A stretch of DNA of 64,000 nt, taken from contig OX459099.1 of assembly GCA_949775045.1 (NCBI GenBank), positions 1,768,501-1,832,500 of the forward strand, given 5' to 3'. Shown here piece by piece: positions 1 through 64,000 of the stretch. A program made the translations under genes and the position numbers. The first letter of the stretch is position 1, and each line of letters begins with the position of its first letter. This DNA is from Metridium senile (taxonomy: Eukaryota > Cnidaria > Anthozoa > Actiniaria > Metridiidae). The notes beneath the pieces were generated by a model that did not search any database, was not told the origin of the DNA, and worked only from the letters and a program-made list of their open reading frames with translations.

Positions 1-399
1 GATTCTTTTTAAGCTGACTTGCCATCATAGGATACTGTTTAGAACATGTTAAAAATATTTTCTTATAAACGTTTTTTTGGAGCAAAGTGAATAGATCAAT
101 GTTTATTTTGTAAAAAAAGTTGTAACCTCCCCCAATGGTTTGATGATGATTACAGTGATGATGATGAAGATAATGATGTCAATGATAGTGATAAAATGAT
201 GATGATAATAATACTGATGATATTAGTTGTCATTGCAGTGGTGAAAATGATAATATTAATGTGTTGCAGTGATGATGATAATGATACTAATCATCATGAT
301 GGAATGCTGATAATGTTGATGAGATGGATTGATGAAGTTTATAATTTTAATACTGGCAATGATTGACAGGTGTTTTTGCTTCTTCTTTTTTAAATACAG
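1..399. other. Presumed intron, ATG-rich low-complexity DNA
   Basis: The stretch is AT-rich, with clustered GATGAT-type trinucleotides at about 140-340. No coding exon is seen. If the terminal exon at 400-478 is real, this is the last intron of that gene. Confidence 0.4.
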
Positions 400-478
400 G
401 GATCCATATCCTCCAAAGCAACCCTCAAAGAAATCATCAATAAAAAGAAAAAACACACAACCTTATGATGGATTGTAA
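400..478 (+). CDS. Possible terminal coding exon of an unrecognised gene
   Basis: A pyrimidine-rich tract ends in an acceptor AG at 398-399. It is followed by an open stretch that reads (from 401) DPYPPKQPSKKSSIKRKN and then TQPYDGL before a TAA at 476-478. A poly(A) signal AATAAA lies at 741-746. The peptide is short, basic and low in complexity, so the family cannot be named. The rest of the gene would lie left of the window. A second frame is also open to a TGA near 467, so frame choice is uncertain. This is inference from splice and poly(A) signals only. Confidence 0.3.
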
Positions 479-820
479 GACTGTCAATGAAAGCACAACA
501 AAATTAGAAATATAGAATTTTTATTGTATAATAATTATATGAAAGATTTTTCTTAAAAAGTGGACTTTTTAATAACAAAATAATTAATTTTTATGTTCTA
601 ATGAATACTGCCTTTTATATTGTTCTTATTTTATTCTAAAATTGCCCGAATAATGCATCAAATTTTTTTATAAATCATTGTTTATATATTGTATATAATG
701 ATATGAGATAGAGCTATAAAGGCAGCAATATCCATATAAAAATAAAAATTGTTTATTGATCAGAGTCATAGTAATATTATTTTGGTTAGACAAATTGTTT
801 TTGTGTTCATTTTGCATATA

Positions 821-990
821 CAGTGAAACCCCTCTATTCCGTACAGAAGAATAATGTCCGGTTTAGTGGGGGGTTCCAGTTTACTGAGGTTTTATTTTCA
901 GCTGCAAGAAATTTGAGACTAAAAAATGTATCTGGTTAAGAGAAATGCCCAGTGTTTTGAGGGTGAAGTATCAAGGGATTCCTCTGTATT
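821..990. mobile_element. Tc1/mariner-like miniature element remnant
   Basis: The left end reads TA then CAGTGAAACCCCTCTATTCC, the usual TA/CAGT start of Tc1/mariner-type terminal repeats. A decayed right end may lie near 975-990 (CCTCTGTA). No transposase is present. Confidence 0.35.
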
Positions 991-1168
991 TTAGATTTTT
1001 ATCCTCATCTTTCCTATTTTGAAGCGAGCCCGAGCGAGCGAGCAAGGCAGCAGATCTAATCTGTAGAGGAGCAAAATTCTCGATTTTGCTTTTAACCACA
1101 GTTTCTCATTCTATTAACCACAATGCCTCATTCTATCATTTGTAGCCTGTGTCACATCCGGACATTTG

Positions 1169-1399
1169 TTTTGAGATCGACTCCCTGTTGTTTGGGATAG
1201 GTTTAGTAACATTAAAATTTAGTATTATTAAAATAAGAGTTTTCAAATCTGACACTCGCATAGTTTCATCCCTTCTTGTCTCTTATTTTGATTAGTAGCG
1301 TGCAACGTTAGAATAGACGGTTACAGTCCAGATCCGATTACAGCTTATGTAAACGTGACCCGTAAACCGATCCCAAACAGCAGGGAGTCGATCTCAAAA
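1169..1399. mobile_element. Miniature inverted-repeat element
   Basis: Bases 1169-1198 and 1370-1399 are inverted copies matching at 29 of 30 positions (inner motif GAGATCGACTCCCTG). They enclose about 170 bp with no ORF. This is a non-autonomous DNA transposon or a hairpin derived from one; the family is not identified. Confidence 0.6.
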
Positions 1400-1957
1400 C
1401 ACAGGAAACCCATTTAAAGAGCAAAGTAAACTTTCTAAAGAAAATACGTATGATAAAGCCAGGCTCCCTGTGGATTCTATTGATAATGTAAGGCACATTC
1501 AAATATATCTGAACTGACACAAATTTAGTTATTTCATAATTAACTTTCAATATAAACAGTTGTTCATCCTTTTTCTTCATTTATAAATTGATACAACTTT
1601 GTTACTGTTCCAGTTTTTATACCATGTAATGTTCAATTCTTGATCTCTTACAAATTCAATCAGTTTGTAATATTTTCATGAAACAGTACCACATAACTGA
1701 ATAGTGATTGGTTATAAGTAAACTCACTCTGTTTTCCACTCTACCCTAAATTCTCAAACATTTCCTCAACCTAACTTCCATTCATCTTCATTAAACTACA
1801 AAATCAATATTCCGCCAATTCGCCATTCTATATTTACAATGTACTTGTTGCATGCACTATGAAGCAGCAATGTACTACCTATTAGGTAAGCTAGTAAATT
1901 ATTTATAGTTTTTCCATTTTTTGTTATTGTTGATTGTAATTGCATGACCTTGATGTA

Positions 1958-2104
1958 ATAGATCAAAAACGAGTGCGAGTGTTTGATCAGGGGATCCAAA
2001 CACCGAGAAGCGGATGAAAGCACGAGGCCGCAGGCCGAGTGCTTTTATCCGTTTCGAGGTGTTTGGAGCCCCTGATCAAACACGAAGCACAAGTTTTTGA
2101 TATG
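1958..2104. repeat. Palindromic hairpin, copy 1
   Basis: The left half (ATCAAAAACGAGTGCGAGTG then TTTGATCAGGGG) is answered in inverse near 2045-2104 (CCCCTGATCAAACACG then GTTTTTGAT). This gives a long imperfect stem with a GC-rich centre. The same structure recurs 647 bp downstream. It resembles a miniature inverted-repeat element. Confidence 0.6.
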
Positions 2105-2220
2105 GCTTCTCAAACAAATCACTAAATAAAACATTTTGAACTTTTTATCAAATAATTAGTATCACCCTCTGAGCAAAACATCAATAATATATAACATCAA
2201 CCCAAAACTTTCAACGAATT

Positions 2221-2291
2221 CGTTATTAGCTTAGTTGGTAAATCATTAGAATTGCAAGCCAGAGGTTCCCGGTTCGAGTCACAGGACGTCC
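2221..2291 (+). repeat. tRNA-like (SINE head) sequence, copy 1
   Basis: An A-box-like TAGCTTAGTTGG (2226-2237) and a B-box-like GGTTCGAGTCA (2271-2281) have tRNA spacing. The acceptor and anticodon stems do not pair well, and an A-rich AAAATAAAATAA tail follows. This points to a tRNA-derived SINE-like repeat, not a functional tRNA gene. Confidence 0.55.
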
Positions 2292-2867
2292 AAAATAAAA
2301 TAAAAAATAAATATAAAATAAAAATAAAATGTTAGGCAATTAGTTAGGTAGGTAGGTCAATAAACAGGCATGACAGGTAAAAAAGGAGATAGCAGTGGAA
2401 TAAAGAAAAAAAAGAGTAAATTGGGATGAATGAGAAATTACTTTTAAGCTAATTTATACAGTGTCTTGATCAGTGACTTGATCAGTGACTTGATCAGTGT
2501 CTTGATCAGTGTTTGATCGGTGTATCAAGACCTATGCACGTGACTGAAATACAAAGTTGTAATTGGTCCCTGAGATAATGAATTATTAATGAGTTTGAGA
2601 AGTAATAGATCAAAAACGAGTGCGAGTGTTTGATCAGGGGATCCAAACACCGAGAAGTGGATGAAAGCACGAGGCCGCAGGCCAAGTGCTTTTATCCGCT
2701 TCGAGGTGTTTGGAGCCCCTGATCAAACACGAAGCACGAGTTTTTGATATGGCTTCTCAAACAATTCACTAAATAAAACATTTTGAACTTTTTATCAAAT
2801 AATTAGTATCACCCTCTGAGCAAAACATCAATAATATATAACATCAACCCAAAACTTTCAACGAATT

Positions 2868-2938
2868 CGTTATTAGCTTAGTTGGTAAATCATTAGAATT
2901 GCAAGCCAGAGGTTCCCGGTTCGAGTCACAGGACGTCC
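2868..2938 (+). repeat. tRNA-like (SINE head) sequence, copy 2
   Basis: This is the duplicate of the tRNA-like block at 2221-2291, in the second half of the tandem duplication. The A-box, B-box and A-rich tail are unchanged. Confidence 0.55.
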
Positions 2939-3283
2939 AAAATAAAATAAAAAATAAATATAAAATAAAAATAAAATGTTAGGCAATTAGTTAGGTAGGT
3001 AGGTCAATAAACAGGCATGACAGGTAAAAAAGGAGATAGCAGTGGAATAAAGAAAAAAAAGAGTAAATTGGGATGAATGAGAAATTACTTTTAAGCTAAT
3101 TTATACAGTGTCTTGATCAGTGACTTGATCAGTGACTTGATCAGTGTCTTGATCAGTGTTTGATCGGTGTATCAAGACCTATGCACGTGACTGAAATACA
3201 AAGTTGTAATTGGTCCCTGAGATAATGAATTATTAATGAGTTTGAGAATGTGAACATCAACAGTTTTACATGAGCTTGTGACA

Positions 3284-4033
3284 TTAAAATATAAAAGGGA
3301 TTAAAGTTTTGCGTTGTCTAGGATAAAGTTCTCGTCCTCCAAGTCCATCAAACTCCATCAAGTACGCCTTGTGTTTTTTATAGGCATAAAAAACAAGTGT
3401 CACTGCACTTGCTAACAGAAACACTGCAGCAGGCAGAGTCCATGTTGCAAGCAGAAACCCAACCCATGATACTATCTCAAAGAAATAATGCGGACAAGAA
3501 ACAAACTCGAACATATATCCAGAAGGGATAACATGTTTCGTTTTCGACGACAAGTAAGATTTACGCTTCATCTTTCGAAAGGAGCGTAACAGCAAGTGGC
3601 AATGACAGTTTCCAAATTCCCCAACAAGAAAGACAAAACTGCCAACAACAGCCATCGGTAAGTAGGTAGGTTGATAGTCATTATCGTGACGCACTGCAAT
3701 ACCATTCCAGAAGGCAAACAACCAATAGTATAGAGGAGCACCTACGCTCTCGATGTAAGGCATACTTCTTCGATAATCATGGACAAAAAGTACTTCCATT
3801 GTCCGACGAAGAAAGTGAGCTTCCCACAGCGCAACGAAAAGGTAGCCAATGTACTTTGATTGGCCGAATTGAGAGTCCTTTGGACCAGGTACAAGACAGC
3901 CGGTAGCAGGAAAATAAGGTAGTTTTATCCCTGGAACTGTAAAAGCAACAAGAAAGGCTGCCATTGTTCCTATGTATGTTAGTGCATTGATGAAAACAGG
4001 ATTGCAACCTTTCGAACGTTCTTGGTCCGCCAT
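3284..4033 (-). CDS. Steroid 5-alpha-reductase / trans-2-enoyl-CoA reductase family protein
   Basis: An uninterrupted 249-aa reading frame starts at ATG 4033 (MADQERSKG). A GTG codon upstream at 4045 is open but an unlikely start. The protein has several hydrophobic segments and the C-terminal block typical of the steroid 5-alpha-reductase/TECR fold: GYMFEFVSCPHYFFEIVSW near residues 170-190, then KHKAYLMEF near the C-terminus and a terminal IPFIF. The middle segment HFLRRTMEVLFVHDY is closest to very-long-chain enoyl-CoA reductase (TECR), which does the last step of fatty-acid elongation in the ER membrane. The N-terminal ubiquitin-like part of TECR is absent. The size, about 250 aa, suits the SRD5A branch as well, so the substrate is not assigned. 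Its lack of introns contrasts with its neighbours and could mean a retrocopy. It lies downstream of ATF4 on the same strand. Confidence 0.8.
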   Translation of the reverse strand: MADQERSKGCNPVFINALTYIGTMAAFLVAFTVPGIKLPYFPATGCLVPGPKDSQFGQSKYIGYLFVALWEAHFLRRTMEVLFVHDYRRSMPYIESVGAPLYYWLFAFWNGIAVRHDNDYQPTYLPMAVVGSFVFLVGEFGNCHCHLLLRSFRKMKRKSYLSSKTKHVIPSGYMFEFVSCPHYFFEIVSWVGFLLATWTLPAAVFLLASAVTLVFYAYKKHKAYLMEFDGLGGRELYPRQRKTLIPFIF

Positions 4034-4489
4034 CTTGGTTAACACAGGGAGCCCAAGATATTTTCGTCACGTGAATATCACGCAAACTTTTTTTCCGAAT
4101 TTCAATATTGATGGGGTTCTCTGCGGCAGCTGGGAATACTACTATACTAATGGTCTGAGAATTCCGATCATCCAGGATATATATATCAATACAAACTAGA
4201 TAGGAGCGTCAAGTCAGGCTAGTCATAAGATCTACGTTGGGCTTCCTGTGTTCATTCCTAAAGCATCATGGGGGACTATACGCGACATGACAGAGTCGGG
4301 CTCTTTAGCCAGACTAAGAAGCTCGAGTTAGCAGGGTAAAAAATGAACACAGATCAACCACAGTTTTAGTTTTCAAAGCGTTTATTGTGTACAAAACAGT
4401 GATATAGTACAATGATTATGCATGCAGTAATATATACATTTTATAATAATTTATTGTGCAAATCAAACAAAACTTAAAGCAAGTTATAA
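4034..4489. other. Spacer between the reductase gene and ATF4
   Basis: It contains the reductase 5' flank (E-box-like TCACGTGA near 4068-4075), a GGGCTTCCTGTG block near 4238 that recurs inside the element at 15425-15841, and the ATF4 3'UTR. No ORF is supported. Confidence 0.5.
4450..4455 (-). terminator. Poly(A) signal of the ATF4-type gene
   Basis: AATAAA on the minus strand, about 35 nt after the ATF4 stop. A second AATAAA at 4381-4386 could give a slightly longer 3'UTR. Confidence 0.5.
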
Positions 4490-5718
4490 CTAATCTTGCT
4501 GCTGTCTTTGCTTAGTTTTATATACTTCTATCATCAAGTTTTTCAAATATTCTATTTCTTTGCTAATTGATGCAACTTGATCTTTTAACGTTTTATTTAC
4601 TTTTTCATGTTTTTCGACTTCATCAAAAAGTTGATCCTGTTCACTGCGTTTCTTCACTCTATATCTTGTAGCAGCATCTTTGTTCTGAACACGTTTTCTC
4701 TGTTTCTGAGCTACTGTCTTCACCTTGGGCTTTGGAGTCAACTGCTGTTTTGATGCAGGCCTAGAGTAAGGAGTTGGTCGCTTGGTAGTGCTCTGTGATT
4801 GGGTTTTTCCCTGTGCTTCAGGTTTAGTAGCATCAGCTGTCAGAAGATCTATCAGAGACACAGTGTTATCGCTGCTGTTGTCAGAATAGCTTGAACAAGG
4901 CGAGGATGGGCTAGACTCTAATCTTGAAGATCCCTCACTACCTGTACTAAAGGGAGACGAGGCTTGATACTCTGGAACTTTTTGTTCAGGTGTAAGTGGC
5001 ATCTCTGCTGGGACGGTCATGTTCTCCTCTGCAAGAGGGATTAGCAGTTCATCATTTAAATCTGGAAGAGTATTTCCACAAAGTGTACTGTCAATTTGGG
5101 TTAAATCGTGCAGAGTTGTGTCAGTTCCAGTTAGAGCAGAAGGGTCAAAGCTGTTGAAGTCAAACTTTTCAGTGAACCAGTTTGTCTCCAATAGCTGATT
5201 TCCACCTGAGGACAATAAATGATTTTTGTTTTATAATAGAACTCCAACATTCAACTGGGTTACTAGTTGTTAACGCCATTTTAAATATCTACACTGTGAC
5301 ATTCATGTGATGCAACTCTATTTATTGCAGCTGCTGATGCAATCGTCAAAGTCCGTGATTCAGCAGTTTTTTTGCCAACTCACATTCCCTAGGGGGGAGG
5401 GGGTGATACAGAGAGGCAATGAATATTTCCTAAACCCGCTCAAATTTCAAAACAAATGAAATTAAAAGATTGAAAAGAAAAGTAATGAAAATTATAATTA
5501 CCTCCAAGATCAAGCTCTTGAAGTATTTCTCCCGTCGAGAAATCTTCGTTCTCCTTGGTTGTTATCTGAAACACGTCATCATTCAGACCAGTGCCATCAT
5601 CGTACTGAGGCAAGCAAAGATCGAGGTTGGGAAAGAAATCCATCTCCTCGAAGGAGAGTAGATCTGTAAAATCGTTCATCGTATTCATTTTTGGTTTCTT
5701 TGTATACGTACGGGCCAT
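4490..5718 (-). CDS. ATF4: ATF4-type bZIP transcription factor
   Basis: Two coding exons, 5502-5718 and 4490-5205, join in frame to give 310 aa. The C-terminus is a basic-leucine-zipper: the basic region from about residue 239 contains QNKDAATRYRVKKRSEQ, and the zipper (about 261-300) includes KEIEYLKNLMIEV. These match the ATF4/ATF5 subfamily, not CREB or C/EBP. The N-terminus is acidic (DLLSFEEMDFFPNLD), like the ATF4 transactivation region, and the middle is serine/proline-rich. No DSG-type beta-TrCP degron is evident in the serine-rich part. ATF4 is the effector of the integrated stress response, switching on amino-acid-supply and redox genes. A 5' non-coding exon (to 6113) and two uORFs precede the start codon. 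The start at 5718 is chosen because it opens the acidic domain and is overlapped by uORF2 as in vertebrate ATF4. Confidence 0.92.
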
Positions 5719-6117
5719 CTATAATAATACTTATTTGGTTGTCCAGTAATCGGTTTATGTTTGAGGGTCTGAAACGATGAAGAAACACATACATGGTTAG
5801 CAAACATTGTACATAACGCGGAAATTGTCCAAAAATGCCATTTATTTGAACAATTTTCAGTTTAACATGTAGAAACAGATAGTCAACATCGAAATGATAG
5901 TTATCAAGCATTATTTCATTTTCAAATTGACAAAAATCGCAGTTTTAAAGAGACAGAATTCTTTAGTTTGATCAAAAAACGTGGGCGCGAAGGCACGTTT
6001 TACGCATGGTTGAATCTTTTCGATTTTAAACCCGAAAAACTTCGAATTTTCACATCGATTTTAGTTAAAATAACCAACAAAAACTCCAGTAAACAGTGGT
6101 GTAAATACTTACGCCAT
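5597..6117 (-). promoter_or_regulatory. ATF4 uORF2, 58 codons, overlaps the main start out of frame
   Basis: ATG at 6117 sits five bases before a GTAAGT donor (exon ends at 6113). Splicing to the acceptor before 5768 continues the frame as MAPSNINRLLDNQ through GDGFLSQPRSLL to a TGA at 5597-5599, 58 aa in all. It passes the ATF4 ATG (5718) in another frame and ends about 120 nt inside the coding region. Vertebrate uORF2 is 59 aa and likewise overlaps the ATF4 start. In that system uORF2 blocks ATF4 translation unless eIF2alpha is phosphorylated. The intron inside uORF2 (5769-6112) is visible here. Confidence 0.8.
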
Positions 6118-6169
6118 GGCTGCAATATTGATGCAGAAAAACGCTTTGCAAATTAATGCCAAAAATTCT

Positions 6170-6181
6170 TTACAACGCCAT
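6170..6181 (-). promoter_or_regulatory. ATF4 uORF1 (three codons)
   Basis: On the ATF4 strand ATG at 6181 is followed by two codons and TAA (M-A-L-stop). Vertebrate ATF4 also begins with a three-codon uORF1 that lets 40S subunits resume scanning. It lies 52 nt before uORF2. That it works the same way here is inferred from position and length. Confidence 0.75.
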
Positions 6182-7136
6182 TTTGAAGGGATGATGAAAT
6201 ATACTCGCTAAAAAACGTGTCACAAGTCTTCTAGACGTGGCTGATGCAATACCGCGAAATGATGTCATTTTGAACCAATCACAACAGCGAATTTCCTCTA
6301 AGGAGCCAATCACAAAAGATTCACAATATCGAGAAGCCAGTTTAGTGCTTGTTTCTAACCAGTTTCAAACCAGTTTATCGTGGACTTTGATCCGTTATTT
6401 TTAGCAATATTTATTCCGCCTTCGAAGTAGATGACGTTTTTAATATAAACTTCTTTTTCTATTTGGTTTAACTGCGTTATTGATTTTCCTGAACTGCTTT
6501 TTGAAAAATATAATGTTAAATCCTTAGATATGTCTTTTAAAACAGCTGCATTTTTGTCAGTATGTTTTAAATGAATATTTAGTAAACAACTTCATAAAAA
6601 CGTATTAGCCTACTGTATTAGAAATAACGTTTGATACCTTTGATTTGATAATAACAAAATTATCTAATATTGTTGTTGTCTAGACAACCAGCTCGTTTGC
6701 GGAGGGGAGGGGGCTAAGTGAAGAAATCACTTCTGAGGAGGGGAGGCTAAAAACAGCTTTCTCGAAACTTTGAATTGGGTAGCCTGTGGATTGTTTTCTT
6801 GGCCGCCATTGTTGTTCGTAAAAAATTTGAAAATTTCTCCTTCGTAAACGCTTCTCCTTCCAATAAATTACGTTTGGCGCAAGGAAAACAGGTTTATCAT
6901 TCAATTGGAACTGTTTTAGCAAGACTTTATCTTCTAGGGAGAGCTTTTGACAGCGAGACAGAAAGTACCCGCTTGCAAGCACATGGTCGAGAATTTAATT
7001 GTTTTTCCGGTATTTTATTTTGCTGCTTTGTTAATTACCAAAGAAGGTTTAATACAATTATCAACAGTGAAGCTAGTTTGAGGATGTAAAATGGAAGGAG
7101 AAAGTTCAGTTTCAACGAACTAGCTGTTTCCTCGCT
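6182..7136. promoter_or_regulatory. Head-to-head ATF4 / USP36 promoter interval
   Basis: The interval holds CCAAT boxes near 6274 and 6305 (CCAATCACA), the CARE at 6242-6250 and a GATGTCAT near 6260. The USP36-side 5' leader carries a 10-codon uORF at 7091-7123 (ATGGAAGGAGAA to TAG). No protein-coding gene is seen. Confidence 0.5.
6242..6250 (-). promoter_or_regulatory. C/EBP-ATF response element (amino-acid response element)
   Basis: TGATGCAAT (plus strand; ATTGCATCA on the gene strand) exactly fits the CARE consensus TGATGNAAN bound by ATF4 heterodimers. It lies about 60 bp upstream of uORF1, in the likely core promoter, which suggests autoregulation. Another TGATGCAAT is in the gene's own second intron near 5335. 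Confidence 0.55.
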
Positions 7137-10100
7137 ATGTCTTGTGAAGTGATGTCTTCACAAACGGAACGATTTTCCAAAGACTCTAACGTCATTTCAA
7201 GTAAGCTAGCAAACGATTTGGACGCCAAAGTAACATCCTCGTCCAAGCAAGTACTTCTACAACGTATTGAATTCAAAGCTGCATCAAAACCTGATGAACA
7301 GTACGAAAAATTAAAGAAGAAATATAAACCTTTGAATCAAAGTAGTCCACAAGTGAATGGACATGATAAGCACCATAGTCATGCCAGTAGCTCAAAGCAA
7401 GACGATCTACCAAGTCCAAAGACGGTTTTATGTAATGTTGATAAGATTTCATTACAGTGGAGTAAGCTAAGACGAGTTGGTCCTGGATTAAGTAACCTTG
7501 GCAACACATGTTATTTAAACTCTGTTATTCAAGTACTTACTTACACTGCCCCCCTGGTGAACTTTTTGGCAACACAGGAGCACTCACGAGAATGTAAGTA
7601 TGCTCTGATTTCATACATTTCACAACAGTATTTAAAATAACAATTATTATTATTGGTTTTCTACGTGCCTCTTGCCGAGCTGTTATCCAGGTTTGAGTCC
7701 TGGCTCAGACATGGACCGTAAGTGAGTTGGATTTGTTTCTCCAAGGGTTTTTCTCAGGGTTATGCCTGAGATAAACTGGTGTATAAGTCTAATTTATAAA
7801 AAATAAGGAGTTTCTAGCCAGTATAATTGCAGTGGCCCTTCATATAAATCCACAGCAATATCAAAGTATTTTATATTGTAGGCAGAGCAGTTGGGTTTTG
7901 CATGATGTGTGAGCTACAGCGTCACGTTCTGAGATCATTCAACCATCACCAGAATGAATCAATCAAGCCTTTGGCCATCATACAGAAACTAAGATGTAAG
8001 TAACAAGTTATAAGCCTGCGTTGCACACTCAATTTTGTTATACTCAAATATTCACCAAAATGTAGAGTCTGCTGAACCGTTATGCTTCCTGGTGATGCAT
8101 GATGCATTCGAAGCGCACAAAGGATTGTTTGTCAAAACAAACAGTTCCAAAATGGCGCCTCGAGACAGCAACGATTTCGGTTAATTTTATTACTAATAGA
8201 GCAGCAGAGAGCTTTTGTTGTCCAAGTTACATATAATGTTTTAATGTAAAGGACGTATTTATAGAGGGTTAACACAGGAAACAACTCTCTGGAGCGACGC
8301 CATCTTGGAACTGTTGTGATGCACCAAAAATGCTTTTGATTGACTTATGCTAGCCGGAAGTGCGTGCATGCAAAATCCCCTGGTTATCAGTTTCCAATAT
8401 GCATGTGGTGATGTTTTAAAATAAGACCAGGGATACTTGTTTTCACTTCAAATTCAATAAAAAGTGGACCTAAAAATCCTTCAGTATTGTCTACAAATAA
8501 TAAGAGATTGGTTAAATTTAAAGCAGACTGGTCTGTAAGTGATAAGCACCTTTGAGTAAAGTTAGAATATATATTTAAAATTGGCGCATATAAATCATAT
8601 ATCGTTTCATGCCTCCAAGACAGTAACATTTCATCATTATTTATTTCTGTTGTAGGTATTGCTAAGCATTTGAGATTTGGAAATCAAGAGGATGCACATG
8701 AGTTTCTTCGTTATGTCATTGATGGGATGCAGAAGAGTTGCCTTTATGGATATGAAAAGTAGGTAGCAGGTTTCTCTGACATACACACTTTCCAAGAAAG
8801 TTTGTCACCTGTGAAAAGCACACAAGCTAGTGGCGCAAAGGATCATGGATCAGTTAATGTGCATTTGGAATGCCTTTCTTGTTGTTTGATAATTAAAGTC
8901 AAAATGGACAATTCTCAATAACATATTGACAAGCATAGCAATGTGGCCATGCGTTCTAATAAAGTATACATAGGTAACCCATAATCCCCTGCATTAATAG
9001 CTTGTAGGCGTTTATAATCCCCTGCATTACTAGCTTGTAGGCGTTTCACTTCACGGGTGACAGAGTTTCTCGGAAAGGGTGTATACAATAAAATATAAGT
9101 TGGATCATAACCTTATCAATGACTGAATCAGAATATGGCAACCTATTGTTCTTGACTGGCTATCCCTCTGTTCACTTTGGAACACAATGTAGTTTTTAAC
9201 ATGTATGAGAGGCTAGCCAGTTGAGAACAGTCAAGTAGATTGGCCTATCCAGTCAAGTTGATTCGGTGTGTGGGATGCTATCTTTTTTTTAATCCTTGTT
9301 TTTTTTACAGACTTGACAAAGCATCCAAAGAAACTACTGTCATTCATAGAATATTTAGTGGATATTACAGAAGTCAAGGTTTGTTAAGATATCTTTTTTG
9401 AAACTTGCAAACAGATATTGTAATGCATATATTTAGCATTCTCTTTTAGTAACTAATAAATCATCTTGATGAAGTTTTTATAAGGATTTGTATCCCAGGT
9501 TCTTTCTCAGTTACCCACTGAGCAGAGGTTCCTTTCTCTCTTACCTGGAACAACAAGGAAAGAAACATTTCTTTCCTCATTGTTCCAGGTAAGAGAGAAA
9601 GGAACCTCTGCTCGCAGGTTCTTTCTCAGTATAAGAATCAATGAAAATAATGCTAGTCTTATAATTTATGTTGGTTCTCTTTCAGTGAGATGTCTTATGT
9701 GTCATTATACCTCAAGTACATTTGACCCACTGATGGATGTTATGCTTGATGTAAAGGTATCTAAAAACTGCTAGTTATGACAAATCAATCTGTTGATGAT
9801 GATTATGGTAATGATAGTGATAATGATTCAATGATTGTCATCTCCATCTTAATCATTGAGCTATCATCACCATTATAATCATCAGCAAAATCATAATAAT
9901 AATGACAATAATCATCATCATCATCCACAAACCGTGTTCTGGACCCCCAACTGACTAGCACGGATATAGGAAGCGATTTCTGATTGGCTCATGCCTTCTT
10001 CGATTCTAACATGCTCGCTGATTGGTCAAAAGCTTGTCATAACTATCTTTCATCGCACCAAAGTCCAAAGTTTAATGCTACACATGGTTTTGACCTTTGA

Positions 10101-13100
10101 CATGTGTACGTAGTTGTTTGAACGAATTTACTGCAACGTTTATGATTCAAAAAGACAGAATTATCACGAGCAGCAAAAGAAAATTCAATATTTGATTGGT
10201 CTTTTATTTCTATTGAGAGAAAATCTCAAGAAGTATGCCAAGCTTGTTTGAAGAATTATAAACACAATTTGTCTATAAACGAACAAACTATTGGGCTTAT
10301 CTCACACAGCACAAACAATAAAATAAATCTAACAATACCTTCAAAGTTAAGTTAGTTTATTTACTTTGTCGCTCATCCATGAGAATTAAAATTTAGCATA
10401 ATACTCAATCGATAAATGTGGTTTCTCTTCCAATGGATGATGTTCTTCACATCTGATCAGCATTAAAATATCACAGATCTTCGATATTAATAGCGTGTCG
10501 GAAGGTCGATAAAACATTATTCTGCTAAAAAAGACTTTGATACTCTCCTTTCATTCAGGCAAAAGGATACTAACTCGTAGGTTAGCAAAATGTTTTCAAT
10601 TTCAAATTGATTTTCGATAACTTCAAACGGCTGCTTGTTTTGTTTACATTTTGTCACATGTGCTTAGAAGGATATCCAAACCAATCATCAATGGTGTTAG
10701 AATTGAACAAGGCGAGAGCCAATAAGAAATCGCTTCTTATATCCGTGCTAGTCAGCTGGGGGTCCAGAACACGGTTTGTGGCGTTGTTTCACAGACGGAC
10801 TTAGCTGAGAAAAAGTCCGGATGTGATGCAGGCTAGTAGAAGATTGGCACAAGTTTTATTTTAATCTACACTTGCAACAATTTCTCATATCATTCATCAT
10901 GATCATGATCATCATTATAGTAATAATCATCGTCATCATTGTTATCTTCTCATTAACAACTGTTTGACATTTCACCATTTTTTGGTTAATCCACAGGTGC
11001 TACAATTTCTCATATTCTTTCTTTTTATCTTTCCTTCTCTCTTAGCAATCTCCCTCAGTTGTTCGTGCATTACAGCGTTTATGCAAACCAGAGCGTTTGG
11101 ATGGAGACAACTTATATTACTGTTTGAAGTAAGTCTCTGTCACTATAAATTGGTTTTCCTATTTGAACAGTGATTATAACTATGAGTGATGTTGTTTTAG
11201 GTGTAAGAAGAAAGTTCCAGCAAACAAACAAGTTTTGATACACAAACAACCAAATATTCTTACAATTCAACTCAAGAGGTAGAATATTCTTGAAAATAAT
11301 ATATATAATCCTATTATTTATTCATTTGTTTGGTCATTCATGCATCCATTCTTTGATTTATTCTTTCATTCATGCATGCATGCATGCATTCATTCATTCA
11401 TTCATGCATCCATTCATGCATGCATTCATTCATTCATTCGTTCTTCATTCATTCATATATATTTTCATTAATTCATACATTCAATCATTCATGTATTAAA
11501 TCTTCTCTTTTTAAAGTAAGATTATTTCAATGTACTGATTGATTGATTGATTGATTCATTCATTCATTCATTCATATTTTCATTCATTCGTTCATTCATT
11601 CATATATATTTTCATTCATTCATACATTCAATCATTCATATATTAAATCTTCTCTTTTTAAAGTAAGATTATTTCAATGTACTGATTGATTGATTGATTG
11701 ATTCATTTTGGTTTTTCATTTGTTTATTTTGTCAATTTCTTTCATCCATTTATTGATTCATCCATACATTAAGTTATTTATTCAAACATCTTTTTCTTCA
11801 TTTATCACTCTTTCAAGGTTTGATTCCAACCATATCTTTGTTGGAGGCAAAGTCACAAAGTCTATTGAATATGGTGAACATCTTGATTTACGACCATTCA
11901 TGACATCAAAGGTAACCTAATATCATCATTGCCATCATATTATTCTAGTTTTACTTATAGCAAGATTTATATATACTAGCTCAATTTTAACAACAAATAT
12001 TGAGAAATGTTTATGTTTTGGTTTTTGTGTATTGAAAAAGTTTCCTATTTCAATGTTGAATTGAAGTAGAATTCAACCGAATAATAACTTTCAATACATA
12101 GTCTTCTGAACATGTCAAATAAAAAATATATACATGTGCATAGTGTTTCATTTGCTCTTGCTCTTTACATACACGTAACACGGTTGTAATGACAAAATCT
12201 TCACATTGTTTACCCTGATGATGATGGGCTAGTAGCCTGAAAGCTTGGTTAAATAAAATCAAAACAGGCTGATGAAACATGTCTTTTAAAATGACTGTAA
12301 TAAGTGTCAAATACCCCTCTCCCATTCCATACATGTGTGAAAACCACACTTTTTATAGTCAAAACGTTTCACCTATTTTTGTTAGAACTTATTGTTTAAT
12401 ACAAATTAAAAGATATTTTTGTCCTAGGGTTCTCCAGTCAAATATAAGCTCTATGCTGTTCTTGTTCATTCTGGGTATTCCAGTAACTCAGGACATTATT
12501 TCTGCTATGTCAGAGGCTCCAATAACTCTTGGTATAATATGAATGATTCTATGGTAAGTAGAAGATACATTTCTGTACAGACAACATTTTTTCCCAACTT
12601 ATTGTGGGGTCTTTATAAGCAGATACTAGTTTAATATACCAGTTTATTGACTAGTTCCCATTAATAAGCAGTGAACTGGCACAACCATCATTATAATAGC
12701 ATCCTCATCATTGTCACTGTCCTAATCATCTCCATCAACATTTGCAGTATCACCATCATTTCATCATCATAACCATTCTAATGGTTATGAGCAGAGTTGT
12801 GTGCTGTAAATATTGAATGTAGCGTTAGTGAGTGTGAGCGACCCTCGCATAAGAGTGATGGTTGTAAATAAACATTTTAATGATCCTCATTGCTATCATA
12901 ATCATAATTACCATCATCATCATCATTACAGCAATCATCATCATTTTCATACTTATTACTCTCATTACAAAGTCATAATTGTATTGCAATCATAGTCATG
13001 GATATGTTTTAAATACTTTTCCAGGTTCGACAAGTTGGTTTGAATGCTGCCCTCAATCAACAAGCCTACCTGTTGTTTTATACCAGGATGCCTGATAATG

Positions 13101-16100
13101 ACTCACAACACGTATGATATATAATTTGTACTTAAAACTATTCTTTTCTTTGCATTAAAAAATAATATAGAGGATATTACATGGGCACCCGTAGATACAA
13201 ATTTTATCTTCAAGTGTTGAAATGATCTTTCACGAGTGAGCGCAACAAAGATTTTCAACAAGAGAAGCTAAAATTTGTATCTCCAAGCGACCATGAAATG
13301 TTCTGTTTATTATATATTAGGTAGTGATCATCAACTATCTTGAGCATACAACTTGCTATGATTAAAGTTTCAACAGTTTCATTGAAAATCTCTGTCTAAT
13401 AAAACTTCACACACCAGCTGAGTTGATCGCCTTCCCCAAAAGGAATAATGGGTCACTATTTTTGGTTAGCATTTTATGAGCATTTTCCGATCATTGAAGT
13501 TCTCTTGGTAGAATAATGGGAAATGCTAATCAAAATAGGATGTTGAATCCTCAATTCTGATTGGTTGACCTTGTGTTTATTCTGAAGGTCAGCTCAGCTG
13601 GCATGAAAGATATGATAATCTTTCACATGTGAAAGATACAAAGTTTTAGACACAGGAGAAAACCTGTTATTTCATTGATATCTATATAAAAAAAATTATC
13701 TATTACCAGTAAATGATATGCTACAAAATTGTAATTATTATGATTTTTTTCTACTCCTAACAGGAGAAGAAACCTTCAACACCAATATCAACAAAGCCAA
13801 CAACTGGTCAAACTCCACAACCTGGTCCAAAGATCATTAAAGATAATGGTAATAAATATAAAAATAAATGGTCTCTCTTAAGCAGGGATGACAAGAACTG
13901 AGGAATGGTACACCTCAGTTTTTGCATGAGACATGTGAAGGACTTAACAGTCGGCTATACACTTATTTTAAAAATTCCAACTTTTTCTACTTTAATTTTT
14001 ATTTTTGCATTAAAAAAATTAATATTTTTTGAGATTTCAATAATTATGTTGTTCTTGTCCAGTTTTCCATTATGATGAATGTTTCATCTTTTTAGTGTTA
14101 ATCTTTTTCATGTTATTGTTTATACAGACCTTGGAACTCCACTTTCCCGAAATGCCCAACAACCAAAATTTCCCACTACCTTCACATCTCCTACATCAGC
14201 CCCAAAACCATCGCTCATCCCTTCTGAGCAAAGGCCTAAATTCAGCTTCACCATTAAAACTCAAACAAAACTCGGTAAAACTCAGAATGAAAAGAAAACT
14301 CCACAAGATGGTCAATTGAAGGCTGAATCATCACCAAAACATGTTAGTAAAATGGCCACTGAACATGAAGAAAGCAAATCTACCAAGAAATCATCTGATG
14401 TTAGTCAAGATTCAGTTAGCAAAGTTCCAAATAAAGATGTGAAAGAAAAAGGAGCAACAACTTCAAATGATTTGAAATCTCCTGAGCCTGTGCTTGTTAG
14501 TTTTCCAGTGAAGAAAGATGAGAAATGTGAATCCCCATCAAAGAATATTAGACCACCACAACTGTTCATTCCTAGGAGTGTACATGCAAAGAGTTCTTCC
14601 ACTGATACAAAGTCTAATGGTAAGTGAAGCCAACCAGGGGAAAGGAGGGGGGGGGGGGACCCCTTTATCCAAGTGGTAGGGATGATTGGCAGTCGATATT
14701 GCAATTGAACCCTAAAAGGTATGCATAAATTAAGAGAACTGACAAAGCCTCAGATCTGATAACTCCTACCACTTGGACAAAGGTAGAACCCCCGGGGTGA
14801 AGCTATCTCTACTTATTGCTGTAGTTATTATATGTAAACTGTTGTGTCCTAAAACTGTGTACAGGCACAGTCATATGCATTGGCAGACTGACTAAGTAAC
14901 TGACATACAGGCCTTCTTGATAAATGTTTGTCCTACTGACCAATGGTTTCTCTCATTGGCTGACTAGCCAGATAATTGACAACCAACTTCTGAAAGATGA
15001 AGTGACTGACTGACTGACTGAATGAATGACTGACTGACTGACCGACTGACTGACTGAATACCGGACTAAATGACTGACCAACTGAATGACCGACTGACTT
15101 ACTGACTGACCGACTGACCGACCGACTGACTGACTGACTGACTGACTAATGGACTGTTTCACTAACAGACTGACCGGCTGACTGACTGACTATTGGTCAT
15201 TTGCATTGGCTTGCTGACTGATTGCATGGCTAATGGTCTAATTGACTGACGTACAAACAAATCAACTGACTAACTGATGGTCAATGATCAAGTAGTAAAT
15301 GAATAAGGTGACAAAAATAAAACAATGAATGAATGAATAGCAAGTGAATAACTAACTAAAGGAGTAAAGTTTACAATGTCAAAATTACAGAACTGGCTAT
15401 CCATATGCCAATTATCATTACGGCTGACCACAGGCAGCCCAACTAGTCTATCTGAGGAATTTTTCAAAGCGAAAACATTTTGTTTTTAGCGCGCGCCAAG
15501 CTGAAAGATCCGATTAATAAAAGGATTGTTTATGTTTGAGAACGCGGTTGGGCTTCCTGTGTTGATTGGTTTGATCGCACGCGACTTTCTCACTCACGAC
15601 AGAAATCAAAGGGAGTTGAGAGAGTTGTATTTTGTGACACTGCACAACTTTGACGAAAAGCCACAGGAATCCCATCCGCATGTATTCAAACAAATACATC
15701 ACAGGAAGCCCGCCCGCACGCTCAAAAAAAAAAAAAAAAACATTTTTGTTCAATATTAATATGCGCGTGTGCGCGGTAAAAAAATATTTTATTCGCTTTA
15801 AAAAAATCCTCAGATCGAGTAGGTGGGCTGCCTGTGGTCTGACTGATCTTATTTCTATCCTAGAAGAGAAAAGTGTTGCTATGACAACTCCCAAAAAAGC
15901 CACCACGCCTTGGAAAGTAACACCTCAGCCACCCAACAACTACTTCACATATGGTCCAATGTCCCCTCCCCCCAAGGGAACCCCTTTGCCACAACCATCA
16001 CCATCATCTGTTATTTCTGATGCAAGTAGTGCATCAAGTAAAACAGCAAAGACAGGAGACTGGAACATTAAGGACAAAAGAATTCCAACTCCTGGACCCA

Positions 16101-19100
16101 AACTCCCAGAGCGACAACATGCAGGTTGGACAGTGAGTCAAAAGTCTGGGATTGAAAAAGTCGACCAGGATGATGATGAGGAGAGCTGGGTCGAAGGCTC
16201 AAGTAAAAAGTCAAAGAAAAAACGAAAGAAGGAGAAACGAAAAGAATCGAAAAAATACCACAAATTGACCGATCGGGATGAAGATAATGATGAAAAGAAG
16301 GAAAAAGAAGAGAAAAGTAAACAAGATTCAGACAAAGGGAGCAAGAAAAAGCATAAGAAGAAGAAAAAGAAGAAGGAGAAAGCCAGTAAAGACAGTGACA
16401 GGGAAGATCTCTTGAAAGAAAAATCTTCAGATGATGAGTCGACAAAAGAGAAGCCAAAGAAGAGAAAGAAAGAGGAGAGTGGTCATGAAGTGGAGTCAAA
16501 ACGACAGCGGTTGGTAGATTATGCTAGTGATGATAGTGAGTGCCTTGAGGACCAGAACAATAACACAACGGAGAAATCCAGTACTAAGGACAGTGCAAAA
16601 GAACATCCCAAGAAAGGCAAAAAGGGTAAGAGTAGATGATTTTAAAGATATGCATACTTTATTTGTTATACAAAAAGGAATAAAAAACAAGGCTCTTTGC
16701 ATAAAACAATAGCAGCGTTCCCACAGTTAGGAAAAAGCATTTTTTGAGGTCAGGGAATTGTTGCCATCATGCATTCTCAAATTCTTTTTGGCGATAGTTA
16801 TGTAATTTCACTCCTAAACGAAACTTTTCTAAGGTTCCCTAAAAAAGAACTAAATAGAAGTGTGCTACTTGGTCATTGAAAAATTGGTTTTGGTCAGGGA
16901 AAAGTCAGGGAATTTTACTTTTTCATATAATTGGGAACCCTGAATAGATTATGGCAAATGAAAAGTGCCGTTTTTATTTCTTTGATTCCATTCTGAAAAT
17001 TAGGCGAAATAATGACATTATTTTTCAATGCTTGATGTTGAGTCGTTTATTTTGTCGTCTTTAGATGTTCCAGTTGTCGTTTATACCGGAGAACAAAAAG
17101 ACAAATCATCACGCAAAGCAACATGGGATGGATCACGTGATAGTTCAACTGTTAACGAACTTCTCAAAGACAGTGGTGGAGTCTTTGGCTATGGAGATAA
17201 TGGTACGCAGCTATTTCATACACATTATCAAGGATTACTTGCCGGGACAAATTGTTAGCAAAGAGACAAAAATGTTTTATTGCAAAGTGGTGTTACAGTG
17301 AGGAGATTCGAACGGTGAACATTTTGAGGTTTTTTGACCCACATCCCATGAGCGAATAGATAAGAAATAAGATTTATTATTTCAACATTTGCTTCAACAT
17401 CCGTTCGATTTTGTTGAATGACAATGTTTAAACGCTTTTAAACTCTCTCAACATCAATTCAACATCGATTCAACACGTTTCAACAATGTTTAAAAAAGCA
17501 ATGTTTATAAACATTGCCATTCTTCAATTCTTCAATGTTTATTCTCCTAAGATAGTTTGCACTAGTACAAGGAGATGAGAGTGAGGCAGTCACTGAGGGT
17601 GGTCACGGCCAGAGATTTGGTTACGTCCTCAGTGGTTCTTTTACGTCCACCTTGTAACATAGTCAGAGTGAAGGCAGACGGGACCTCCGGCTTTACGTCC
17701 TTATCCGAGAAGACGAGGCACTGAGAGAGTAAAGTATCTTGCCCAAGGACACAACGTAATCAATGTTTCCCGCGGGCCAGGAATCGATCCCAGACCATTA
17801 GGCCCGGAGTCCGACACGCTGACCGCTAGGCCACCACGTCTCTCACCACGCCATTCAACAAAATCGAACGGATGTTGAAGCAAATGTTGAAACCGTTTGC
17901 CCGGGCCTTTAGTGTATTTGAACTCACCTCAAGTTTAGAGGTTTCGAAGCAGTAATAGGTTCAGAAATAATAACCTGAAAAGTGTCCACGAGTATCCTCA
18001 TTGTAAATGAATATAATTTTTGGTACTTTCGGTTTCTTTTTCTCAAATTCGTAAAAAACCTTTTGTGCAATCGTATAACTCATATACAAATGTTTGTATA
18101 ATTTATTTTAATATTTTTCTGAACGCCTTATGCAAAACATTGATGTGATTATGATGTTGTATTTTTCAGTGACTACATGGGAAGGCGGCGAAAGTTTGAA
18201 TACCGGGAAGAACGAAAGAAAACGAGAAAAACCTCGAGACTCCTGGGACGAAGAATTGGACATGGGAAAGGTACAAGTATAGTATTACTAATTCAAAAAT
18301 AAATGGAAACAAGCGAGTAAACTAGTATAGGCTGCGTCGGTGTTTGATATAAATGATAGGTAAAATAATGAAATTTGTAACACCGTAAAAATGTTGACTT
18401 AACTTTACTGACGTTTCGAGCTTTAGCCCGGACTTCGAAACGTCAGTAAAGTTAAGTCAACATTTTTTACGGTGTTAGAAGCTAAGTTGGTTTTTGCGAT
18501 TGTTTACGTTCTTTTAGAAAATACCCATTTTGCAACAACGCTCCGCTAGAATGTACCCTGCGAGCAGAAATTTCTTTCTCTCTTATCGTCGTTCAAGGAG
18601 AGAAAGGAAGAGAAAGGAACCTCTGCTCGCAGGGTACTAGAATGTATAGAGGAATGTAAAGGAAGGAATAGGGAGAGTGGCTCTGTTCATTGAGTATTTT
18701 GATGAAGGATGATTGTATTACAAGTGCAATTTTGTGTCTCGTACGAAACAACTATAACGTACGATTTGATTGTCTTTGGAGAAAAAAAGGAAAGAACAGG
18801 GAGAGTGGCTCTGTTCATGGAGTATTTTAATGAAGGATGATTGTATTACAAGTGCAATTTTGTGTCTCGTACGAAACGACTATAACGATTTGATTGTCTT
18901 TACAGGTGAAAAAAGTCAAAGACAAAAACAAGCAGGAAAGGCGCTCTGGGGCGAACTTCTTTCAACGTGAACAAGACAAACGCAACAAAAAGGTAACACG
19001 AGGACTGACGATTACGAAAATAATGATGATGATGGTGGTGGTGGTGATGCATGATGATGCCGGACAATGATGGTGACGATGATGATGATGATGACAATGA

Positions 19101-19997
19101 TGGTGACGATGATGTTGATGATGAACAAAATGATTGTGGTTTTGATGATAACGATACTGATGCCGATGATGATGTTCTTGTTGTTATTGGTGGTGATGCC
19201 GATGATGATGTTGTTGTTGTTATTGATGGTGATGATGATGATGATGTTGTTGTTGTTATTGGTGGTGATGCCGATGATGATGTTGTTGTTGTTATTGGTG
19301 GTGATGATGATGATGATGTTGTTGTTGTTATTGGTGGTGATGCCGATGATGATGTTCTTGTTGTTATTGGTGGTGATGCCGATGATGATGTTGTTGTTGT
19401 TATTGGTGGTGATGCCGATGATGATGTTGTTGTTGTTATTGGTGGTGATGCCGATGATGATGTTGTTGTTGTTATTGGTGGTGATGCCGATGATGATGTT
19501 GTTGTTGTTATTGGTGGTGATGCCGATGATGATGTTGTTGTTGTTATTGGTGGTGATGCCGATGATGATGTTGTTGTTGTTATTGGTGGTGATGCCGATG
19601 ATGATGTTCTTGTTGTTATTGGTGGTGATGCCGATGATGATGTTGTTGTTGTTATTGGTGATGATGATGATGATGATGTTAATGTTAATGATTTTTAGGA
19701 CACTTTGATGATAATGTGATGGCGATGATGTCAATGGTAAAGATAGGGGTGGTTATGATGACGATGATAATACTGACAATAATGGTGATAACAACAATGT
19801 TGTTGTCGTGTTGTGATGATTCATATGCCAATAATAATTATCATATAAATATCAACTTTGATATAGCAAATGCAATAATACTTATCCGCAACATTCTATT
19901 TCAGGGTATAACCGAACGAATATCCAGTCATTTCACAAGACGTCATTCATCGTCACACTCGCGAACCCACTCGTCTCGGGGATACCGCAGAATATAA
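7137..19997 (+). CDS. USP36: Ubiquitin-specific protease, USP36/USP42 type
   Basis: Seventeen exons keep frame and give 1012 aa: 7137-7593, 7882-7995, 8656-8758, 9311-9378, 9686-9756, 11046-11128, 11201-11278, 11818-11911, 12428-12553, 13025-13111, 13764-13848, 14128-14619, 15864-16625, 17065-17202, 18170-18270, 18906-18992, 19905-19997. The Cys box [13 protein letters not shown] puts the nucleophile at Cys125. The His box is SGHYFCYVR (His379), and WYNMNDS carries the acidic partner (Asp396). Two CxxC pairs (CLMC, CLKC) form the zinc site; [12 protein letters not shown] is the QDAHEF motif. The catalytic domain (about 115-410) is followed by a long lysine-rich, disordered tail with [21 protein letters not shown] and FFQREQDKR. 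This C-terminal pattern is known from USP36, a nucleolar enzyme acting on ribosome-biogenesis factors and Myc. USP42 is the paralogue in vertebrates; this gene may represent the pre-duplication form. Confidence 0.92.
7650..7800 (+). repeat. tRNA-derived SINE-like fragment in USP36 intron 1
   Basis: A B-box-like GGTTTGAGTCCTGGCTC (about 7691-7707) follows GCCGAGCTGTTATCCA. The downstream body TCTCCAAGGGTTTTTCTC suggests a SINE tail. The A box is poor, so the call is tentative. Confidence 0.4.
8787..9085. mobile_element. Miniature inverted-repeat element, family A copy 1
   Basis: Ends read ACACTTTCCAAGAAAGTTTG on the left and CTCGGAAAGGGTGTATA, inverted, on the right. The interior carries GATCATGGATCAGTT and ATAATCCCCTGC, shared with the copy at 60636-62053. 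It sits in USP36 intron 3. No ORF. Confidence 0.6.
9507..9635. mobile_element. Hairpin element, family B copy 1
   Basis: GAGCAGAGGTTCCTTTCTCT and its inverse AGAGAAAGGAACCTCTGCTC face each other around a loop with TTACCTGGAACAA. A related hairpin is at 18556-18645. In USP36 intron 4. Confidence 0.6.
9925..10781. mobile_element. 857-bp non-autonomous DNA transposon
   Basis: Inverted ends of about 65 bp: the left starts CCACAAACCGTGTTCTGGAC and the right ends with its exact complement. Both contain GACTAGCACGGATATA-type and GAAATCGCTTC/GAAGCGATTTC blocks. The interior has no convincing coding region. It lies in USP36 intron 5. No target duplication could be fixed because the left flank is a TCA microsatellite. 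Confidence 0.7.
11290..11705. repeat. TTCA/TTGA microsatellite with a duplicated segment
   Basis: Long runs of ATTC and GATT tetranucleotides. The block ATTAAATCTTCTCTTTTTAA with its flanks occurs twice, near 11494 and 11642, so a unit of about 147 bp is duplicated. In USP36 intron 7. Confidence 0.8.
12660..12975. repeat. TCA/ATC-rich low-complexity stretch
   Basis: Interrupted CATCATCATT repeats in USP36 intron 9. No coding meaning is seen. Confidence 0.7.
13160..13322. mobile_element. Hairpin element in USP36 intron 10
   Basis: GATACAAATTTTATCTTC is answered by GAAGCTAAAATTTGTATCTC, with outer GGATATTACATGG facing CCATGAAATGTTC. This gives a 160-bp imperfect palindrome without an ORF. Confidence 0.5.
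14640..14800. mobile_element. Hairpin element in USP36 intron 12 (first)
   Basis: GGGGGACCCCTTTATCCAAG and GTGGTAGG face CCTACCAC and TTGGACAAAGG at 14764-14782. It begins about 20 bp after the exon 12 donor. The family is unknown. Confidence 0.5.
14990..15190. repeat. GACT/CTGA tetranucleotide array
   Basis: Imperfect CTGACTGACTGA repeats of about 200 bp in USP36 intron 12. Confidence 0.85.
15425..15841. mobile_element. Inverted-repeat element abutting USP36 exon 13
   Basis: The left end GACCACAGGCAGCCCAACTA and right end TGGGCTGCCTGTGGTCTGAC are inverse, as are the inner TCTGAGGAATTTTT and AAAAAAATCCTCAGA. A second inverted pair (GGGCTTCCTGTG / CACAGGAAGCCC) lies inside. The right end stops about 22 bp before exon 13, so little more than the pyrimidine tract separates them. 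Confidence 0.6.
17380..17892. mobile_element. Element with perfect 41-bp inverted repeats nested in family C copy
   Basis: Bases 17380-17420 and 17852-17892 are perfect inverted copies of each other over 41 bp (start TTTCAACATTTGCTTCAACA). Between them lie ACATCAATTCAACATCG-type repeats and a tRNA-like segment. No transposase. It interrupts the family C element. Confidence 0.75.
17575..17845 (-). repeat. tRNA-derived SINE-like sequence
   Basis: Read on the minus strand it begins GACGTGGTGGCCTAGCGGTC (A box) followed by GGGATCGATTCCTGG (B box). Its body is CTTGCCCAAGGACACAAC and CTTTACGTCC on the plus strand. The order and spacing fit a tRNA-derived SINE; it lies inside the 41-bp-repeat element. 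Confidence 0.6.
18378..18480. repeat. 41-bp-arm hairpin
   Basis: AACACCGTAAAAATGTTGAC and the following CTTTACTGACGTTTCGAG are answered in inverse by CTTCGAAACGTCAGTAAAG to ACGGTGTT, with a loop of about 20 bp. In USP36 intron 15. Confidence 0.7.
18556..18645. mobile_element. Hairpin element, family B copy 2
   Basis: GTACCCTGCGAGCAGAAATT is answered by CCTCTGCTCGCAGGGTAC with internal TTTCTTTCTCTC/GAGAGAAAGG. It is the same family as 9507-9635. Confidence 0.6.
18671..18905 (+). repeat. 128-bp tandem duplication ending at the exon 16 splice acceptor
   Basis: The block from GGGAGAGTGGCTCTGTTCAT through GATTTGATTGTCTTT occurs at 18671 and again at 18799. The second copy ends in the real acceptor CTTTACAG before exon 16. 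The first ends CTTTGGAGAAAAAAAGG, which looks like a decayed copy of the acceptor and exon start. Confidence 0.8.
19020..19697. repeat. 36-bp GATGATGTTGTTGTT minisatellite
   Basis: About 14 copies of a 36-bp unit (core GGTGGTGATGCCGATGATGA) fill USP36 intron 16. Long open frames across it on both strands are a consequence of the 3-bp periodicity, not genes. Confidence 0.9.
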
Positions 19998-20255
19998 CCC
20001 CGTATTTTGTTATATTTTAATGATTTGTAATCCCAGCTCTATCTATGCATGTACAGTATGATACACAATTTGCAAATACATGTATACTTAGCCTGGGGTA
20101 ATGATTCACTCGCGAGCCAACTCGTCTCGGGGATACCGCAGGATATAACCTCGTATTTTCTTATATTTTAATGATTTATAATCCCAAGTCTAACTGACGT
20201 TTCCCATTACATGTAAAGTATACATACTTATTATGCAAATACATGTAAACTTCGC
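19955..20255 (+). repeat. 152-bp tandem duplication of the USP36 terminal exon and 3'UTR
   Basis: CACTCGCG at 19955 recurs at 20107, and the following CGTCTCGGGGATACCGCA and TATTTTAATGATTT blocks recur in step. The copy includes the last codons, the stop and the start of the 3'UTR. The second copy lies downstream of the stop and is not translated. Confidence 0.75.
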
Positions 20256-20404
20256 CTGGGGTTATGATTCAAATTAGGACCTTTATCAACAGCAACAATC
20301 GTTTATTTTCCGGCTTGTGTCTGAGGGTTTAGAAACTCATATACAAGCGAACGTGCGTTGAAAGTGCTTTTTTTAATCTTTAATGCGGTTTCTCTTTGTC
20401 CGAC

Positions 20405-20590
20405 ACATAATTGACTTAACCCTGGAAGCCAGGAGTCAGTTGTACGATGCCAGGATAAAGTTATCCACTGGATAAGAGTTATCAAGTGTATAGAATCTGT
20501 ATATGTTTTATCCATTGGATAGTTATTTATCCATTTATCCGGTGTATAGCACTATTCAGGCTTTGTACAACCGGCTCCAGGGTTTTTGCT
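20405..20590. mobile_element. Palindromic element, family D copy 1
   Basis: It contains GTTATCCACTGGATAAGAG and the inverse TTATCCGGTGTATAGCACTA, then TTCAGGCTTTGTACAACCGG. The block (GAAGCCTGAATAGCACTATC type) is shared with 49783-49887 and 57686-57817. Confidence 0.55.
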
Positions 20591-21580
20591 TTATTAAGGG
20601 TTTGTATTTACCGCTTGTTATTTCTGTCCGTTAAAAACCAATTACAAAACAAAATACAAACTCTAAAGCAATTAGAAAATAACCTCTTGTACCCAGTGTA
20701 AATGTACTTCAGCCGACCTGACATTATCCTGACTCGTTTTCCTCCCATACTTTTCACGCTGGTACAGTGGAAAAGGAACCTCTGTCAACAGAAACATCTG
20801 TGTATATTAACAATAACTTTTAACTATTTCATAATACGCACTCGTTACCAATATAAAACTTTTTTGATTACCCTGCATGGTTACCAGAGGCTTGACTATT
20901 AACTCTTTTTTTAACTCAAAGAGGTGTTTGCTCTTTTTTAACTCTATTTTTGAGCCTCAAAAATACGGCTCAAAATACGTGGCAGGGAGAGAGTTAGTCA
21001 AGCTTCTGGTGAACAGGGTATTTTTTTGTTTTGAATAATACCGACACAATATGAACAAGTTAATTAATAGGATACTGGTATATGTCTAGACTATGTACAC
21101 AAGCATGTAACGGTTTTGCCTCTTGTGATGTATTTAAACAGTGAATCAGTAGACCTGTTTATAGTTCTTCATTGCGCAGTTTAAGCCTCATTAACAGGTA
21201 AATTTAGGGGTCGTGAAAAGGTGGTTCATCCCAATATTTTTTCAGAAAATGACACGACCTAGACTGGCTTCATTAGTCGGACCCAGTTCGCCCTGGAGTT
21301 TTTGTCGAGCAAAAAAGAGAGCAAACTGGGACTGACTTGTGGACTGATAAGTTCAGTCACGACCCTGACTTTTGTCGAAAACGAGATTTTTGAGTGTTTG
21401 TTGATGCACGCATTCCTTGCATTACCACCTTCAGTATAATAATGATATAGTATATCTGCAATCGAGACATATGCTAAGCAATGAGAATTGAAAACTTGGT
21501 ATTACCCTGTGGACTCTGCCTCCTTTGTTGAAAGAGAGAGAGGAGGTTAATCGGATGCATGTTACTTGAAAAGCCTGTTG

Positions 21581-21793
21581 CAGTGAGGATACTCGAACCG
21601 TGAACACTTTGACTTTTTTGTTACTTTTTTTGACCCACATCCCTTGAGCGAAATGATTAGAAATATGATTTGTTGTGAACACTTAGTGTATTTGAGCTCA
21701 CTGCTTCATTTTTAGAGGTTTTGAAGCAGTAGAAGGTCCAGAAAATAATAACATGAAAAAAGTCAAGTGCTCACGGTTCGAGTATTCTCACTG
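21581..21793. mobile_element. Tc1/mariner-like miniature element, family C copy 2 (intact)
   Basis: CAGTGAGGATACTCGAACCG on the left and CGGTTCGAGTATTCTCACTG on the right are inverted ends. The right flank is TA, the left is TG. It is uninterrupted and serves as reference for the copy at 17296-18003. Confidence 0.7.
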
Positions 21794-22229
21794 TAACACA
21801 AGGACGTACAGTTAGCAGTTAGGACTCAGATGCATCAGTTGCAAAAACGACTATGATTAGTATAGATGCTCTAAAACTGAGTTGCTTTAAGCAGTGGTAA
21901 GATATTAGAAGGCTGAATGTAAACTATATTTAAGAAAGCCTTTTTAATAATGATATCAATTTAATAACGTAGCTTATGTATGCGTACACACGGACGCTTT
22001 ACTTCGAAAAGGTCGGGACTTTTTGCGGCTCCGACTCCGACACTTAACGTGTGTACAGACCATGAGGCTACTTCTATTAGCCATATCTATACTTTGCTCA
22101 GAGATTGTTTTAATATTTTTAATATTGCTTTGTAGAATTTACAATATATATACGCCGGTATAACCCAATATATAAATGATGACCAAATTATAATCAACGA
22201 GAACGAAAAGAAAATTTGTATGTACATTA

Positions 22230-22419
22230 GTCTCCCCCGCAGCCGTTTTCAGTCTACAATAGCCTGCGTAGCGATTCTTTAGGGGGAGGGGGAGGGGAAA
22301 GGAGGGAGAGAGGGCTCCCCTCTCCTCTCTCTACCCACTCTATAGAGCCGCTACGCAGGCTCTTTTTAGTCTAGACCGTAGGGGAGTGGAACGAGACTAA
22401 AAACGGCTGCGGGGGAGAC
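22230..22419. mobile_element. Hairpin element with GTCTCCCCCGCAGCCG ends
   Basis: GTCTCCCCCGCAGCCGTTTT and its inverse are at the two ends. Inner AGCCTGCGTAGCG faces CGCTACGCAGGCT. It is GC-rich relative to the surroundings and non-coding. Confidence 0.7.
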
Positions 22420-23039
22420 ATACATGCGAAATTAATGAATTTTGTACGTTAGTATATTAAAATCATTTGGGATTTATGAAAGTATTATTGTGTTTTATTT
22501 TATTATTTGTGTTTTTTTTATTATTATTTTGGCTCCGTCACTTGCGGCGTAGCGTGTGTTGCCAGGTGCAAGGGCTTGCGCTTCGGAGTCGACGTACTGG
22601 TGAAGGGAAAAGAAATTAACAAGTTGGATGTTTCGCGATTTTGGGTTTGAAAAAAAAAATTGTTGTGATATTGAGGCAGCTCAGTTTATTCAACAAAGTA
22701 TTTCACAGTTTTTTAGCTTTGTTCTTCCTTCGTTGGTTATGATTTCAAAAACCTGGTGCATGAATTATCAACAATATAAATTTAAATATCTAGCGTTTAT
22801 ACCATGCTGAAGTGAACACTAAGCACTCAAAAAAAAAATGCGTTCTAGTTCCGACATCTGAGGTTTTGCTTTGCGCTCAATTTTCAAAATGGTGCGAGTT
22901 TGAATGCCAAAGCGAACCACATCTACAATCCGTTTGTACCACCTTTTATTTCTGTTAAACTGAAATACAATTAAATTCAAAATAACGTTTATACCGTTCA
23001 AATCAAACGAGCTAATTATCGAATGAAATTGACACCACG

Positions 23040-23281
23040 CGATGCATCAACTCAGTGGATGCCCCTATTGTCCTATCATCCAATCAGCGGCTAACGCTAT
23101 CCACACGTGACCTCTGTCCCAGGTTCAAGTCAACTGTAGCTAACGGTAGTCAGTCTTCACTTCACTCCTTCCAACGTCTTTTTCTATACCTCTTTCCTCC
23201 TTTCATTCTACTTCTTAGACCACTTTCTTTAGTTTAGGACACTTTATTAGATAATCTATAGTTTCTATTTAAGAAGTAATT
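23040..23281 (+). promoter_or_regulatory. Cyclin F promoter and 5' leader
   Basis: A CCAAT box in CATCCAATCAGCGGC (near 23078) and a TTCAAATC about 80 bp upstream (near 23000) are the kind of CCAAT/CHR pair used by G2/M genes. The assignment is by inspection only. The start ATG at 23282 follows AAGTAATT. Confidence 0.35.
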
Positions 23282-26200
23282 ATGAAAATTAGGACAAAAA
23301 GTGTATGTATTATTAGAAGGACTCGAAGCTCACTGAGAGCGCGTCCACTGCTCAGTCTTCCCGAAGAAGTCATCCTCTTAATCTTGAAATTCCTACCTGC
23401 TAAAGATCTAACAAACTTAAGATTGGTAAGTAATTCGTTTATGAACTAATTGAATGATTTGTGTTTGTTGTATTAAGTTTAATTGAAGAAAATATCCGTA
23501 GCTTGTTATTATATTGAGCATTGCAAAATTTGCATCCATGACCGTTGGAATCCGTTGAGACCACAGCGTCAACTCGATCCCGCTAATTTCTTGATTTTTG
23601 TTATTTCCCAGGTGTGTAATGGATTTAAAACACTTATTGATACTTCGCCTTCATTATGGATGGGTGTTTCTTTCCCTGGGATATGGCCTTCACAAAGAAA
23701 CCTTCATGTTTTGGAAAGGTTCGTTGAGTTCGTTGGAAGAAGCGCATTTTGAGCTCGCGCGTCGCTTTTTTTTGCGGTTTCCTGTTGTAAATCTAAACTC
23801 CAACGGTATTTTGTAAATCTTTCTCTCCTCAGAGCTGCAAACACTGGGAATATAGAAGCTTCAATTAAAATAGGACTTGCTCATTTATACAATGAAGGAA
23901 GTAAGTAAAGTTTCTGTTGAGAGGTTGAAAAAGAACGTTAGAAATGCCTGCCATGTTCTTTTCCGCGCCGCCGCGGTTTTTAAATTTTGTTTACGTTTTG
24001 ACTTTTTAGTCATGCTGTCAAAGTTCGGGTCGCCTTTGTATCAAATATCTTTTCTTGTTTAATAACAGGATATTTTGTTATGTAAACGTAATGCGTTTTA
24101 GTTAAGATTTTTTTATATGATATATAAATAAGAACAAAATTTATTTGCGTGATTTAGTCATGAAACTGCGCGTGCAAATCACAGATTATATACTTGATTG
24201 GAAAATGTTTTGGAGGATTATCTCATTTCGGATTATCTTATTTCAATTTTAACATTAAGACGAAAGAAAACAAAGTTAAATTAATGTTAATCTATGGAAA
24301 AAATGTCTTCCTCTTCGTATATTTTGTCCGTTATGTTTGGTTTCAAGAAAAATATAAACAAATACAAGAGTGGTTGTCATTAGTGGTTATGATATATAAA
24401 CTCACTTCTGGTATATTTTCGTTATTTATAAATTTTACTTAATTTTTTAATCTTTTCCTTAATATAATTTATCATTCTTTTTAATTAATATTTTTTCATT
24501 TTAATAATAGTTTATTCTTTCCCTTTTCAGTAACTGATAATAAAATTAATTCTGTGAACAACGCTCAACAAAATGGTAAATGTGCAGCTGAACATTTCTG
24601 CAAAGCTGAGAGAGCTTCGGTAAATGGTGACCCATTCATATGGTTCTTTGTTCGTCCTCCGTGGGCTCCTACTGGTGTCTGCTGTAAATCTTGTGTCTTT
24701 AATAATATGGTGGAATTCTGTTCTGTCTCTGAGGTAAGGAATCCTTGTAGTTGTATTCAATATAATATACAAAGTGTCTGGCTTCCAATTATTTTATTGA
24801 GCTGGGACAACCTGTAATGTAAGAGAGACATGAAGCTCTGAGAAATTTGGCTCTACAATCTTTTAGTAACAATGTCTGGAATGCAAACACTGTTGCGGCT
24901 TCAGAATAGGACTGCTCAGTCATTCCATGAATTGCTCCTTCTACCATTGGATGCATCTTGTAAAACAGTTCACTTTATAATATTCTTATTTTATTAAACC
25001 AGTATTAAACTAAATGGTATTTCTTTATTCATTCAACAGCCTAGTGATAGTCTTAACAAGTCTTTATTATACTGCATTGGAAAAATTACAAGCTTGCATA
25101 TGGTATGTAGAAAATGAAAAGTGTCACAATTTTGCAAAATACTCCTTGAGTGAAGAGTTCTTTGGACTAGAGAAATATCACCAGTCAAGTACATTTTTAA
25201 GGGGGAAAATGCCTTCCCTGTGCTCTGGTAACATATTCTGATATCCCTGCTTCTATTGTTAAATTATGCATCCCTGAAGCTCCATCAAACTACAGATGTT
25301 TATCAGTTTCACTTGTGATTATTATATCAAAGTGCTATATGTAATCTCCTACTATTATTTCAGGATGAAGAAAAGAAAGCAGAAAGTTTACAATGGTTAC
25401 AAAAAGCAGCTTCTCTAGGTTCATCTCATGCAGCATATGAAATATGGAAAAAGAAGTCTGTCGAAAGTTTCTTAGAGCCTTCCCTGATGCTGCAAAGTGT
25501 CCGAGAATTACGAGATATTGCAAGCAGTGGTAACGTAGAGGCACAGTTGAACCTTGCCATGCAATATGCTGCTGGTAATTTAGGTGGGGCAACCAAGGCA
25601 CAAGTTTCTGATTTTATTACACAGGTATAATAAAAGCAAAGTATAAAATTCGCAATAATCCCACAATAAATAAACACAATTGCAACCCCTGGAAATTTGA
25701 GAACCAGGTGGGAAACAAACCCATAGCCTTCTGATCATCTTGACAGATGTTGTACCACAGAGCTATTTTTATCTTCATCACTATTATCAAAGACAGCAAT
25801 GAACCGAGTAGCATGCCAATAATAATGTCTTGTGAAATAATACAATACTTGTTTGGCCACAAATACATTACTATTGACACCTTTGTGATCATCATGGTCT
25901 GATTATCATCATCTGAAAATTTATTCTTATAACTTATCAACTACCTATTTCTGTTTCAGTTTGTTTCAAGGTCTAAACCAATGAATGTACACAAGTTGTT
26001 TTCTTTCCAGACAGAACTAAATAGTACAATGAGGTAAAAACAGAATCCATCCAATATATTGAAATTACAGCTATATAGGAGATCAGCCATCACAGTGTTA
26101 TGAAAAGTATATTGTTGATATACCTAGACTTCAATCATTTTTCTAAAGTGAATTTTGCTTTTTCCTAGGTGTATTCTAGTTGACTGGCTAGTAGAAGTAG

Positions 26201-29200
26201 CTGTAATGAAGGTAAGATTAATCAGTTCAGTACATATATTGCATTTATTATGATGATATACTGTAATTGTTTATCAAAGTTTGTTGCAATTGCCTTCACT
26301 TACTAATTTTCTCGATGATCTATGAGAACAATGTGTATTGAAAAGAATTGTAGTTTATAAATTGAGTATGACCGTTGCAGAGTATAAAGCAATTAATGTA
26401 ATTGCAATTATAAAAGCCTGAAATGTTTTTTCGGGACTTCAACGGGATTTGAACCCATGACCTTTGCAGAATCATACACTATTTAATAACTGCAGAGCAG
26501 ACCAACATATATATATAGTTTATATATTATTGCAGTTGTGATTAATAATTTGCTTTCATATAGGATTTTCCCAGTCAAGTAGTCCATATAGCTGTCTGTT
26601 GTGTTGACCAGTTCATCATGAGTAGAAAAGTCCAAAGATCTGAACTCCAACTACTAGGAATTACATGTATTCTAATTGCTGCAAGATTTCAAGGAAAAGA
26701 TATTGTTACTATTAGAGAAGCTGCGTGGCTGACTGACAACACTTACAAATATGAAGACGTAGTTAGGTGAGTTGAAAGAGTTGACATGTATATATGTGTG
26801 AACTTTTTTGCTATATACAATTCTCTTGCTTTACTTGTTTTTATACAATGTATAGTTTCCCATTGTGTTTCCTCAATTTTATAGACTGCGAAACACTCAA
26901 GGTTTTTTTTGTGCTATTGCCATCCTTTAAAGTCCATATCTATGACATTTCCACTTTGGCCATTTGTATATTGATTTGTGTATATTTTTGTATTCAGGAT
27001 GATGGGAGAAGTCATCGCCTGTGTTAGAGGACAAGTTAGGGTAAGTTTAGGCCAAGTAAAAAAAAACATATGTTTATCGTCCGAATTTTTAATTAAAATA
27101 ATGCGGGCGGGCGGTTTTTTTTATTTTTTATTATTTCCCATAAGTTGTTTTATTCACAGCTTTAACCCATGTAATGACGATTCCAGGTACCTACGAGGGA
27201 AAAGGATCGAATTTTCCGGAAAAAGAGTCAATAAATATACGCAACTTTAATTTGGTTGATATAATGTTCAAATATATTCTAAACAGCAACAAGTATACAA
27301 ACGTACAACTGGAATATTTTTTGTTTATCTTCTTCGTATTTATTAAAGCTGATGTTGTAATAACAAATAATAAAAAAATCCGTGCGGCCCAAAAAATTTA
27401 AGCGGGCGGGGACGATAAACATATGTTTTTTTTTACTTGGCCTTATAAAGTTTTCATAGACTACTGCATGTCCAGCTGTAGTTTGTGTATTTTTGCAATG
27501 TTGCAATGTCACAAACTGCAGCTAGACTGATGACTAGACCCTTTTGTGAAGAAAACAAGAAATTGACCATGGACTTCAATCAAAACTTCTTTGTAGCTTC
27601 TCTACATTTTCACAGACATAACAAGTTCAATCAAATATTGAATGTGTATATTAATATATATTTATTTTTTAGGTTCTTACTACCCCAGACTATCTACAGT
27701 TATACTCTAGTCTTGCTGCTGTAAGTATGAGCCTGTGATTAAGTAATGAAATGAGTAGTAGATTGACTCTCTTTATCTTTATTTAGGTTGATAGAACTAC
27801 TGAATGTCTAGCGTCTTACATAGCTGACTTGTCATTACTCCATACTGAATTTGGAAGGTAAAACATAAAGAAAACTTGTTAGTAAAAATTATAACATTTT
27901 TTTTGCCCACTGGCTATAGCTCATGCAAGTTTTCACATCGATGGGATTGATGATCAACAAGTGGATGAAACTGTATGTGTGTGTGAACTGGCATGGGCAA
28001 AAAGACTAGCTACTGTTACTAACATCATTAATTTTTCCAGAGTACTTTCATTGATATTACATTGTATGAATTTGTCACCAACAAGAAATATTGTCTTTCT
28101 TTGTAGATTTTCACCCTCAACTCTTGCTGCATCCTGTTTAGTTCTTGCAAGTACAATTCAAAGAATAGGTATGCACTCCATTACTGATACAAGAGAAAAA
28201 TATCATATGCCCTTGGCGTATCCAGCGTGGTTGGTCCTTGTGGTGTAGTGGTAACACGTCATACTAGAAAGCCGAAACTGTGGGGTTCAATTCCTGCCTA
28301 AGGGCATATGATATTTTTCTCATGTATCTGTATTTCACTTATACACCAAATGCATTTCAATTCATTCCATTACTGGGTCACATCAAATGTTTTGTTGATT
28401 ATGAATTGCTAATAAAATTTAATTTTGTTTTTAGAAATTCCGTGGTCACTTCATATGCCACAAATGACTGGCCTAAAATTGACTGACCTTATCGATAGCA
28501 CTTTCCTTCTTCATCAAAAATGGTATGCATTGATTGATTGTCTTGAATCTATGTTATTATTACTGTATAAAAATCGTCATAATCATAAATTTGTCTCAAC
28601 TATGTATAAGAGAGCTATAATTTTAATAGTCTAGTTTTCTGACAAATTGTCTGAAAGCTCTCTTCTTTAAAATCATAGCTTTTTATATGCAACTGACACA
28701 AATTATTTTCAATATGATTCGTACATGCCAAGACATACTTAATGTGATATTATTTTATTGGCAACTATCTATTAGAATATTTTGCTGTAAGTTGTTCATG
28801 AATTTTCTTTCTTTCTTTAGTTTATTAGATGATTCTCCAATTGATCACAGAAATGCCAAGCTAAGGGCAATCAAAGAAAGGTACGCCAACATATATTATA
28901 AGCTTTTGTAAGCTTATGTTTCTAACCACACTTCTAATGATGATTACAATCAATGACAACCACAAGTTATGACAATTTAAAGTTTTCGGACTGACTGTGA
29001 ACAACACTATAAATTGCTGGCGCATTTACACACAGCTCTCTTGAAGCAGGATCTTTTGTTTGAGATTTTATTTTTATATTATAGCGAGTCTTTAATTATA
29101 TACATGTTGTAGGCCCTGAAGAGAATTACTGTAAGTTTAAATAAAGTTCATTTATTCATTCATTCACATATGCCAGAGTTTATAAAACTTCATTGATATT

Positions 29201-30000
29201 TATGATTCATTTTCAGATATTCAGATGACAGATTTATGAAAGTTAGTGAAGTAAGGGTGAGTATTTATAGTTCTTTTACTGTCTCACTAGTAGTTCTGTT
29301 ATACCAGCAGCCACTTGCAATAAATTTGAATATTTGTAAACATAGATTCTAGCCTAGAAAACTCCATTTTATTGAAACTAAATTATTATTTGTAAGCAAT
29401 ATATTTATAATGGATTAATTCTTCTTTCAGATTCCAACTCGCGATGACCTCCTACATCTTATCGTTCCTCTATGCATTCGTCTTGAGCAACAAAATCTCA
29501 ATTTATCCAACAAAACAGACTCAAGCACAACATCACTAGAACATGAAAGTTTATTGGATGTGAGCATTGGCTGTCTCTCAGAGAGTGGTTATGAGGGGGA
29601 TTTAGAGGACGAAGGTGAACAAGTGATGGATGAAACAATGGATGGCAATAGCTTTCTTTGTGAATTTACAGAGAGAGATGGAATGCTTAACAGGCAACAA
29701 GGAGATTCTTCTTTCCTAGCGAATGATGAAAATTCCAGGTCAACTTCTACTCCAAGTATTCTTCGACAGAAAGCCTTCTTTGATGATGGTTTAGAAATTA
29801 TGGACATTGAACCCGTTGTTATTGGCAACATGATTGATAGTGTTAATGACGTCTGTGTACCTATTGCTCGACAACCTCTTAAAGAAGTAGAGAACAATCT
29901 AGATGTACCATATACTAGAAAACTCAGAACTAAATCAAGTCAACGACGAAAGGAGTGTCCTTTGAGAACAAGAAGAACCAGCAACAGAAGTGAAATATAG
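23282..30000 (+). CDS. CCNF: Cyclin F (F-box and cyclin-box protein)
   Basis: Sixteen exons keep frame and give 694 aa: 23282-23425, 23612-23718, 23833-23900, 24531-24733, 25364-25624, 25960-26033, 26169-26211, 26564-26766, 26998-27040, 27673-27720, 27787-27857, 28107-28168, 28435-28522, 28821-28880, 29217-29256, 29431-30000. The N-terminal F-box (about 24-65) reads SLPEEVILLILKFLPAKDLT. Sel1-like repeats follow (IKIGLAHLYNEG; PFIWFFVRPPW is diagnostic of cyclin F). The cyclin box opens with MRCILVDWLVEV at residue 285 and contains REAAWLTDNTYKYEDVVRMM apart from one A at the second position of that run. The tail has SESGYEGDLEDEGE, also in vertebrate cyclin F, and a basic C-terminus. Cyclin F is the SCF substrate adaptor for ubiquitination of RRM2, CP110 and others in G2; it binds no CDK in known cases. 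It is about 90 aa shorter than human, mostly in the tail. Confidence 0.95.
26430..26515 (-). repeat. tRNA-like (SINE) remnant in cyclin F intron 7
   Basis: On the minus strand GGTCATGGGTTCAAATCCCG is a B box. GTTGGTCTGCTCTGCAGTTA precedes it. The acceptor stem is absent, so it is taken as a SINE remnant. Confidence 0.45.
27050..27442. mobile_element. PIF/Harbinger-like miniature element
   Basis: Inverted ends of about 33 bp starting GGCCAAGTAAAAAAAAACAT, flanked by TTA at 27047-27049 and 27443-27445. A 3-bp TTA/TAA duplication with GG-start ends is typical of PIF/Harbinger. It lies 9 bp after the exon 9 donor of cyclin F. Confidence 0.7.
28186..28328. mobile_element. Small inverted-repeat element enclosing a tRNA-like sequence
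   Basis: GATACAAGAGAAAAATATCA through GCCCTT (28186-28214) is matched in inverse at 28300-28328 with one mismatch. Between them TGGTGTAGTGGTAACACGTC (A box) and GGGGTTCAATTCCTGCC (B box) form a tRNA-like unit. In cyclin F intron 12. Confidence 0.65.
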
Positions 30001-31709
30001 AACTCTTACGTGGATCATACATTACTATAGAATCATGGATATTTTGAAAATAACAGTGACTCTCTTGATTATAAATATACAGACATTCTATATTATATAT
30101 TTAAAGATTGTTACACATGTACAGATGCAGATATATGCCGTTTAAATAATCATAAAGAAATACAGAGCCTTTTTATCATATCAAAACTGCAGGAAGACAT
30201 ACTCAGAGAAGAAACAAGTCTAAAGTTTATCCTTTATTATTGTAAATAGTTTCTGCTTAAAGTTCACGTTAAGGGTTTTATTTGTACAGTAAGATATAGA
30301 AACCTATTATACTTCATATACTCTCTCTAAATTTATGGCCATACATGTATGATACTGAATCCATGTTTCTGGTGTTTGCAATGCAGGCGATGAATAAACC
30401 AAGACATATTTGAATTGCATTCTATTGTCAATAGTATTTTTTATTAAAATATTTAAACCTTACAAAAACCTATAGGCATTGTGCATACTAAAACTATACA
30501 TATTTGAATTGCATTCTATTGTCAATAGTATTTTTTATTAAAATATTTAAAGCTTACAAAAACCTATAGGCATTATGCATACTAAATAAAACTATACATA
30601 TTTGAATTGCATTCTATTGTCAATAGTATTGTTTATTAAAATATTTAAAGCTTACAAAAACCTATAGGTATTATGCATACTTAAAACTATACATATTTGA
30701 ATTGCATTCTATTGTCAATAGTATTTTTTATTAAAATATTTAAAGCTTACAAAAATCTATAGCTAGGCCTAACTACGACTTTAATTATTCAGAATGACTC
30801 ATGAAATATTTTACTACCAGTAATCAAAAGTAACATCTTTTTTCATTTTGTCTTCTTTCCCTACAATAAAGGAAAATTGCATTAGGAGAAAGAGTTCTCA
30901 CTTATTTTCTTACAACCTAGTTTATATTTTAATAAGTAGAGGCCAGGCTACCTTAAGGATACACGGTTAATTTAAATTTAAACACAGTACTAAACTATAT
31001 TCACTTGATAATGGTGTCATGGAGATCTTGAAACATTGCATACTACCGGTATTACTTTTATTAAATTTTGTGTTATTTGCACAAATTATTAATATAGCGA
31101 TTCCTCAGCTGAATATCAAAAGTGTTCATAATTTATCTTCTTCTTATCCCCTATCCAGCTAAAAGTATTCAACAAATTATTATTAATGCAATTATTTGAA
31201 AAAACATAGTACAAAGTATTATTACTTTGGTGAAGATTGATAAAATAATAGCGATAAAAATAAACTAGATTTCTTACACAATGAACCTGTTTATCTTTCT
31301 CACTATTTGATTACTTTATTAAAATTAAAATAAGTGCAAATGAGATGCATGTGCTTCAATAAAAATTAACTTTGATAATGAAAGTTTCAACCTTCTGTGA
31401 GTTAGTTATAAAATACGTTTTTGGCTGCCAACAATCAAAAGGTGTAAGTAACTAGAAGCAGCCAAAAATGCCTAAAATCACAGTAAACCACAAAGTTAAA
31501 ATGTTATTAGTTAAAGTTAAAAGTGCAAACTGTGAAGAAACCAGTAACTTTTTATTAGAAATTTATTGCCTTGGTTACCAGAATAATTTTAGTTATATTT
31601 TATACAGTTAATTTAGAGCTTGTTCATCTGCATTTAATATGTCAGTGTGAACCAGCCATCATTGTTAATAATATTTAAATCCACATTCAATGTGTATAAG
31701 TTCTAAACG
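30001..31709. other. Cyclin F 3'UTR and spacer to SLC22
   Basis: The cyclin F poly(A) signal AATAAA is at 30393-30398. A tandem array follows (30407-30770). An imperfect palindrome near 31405-31485 (TACGTTTTTGGCTGCCAAC facing AAGCAGCCAAAAATGC) and a minus-strand AATAAA at 31562-31567 for SLC22 are the other signals. Confidence 0.55.
30407..30770 (+). repeat. Four tandem copies of a ~97-bp unit
   Basis: TTTGAATTGCATTCTATTGT recurs near 30408, 30501, 30600 and 30697, each followed by CAATAGTATTTTTTATTAAA and AACCTATAGGCAT. It begins right after the cyclin F poly(A) signal. Confidence 0.85.
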
Positions 31710-34120
31710 TTATATTCTTAAGGACTGTGAAGTTGTTTTACCTACCAACACAGGATTATCATTACCAAGAGGAACCATTTTATGATGTGAAACTGTACTA
31801 CCCTGATGCAAATCATAGACATCCTCAAATGTCTGAGGCAATGGCCTTCCACTCGTCTCTGGCAGTTTCAATCCAAGAAAAGCTGCTATAAGTGTTATCA
31901 GTGAGAAAATCTGCATTGGAAGGGCCTTGTTTGTATTTCCAAGAAGCACAATAAACGGTGCCATAATTGCTCCCATTCGAATTGACACAGCAAACATACC
32001 TATCGCCATGTTACGAACGACAGTTGGAAACAATTCTGCAGCGTAGATGTATATGAGTGCATTAGCAGCTGAAATACAAAACTTTCCCATCAAAGCAACT
32101 CCATTGACCAGTGTTGTATTCTCATACTTGATCTGCTGTAGTCTCATACAGATCAAACAAGAAATCCCTCCTGATAAAGTTAACAAGAAGTTTGTCCGCC
32201 GTCTACCTAATGCTTCAAGTAATGGAGCAGCTAAAATGTATGATGGTATTTCCACTAACCCAGACATGGCAAAATTCCAGTATACACTGCCACCAAGATT
32301 GCGCACATTCATAGAAAGCCCAAAATACCCAACACCACTGGCCACAAAAGATACCATCATTACCAAGGTAACAGCTCGTATTGACCTCTTGGTGAAAATT
32401 GAAAATATTGAGTATTCATTACTTTCGACTTTCCAACTGCTGTTCTGTGCAGTTCGCTTCAGAGTTATTTTGGGATTTTGTAATCCGTTTGTCTTTGCTG
32501 CTGTGTTGATAATTTCCTCGGCTTCTTTTACACGTCCCACTAACAGGAGCCACCTTGGAGACTCGCTAACCATGAATGTCAAAAACAGTGATGCAATTTG
32601 TGGAGCTACTGTTATGAGGATCAACGTTCTCCAATTCCTAAAACAAATAACATTAATAAAATTTATTTACAGAGAGTAATGCAAAACAGTTACAATTGCA
32701 GTAATTATTGTACTGATAGAAACCAGGGGCTGGTCTAGGGGAGTGTCCCTTTAGGCACTGGACAACCCCCTAGCGCCACAGTTACCCCTATTTTATTTAA
32801 GACACTTAGGGACTGGACACCTCCTTAAACCTTAATTTTCAATGACAAATTTCTGGATAAGCCCCTGAATAATTATTATCATTATCAATTGTTTGTCCAA
32901 CTTCATTATCAACTAAAAAGTTCTACAAAGTTCCAATAGATAAACATGTTTTGATTTTTGTTTTTCCGTTTGTGCTTTATAAAATGTTATTTTGCCAATT
33001 TAAGTTTTGACGTTGCTGTTTGCTCATAATTTTCAAAATTGATCAAACATACTATAAAGCAAGTTTTTTCTATACTTTACCAACTATAGCAAGTATGAAT
33101 GATACAACCAAGAAGTGATCAGGTTCTAATTTGATGCAACATAAGCCATCGGCCTCAGTCATTCACTCATTCAATATTCATTTTTAAATTTATAGGAAAC
33201 ACTTATGCCTATTAAATTGTAGCCTGCTGTGCATACTCTTTTTTTGCGCTCAAAATATAAATATTTTGAAAAAGAGTAATTAAATTGCAACATTTTGTAA
33301 AAATCAATGCTTTATATTTGTAACATTGATACTCACGTGTAAACACTAGCCAAACAAGCAAGTATTGGAAACGAGATGGCAGCAAATATAGAAATGAACA
33401 TTCCAGTGGTACCTACAAATATCAATAGAAAATAATATTAACATTAAGTAAAATTGTTAGAAAAATTAGGGGAAAATGAAAAACGATGACAGCCACATGG
33501 TGAAAAACATGTCAAGGAAAAATGTTAAAATTATCAACACACAAATAATAACACATTTTTTTTAAACTTTTTTCCATATCCTTACCCCGATATGACGTTC
33601 CAATCATTTCGGTAGACAAGACAAAGGTAGTTAAAGTTCCAGATTGAATAAATATACCCTGGAGAAATCTTAATATGTAAAACATATTTAAACTCGTAGA
33701 AAAAGCACACAAAGTTCCCAGAATACAGTTAGCTGTTAGAGCGATAAGCCAAACTTTCTTTCTTCCATAACGGTCTGCAGCCATTCCGCCTGAAAGTCCA
33801 CCGAGCAAAAAGCCAGCCATAAGAATGGACTGTGCTAGCTCCGCTCTGTACGCCTCGTCACAAACTAAGTTCCATTCAGTCGCAATACTTGTAAACTTTG
33901 TTAAGAACTCGGGTTTGTGACATATTTTCCCGCTTGTTTGGCATAATGGTTGATCTTCTGAGCCGCATTTCCACGAAGGTTGTGCAGCAACGAAAACTCC
34001 GAGTAAAAATTGGAAGTACAGCGGAAGGCAGCAAAGATTTGTAACAAAATACTGAATTCGCTGAAAACGGCCGAATTCGCCGATTTTCGTTATAGCATCG
34101 TTGAAATCATATCCATTGGT
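31710..34120 (-). CDS. SLC22-type organic ion transporter (MFS)
   Basis: Three exons in frame: 33586 to about 34120, 33337-33412 and 31710-32637, about 510 aa. SLC22 signatures: KIGEFGRFQR at the N-terminus, EWNLVCDEAYRAELAQS before TM2, GGMAADRYGRKKV (MFS motif A), NWRTLILITVAPQ, SESPRWLLLVGR, and GLVEIPSYILAAPLLEALGR. About twelve hydrophobic segments are expected; the first extracellular loop is short (about 60 aa). Such transporters carry organic cations, anions or carnitine across the plasma membrane; the substrate is not predictable. The frame that encodes NGYDFNDAITKIGEFG has no ATG before a TAA at 34121-34123. The only nearby ATG (34116) is one base out of frame. Low coordinate is the stop (TAA 31710-31712). 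Confidence 0.88.
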
Positions 34121-34789
34121 TTAGAGCTGTTTGTTCTTTTCGATGGATTGTTTATCTATCAGTTTATACAGGTGGTTTATACGAACGTGAGTTATATTGA
34201 CGTGGCACTTGTATTATATAGCAGCGTGAGGACTGGGAATAAATGAATATATGAATGAATCGATAAAAAAGCCATTTTTTACATTTCAAAATTTCCACTG
34301 CATAATTAATAAATTATTACTCTCCAAAGGTGAGTATCGATGTGTATGTAATAAGTAACCGAGACAAAGTCGAGTTTATTATTCACCATTAAAAAACTCA
34401 TTAATAATTCATGAGCTATTAGTCCAATCGGGGCATTCCAATTTGGTCACATGCATGACCTTTATACCCCATAAAACACTGCCATAGGTACATTATATAA
34501 AAACACATGTGTCTTTATGATAAAGGTACGTGTGTCTTTATGTACCTATGACACTTGTAAAGGTCTCAGTTTTAATCTCTCATCATTGACCTTTACTAGA
34601 GGCATCACCCGAAACAATGCTATCAAGCTCCTACTATATTATACACGACCTTTCTCAAATGTGGGATGCCAAATGTGGTGCTTAATGGTGCATGGTGTGA
34701 TATGAGAATGCGCAGTGTACCTTGCAAATAAAGTTTGTCTCCAAATTGGACTATTCTTCAAGAAACTTTTATAATTTAGTTTTGAATAA

Positions 34790-34945
34790 GTGTTGGAGTT
34801 TTTTAAGCTATATAAAAAACTCGCAGCACGTGTTTTATCAAGGATCAAAACAATAAAAACACTGCTGCTCGTTTTTTATATACTACATAAAAAACTCGCA
34901 GCACGTGATAAAACACTGCTGCTCGTTTTTTATATACTACATATT
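34790..34945. repeat. Duplicated inverted-repeat block
   Basis: AAAAACTCGCAGCACGTG occurs at about 34817 and 34889, and each is followed by the partner ACTGCTGCTCGTTTTTTATA. This is a tandem pair of hairpins. Confidence 0.6.
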
Positions 34946-35024
34946 CACCGAGCCTGATACAAAAAAAAACAGCCATTTTTAGAGAAAAACTAATTATTTT
35001 GAATTTCTTAAAGTACACGAAAGT

Positions 35025-35098
35025 CTGTAGGTGATTATAAAAAAGAATCTGAAGTTCTTAGCCAATCAGAGCACAGGATTTTCTATAATCACCTATGT
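35025..35098. mobile_element. Short hairpin element
   Basis: TAGGTGATTATAAAAAAG faces TTTCTATAATCACCTA. The centre has TTAGCCAATCAGAGC. No ORF. Confidence 0.5.
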
Positions 35099-36585
35099 AT
35101 TTATATAAAGCAGGTCAATGTTATGATGAATGCATTAATGAATAATTGATTCAAAAGATGATTTTCGATGAATGGATAATTGAAATGTAAAGGAATGAAT
35201 AATAAAAGGGACAGTGAATTTAGCAAAACATATGTATTCTTTCTTTCTTTAATAAATTGACTAAGGTAATACATTAGCAGAATATAAGCACTTTTTGGTA
35301 TCTTTTAAAATCTATATTGAAAGTATGTTGTATTATATTTGTAATTTCAATCATTTTCATCAAAATTTGTAATCGAGCAACTAATTGAAAAAATATACAT
35401 TGAATAGTAAAATAAATACTTCTATAATATACATATCAAAAGCTATCATATTTACAAAAAAAACCTTTTTCTTCAAAAGTAATGTTCTTGATCAGAATAC
35501 AATACTTAAAACATCTCTACCAGATATAACTTTACTCCTTGCCTTCCATGCCATAGCGAGGTGTGGAATTGCACAAAAATTATGCAAAGCAATACATCTC
35601 TTTAAAAAATAATTACAATCCCACTAACTAATACACATTATTAGCTTGCATAAAGTTTCTGCAACACTGCACCTTCGTGGCATTGAAAATGTAAGGCTCT
35701 CTGGAGCAAGAAACAAGAAATTTAATTAATGTAATAATTAGGGTCTTTTCTTGGCTCTGGCTTCATGTACCAGAATCTGTTTTTTTTTTTAATAAAAAAA
35801 CATAGTGCAGAGTTGGGATTGTTCTATATTGTGAGAATTGTCCTATTGTGAGCTTTGTTCTTTGATAACTGGTACATGGTGGCACAACCCTTTTCTTCTT
35901 TTAGCATATATATTGTCCCATCTAATAATTAGCAGTGATCTTTGATTTGTTCTTTGGTCTCTATCGCTAGTAATATCAAACAGCTAATTGCAGTCTTAAC
36001 AAAATGATGTGTAATATTATAACAAAGCAGCATTTCATCCTTCCAAGTGTCATTAGTCAGCCTTTATAGCATAGTTATTACTCTTTGAGTCAGGATTTAT
36101 GCAACTTGGTTGGAAATAAGTCTCTGCAAATAACAAAAACATTTATAGCAAATTATGATGATGATGTTTCTTTATGAATCCATTTTTCACGTAAATATTA
36201 TAAACTAATGATGAAGATGATAATTTCACTGATTAGAAATATAAGCAAATCTATAAAAAATTATCATTATTATGATGATAATGACAACATTATGATGAAG
36301 AGTATTTAAATGTAAGTATTAAAATGATGATATTGATAATGATGCTGAGATCAGCACAAAAATTAACAAACAATAAAACGAACACAAAAATATTACAATA
36401 ATGATATTGATGATGATAACGATATTCACAAAATTCACAAACATTAAAACGAACAAAAAATATTACAGTTATGATATTGATGATAATGACAACAAAATCG
36501 ACTCCCACCCCACCCCTGCTAATTTCGATTTTTAAAAGTCACGCTAAGACTTGCGTGTCATTCATCTTTCATTATAAAAAAAACA

Positions 36586-36591
36586 TTTATT
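36586..36591 (-). terminator. Poly(A) signal of EMRE
   Basis: AATAAA on the minus strand 56 bp after the EMRE stop. Confidence 0.5.
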
Positions 36592-36646
36592 ATATAGTTA
36601 TTGACCTACCTAAAAATATCAACATAATGCTAATGACACATCATCG

Positions 36647-36889
36647 TTAATCATCATCATCGTCATCATCAGGGACAAATATATTCCATTCCTCTAGAAG
36701 ACTAGCCAGGTTTTTCGACAACATCCCTCCTACAAGAACACAAGGCGCGATGATAATCGATGCCTTCAGCAAACCAAAGCGGCTCGATTTTGGCTTTCCT
36801 TTAATGGCCCCCTGGCTTGACATTAATGCACATTTTAGAAGATTGATATTAGGAACTGAGAGGACTTTCCGGAGATGAAAAGCAAACAT
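36647..36889 (-). CDS. SMDT1: Essential MCU regulator, mitochondrial (EMRE)
   Basis: A single-exon 80-aa protein starting at ATG 36889. An amphipathic, basic N-terminus (MFAFHLRKVLSV) looks like a mitochondrial import signal. The core FGLLKASIIIAPCVLVGGML is a single transmembrane helix with the GxxxS motif (GGMLS) that contacts the uniporter pore. SKNLASLLEEWNIFVP and seven final aspartates match the conserved C-terminus, including the acidic tail that holds MICU1. EMRE is required for calcium uptake by MCU in the inner membrane of animal mitochondria and is a metazoan marker. It is head to head with RBBP6, with 496 bp between start codons. Confidence 0.95.
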   Translation of the reverse strand: MFAFHLRKVLSVPNINLLKCALMSSQGAIKGKPKSSRFGLLKASIIIAPCVLVGGMLSKNLASLLEEWNIFVPDDDDDDD

Positions 36890-37385
36890 TATTCCCGAAG
36901 GACTTCCAGGTTATGTTGATTGCTCAGTTGCTGTCCTCGAAGAAGATCCAGCTGAGATTTGCTCGATCGTAAGATCGGCCAAAGTCGGATTATTTCCGGT
37001 TATCTTCGCCAGGTGTTCGGAAGTTCGGATAGTCGTCATCGCATTGTTACCCATAATGCATTAGTAAAGCTCACTTTAGCAAAGCAACTGTGTCGTCTGT
37101 ATAAACGTTGAAAGGAATCTTTCTAGTTACATTTTCCAGTGTTTTTTCGGCCTTTTTGTATTATTCAAGAATGGAAATATGTTAAGAGTACAACACAGTT
37201 TTAGTTTTAGGTGTAGGTTTTTCTAAGTTGTGTTCAATTCATTAGTTTTTCACAGTCGTTCAAAGCACATGGACATGTATTAACCGTTATCGATTTGATG
37301 CCAAACAATTGACATTGTCTCTGCTTTCTTAGTTCTTTTTCTCAAAATTATACGCTTCAGTTAGTGTCTTAAGTACTGCAAACTC
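36890..37385. promoter_or_regulatory. Bidirectional SMDT1 / RBBP6 promoter interval
   Basis: The start codons face away from each other 496 bp apart. The left half is richer in GC (CGATCGTAAGATCGGCC near 36963) than the right. No TATA box was identified. The whole interval probably serves both genes. Confidence 0.5.
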
Positions 37386-40300
37386 ATGTCGTGTATACAT
37401 TATAAGTTTCGGAGTAGTTTAGAGTATGATACGATTACTTTTGACGGGCTCGCCATTTCTCTTGGGGACCTCAAAAGATCCATCATGGCGCAAAAGAAAA
37501 TTGCGAAGGTCACGGATTTTGATCTGGAAATTACCAACGCACAAACTAAAGAAGGTAAATTAAACATCCTTTAATATAATCCATAAAATCCACTTTAAAA
37601 ATTATGCTCAAATTGTTATATGTCAATCATTGTACAATGTTTAATTTCTGTTTTCTCTCTGTAGAATACAAGGACGAAAACACTCAAATTCCCAAGAATT
37701 CGTCGGTGATTGTGCGAAGAATTCCTACCGGAACTCGGAGCAAAGCACAACTAGCAGCGTGAGTATATGTATACTATATAATTGAATATTTAATTCTCTT
37801 AAATTAGGTGAAAGTCTATTATTTTGAATAAATTCAAAGAGGAATTTTGTCTAATATCACTTAGCAATTACGTCATAGTCGGGTAAATTGTTGAGGAAAA
37901 CGAAAGTAAAAGCGATGATTTTGCTTTTTTTTATAAACACAGTTTCATTATTGAAAACTAAAAAGAAAAGAAAATAATGAGATCTTGAAAAGTGTTCCTG
38001 TTCCCATTTTTAGAATATCCCATTTTTATTTCAAAATAAAATTAATCTCAACTTTTTATGCTGAATTTGTCGAAAGAATGTCAAATGAGTTAGGAAAAGG
38101 CTCATTTGCACAGGGAAAGCCTCAATACAGAGTGCATTCATGTGTTTTCTATTGTTAAGCAATAATATTTTTTGTGCTTTTTACAACAAAAAGGGTTTCC
38201 CTGTGCAAATGTGCCTTTTGACAAACAGTACAGTGTTGCTAGATAAAGCAGATTTCGTATGACTATGAAAAGCTCACGACAAGAACGCGGTCAAGGCAAG
38301 GCAAAGGACAGCAAATTTCTAGAGGACATCAAGGTGGCAAGGCACGCACACGGCACTGAATATTTCACAGTGATACAAAATCTGCTCTAAGCATGAGGCA
38401 CTAAAATAGTTGTTTTTAATTTCGTTATTGTTATGACTAGTATTGTAGATTTAGTTATGTGTTTTTGTGTTTGCAGTGATAGAGGAGACACTTATGCAGG
38501 GGGATTACCTAAAACAGTATGTACTAGTTAGAATGTTGCTTTTGTTGTCCACAAGATGCATAGATGTCTGCCAAATTAATAAACAATCATGTTATTGTAA
38601 ATATTTTTGTCATGCAATTAGGATTCATGATTAAATATGTTGAAATATGTCTGGCAATGATTTTTAAGTTATTTATCAGACGTTTCAGTCATAATACCTA
38701 ATATTCATGTTTCTCATAAAATTAAATATTATTGTCAGAACTAAATTTGTCTTTGAATGTACTAAATAGTGAAGTTTCATTTCAACCTATAAAGAATATA
38801 CTGTTCTTTAAAGATGAAATATAAAAGCTTGTTGTATAATATAAAATACTCAGATGTATAAAAGTTATTTTTTAATAGTTTGAAGGCTTTCAAATAGAAT
38901 GCATTGAGCAATATAAATACAATGTTTTGAAATAAATAGAAGGGGAGACACAACCAATAATTTTATAAGCTAGTTTATAAAACAGGTAGATCTAAAATGT
39001 TTGTATGATAAAGTTTTACTTAATTAATCCAATTCAATTTAAATATTTTCCTCTAATACTTTTTGATGTTTTCACATAAGGTACCTAATTTTAAACTTAA
39101 AGTTACGAGTTTTTTTTGGCAGATGTTTATGCATCATTAGACTCTACAAGTGTATATGATATAGCAATAGTTCCATCTATTTATATGTGTAATATGTGAT
39201 TATAATGAAATAAACATATTTGGAAGGAGAAGAGAAGTCTTCTCACCTTGTCTTTGACATTGACCGAATTACACAATGCTCTTTGTTAAAAAAAATTACT
39301 TTCACACACCCAAAAAAACTACCAAAGAGCATTGGTAATATAGATAAATATACTCGTTATGGTTTTATGTGTATTTGGAAGAAATGGTGATATACATATA
39401 GAAAAGTACAACACAATTTTGAAGCATTATTTAGCTTCAATTAATGCTGTATAAACATTATCCTTATGGAAGAGTTATTAGTTATATAATGTGAACAATA
39501 CCCGTTATGAACTGAGACATAACTTCAATGACTGAAGCATGAACTCAGAAACTGTGCTGTAGCACTGAACTGTTCCAGGCCACAAAGGGATGTTTTGCAG
39601 TCCTTTTGTAATAATGGCTTTGATGATTGCTATTAATAAAGAAAGTCAATGATATGTTTATCCTTGTGCTACTCTCAACGGGTGTTTGTATGTAATTTGT
39701 CTGGTTTCAAGGCCTTGTTTTCTTGGAATACGGTCCAAGCTATCTCAAGATGGAATTATCAGCAACACATATCAGTGTTTCATTTGTGTTCACAACAACC
39801 AAGCAATAAATGTACAATGTTATTCCAAGCGTTACAATCTGTGGATGAGGTCACATACATATGTGAATGTGTGTCTTTATCTTCTGTGCTACAAACTACA
39901 ATATGTCCTGGATATCACAGTGGATTGTGCAACTGGCTCACTCACAACTAGAACAGCTTGTAGAAGTGATCTTCAAAGCTGCATTACAGGAAGTGTACTA
40001 CCAAAGACCATCTGATTTCTCTGTTGAGTGGATGTACTGTCAAAAATCATGTGGGATCCAAAGAGAAAGCCAGTTTATTTGTTGTCACATTCTGTTGTGT
40101 GGCTCCAGTACACACAAGGATAAAGTGTAATCTGATAGTAATCGAATGCCCATGGTTTCTGCATGGCGGGAAGATGATGATTTTGATTACTTGTCATTCA
40201 ATCTATTCTATGATTGATCACTCATGTCCGGTACTGGCCTACTGCTTCCCCTGTCTTTCCTCCTGTGTCCCTTGTCCCCTAAGAATCCCCTCGGGATCCC

Positions 40301-43300
40301 TTGACTGTCCCATGTCTTCAAGTGGACATACCCTTTGTCCCAACGTGTCTCTCATATCCCCTTGTACCCTACAGGAATTTCTTAAGGGATCCCTTACCTG
40401 TCCCCTGTCCCTTGCATGCACCAAGTGTCTCTACTATCCCCTTGTACCCTAGGGGATGTCCTTATGGGATCCCTTACATGTCCCCTGTCTCTTGCATGCA
40501 CCAAGTGTCTCTCATATCCCCTTGTACCCTAGGGGATGTCCTTAAGGGATCCCTTACCTGTCCCCTGTCCCAAGCATGCACCGTGTGTCTCTATTATCCC
40601 TTGTCCCATAGGGGATATCTTTAAGGGATCCCTTACATGTCCCCTGTCCCTTGTATGCACCCTCAAATACTACGTGTCTCTCCTATCCCCTTGTCCCCTA
40701 GGGGATATCCCTAAGGGATCCCTTAACTGTCCCCTGTCCCTAGCATGCACCCTCAAATACTATGTGTCTCTCCTATCCCCTTGTCCCCTAGTGGATATCC
40801 CTAAGGGATCCCTCACCTGTCCCCTGTCCCTAGCATGCACCCTCAAACACTACGTGTCTCTCCTATCCCCTTGTCCCCTAGGGGATATCCCTAAGGGATC
40901 CCTTACCTGTCCCTTGTCCCTAGCATGCACCCTCAAATACTACGTGTCTCTCCTATCCCCTTGTCCCCTAGGGGATATCCCTAAGGGATCCCTTAACTGT
41001 CCCCTGTCCCTAGCATGCACCCTCAAATACTATGTGTCTCTCCTATCCCCTTGTCCCCTAGGGGATATCCCTAAGGGATCCCTCACCTGTCCCCTGTCCC
41101 CTGTCCCTAGCATGCACCCTCAAATACTACGTGTCTCTCCTATCCCCTTGTCCCCTAGGGGATATCCCTAAGGGATCCCTTACCTGTCTCCTGTCCCTAG
41201 CATGCACCCTCAAATACTACGTGTCTCTCCTATCCCCTTGTCCCCTAGGGGATATCCCTAAGGGATCCCTTAAGTGTCCCCTGTCCCTAGCATGCACCCT
41301 CAAATACTACGTGTCTCTCCTATCCCCTTGTCCCCTAGTGGATATCCCTAAGGGATCCCTCACCTGTCCTCTGTCCCTAGCATGCACCCTCAAATACTAC
41401 GTGTCTCTCCTATCCCCTTGTCCCCTAGGGGATATCCCTAAGGGATCCCTCACCTGTCCCCTGTCCCCTGTCCCTAGCATGCACCCTCAAATACTACGTG
41501 TCTCTCCTATCCCCTTGTCCCCTAGGGGATATCCCTAAGGGATCCCTTACCTGTCTCCTGTCCCTAGCATGCACCCTCAAATACTACGTGTCTCTCCTAT
41601 CCCCTTGTCCCCTAGGGGATATCCCTAAGGGATCCCTTAAGTGTCCCCTGTCCCTAGCATGCACCCTCAAATACTACGTGTCTCTCCTATCCCCTTGTCC
41701 CCTAGTGGATATCCCTAAGGGATCCCTCACCTGTCCTCTGTCCCTAGCATGCACCCTCAAATACTACGTGTCTCTCCTATCCCCTTGTCCCCTAGGGGAT
41801 ATCCCTAAGGGATTCCTTAGTTGTCCCCTGTCCCTAGCATCACACTCAAATACTACGTGTCTCTCCTATCCCCTTGTCCCCTAGGGGATATCTCTAGGGG
41901 ATTCCTTAGTTGTTCACTGTCCCTCTGAGCATGTACGTTTTTCTCCCGGCTTGTATCTTGTAGTCTTCAAAAACGTACAGATGAAACTCATCTCTAAACG
42001 ATCGATGTTTAATATTCAATGTAAACATAACACAATGAAGGGGTTAAATGAATTTGTTTGCATTCGGAGAATGCAGAATTCATTAGAAACAACTGTCGAT
42101 GCGTTTGCTGATCGTAACTATATATAAACATGCTTATGAAATCCATTTCGAAACGATCGATGTTATTCAATGTAATCATAACGGGTGATGGGGTTTATGT
42201 ATTTGTTAGCATTCGGAGAAACATAATTCAATATATAGAAACAACAGCCGATACGTTTGCTCCTCTTTGCTGATCGTAACTATATAAACATTGCTTATGA
42301 AATCCATCTCGAAACGATCAATGTTATTCAATGTAAACATAACAAGATGTCGATGATTGGGTTTATGCATTTGTTGACATTCGGAGACACAAAATTCATT
42401 AGAAATAACTGTACGTTTGTTGAACTTAACTTTATGTACAAATTAAATCCATCAATAAACGATCTTTACTATTATCCAATTCCCCTAAATGCAATTAATA
42501 GAACAACGAACAATATAATAAAACTCATAGAACACACACTAGTTTGTTTGGCAGAATAGAGATTTATTCATTCAAAAGAGGAAATAAAACTATAATACTC
42601 ACTACAGAAATAAATCTCTGATATGGGATGCTCTTTGTCTAAACTTATGTCTTGAGAAAGTTATAATATATTTGCTGCACATATCATTTATAAAGTATTT
42701 CTCAATTGAAATTAAAGATTACAAAATACAAATCCACTTGATTTGTGATTTATATACTAATCAATATTTTATTGAAATATCGCTTTTGTACTTTCAAATA
42801 AAAATATTTGGTGTTATAAACGTAAAGTAAATCATATAGTTAACATCAGGGGTCAATGTTATTAACGTTGTGAAACGTGACTCTTTGGTTTTTAGCATTC
42901 TCAATTCATTCAATCAATGTTAACTGTATAACTGAATGTGAAGAAAACTATTAAACTTCATACTTTTTAAAACAAAAAATGAGAGAAATGTAATGGAAAA
43001 TTTTAACATGCAGATAAATAACGATAACATAAATCAGGACAAATACATTAAATTTCTTGGTGTTCATATAGACGAAAATTTAAATTGGAAACACCACATT
43101 TGTAATAACATGACAAAAAAAATAGGAGGCGAATAAAGATTACAGTATGTTGCCCAGTTTCGTGACACTTCAGTTTGTAAATACTAGATATCTTCTCTAC
43201 AGAGAAAAATAACTCAATGAAATTTTGTCATACAAAGGGAAATTTATCAGGTAAAATAATGATGCAGATATTCTCTTCGAATATTATAATTTGATAAAAT

Positions 43301-46300
43301 AAAAGTAACATTTCGACGGCAACTTGGATGCCCAGTTTCGTGACAGCTGGCCCAGTTTCACAACAAAATTCACAACAAAATTCGATAAAACACATCAAAA
43401 AAAGTTTTTACTATGAAAATGCTACGTATGAAACATCACAAAAAACATTAATTATTATCATTTATAATAGCGGTTAATTTCGAGTGACATATTTAAAAGA
43501 CTTACCAGTTGACTCTCTCTGAACAACCACTTTCTTCGTAAGCGACCACTATTTCAATTTCCCGTTTTGTTTCCCATATCGGACTCCGTAATAAATCTCT
43601 CTCGTAAGCGACTACTCTCGTAAGCGACCGCGACCACCTTTCGAATTAAAGCTTTGGACGATTAACTTTTCATTCTTTGCACCAAAACTGTGGAACAGCT
43701 AACCTGAACATGTAAAAACTAAAGACACTGCAACAAATTTTATAACTGAACTTAAAACATTTCTCTTCCGTGAATATTTTGACACTGATATAATATAATT
43801 TTGTAAGCGCATTGAGTTTTAAAATGCGCTATAAGCACCTAATATAAATAAATAAATTCTTGACCTGACGGACATCATGCGGGCTTGCATATTCCTGAAT
43901 ACCATTGGAAACTTCGAGTATTCGTAACCATATTCAAGCGCATTGGGGACGAATACTCGGCTTTTGGCATAGTGAAGCAACCATCTTCGTAAGCGACCAC
44001 TTTCTTCTGGTCCGAGGATGGTCGCTTACGAGAGAGTCTGACTGTATATAAATATCACTAGATTGAAATTGGAGCTATATATTTACCAAAGGTCAATGGT
44101 TGAATAACCGTAACATTGACGACAAACGACAAAAGCGAATACAAATGCGACAGCTCTGTTGACGTTCTCTAAAACGCTATTGTAGTATCTGCAAATGTCA
44201 GGGAAGGGCAAGAGTGCCGGAGAGAAATTATTTCATATGACGGATGTTTCTATTGAGTTTTGTGTCTCCGAATGCTTACGAATCGATGCACCCCTTCATG
44301 GTATTATTTTTACATTGAATAACATTGGTTACAACTAGCAAACGTATCGGCAATTCTTTCTATTGAATTTTGATGCATGAACCCCATCACAGTGTATGTT
44401 TGCATTGAATAACAAAGATCGTTCGTGGATGGATTTCATTAGTATGTTACTTGATATAGTTACGATAACGATGTCAGTGTTACAAATACATAAACCCCAA
44501 CATCGTGTTATGTTTACATTGAATAACATTTAACGTTTAGAGATGGATTTCATAAGCATGTTTTGATATAGTTACGATCAGCAAACGTATCGGCAGTTGT
44601 TTCTATATATTGAATTATGTTTCTCCGAATGCTAACAAATACATAAAGCCCATCATCCCGTTATGATTACATTGAATAACATCGATCGTTTCGAGATGGA
44701 TTTCATAAGCATGTTTATATAGTTACATCAGCAAACGTATCGGCAGTTGTTTCTATTGAATTCTGTTTCTCCGAATGCTAACAAATACACAAACCCTATC
44801 ATCGCGTTATGATGACATTGAATAACATTGGTCGTTTATAGATGGATTTCATCTAGTCTGTACTGTTTTTAAGACTAACAAGCTACAAGCTAGCCGGGAG
44901 AAAAACGTACGACTTGGTGTACATTCTGAGGAAGACGGAACAACTAAGGAATCCCTTAGGGATATCCCCTAGAGGACAAGGGGATAGGAAAGACACGTAG
45001 TATTTGAGGGTGATGCTAGGGACAGGGGACATGTAAGGGATCTCTAAGGGATATCCCCTAAGGGACAAGGGGATAGGAGAGACACGTAGTATTTGAGGGT
45101 GATGCTAGGGACAGGGGACAGGTAAGGGATCCCTAAGGGATATCCCCTAGGGGACAAGGGGATAGGAAAGACACGTAGTATTTGAGGGTGATGCTAGGGA
45201 CAGGGGACACTTAAGGGATCCCTTAGGGATATCCCCTAGGGGACAAGGGGATAGGAGAGACACGTAGTATTTGAGGGTGCATGCTAGGGACAGGAGACAG
45301 GTAAGGGATCCCTTAGGGATATCCCCTAGGGGACAAGGGGATAGGAAAGACACGTAGTATTTGAGGGTGCATGCTAGGGACAGGGGACAGGTAAGGGATC
45401 CCTTAGGGATATCCCCTAGGGGACAAGGGGATAGGAGAGACATGTAGTATTTGAGGGTGCATGCTAGGGACAGAGGACATGTAAGGAATCCCTTAGGGAT
45501 ATCCCCTAGGGGACAAGGGGATAGGAGAGACACGTAGTATTTGAGGGTGCATGCTAGGGACAGGGGACATGTAAGAGATCCCTTAGGGATATCCCCTAGG
45601 GGACAAGGGGATAGGAAAGACACTTAGTATTTGAGGGTGCATGCTAGGGACAGGGGACATGTAAGAGATCCCTTAGGGATATCCACTAGGGGACAAGGGG
45701 ACACAGGAGGAAGGACAGGGGACCCCATAGGCCAGTACTGGACATCACTCTGATTGATCATTAACCATATTTGTTGAAATTGTTTTGCGTTTTCAATCCT
45801 GGGAATCCTTTATTTTCTGTTTGTGCTTACTGCCATTTCAGTGCATATTGATTTCCTTTCAGTAAGGAAGTTGAACCTTAAACCTTGATAATAGAGTACT
45901 CAAGTATGAAAAAGACAAACTTTGGCTTTTACAATTTTTGGCTATAAATTGCAATGGACAATCACAAAAGACGTTCACATGCCAAATGTGGCAAGAATTG
46001 GTCAAATATCAGCTGAGATGTGGCCTATTGAATACATAATTTCCCCATACAAATCGCTGTAATTTAAGCTCAGTTCCAAAAGTTTTGAACTGAGCTGAAA
46101 ATACAGGGATTTGTATGGGGAAATTATATATTCAATAGGCTATTTCTTAGCTGCTATTTGACAAATTCTGGTCAAATTTGCTGTGTGAACTTCTTTTTTG
46201 ATTGCCTATTAAAATCGAGAACCAAAAATATGATATAATGAAAATATCTTATGACATCATCACTTGAGTACACTATGTCATACAATGTCAAGAAAAAATC

Positions 46301-49300
46301 TAACATTTTTTTTGAAAGTAATACAAATATTGTACATGCACTCGCAGCATAGTCTATCTTACACAATGTTCTAATCAAATCCCAAGGGAAGGGAGTGTGT
46401 GCAAATTGTCAAAAGCAGAAAACATTTCATACAGGGAAATATCACCATGCTTACAAAGGCTATTGTAATACCCAATTCTATCAAGTAGAAAAGAGGGTTT
46501 TCACATTGATTCCAAGAACATCATTCTTATCCACAAACATTGAGAGTGTGTTGACAATATCTTGCCAGTTAATAAAACATTGGTGGCTATATTATGGCAA
46601 GAGACATTTATTGTTACTTAGAACAGTGCAGAAGACAGATTCAATATGGCATGGATGTGAAATATCATTGAACACTTTGAACAATATTCAAGAACTCTAT
46701 TGACATTTAATTTATAAAGACTGGTGTTCTCTTTATTTATATGAGGATGATGTTACAGTAGTATAGAAGTGACAACAGTACTTGCTACCTAAATTATCTA
46801 GCTATATCTAGTAAACATGTAGAAATTTGTGTACAAAATATTGAACACTGGCTAAAAGGTGAAAAGTGCAAGAAAATAGTGGGACTTTTTGTCTGGCATC
46901 ATTGTGGCACCAGTTGGAGAGTGAATGTTTGTTTTATTTCTAATGTAGCAACATTCACTCTTCAACTTGTATTTGCAATTGCAAGTTGCATTATTTTGTT
47001 GCTTGCACCTCTGTTTTTATAAAAGTAGCACTCTGTTAAGATGTTATTTACTTAACCTTTTAATTATTTTTAATATTCCTGGATGTTTTTCACATAATCA
47101 CTTGGATAATGATATTTTTGTTTGAACTTCATGCTTGAAAGCAATTCTTTAGCACATTTTCACAAATGTGAAAATATCAAGTCCAGAGTGAAAAGTGACA
47201 GTAAGAAAGGTGCAGACAAGAGGCAGAGTTTTGCTAAAGTAAACCTTGCAAGCAATAATATCCCATTCTTATGGTGGACTTGTATATTGCTATATAGACA
47301 CAACTTTTTCAACATTCTGCAAATTTGAGTTGCAGACTTAGTTCAGACATTTCAAATGCTTATGCAAACTTTCAAATTTCAAATGAACTTTCAACTCAAG
47401 TTAACCATATTTCACATTCTGTCGATGAATCATGTGAACTAAGTTTGCAATCTCAGCAGGAAGTTCAGTAATTCAATTATAAAGTTCATTTGAAATTATA
47501 AAGTTTGTGAAACTTTGGATTATCCAAACTCAATTAGCAGAAATTATGTGAAATGGATTGTACTTTTGTTTTTTGTTTTTTTTTGTTGTCGTCAATCATG
47601 CAACCATAGATTTACAGAATATTGAAAATCCTTCCAACAATAATCATTATTATGCATCTGCACATCGCATCTGACATTTTGTTATCCTTGAATTTCTTTT
47701 ACAAAATAACAATTACCTTACCTATCCTTGTGCCTACAAAGTAAAGTACAAATCAGAAGTTTGTGACTCAATACCAGTTGTGATTATGGCCTTTCCTAGC
47801 CTAATGGGATACCGCTAAAATAGCCTTCTTCCAATATTCTGGTTGAGTGATCACTCACAAAGCAATTGAAGAAGAGGCTCTAGACAAAAAAAAAAAAAAT
47901 AGTAGGATAACTGCATTGATTCTCTGGAGCCTTGTCTTCTATTGCTCTGTGTGTGATCAATTGATATTATAAGCGGGAGACATTCAACAAAAACATTTCT
48001 TTAGAAAAGTATATTGTATTGCAAGACTGTTCAGTGAGGGCTCAAAATGATTTGCATCAAAATGTTGATGTGCATGGAGAGATAAATATAGCAAATTTTA
48101 ATATATTTTATGTGAAAAGTGTGCAAAATATTTGCATGTCAATATCATGTAGAGATGAGGTGGTGTGCTTCGTAAGGGGAAACAAACTAGTTTATTGATG
48201 GGAATTTTATCACTGAAATCAATTATATGAGCAGGATGCGAACATATCCATGAAATGATATCAAAATAGTTACTACTTGGTTGTTCTTAGTTGACGGCAT
48301 TTTGGTCAGAATATTAAATGAAACAATACCTCCTTACAACTGCTAAAACACTTTCCACAGAAGCAATTTGATGTTGTTTCATGGATATAGTGTTACAGTG
48401 CTACTACACCAACCAAGGCCACCCAAACAAATTTTTCACAAATCATCCAATCACATTCAAGTATCTAAACAATAGAATTACAGGAAATTGATGATTCAGT
48501 AAATTTCACTGTCGAAATATAATGTCAAAGTGTCAACAAAAAACAGAATTATCTTGTATAGTGATTGAATAATTTGTGACAAATGTTTTTGGGTGGCCTT
48601 GGTTCGAGTAGTGGCACTGTAACATTCTATTCTACTGTAATTGTTTATTTCTATTTCATGGATAGTGTCTGCACTCTACTAATAAATACTTCTGATATCA
48701 AATTTTTAACATATTCTACATGATAAAATTTCACCTTATAAGTTATGACTAATCGGAATTTTTTTAAAAAAGAATCAGAATTTAAGGTGGCTTGATTCAG
48801 TTTTTTATGACCTGACCACCAATTATCAACCAAAAAAAATATGTGATTTGAAACAACTTTTTGCAGTGTGCTATATTGTCTACTAGAGATAGATTGAAGT
48901 CTACTATGCAATACGTTTTTTTGAGATCGGAGCGTCCATAGAAATGCTACGTTGCTATGGGATTTTCCTTCTGGGATGTTTTCCAGGCGTGGTGAGGTAT
49001 TTAGGTAAATCAATCTTGGGTACTGAATCGAGCCACCTTATGTCTTTGCTGATATGTTTTGCAATACCTTATACTACAGTCATTGTCAGCATTTTCAATA
49101 ATATTCAAAGAAGGTTGTCTCTTCTGTTGACTGTCTGCACCTTTCTTGTTTGTGTCACTTCATGATAAAATGTTACCATTCTGGAGCTGTAATAGAGATC
49201 GGCACAGTGAGGGTTGTGTATTTGTAGCTCCATAGAATATTCCTTGCTTCTTTCCATAGAAAACTGAAGAACTCCACACCAATGTGCCTGTTAAACAAAA

Positions 49301-52300
49301 CAAGGTAATTGATGATTGTTTTATTACTATTTGAACAACAAACGAACCACACACATTGATTGTGTTGTACAGCGATTTCAAAAAAGGTTGACAAATGTTT
49401 TGTGGCATGTTGCATACCAAGCCTGAATTGAACTATGGATGATATGAATTCAAGCAGCAAAAGGTCACAACAATATGGAATTCTTCCAAACTTTTTCTGC
49501 ATGGTTTTCCAACATATTGTATTCTGTGCTGATATTATTGACATATGAATATAACATATTTCAAGCTTAGTAAGCAACATGCAACAAAACCTTCACCAAC
49601 CTTTCTTGAAAGAGCTGTATTTACAAGTAGGCACAAATGATTAAATATTTCATAAACAATATTTGGTATGAGAAACAAATATTTTATGAGACATGAAATA
49701 TTGAATAGACAAAATGTCATTTTTCGCTGGACAACCTGTATGAGATTTGACTATAGAAAATTAAAGCTCTTGAGCTCTCTGTATGAAGCCTGAATAGCAC
49801 TATCCACTGGGTAAATCCTTATCCAGTTGATAAAAACATACATATCCAGTGGATAACTTATTCAGGCTTCGTAAAACTGGCCCCTGTAGAATATGGTGGC
49901 GTAGTGGTTTATTGTATGCCTCTCACTGCTGTCTACAATCTTGGACATAAATAGTTGACACTGGCTGTAAATGCTTGATACTATCCATTTCACAACCATT
50001 TTCTCCCCTCCCTCCCCCACCCCTAAACAATGTTGATATTCCTGAGAAAGAAACACTTTAGGGAACACAACAATGCTTAAGTTTTCAAACAGTGTCGGCA
50101 TTTATGTTCAAGACTGTGGGTTTGAGCACCGGCCTGGGAATGGATTATATTTTTATCATTTTGGGCTATCTGTATTTCCTCCCTTGTATGTTGTATGCTA
50201 AAATATCTAATGTATGGGAGTGTGATTCTGAGTTTCCCCAATTAGTTGGAAATTTTGTCTGGCTAAGTACATTGCCATGTATAGAAAAATGGGTTGTTTT
50301 CTTGAACTAAATCATTAAGACATTGTGTAATGGACTGAGATGTTCAATACTGCAAATTATAACCCCTTGATATGGGTCAACAGATGATTGACCTGGTAAA
50401 CTCTGATGCATCGGAGGATGACAAGCTTAAAGTTATGATGTCACAAGCCGGAGAAGATTGGCAACCAAACCTGTAAGTATAATATACTGAGCGCTACAAG
50501 TTTTACTGCGGTTTTCCACTTTCTGTGAACTCAGACACTCCCACGGCTTATTGTGAAACACGTTTTTAGCTGCCGTCAATCAAAACTAATTAGTCGGTAC
50601 CTTTTAAATCCTTGATTGACAGCAGCTAAAAACGTATTTCACACAAGCCATTGAAATGTCTGAGTTCGCAGAAAGTCGAAAACCGCAGTAAACTTATCTA
50701 ACATAATCGGGCATTTTTACACTCTTACTTTATCACAAAAACAAATTTATTGTGCTCTTTTTAAATGATGACTTACTTTTCAGATATGTGAGGGGACGTG
50801 GCAGGGGATACAACCCATCTGGACCTCTACCTCCTAATTATGTATGCTACAGATGTGGGAAACCAGGACACTTTATAAGAAACTGTCCAACCAATGGGGT
50901 ATGTCAACATCCTTTAATAAATTACAAAAATACATGCTATGGTGATATGTACATGCCTATAAATTAACTGGGCTTTTTTAACCAGTGTGCACAAGCAGAG
51001 CTGGTTTTGGTAGATATGTCTGCCATCTCTACTAATGACTAGTTTATTTCACACTGAAAATAGCAAACATATCTGCTAAAACATGTCAGTGAAATACAAA
51101 ACCATAGAGCGGGTTTTCTGTTGGTGTCAAGCCGGTCATAATACTGTTTTTGTTAGTGATAAATGAATTTGACAAAAACGTCATTCCCCTAAGTGTCAAG
51201 CATAAACTTTTGTTATAAGTTTTACTGCAAAATATTATTTTAGTCTAGTTTTTAGCTCACAGATATGTAAACCCACATCTTTACACCCATCTGTGTTATA
51301 AAACCAAGCTAAAATAATGACCTCAATATTTAATTTTCAGGCTAAACGTACTATTGGAATTCCAAGGAAGTTTGGTGAAGAAGCAAAAACAGAAGCTAAA
51401 GAGTAAGTGTCATCATGCTCACAAGATAAGTTAAGGAATTACAATTTTCAATTAAAGAAGAAATAGCAATTGTCTTTCCACTAAAGAGTTTAGTGAAAAC
51501 ATGAAAACAACAACAAGACAATCATTCTGATACGGGAACAGAGCACTGATCAATACTAAAGAAATTGAGGAAAGAAAATGAGGCAGCATGCTTTATTGAG
51601 TTATAGAGCAAGCAGTAATTTTAAGAAGACAAGAGAAAGGTTAGAAGAAGCACGACGCATTGCAGTGTGCTTGGCAGTGTTTCTTGAGTCTTCTTAAAAT
51701 TTCCAAGTGCTCTATAACTCAACAAAACACCACTGCTGGGTTTTCTATTTCTTTTATAAAATATTCTATAGTTAAAATCAAACACATTGATGTCCCATGC
51801 TTTGTTGAGTTATAGAAAACGCTTCTCAGCCAGAGAGTGTGATTTATACCAAATATTTTATAAAGAACACTATCAAACTGAATGCAGTATTTTACTTATT
51901 GATTGAATAATTGAATTTTGAGTTTCTAATAGTTTTTCAACTATTCCTTCCAGTGAGAAAGAACCAAAGAAAGCTCCAGAGCCTATTAAAAAACTAGTGC
52001 CAGTGCCTGCACCTGTACCGGATACAAACTCTTCAAAAGATCGTAAAATACCATCAGAACTGAAATGTCCAATGTGCAAGAACCTTCTAAATGATGCTGT
52101 TCTCATACCTTGTTGTGGGACAAGTTACTGTGATGAGTGTAAGTGTTCTATTCCACAAATATACTGATAATAGGAAAACTGTTGTATTGTCAGTGGTTTT
52201 CGACAACTGTTGACTGTATAGTTCATTCTACACATCCAAAATTAAATACTGTGGTACAAATATATATTTAACCAAACTAATTATGTATAATTTAACTATT

Positions 52301-55300
52301 TTGTACTTGTGGTGTCACTATAGCTGAACACCATCACTATTGTATTCCTAATAAACTATTTATAAAGCGCTAACTATTCACTTATTGCTCTAAGCATTTT
52401 ACAAGAAAAATATATGTATACATAAGATTAACTATAAATATTAAATTACACAGTGAAAAATCTAAATATATATATAAAAAGTATTATATATTTATTATAT
52501 ATATTGCACTGTGTATAGTGCATTACATGTCTTAGTGAAGTCCTTATTACACAATAACTAAATAGTTGGTCAATAAAAACTATTGTTAATTCATTAGTCT
52601 GAAAGGTTTCTGTTCTGTTGTTTTAGGTATCAGGACATACTTACTAGAGAATGAACAAGTCTGTCCAACATGTGGAGCAGAGGATGTTTCTCCTGATTCT
52701 TTGATTATTAACAAACAACTCAGACAGGTTGGTGTCTTACTAGTCAGAATATAAATAACTAATTTAACACTTACCCGAAGTACTAATATCAGTGTGCTCT
52801 AGTGAAACATCCTTCAATATATTGTGCGATTTGTAGCTAAAGAGAATTTTGTGTTAAATAGTTGATTGATTTAATCATTTATTATGTAAACTTTGTTTTC
52901 TACCATCATTATATTATTAATTAATATCTATTATCTTAATTTATAATTGTTGTCAGTATAAAATTTTTATTTATCATCATTATCCATTATACTGATTATC
53001 ATAATATCATCATCATTATCATCATCATCATCATCTCCATCATCATCATCATCATCTCCATCATCATCATCATCATCATCAGTAATGTCATCAACATTAC
53101 TGTCATCATCAATTCTTTTTTTCCAGTATTTCAATATTTTCTACATGTTTGTATTTCAGGCTGTCAATAATTTCCGTAATGCAAGACCTGCCAGTCCTTT
53201 CGTACAAAGCTCTACTGATAAACCAGCTGCTGTAGACAAACCAGCAAGCAGTATAACAGAGAACACAGACAAACCTACATCATCATCTCCATACATTAAT
53301 GCCAGTTCACCTGATATTAGGTCACCTGACACAAGGTACAGAAATGTTTTGAAGGGAGGGGAGGGTTTAAAAAATTGTTATAATGGGCGCTTTCCATTAG
53401 AAAAAAATTTCGGAAATTTTATTTGGAAATTTAGGACAACCTCAAAAGGTTGTCCTAAATTTCCGAAAATGTTTGCCTGGAACTGTCGCATTCCATTTGA
53501 TTTCCACCCGAAATGTCCGATTTTTTTGGTTGAATGGAAAGCGCCCAATATTTCATACTTTTTTTGTCTTATTATATGCTGATATGGATGTAATGTTATC
53601 TTAGTGAAAAAGATAAATCTGAAGAAAAGGTAACAAGTACAACTTCAGAAGTTTCTTGTAAAGGTAAATATATTGTATGTATGAAGTAAAACAATAGGTG
53701 TACACGTACAGTGACGTATTTTGTTATAGTTTTGCCAACCAACCATTGTTATTAGAACAAAGAAAATTAAGAAGTCTATTGTGAAAATGGTTGGCAAATA
53801 TACTACCAAAACCAGAATGGTTTTTCTAGTTTCTTTTGTGAAATAATAACTGGTGCTCAGCTATTTTCAAGAGAGATTAAAACTTTGAATATAGAAGTTG
53901 TAAAGCATAATTCTTGTACTGGTAGTAAAATGACGTCATCATGCCAATGGCCAATTATTTAGTGTATCATTTGTAATAATTAGTATTCATTCCTTTAGAT
54001 GTTTCAGATGAGAAAAAAGAAGTGAAGAAAGAAGGGTCACCTATGGTTTGTAAAACTATGTTCTGAACTTTATTCAGCATACTTATTACAATGTGATGAT
54101 GGTGGTGATGATGATTGCAATGATGATGATGGTAATGATTATGATGATGGTAATGATGATGATGATGATGGTAATGATGATGGTAATTATGATGATGGTA
54201 ATGATGATGCTGTTGATATTGATGGTGATGATTTTGATGATGATGGTGATGATGACAATGATATTGATGATAATTGTAGTTTTCGTTAAGATTTTCAAAA
54301 TATATATTAATGTTATCGCGAGTCGACATTTCATCTGTTATAATATTTTCATTATCTGTCTTGAAAATGATGCTTGATGTGTTGAAACGTCGACTCTCAC
54401 TAATATTAATATTTATTTTGATATTGATGATGATGACCATGATATTGATATTGATGATGATGGTAATATTTATGACAAATTTTGGTGTATTGATAATCAT
54501 AGTGGTTATTATGATAATAATGATGGTTGAAAGAGTGATGGCAATAGTATGATAACAACATGTGCATCAGTTATTTGACTATCTGTGATGTTCATTGGTA
54601 GGTTGTAAAAGGAGATGTTAGTTCACCAAGACCTGATCCCTCCAGTGATGCGGAAGACAGATCATCCAAATCTCATCCAAGAGAACATGGTGGTCATCAT
54701 GTTTCTTTACCTGGTTATGGACAACATCCAGGTCACAGGTAAGGCAATCAGGCAATCTTTTTGTTTTCTTGTCTTTGTGTGTTCTACAAGTACTGTTTAC
54801 TTTTCACAGTCATATGAAAAAGTGCTCTATTATTCTGAGAAAACTATTTTAGATTTTAGATGTCTTTTCAGTTTACTGCTAGTGACTAGTTTACTGCTAG
54901 TGACTAGTTTACTGCTAGTGACTAGTTTACTGCTAGTGACTAGTTTACTGCTAGTGACTAGTTTACTGCTGATGACTAGTTTACTGCTAGTGACTAGTTT
55001 ACTGCTAGTGACTAGTTTACTGCTAGTGACTAGTTTACTGCTAGTGACTAGTTTACTGCTAGTGACTAGTTTACTGCTAGTGACTAGTTTACTGCTAGTG
55101 ACTAGTTTACTGCTAGTGACTAGTTTACTGCTAGTGACTAGTTTACTGCTAGTGACTATTTTACTGCTAGTGACTAGTTTACTGCTAGTGACTAGTTTAC
55201 TGCTAGTGACTAGTTTACTGCTAGTGACTAGTTTACTGCTAGTTTCTTATAAAGGGTACACATACCACCACATTATGTTTATGTTACATTTTAATGCACA

Positions 55301-57252
55301 ATAACAATAGATTACATTATGATGCTGTGATGTCTTTCAGAGGACCAACAGGAACCAACATGATGCATCCTATATCAGAACCCATGATGCCAAGAAGTAT
55401 AGCCCCAGAAGGAGCCATAGTAGTACCTGCAATGAGAGGAGCACGCCCTCTCCTTACTCAAATACATCATGGTCCTTTAATGCAACAACCAGGATTTATC
55501 GCTGCCAGGCCCATGGGATTGCGCCCTATGGTGACACATCCCGGTATGGTCCATCCACTACACATGGAACCTAATTTACTAAGGGCTCCATTTCCCTTCG
55601 GTATGAAGCCCTCTGGATTACGTCCCTTTGATGACCCTATGGGAGATGGTGGACCACCAATGAGTGAGGAGGAGTTTTATCGTTATCAGAAAAAGATCAA
55701 CTCAAAGTAAGCATGATATGTATTGGTAATCATTTTACAGTGTGACTACTGAAACCAAAACCACCAAAACTTAATTATCCAATCACAAAAGAGAATGTGA
55801 ACAATAGAATCTCTACAAATGTTTGATTATTTTGAAATTTGTTTTGGTAGCCCTGGTTTCAGTAGTCGCACTGTAATACAGTTTGTAAATAAATCACTAT
55901 AAATCCCTTTTTTAACGTCTCAATGTATTTAGCCAGTGGCTAATTGGGGAGACTCAGACTCACACAAACTTCCTCTACATTGAATATTTTAGCACACAAC
56001 TCTGTTCACATGTAATAAGCTAGGGATATAGGGATAAGTTACTGATCACTGATCAGTATCATCTATGTTATAAAATAATTATAAAATCAGAAATTGTGTT
56101 CCAAAACATTCTACACAATATAAAAGATTACAATCTTATGCCTACAAGTTTTGAATTGGGTAAAAGGAAACACAGCAACATGTTAGCCGAATAGTTTTAT
56201 GATCTGTGTAGTCATCAGATAAAATATCTACATAACTCTCTGTATTACTTGTGTCCCAACTTGAAGAATATTTCTAAGATCATGTAAATATTGTTCTCCA
56301 CAGAACGAAACTCGTTCACAGAGGCAAAGACAGATTAAGAGAAGAAGATAGAAGATCAAGAGAGAGATCAAGGGACAGAGAAAGAACACATCCAGCTGAT
56401 TTTGATGATGAACTGTCACAATATCGTGCCTTACAACGACATCGCAGTGGAAACTACAGATCACGATCTCGTTCACACACTAGATCCCAATCACTCTCTA
56501 GGTCACTATCAAGATCGCCATCATCGCGCAGCGCTACTCCTGAGGACTGGGATAGATCAAGGACACCCTCACCATCTTCACAACCTACTATGTCAGCTTC
56601 TAAAAATACTACAATTGATGAAGATAAAAAACACAAACATAAAAAACGTAAAAAGCACCATAAACACAAACACTCCAAAAAACGAAAGTCTGAACACAAT
56701 GTCACAGGAGGGGAGAGTACAACTAAAGATGAAACTTCAGGAACTGATAAAATTGAGAAGAAAAAACCTAAATCAAAGAAAAGGACCAAAGAAAAGAACT
56801 CTAAATCTGAAAAACCAGAGAAAAAGGCAAAATTAGATAATGATAATGTCAGTATTAAGAAGAAGGAAGTAGTGAAAAATAAAGAAAATGAGGTTAAGGA
56901 TCAGAGTAAGGAGAAAACAGATGATAATCCAGAGAAAGTTGGCAATAAAGACGAAATGGAAAAACCAGAAGCAAAGCACCCTGAAGATAAAGAAAATGAA
57001 CAAAATGGAACTGAGGTTGACTCAAAGGAAATCAAGAAAAGTAGGAAAAAATCTGACGAAAAATCCGAAGAAAAATCCAAACAAAAAACAAGAGATAAAT
57101 CTACTGATAAAAGGCACAAGAAGAAGAAAAAACGAAAGCACAAGAAACACAAAAAAGAGAAGGAAAAAGGTGCACCACAGAGTACAGAAGAGAAGAGTGG
57201 ATCTACAGATGAAACACAGGAATCAGATGAACAAAATGATGTTCAAAAATGA
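37386..57252 (+). CDS. RBBP6: RBBP6-type E3 ubiquitin ligase (DWNN, zinc knuckle, RING)
   Basis: Fourteen exons keep frame and give 862 aa: 37386-37554, 37665-37758, 38477-38516, 50384-50472, 50784-50898, 51341-51402, 51954-52138, 52627-52727, 53160-53335, 53605-53663, 53999-54045, 54602-54738, 55341-55706, 56304-57252. The DWNN ubiquitin-like domain (1-80) reads MSCIHYKFRSSLEYDTITFD onward with KNSSVIVRRIP. A CCHC zinc knuckle is at 152-165 (CYRCGKPGHFIRNC). A RING/U-box-like finger starts at Cys228 (CPMCKNLLNDAVLIPCCG), ending near VCPTCGAEDVSPD. EEFYRYQKKI and an RS-rich block (SRSRSHTRSQSLSRS) precede a lysine-rich tail. RBBP6 acts in mRNA 3'-end processing (the yeast Mpe1 role) and ubiquitinates YB-1 and p53 partners. 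The vertebrate protein is about twice as long, and its p53/Rb-binding regions are not recognisable here. Intron 3 spans 11.9 kb. Confidence 0.95.
38477..38583 (+). promoter_or_regulatory. Exon 3 read-through with intronic poly(A) signal
   Basis: Without splicing at 38517 the frame reads ACA then V-C-T-S-stop, giving a 105-aa DWNN-only protein. AATAAA is at 38578-38583, with a T-rich stretch (GTAAATATTTTTGTC) just after. Human RBBP6 isoform 3 is a 118-aa DWNN protein made by alternative polyadenylation; the same arrangement is inferred here. Confidence 0.5.
38584..40218. other. RBBP6 intron 3, left part
   Basis: AT-rich intron DNA. Open frames near 39649-40452 have no recognisable domain, start context or splice support, and are treated as chance. 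Confidence 0.5.
40310..41935 (+). repeat. 90-bp satellite array, left arm
   Basis: About 18 units of 90 bp (core CCCCTAGGGGATATCCCTAA). A higher-order unit of 367 bp is visible: the segment from 41131 repeats from 41498. The 90-bp period is a multiple of 3, so spurious open frames run through it. Confidence 0.9.
41980..42560 (+). repeat. ~150-bp repeats, left arm
   Basis: Three degenerate copies of a unit with ACGATCGATGTTATTCAATG, then TTTGTTAGCATTCGGAGA and TGCTGATCGTAACTATAT. The inverse copies are at 44250-44870. Confidence 0.8.
42985..43860 (+). mobile_element. Degenerate non-LTR retrotransposon fragments
   Basis: At 43010-43135 one frame reads QINNDNINQDKYIKFLGVHI and then DENLNWKHHICNNMTKKI, the C-terminal reverse-transcriptase pattern of LINEs (YLGV-ID-NL-W-HI). 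A separate 3' end at 43665-43860 reads FFAPKLWNS, PEHVKTKDTATNFITELKTF, LFREYFDTD and ends in GCGCTATAAGCACC plus an AATAAATAAA tail. Stops and gaps break it. It lies in the centre of the fold-back element. Confidence 0.6.
43509..44045. mobile_element. MITE with CGTAAGCGACC motif, interrupted by LINE
   Basis: The right end CTTACGAGAGAGTCTGACTG-TA is the inverse of GACTCTCTCTGAA/TAAGCGACCAC at 43509-43547. CGTAAGCGACC recurs at both sides. It is TA-flanked on the right, as in Tc1/mariner or pogo-type elements. The LINE 3' end lies within. Confidence 0.5.
44250..44870 (-). repeat. ~150-bp repeats, right arm (inverted)
   Basis: Four degenerate inverse copies of the 41980-42560 unit, recognisable by TTTCTCCGAATGCTAACAAA and CATTGAATAACATCGATCGT. 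Confidence 0.8.
44930..45700 (-). repeat. 90-bp satellite array, right arm (inverted)
   Basis: About eight units, the inverse of the left arm (core TTAGGGATATCCCCTAGGGG). The open frame across it on the minus strand is the periodicity artefact. Confidence 0.9.
45990..46185. mobile_element. Hairpin element in RBBP6 intron 3
   Basis: GGCCTATTGAATACATAATT then TCCCCATACAAATC are matched in inverse by GGATTTGTATGGGGAAATTA then TTCAATAGGC. GAATTGGTCAAATATCAGCT faces AGCTGCTATTTGACAAATTC. The arms are about 75 bp. Confidence 0.75.
48396..48619. mobile_element. Tc1/mariner-like MITE, family E copy 1
   Basis: TA-flanked ends: CAGTGCTACTACACCAACCA on the left and, inverted, GGTTCGAGTAGTGGCACTG on the right. 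Then AGGCCACCCAAA faces TTTGGGTGGCCT. No ORF. Confidence 0.75.
49783..49887. mobile_element. Palindromic element, family D copy 2
   Basis: GTATGAAGCCTGAATAGCAC with TATCCACTGGGTAAATCC and inverse ATCCAGTGGATAACTTATTC, then CAGGCTTCGTAAAACTGGCC. It corresponds to the copies at 20405 and 57686. Confidence 0.65.
50508..50700. mobile_element. Hairpin element in RBBP6 intron 4
   Basis: GTTTTACTGCGGTTTTC faces GAAAACCGCAGTAAAC. Inner CACGTTTTTAGCTGCCGTCA faces TGACAGCAGCTAAAAACGTA. A related decayed piece is near 31405. Confidence 0.7.
51589..51727. mobile_element. Hairpin element in RBBP6 intron 6
   Basis: TTTATTGAGTTATAGAGCA and TGCTCTATAACTCAACAAA are inverted ends; TTTTAAGAAGAC faces GTCTTCTTAAAA inside. 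A partial second copy, GCTTTGTTGAGTTATAGAAA, is near 51798. Confidence 0.65.
52960..53095. repeat. TCATCA microsatellite
   Basis: A long CATCATCATC run in RBBP6 intron 8, about 65 bp before exon 9. Confidence 0.9.
53382..53550. mobile_element. MITE with TGGGCGCTTTCCATT ends
   Basis: ATGGGCGCTTTCCATTA on the left and GAATGGAAAGCGCCCA on the right are inverted. Inner AATTTAGGACAACC faces GGTTGTCCTAAATT. It lies 46 bp after the exon 9 donor of RBBP6. Confidence 0.7.
54090..54500. repeat. GATGAT low-complexity stretch
   Basis: Runs of GATGATGGTAATGATG in RBBP6 intron 11. Open frames on both strands are artefacts of the 3-bp period. Confidence 0.85.
54872..55243 (+). repeat. 18-bp minisatellite, about 20 copies
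   Basis: The unit TTTACTGCTAGTGACTAG is repeated nearly perfectly in RBBP6 intron 12, with two or three variant copies (GCTGATGAC, GACTATTTT). Exon 12 ends at 54738, so it is intronic. Confidence 0.95.
55738..55873. mobile_element. Tc1/mariner-like MITE, family E copy 2
   Basis: TA-CAGTGTGACTACTGAAACC on the left and GGTTTCAGTAGTCGCACTG-TA on the right. It starts 31 bp after the exon 13 donor of RBBP6. Confidence 0.75.
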
Positions 57253-57389
57253 GGAACTTTATTCTGTGCACTGTGGTGATCAGGAGAATACATGCTTACA
57301 ATCACCAAAATGAACAGTTGTCTTTGCAATGGATTATGAAATATTTGTGCATCTGTATCAGAATATGAAATATTTTTGGCATTTGCTGT

Positions 57390-57395
57390 AATAAA
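57390..57395 (+). terminator. Poly(A) signal of RBBP6
   Basis: AATAAA 138 nt after the RBBP6 stop, followed by TTGTATATATC and TGTTTGTTGCCGTGTT. Confidence 0.6.
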
Positions 57396-57452
57396 ATGTT
57401 GTATATATCATAAAGTTGTTTGTTGCCGTGTTTGTTCAGAGCACCCGTTTTA

Positions 57453-57526
57453 GTAGCCTCCTGCGCATGCGCTCTTAGGAGGGAAAAATAACCAACACTA
57501 AGAGCGCCTGCGCAGGAAGCTACTGT
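57453..57526. repeat. GC-rich hairpin
   Basis: GTAGCCTCCTGCGCATGCGC then TCTTAG is matched by CTAAGAGCGCCTGCGCAGGA. It lies just downstream of RBBP6. Confidence 0.6.
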
Positions 57527-57685
57527 TTTAGGTACATGTTCAAGTATTTGATGGAGTTTTACAGTTAGAACTCACATCATTTTTTGAATGAATGAAAGTG
57601 AGAAAATGCTCAATAATATCTTTTTATTTGAGAACAAATTATTTTACATTATATTACATTGCTGGATTATCTGGTTATGTACAGC

Positions 57686-57817
57686 AGGGGCTGGTTGTAT
57701 GAAGCCTGAATAGCACTGTCCACTGGATAAATCCCTATCCACTGGATACAACTGAAACAAATTCTATACTCTTATCCAGTGGATAACTTTATCCAAGCTT
57801 CATACAACTGGCCCCTC
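57686..57817. mobile_element. Palindromic element, family D copy 3
   Basis: GGGGCTGGTTGTATGAAGCC faces GCTTCATACAACTGGCCCC. GATAAATCCCTATCCACTGG faces CCAGTGGATAACTTTATC. It is the clearest of the three copies. Confidence 0.75.
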
Positions 57818-57997
57818 AAGAAGTGACAACTTATACATCAAATAAATACATGGTGTTCAACTTGAAGAACTGTATTATTCCCAACTGACAAGGCTCTTGT
57901 GTGATGTTTGTATGTTCACAAGCATTGCCAATCAAGAATAATAGCTGTTCAAATTATTAGTCAACTCATTTGGGTGTATTTATATAACCGGGTGTTT

Positions 57998-59041
57998 ATC
58001 CACGCTTGGCATAAATGAACTCAAAAACGATCATCAGAAACGTCCTTAAAACTTGGAAATCCTATTTACTTTATGATGTGAAGTCCAAACAAGCTATAAT
58101 TTTTACAGCACATTACAGAAATGACAATTTATAAAATTTTATATTTTAATGATACTTTGACGTTTCTATGACGTCACAGATGACATTTCCTTTTATGGTT
58201 ATTTCTTATCCTTTATCAATGTATTGATTATTCTAGTTGGTCTGAATAGGTATATTGTGATAAATATTTAGACGTTAACCGGATCTCCCACTGACGTTTC
58301 TAACTAGAGTTATAAGGGTTTATAGTTTTTGTGACGTCATACAATTTGACGTCATATTGAATTATAACATGACCTTAAAAGTGGTAAAAAGACGCATCTA
58401 CTTAATTGAAATTTTCGAAAAACGATAAACAAGTGTTGTTACTTAAAAAAAGTTGTAAAATTGTTATTTGGTAAGCTTATATAGGCATTTTAGAATTTAT
58501 GTGACGTCATAGTGACGTATGCAATATTTCTCACCTTAATATCTACGTTTGGGCTTAAAAATTCAAAAAACTAAAAACATACGATTTTAGGTCATGACTG
58601 GTGTAGTAGATGTACGAATTTTAGTGCGACGTTGATATAAACTCGAAAAGATGAATGAAGCGAAAGTTTTTCCAAAGGTTTTCAAATAATTATTCCCGCC
58701 AAAAAATGGCGGGAAAATTATGGATATTAAGAATTTAATAACTTTTCACTGACTTGTCCAATCGAAAAACGGTTTTCGAATTGATGTTATCTATATCAAG
58801 TACTGTCATACAGTGCAGTTTTACGACGTTTGAATCAATTTGAAATTATATCAAATACCATTGGAAAACGAGGTTTTGACGTCATTATGACGTCATAATC
58901 ATAGCAATAACGCTAAAAATCATCAAATTGAATTTGTCTGATTTATTACTATATTCCTGCCAAGTTTAATGAAAGTCAAACGTAAACATTTTAAAATACG
59001 CCCAAATGATCGATTTTGAGGTCATTTATGCCAAGCGTGAT
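57998..59041. mobile_element. 1-kb inverted-repeat element carrying six TGACGTCA sites
   Basis: ATCCACGCTTGGCATAAATG at 57998 is matched by CATTTATGCCAAGCGTGAT ending at 59041; the inverted ends are about 36 bp with few mismatches. Inside, TGACGTCA occurs at 58169, 58332, 58347, 58502, 58877 and 58888. No ORF. It lies between the 3' ends of RBBP6 and CLUAP1. Confidence 0.7.
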
Positions 59042-59206
59042 CTGCATAACTGTTTAGACACAGAAAGACTTTCTTAGTGTAGAATAGTTCTTAAAAAAGG
59101 ATCGTGGCCTGTAACTGGGCAATCCTGAGAACATATTATTTTCCAAGTTTTGTTTGACAAAAAAACAAATGTTGCAGTTACACCTCATATAGTACATTAC
59201 ATACAT

Positions 59207-62200
59207 CTAGAAATCATTATCGCTGTCATTTAAGCTTCCTTGAGACTCTTCTCCACCGTCATCGTTATCATCTCCAATCTCATCGTCATCAAGTAGTTGG
59301 TCATCATCATCATCAACCCCAATCTCACTATCACCAGAAGACAATGATCCACTCTCCTCATCGGAGTCTATTACTCCACCCATTCCTCCAAACACTCTTG
59401 GGCCAGCTCCTGGTGAAAGAAAATTAAAAGATATGACTAAATGGTCATTTTTCTTTCACAGGTAAAGAAAAAAATTACTGTACTATTCTGCACATTTGTG
59501 TTTGTTTACTAGTCTGTTTGTTTGATTGATTGTCTGTTTGCATGTTTGATTGATTGATTGTTTGCTAGCATGTCTGATTGATTGATTGCTAGCATGTTTG
59601 ATTGATTGATTGCTTGCTTGCATGTTTGATTGATTGATTGCTTGCTTGCTTGCATGTTTGATTGATTGTCTGTTTGCATGTTTGATTGCTTGCTTGCTAG
59701 CATGTTTGATTGATTGCTTGCTTGCATGTTTGATTGATTGATTGCTAGCATGTTTGATTGATTGATTGCTTGCATGTTTGATTGATTGACTGTTTGCATG
59801 TTTGATTGCTTGTTTTTTTGTATATTTGCTTGTTTTTTATGTTTGCTTACTAGTCTGTTTGTTAGTTTGTATGTTAGTTTTTTTCATGTTTGCATGTTTG
59901 TCTGTTTTTAGTTACCTAAGATATAAGTTTACCTGATTTGTCATTTTGTGTGTTTCCTGCATCAAGAACAATTTCATCATCATCATCATCAATGTCACCA
60001 CTAAGTTCATCTCTTTGTGAAACTCTTCTGTCTTCTTCTTGTAGTCTGTCTTGTAGGCTTTTTGCTTCTGTCTCCTAGTGATGAAAGAAAACCAGACATG
60101 ATATGCATGTACACAGAGAACAAAAAAATGCAAGAAAATAAGCACTAAACAGTGTTAAAAGGATTTTTGTTTTCTTGTGTAAAAACTCATTGTAATAATA
60201 CTACATGGATGAAGGAAGATCACTCTATCCACCAATTGTCAAATAGACAAAATCGGCTAACACTTTGCTATGTACATCAATGTCACTTGGAAAATGTTTG
60301 GTTTGACATGCTTTCAATGTTTATACTCCACGTTATGACAACAACTACCAAGCAGAGAATCCTTTATTATGATTTTCATGATATTTCAGAAAGGTACCTC
60401 AAATCTCTGTTGTTCAGCTTGGTTTACGTCGTCCAATTGTTGTTCCAGATAGGAAAGATTCCTGTGTTTCTGCATGTAAGTCTAGAGGAAATTAATAGAA
60501 AACAAATTTATAGTCAGTCTGTCTGGATGACAAAAGGCCTCTGTCAAGACAACCATAAAACATGACGTAATAAGATAAAATATCATAAGATATCATTATT
60601 TATCCAACAGCATTTGCTGCAACAAGAACAAGCTTCACACACTTTCCGAGAAACTTTGTCACCCATGAAGTGAAAAGCTTAAAAGCTAGTAGCGCAGGGG
60701 ATTATGGGTTATCTATGTATACTTTATTAGACCGCAGGGATTTCATGGCCACATAATTTGCAACACTTGTCAATATGTAGATGAGGCATGATCGTCCGGG
60801 GTGGTGTAGTCTTGAGAAAGACTGATGGTGTTGATGTCTGACGTTTCGACAACCTGAGCGGAAGTCATCTTCAGAGTAAAGAAAATGAAAAGACAGCGGT
60901 GTTATTTATGTGTCTGGTTCGTCGGTAATGTTGTTATTGATGCGTGGGTAGGTGTTAGTCATAGTGTTAGCGGAAAGCTTGAAGTCGTTAATGAGTCTAT
61001 TGTAGGAAGCCGGTAGTGTTATGCAATGGTTAAGTGGCTTTTGTTCTAAGCCGGTGTACCACCTTTCAAGTAGTCGGCGTTGGTGATAGTTGGTGCAATG
61101 TGTAATGGAGGCGGCAGAGTCTCACTCTGACAATCGCTTACATACAACTGTATACCGTAAACCTAAACAAAAACACTTCACTTACTGACAGAACCGACAA
61201 TCAACCCACAGCCACTGCCACCATACTGTACATCAGAGGTACTTCTGAAACCATTCAACGCATATTACAACCCTACAACATTCGCGTTGCTCACAAGCCT
61301 ACTATGACATTAAGACGTTTATTGACTAACGTTAAGGACAAAGACGAACCCATTAACAGACAAGGAGCTATTTACAAAATAGCTTGTTCCGACTGTAACG
61401 CTACCTACATCGGTGAGACTGGCAGAAATTTGAACACGAGACTAACTGAACATAAACGTGCCACGAAAAACAAAGACCCTAACAACCACATTGCGGAACA
61501 TCACAAACATACTGGCCACTCCATTAACTGGGACTCTGCCGCCTCCATTACACATTGCACCAACTATCACCAACGCCGACTACTTGAAAGCTGGTACACC
61601 GGCTTAGAACAAATAACACTACCGGCTTCCTACAATAGACTCATTAACGACTTCAAGCTTTCCGCTAACACTATGACTAACACCTACCCACGCATCAACA
61701 ACAACATTACCGACGAACCAGACACATAAATAACACCGCTGTCTTTTCATTTTCTTTACTCTGAAGATGACTTCCGCTCAGGTTGTCAAAACGTCAGACA
61801 TCAACACCATCAGTCTTTCTCAAGACTACACCACCCCGGACGATCATGCCTCATCTACATCGATTACACCTGGGATCAGACCATTCACTCGTATACTTGT
61901 CAATATGTTATTGAGAAATGTCCATTTTGACTTATCAAACAACAAGAAAGGCTTTCCGAATGCACATTTAGTTTCTGAACTGATCCATGATCCTTTGTGC
62001 CACTAGCTTGTGTGCTTTTCGAGAGTGACTAACTTTCTCAGAAAGGGTGTATATTTCTGACAGTACAATTTGCTGCGTTGTTACTATATTATTTTCCTAC
62101 CTCATAAACTTTTTTGAGTTCTTCTTCAAGTTTTTCATACTCATCCATGAAAGCGGGTCTGGTGAAATAAAATATAGTTACATGTTAGAGTGCCAATAAT

Positions 62201-63984
62201 ATACCCGTGAAACAAATAGTACTAATTAGTGCTAATTAAACAATAGAATTAGCATAAAATAGCACTAAGCAGATAGTACCTAACACTTTCCAAGCTTCGC
62301 AATCGTTTTTGATTCCTTTCCAACTCTTGTTTTTTCTTATCAATTTTTGTCTCTAAATTTGCTTCGTCTGATGCAATGTTGTTTAACATCTGTGTGGTTT
62401 TACTGATGTCATCCTAAGCAAAACAAATTATATGAATAAGCACATGATAAATCAAATGAATGAATGAACAATTGAATTGATGGTTGCATGCATGGATCAA
62501 TAAATGGATGAATGAAGTCTAAGAGAATGTATAAACAAATGGATGGATAAATGAATGAATGATCGATTGTATGAGTGATCAAATAAAGGATTGAATGACA
62601 AAAAAAGAAGACAAAAATGAAATGAATGAATGAACAACCAAAGAAGTGAATGGATGAGTGAATAAAAAAATTATAATCACTGAACAAACCTTGACTTGTA
62701 TTATACTCTTTTTGATGCCATTTTCAAGTTCATTAACTTCAAGAGGTTTTGCAATAGCTCTTGTCCGTAATTCCTAAAAACAAAACAACACATTTCACAA
62801 AAGATCAAGAAGTTTCAGCAATTTCAAACAATCAACAGTATCTTGCACAGTGACACTCCTAGGCCCCTATGAGGGCCAGTACACAGGCTTAAAATCAGAT
62901 AGATTTTAAATCGTTTTACTGGGCATCGTTAATGCTCCCATCCTCGGGAACCCAGGGGTATTCTTCTGTCGCTCGTTTCTTGCTTCCACAACATATACCC
63001 CTGGGAACGTAGTCTGTTGGAGCTTGTTCCGGAAGTCAAAATTCAGCTCTTTCCTGATTGGTCAACCTTATTAGGTCGACCAATGAAAATCAAGATAACC
63101 ATTCAAAGAAAGTCGTTAAATAAGTTTGAATTTTGACTTCCGGAACAAGCTCCAACAGACTACGTTCCCAGGGGTATATGTTGTGGAAGCAAGAAACGAG
63201 CGACAGAAGAATACCCCTGGGTTCCCGAGGATGTAATGCTCCAGAAACTTCCTTAGAAACACCACAAATACAGTTATTTATGGCAGTGTAAATGTACATA
63301 CCCTGAGTTCAACTTCTTGTCCAAGTAAATCGTACAGAGCTGCACCCCTGGATGTGATTTCTGAAGCAAGCATTCTAGATGCTTTTAAGTCATTTATCTG
63401 AAAGAAAAAATATGCTCAATAACTTTTGTGTGACATGGATAAAGTTCTGATAGTGGATTTTTATTTGCCTGTGAAAGAATAGTCTGTAATAGTTGCATTG
63501 TTTTCAAAGTTCTTTATTGATTAGAACAAACAAAACTGTCATTTTCTTGCACAGAAAATTGCTCTTGTACTATAACTTCATCGGGATATGCACAGTTAAA
63601 GAATGTTGGTTACAATGGCTTTATCTTGACATTATCTTGTTTTTTTACTCCAATGAAGAATTGACTTTAAAAATAACACTCTCTTTGATATGGTGTATAA
63701 AATAACATGTCTACATATCTTGTTTAATCAGTCTAGATTTCTACCTCCGCCAGTGCAGTCCACTAGTTAATTATTAACATAAATAAATGTATTTTATGTG
63801 AACTTACTCGTGAAGAAATATCAAAAGTCAGTGATGTGACATTAGATGCTTCTGATTCCTCTTCTGTTAAGTTGATTTTCATTGCATTGTAAAGCACTGA
63901 CGTTACTTTTAGCAGTTCTTTGACGGCATAACCATCAGCACCATACAGTTTTTTGGTATTAAGCTTGATGTGAGCCTTGGTAGC
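59207..63984 (-). CDS. CLUAP1: Clusterin-associated protein 1 / IFT38 (5' part outside window)
   Basis: Eight visible exons in frame: 63808-63984, 63302-63397, 62690-62773, 62280-62413, 62101-62158, 60398-60481, 59933-60074 and 59207-59409, 325 aa to the stop. The first reads [20 protein letters not shown], which is the end of the calponin-homology-like domain of IFT38. It is followed by [30 protein letters not shown] and [16 protein letters not shown] coiled coil follows ([37 protein letters not shown]). The acidic C-terminus ends in NDSDNDF, as in vertebrates. IFT38 belongs to the IFT-B2 subcomplex needed to build cilia and for Hedgehog signalling. About 80 N-terminal residues lie beyond the right edge. 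A Penelope-like insertion sits in the intron between 60482 and 62100. Confidence 0.94.
59509..59800. repeat. TTGATTGATTGC/CATG repeat
   Basis: Imperfect GATTGATTGCTTGCATGTTT repeats in the last CLUAP1 intron. The open frame on the minus strand reads as QSNM repeats and is an artefact. Confidence 0.85.
60779..61894 (+). mobile_element. 5'-truncated Penelope-like element (GIY-YIG)
   Basis: Flanked by ACTTGTCAATATGT at 60765-60778 and 61895-61908, a 14-bp target duplication. The plus strand encodes a reverse-transcriptase remnant ([14 protein letters not shown]), the linker [20 protein letters not shown], and a GIY-YIG nuclease ([20 protein letters not shown], then TRLTEHKRA) at 61304-61729, the domain order of Penelope-like elements. 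The first 330 bp (60785-61110) are an inverted copy of the 3' end (61530-61870), an arrangement known for these elements. A frame break separates the RT part from the nuclease part. Confidence 0.85.
61304..61729 (+). pseudogene. GIY-YIG endonuclease end of the Penelope-like element
   Basis: About 140 aa remain open. The GIY-YIG hallmarks ([13 protein letters not shown] in NTRLTEHK, and HIAEHH downstream) are visible. The reverse-transcriptase core is missing, so the copy is dead on its own. The ATG at 61304 is internal to the original polyprotein. Confidence 0.8.
62938..63233. mobile_element. Hairpin element with ~110-bp inverted repeats
   Basis: ATCCTCGGGAACCCAGGGGT runs through TTCTTGCTTCCACAACATAT and GGAGCTTGTTCCGGAAGTCA on the left. 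The exact inverse runs on the right (63125-63233). The loop is about 75 bp with TTGGTCAACC and GTCGACCAA. It would form a very stable stem in the CLUAP1 intron before exon 63302-63397. Confidence 0.85.
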
Positions 63985-64000
63985 CTGAAAAATAGATTGG

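Follow-up and report, generated by a model that had tools for sequence, protein, structure and literature searches.

uORF pairs upstream of ATF4

In mammals, the available text of PMC3434475 gives ATF4 a uORF1 of 3 residues and a uORF2 of 59 residues that overlaps ATF4 by 83 nt, from which (59 codons plus the stop, less 83 nt) we derive a distance of ~97 nt between the uORF2 start and the ATF4 start. Outside the vertebrates, Hiraishi et al., 2014 (PMC4176352), in the portions of the article at hand, describe a pair of ATF4 uORFs in those metazoa that could be examined, nematodes excepted, naming Aplysia and Hydra, and the accessible text of a 2017 review (PMC5666893) refers to two uORFs that are "conserved from invertebrates to mammals". 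A Drosophila crc leader reporter is induced via PERK, according to the excerpted text of PMC12816580. Among literature on the ATF4 uORF, Hydra occurred as a whole word in PMC4176352 alone, and in the accessible part of PMC6677750, a paper from the Nematostella literature, the four mentions of ATF4 refer to ATF4 motifs and one reference title.

We compared these systems with the ATF4 leader of the sea anemone Metridium senile, located in a 64-kb stretch of DNA (the window). The ORFs, their reading frames and the identity of the ATF4 gene can be read directly at this locus, and we infer the splicing and the transcription start. The features, all on the minus strand, are:

6181-6170 (-): uORF1, ATG GCG TTG TAA, coding for M-A-L and a stop (3 codons), with A at -3 and G at +4
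6169-6118 (-): spacer of 52 nt from the uORF1 stop to the uORF2 ATG
6117-6113 (-): first exon part of uORF2, ATGGC, with start context GCCATGG
6112-5769 (-): predicted intron 1, 344 nt, GTAAGT...CATCGTTTCAG, with the pyrimidine-rich acceptor TTTCAG
5768-5597 (-): second exon part of uORF2, ending with the stop TGA at 5599-5597
5718-5502 (-): ATF4 coding exon 1, by conceptual splice
5501-5206 (-): predicted intron 2, 296 nt
5205-4490 (-): ATF4 coding exon 2, which carries the bZIP (protein residues 238-295)

When its two parts are conceptually spliced (6117-6113 joined to 5768-5597), uORF2 is 177 nt long with its stop and codes for 58 aa. In the conceptually spliced leader the ATF4 ATG at 5718 lies 55 nt from the uORF2 start, and uORF2 then overlaps ATF4 by 122 nt in a different frame. 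The positions given for uORF1, the 52-nt spacer, uORF2 and the ATF4 start in the preliminary description of this DNA all check base for base. Both uORFs start in a strong context and the first ATF4 AUG has a T at -3. Codons 11 (5688) and 14 (5679) of ATF4 are further in-frame ATGs that also fall within the uORF2 overlap, and the AUG of codon 11, unlike the first AUG, has an A at -3. Between 6268 and the ATF4 start, the spliced leader has no AUGs besides those of the two uORFs. It also folds more weakly than shuffled sequences, with 197 of 200 shuffles folding at least as well (z 1.80), which suits scanning. A search of a protein collection with the uORF2 peptide gave one candidate with shared words and zero matches at E <=10; that collection probably contains few predictions of small overlapping ORFs.

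The mammalian and Metridium leaders both have a 3-codon uORF1 followed by a long out-of-frame uORF2 that crosses the ATF4 start, with 58 codons here versus 59 codons in mammals. The preliminary description took this kept geometry as a sign of selection on uORF2 length. We regard that argument as unsupported because the similar totals are built from unequal parts, specifically 55 nt ahead of the ATF4 start plus 122 nt of overlap in Metridium versus ~97 nt plus 83 nt in the mammalian leader as derived from the available text, and the near-equal totals look coincidental. What the predicted Metridium layout and the mammalian layout have in common is their topology and being out of frame.

We know of no uORF in yeast that overlaps the GCN4 start. 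GCN4 resembles the locus described here in having a reinitiation switch driven by eIF2 availability (available text of PMC4176352), and differs from it in a leader with four small uORFs (available text of PMC10187673). As described in the accessible portions of PMC4176352, the insect (crc) and Aplysia ATF4 leaders have a short permissive uORF1 and a long non-permissive uORF2 similar to the predicted Metridium arrangement; however, insect uORF2 has a second in-frame AUG in a strong context, which is absent from the 58 codons of Metridium uORF2. Hydra (PMC4176352, Figure 4B, compared through text and legend) is likewise a cnidarian with paired uORFs, but it is a hydrozoan whereas Metridium is an anthozoan.

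Since paired ATF4 uORFs have already been reported for a cnidarian, the Metridium locus is largely a further example of the kind one would expect, with some novelty in the arrangement of intron and overlap. Thus, the claim in the preliminary description that the ATF4 switch is conserved outside vertebrates holds in that the layout is predicted here, but as a novelty it is anticipated by what could be consulted of PMC4176352 and PMC5666893. The gene structure predicted for this anthozoan does add evidence that the ATF4 switch predates the cnidarian/bilaterian split, and it comes from a group in which the responses to heat and symbiosis stress attract broad interest. Possible new details are the distance from the uORF2 stop to an exon junction, which suggests nonsense-mediated decay (NMD), and a conserved ATF4 N-terminus inside the overlap. 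Together with the overlap over three in-frame ATF4 AUGs, NMD coupling and the conserved N-terminus provide testable specifics.

The ATF4 gene and a delayed-reinitiation model

The full coding sequence obtained by conceptual splicing (5718-5502 joined to 5205-4490) codes for 310 aa, and its stop codon sits within the last exon. The bZIP at the C-terminus matches Pfam PF00170 with 44.5 bits relative to a cut-off of 27.6, and the one PDB match at E <=0.001 is 1ci6, which is ATF-4 (E 1.7e-11). The closest named relative is Exaiptasia ATF-4 with 72% identity, followed among other named ATF-4 relatives by those of Actinia (54%) and Nematostella (45%). These matches, along with the ORF anatomy, support the earlier identification of the gene as ATF4 and of its leader as having the architecture of the ATF4 switch.

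Additional analysis of the 389-Mb genome with the whole protein scored both exons of the gene itself and, elsewhere, one weak match to a bZIP out of at least nine candidates, and no processed ATF4 copy was seen in this search, in which the candidate counts are lower bounds. The weak match (L004, G000:C2:44933272-44933625) covers ATF4 residues 168-299 with 33% identity (E 3.3e-4) and is perhaps another bZIP gene.

We consider it very probable that the Metridium ATF4 leader works as the known delayed-reinitiation switch, and from its layout we infer both reinitiation and a stress response. Specifically, most ribosomes would translate the 3-codon uORF1 and remain bound to the mRNA. With abundant ternary complex, re-acquisition would take place within the 52 nt that follow, leading to a start at uORF2 (GCCATGG), and ribosomes translating uORF2 would then pass the ATF4 start in the other frame and stop 122 nt inside the coding sequence. 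When eIF2alpha is phosphorylated, some ribosomes would reach the ATF4 start, 55 nt on from the uORF2 start, before they have become competent, and ATF4 would be made. The long overlap would also blanket the next two in-frame ATF4 AUGs.

In regards to the parts of this pathway, the genome has an eIF2alpha exon with the Ser51 segment GMILLSELSRRR (SELSRRR), which matches solved eIF2alpha chains. It also has a frame in which a HisRS-like domain occurs together with HGTP_anticodon2, the combination seen in GCN2, and from these non-kinase domains we read this frame as GCN2-like. The PP1c_bdg (PPP1R15/GADD34) family gave no match in a search of the same genome that had no working positive control.

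Chance, transcription start and intron retention

We explored how readily such a layout arises using dinucleotide-shuffled leaders, each placed ahead of ATF4 codons that had been shuffled synonymously, with 5000 shuffles for each assumed transcription start. A pair made up of a short uORF and then an out-of-frame uORF overlapping the ATF4 start appeared in 1614, 1085 and 1271 of the 5000 shuffles for starts at 6267, 6220 and 6200, respectively. A loose uORF pair therefore occurs in 22-32% of shuffles and is unremarkable on its own. The stricter layout, with exactly two uAUGs and an overlapping uORF of >=50 codons, was recovered in just 0, 3 and 3 of 5000 shuffles for the same starts. The uORF2 frame stayed open for >=122 nt into the coding sequence in 17 of 5000 synonymous shuffles, the mean being 29.6 nt.

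We also counted the codon junctions at which a T would introduce a stop into the frame of uORF2. Within codons 1-40 such a stop-making T is present at one of nine junctions, the one being the uORF2 stop itself, versus 11/21 for the remaining degenerate codons of this region (one-sided p 0.040). When the count inside the overlap (1/9) is compared with the rest of the coding sequence (30/73) the difference is not significant (p 0.078). These junction counts point weakly in the same direction as the frame-openness shuffles, and selection for an open overlapping uORF2 frame is likely. That the uORF arrangement is a by-product of chance with no regulatory role is consistent with the frequency of the loose pair and with one of the two junction tests being not significant; set against the scarcity of the exact layout and of so long an open frame among the shuffles, and against the same layout reported for ATF4 orthologues of other phyla (in the available text of PMC4176352), it is hardly credible.

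The size of uORF1 depends on where transcription begins. An ATG at 6268 shares the frame of uORF1 and carries an A at -3, so that uORF1 would have 32 codons if transcription began upstream of 6268, and a 3-codon uORF1 needs a start downstream of it. The sequence around this ATG contains the following:

6310-6236 (-): promoter-like strip, recognized by consensus matches only
6310-6306 and 6279-6275 (-): ATTGG boxes, consensus match
6267-6260 (-): TGACATCA, consensus match
6249-6242 (-): TTGCATCA, consensus match, also among the TGATGCAA sites
6240-6236 (-): CCACG, consensus match

The motifs in this strip include what we take to be CRE-like and CARE-like elements, the sequence TGATGCAA presumably being CARE-like. 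Because they look like a promoter, these motifs argue for a transcription start downstream of 6268, and they suggest a candidate promoter at 6310-6236.

This bears on a different reading, according to which uORF2 is a simple constitutive brake, the mRNA starts upstream of 6268, the resulting 32-codon first uORF is no reinitiation element and ATF4 is made by leaky scanning. The in-frame ATG at 6268 with its A at -3 fits such a reading, as does the extra uORF that arthropods carry upstream of uORF1, with its AUG in a poor context (available text of PMC4176352). We nevertheless regard it as improbable, given that the ATTGG, CRE-like and CARE-like motifs suggest a start downstream of 6268, and that the strong context of both uORF starts should limit leaky scanning. 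A further reading holds that transcripts from an alternative promoter or with a retained intron 1 dominate, that intronic ORFs act as the brake and that the two-uORF switch is a lesser form. Intron 1 would indeed add 11 AUGs if retained, and three of these open ORFs of 104, 65 and 40 codons that cross the ATF4 start, with the 104- and 65-codon ORFs ending at 5597, the same stop as uORF2. Against this stand a consensus GTAAGT donor, a branch-like CTAAC (5800-5796, ~27 nt ahead of the acceptor) and a pyrimidine-rich acceptor in the right order, as well as a spliced leader that is so nearly free of other AUGs, and we judge dominance of these transcripts to be very unlikely.

The same intronic ORFs bear on the delayed-reinitiation model that we favor, in regards to how splicing might enter into it. 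The preliminary description held that the intron inside uORF2 links control to splicing, as retention would end uORF2 elsewhere. With retention, uORF2 would indeed end after 2 codons, at a TAA that is in frame within the GTAAGT of the donor. What does not follow is a release of ATF4, because the three intronic ORFs overlap the ATF4 start and a transcript retaining intron 1 should remain repressed. Intron retention as an ATF4 on-switch was therefore rejected on sequence. NMD appears the more likely link to splicing.

Possible consequences of the overlap

The exon junction complex lies ~20-24 nt before an exon junction, and in mammals the ATF4 mRNA is targeted by NMD. We took a uORF stop >=50 nt upstream of an exon junction, or of its complex, as the mark of a transcript open to NMD that depends on the exon junction complex. 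From the uORF2 stop to the predicted intron 2 junction there are 95 nt, more than this distance whether one counts to the junction or to the complex. The uORF1 stop precedes its junction by 57 nt and lies beyond this distance only when counted to the junction itself. The position of the uORF2 stop indicates that translation of uORF2 probably also marks the ATF4 mRNA for decay. With such coupling, stress would raise ATF4 translation and mRNA stability together.

The overlap also covers the start of the ATF4 protein. We aligned 19 rows, namely the Metridium protein and 18 of 100 matches that were chosen for coverage; 17 of these rows include codon 1. Residues 1-11 (5718-5686, minus strand), which read MART[Y/L]..K...M and whose codons fall entirely within the uORF2 overlap, form the top-ranking of the 225 11-residue windows that start at residues 1-225, ahead of the bZIP. 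Across the 17 rows the mean pairwise identity of residues 1-11 is 0.727 versus 0.408 for residues 12-41, although the first value is inflated by the shared initial Met and the choice of rows that reach codon 1 favors conserved starts. The window that starts at residue 2 ranks third with 0.662 (17 rows, 225 windows), and a Met is present at codon 11 in all 19 aligned sequences.

This conservation of the N-terminus could be explained by dual coding or by a function of the peptide. Tentatively, and with considerable doubt as to the whole, we suggest that the first ATF4 codons of anemones and corals are dual-coding, with an N-terminus that is partly held by uORF2, and that the downstream intron makes translation of uORF2 a trigger for NMD. 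If this is true then one choice of start codon sets both the translation of ATF4 and the lifetime of its mRNA.

Finally, we note several features of the surrounding DNA. The sequence TGATGCAA occurs ten times in the window relative to an expected 4.75, a count reached in two of 100 shuffles. Four of these sites are in or near ATF4, at 6242-6249, 5335-5342, 5308-5315 and 4568-4575, the last of which is coding, and such sites in and near the gene raise the possibility of ATF4 autoregulation. ATF4 is followed closely, in the same orientation, by an uninterrupted 249-aa ORF of the 3-oxo-5-alpha-steroid 4-dehydrogenase family (PF02544) at 3284-4033 (-). On the other side, an ORF at 7137-7640 (+) that matches ubiquitin carboxyl-terminal hydrolase (UCH) is positioned head to head with ATF4, ~0.96 kb from uORF1, an orientation that makes a promoter region shared with ATF4 possible.
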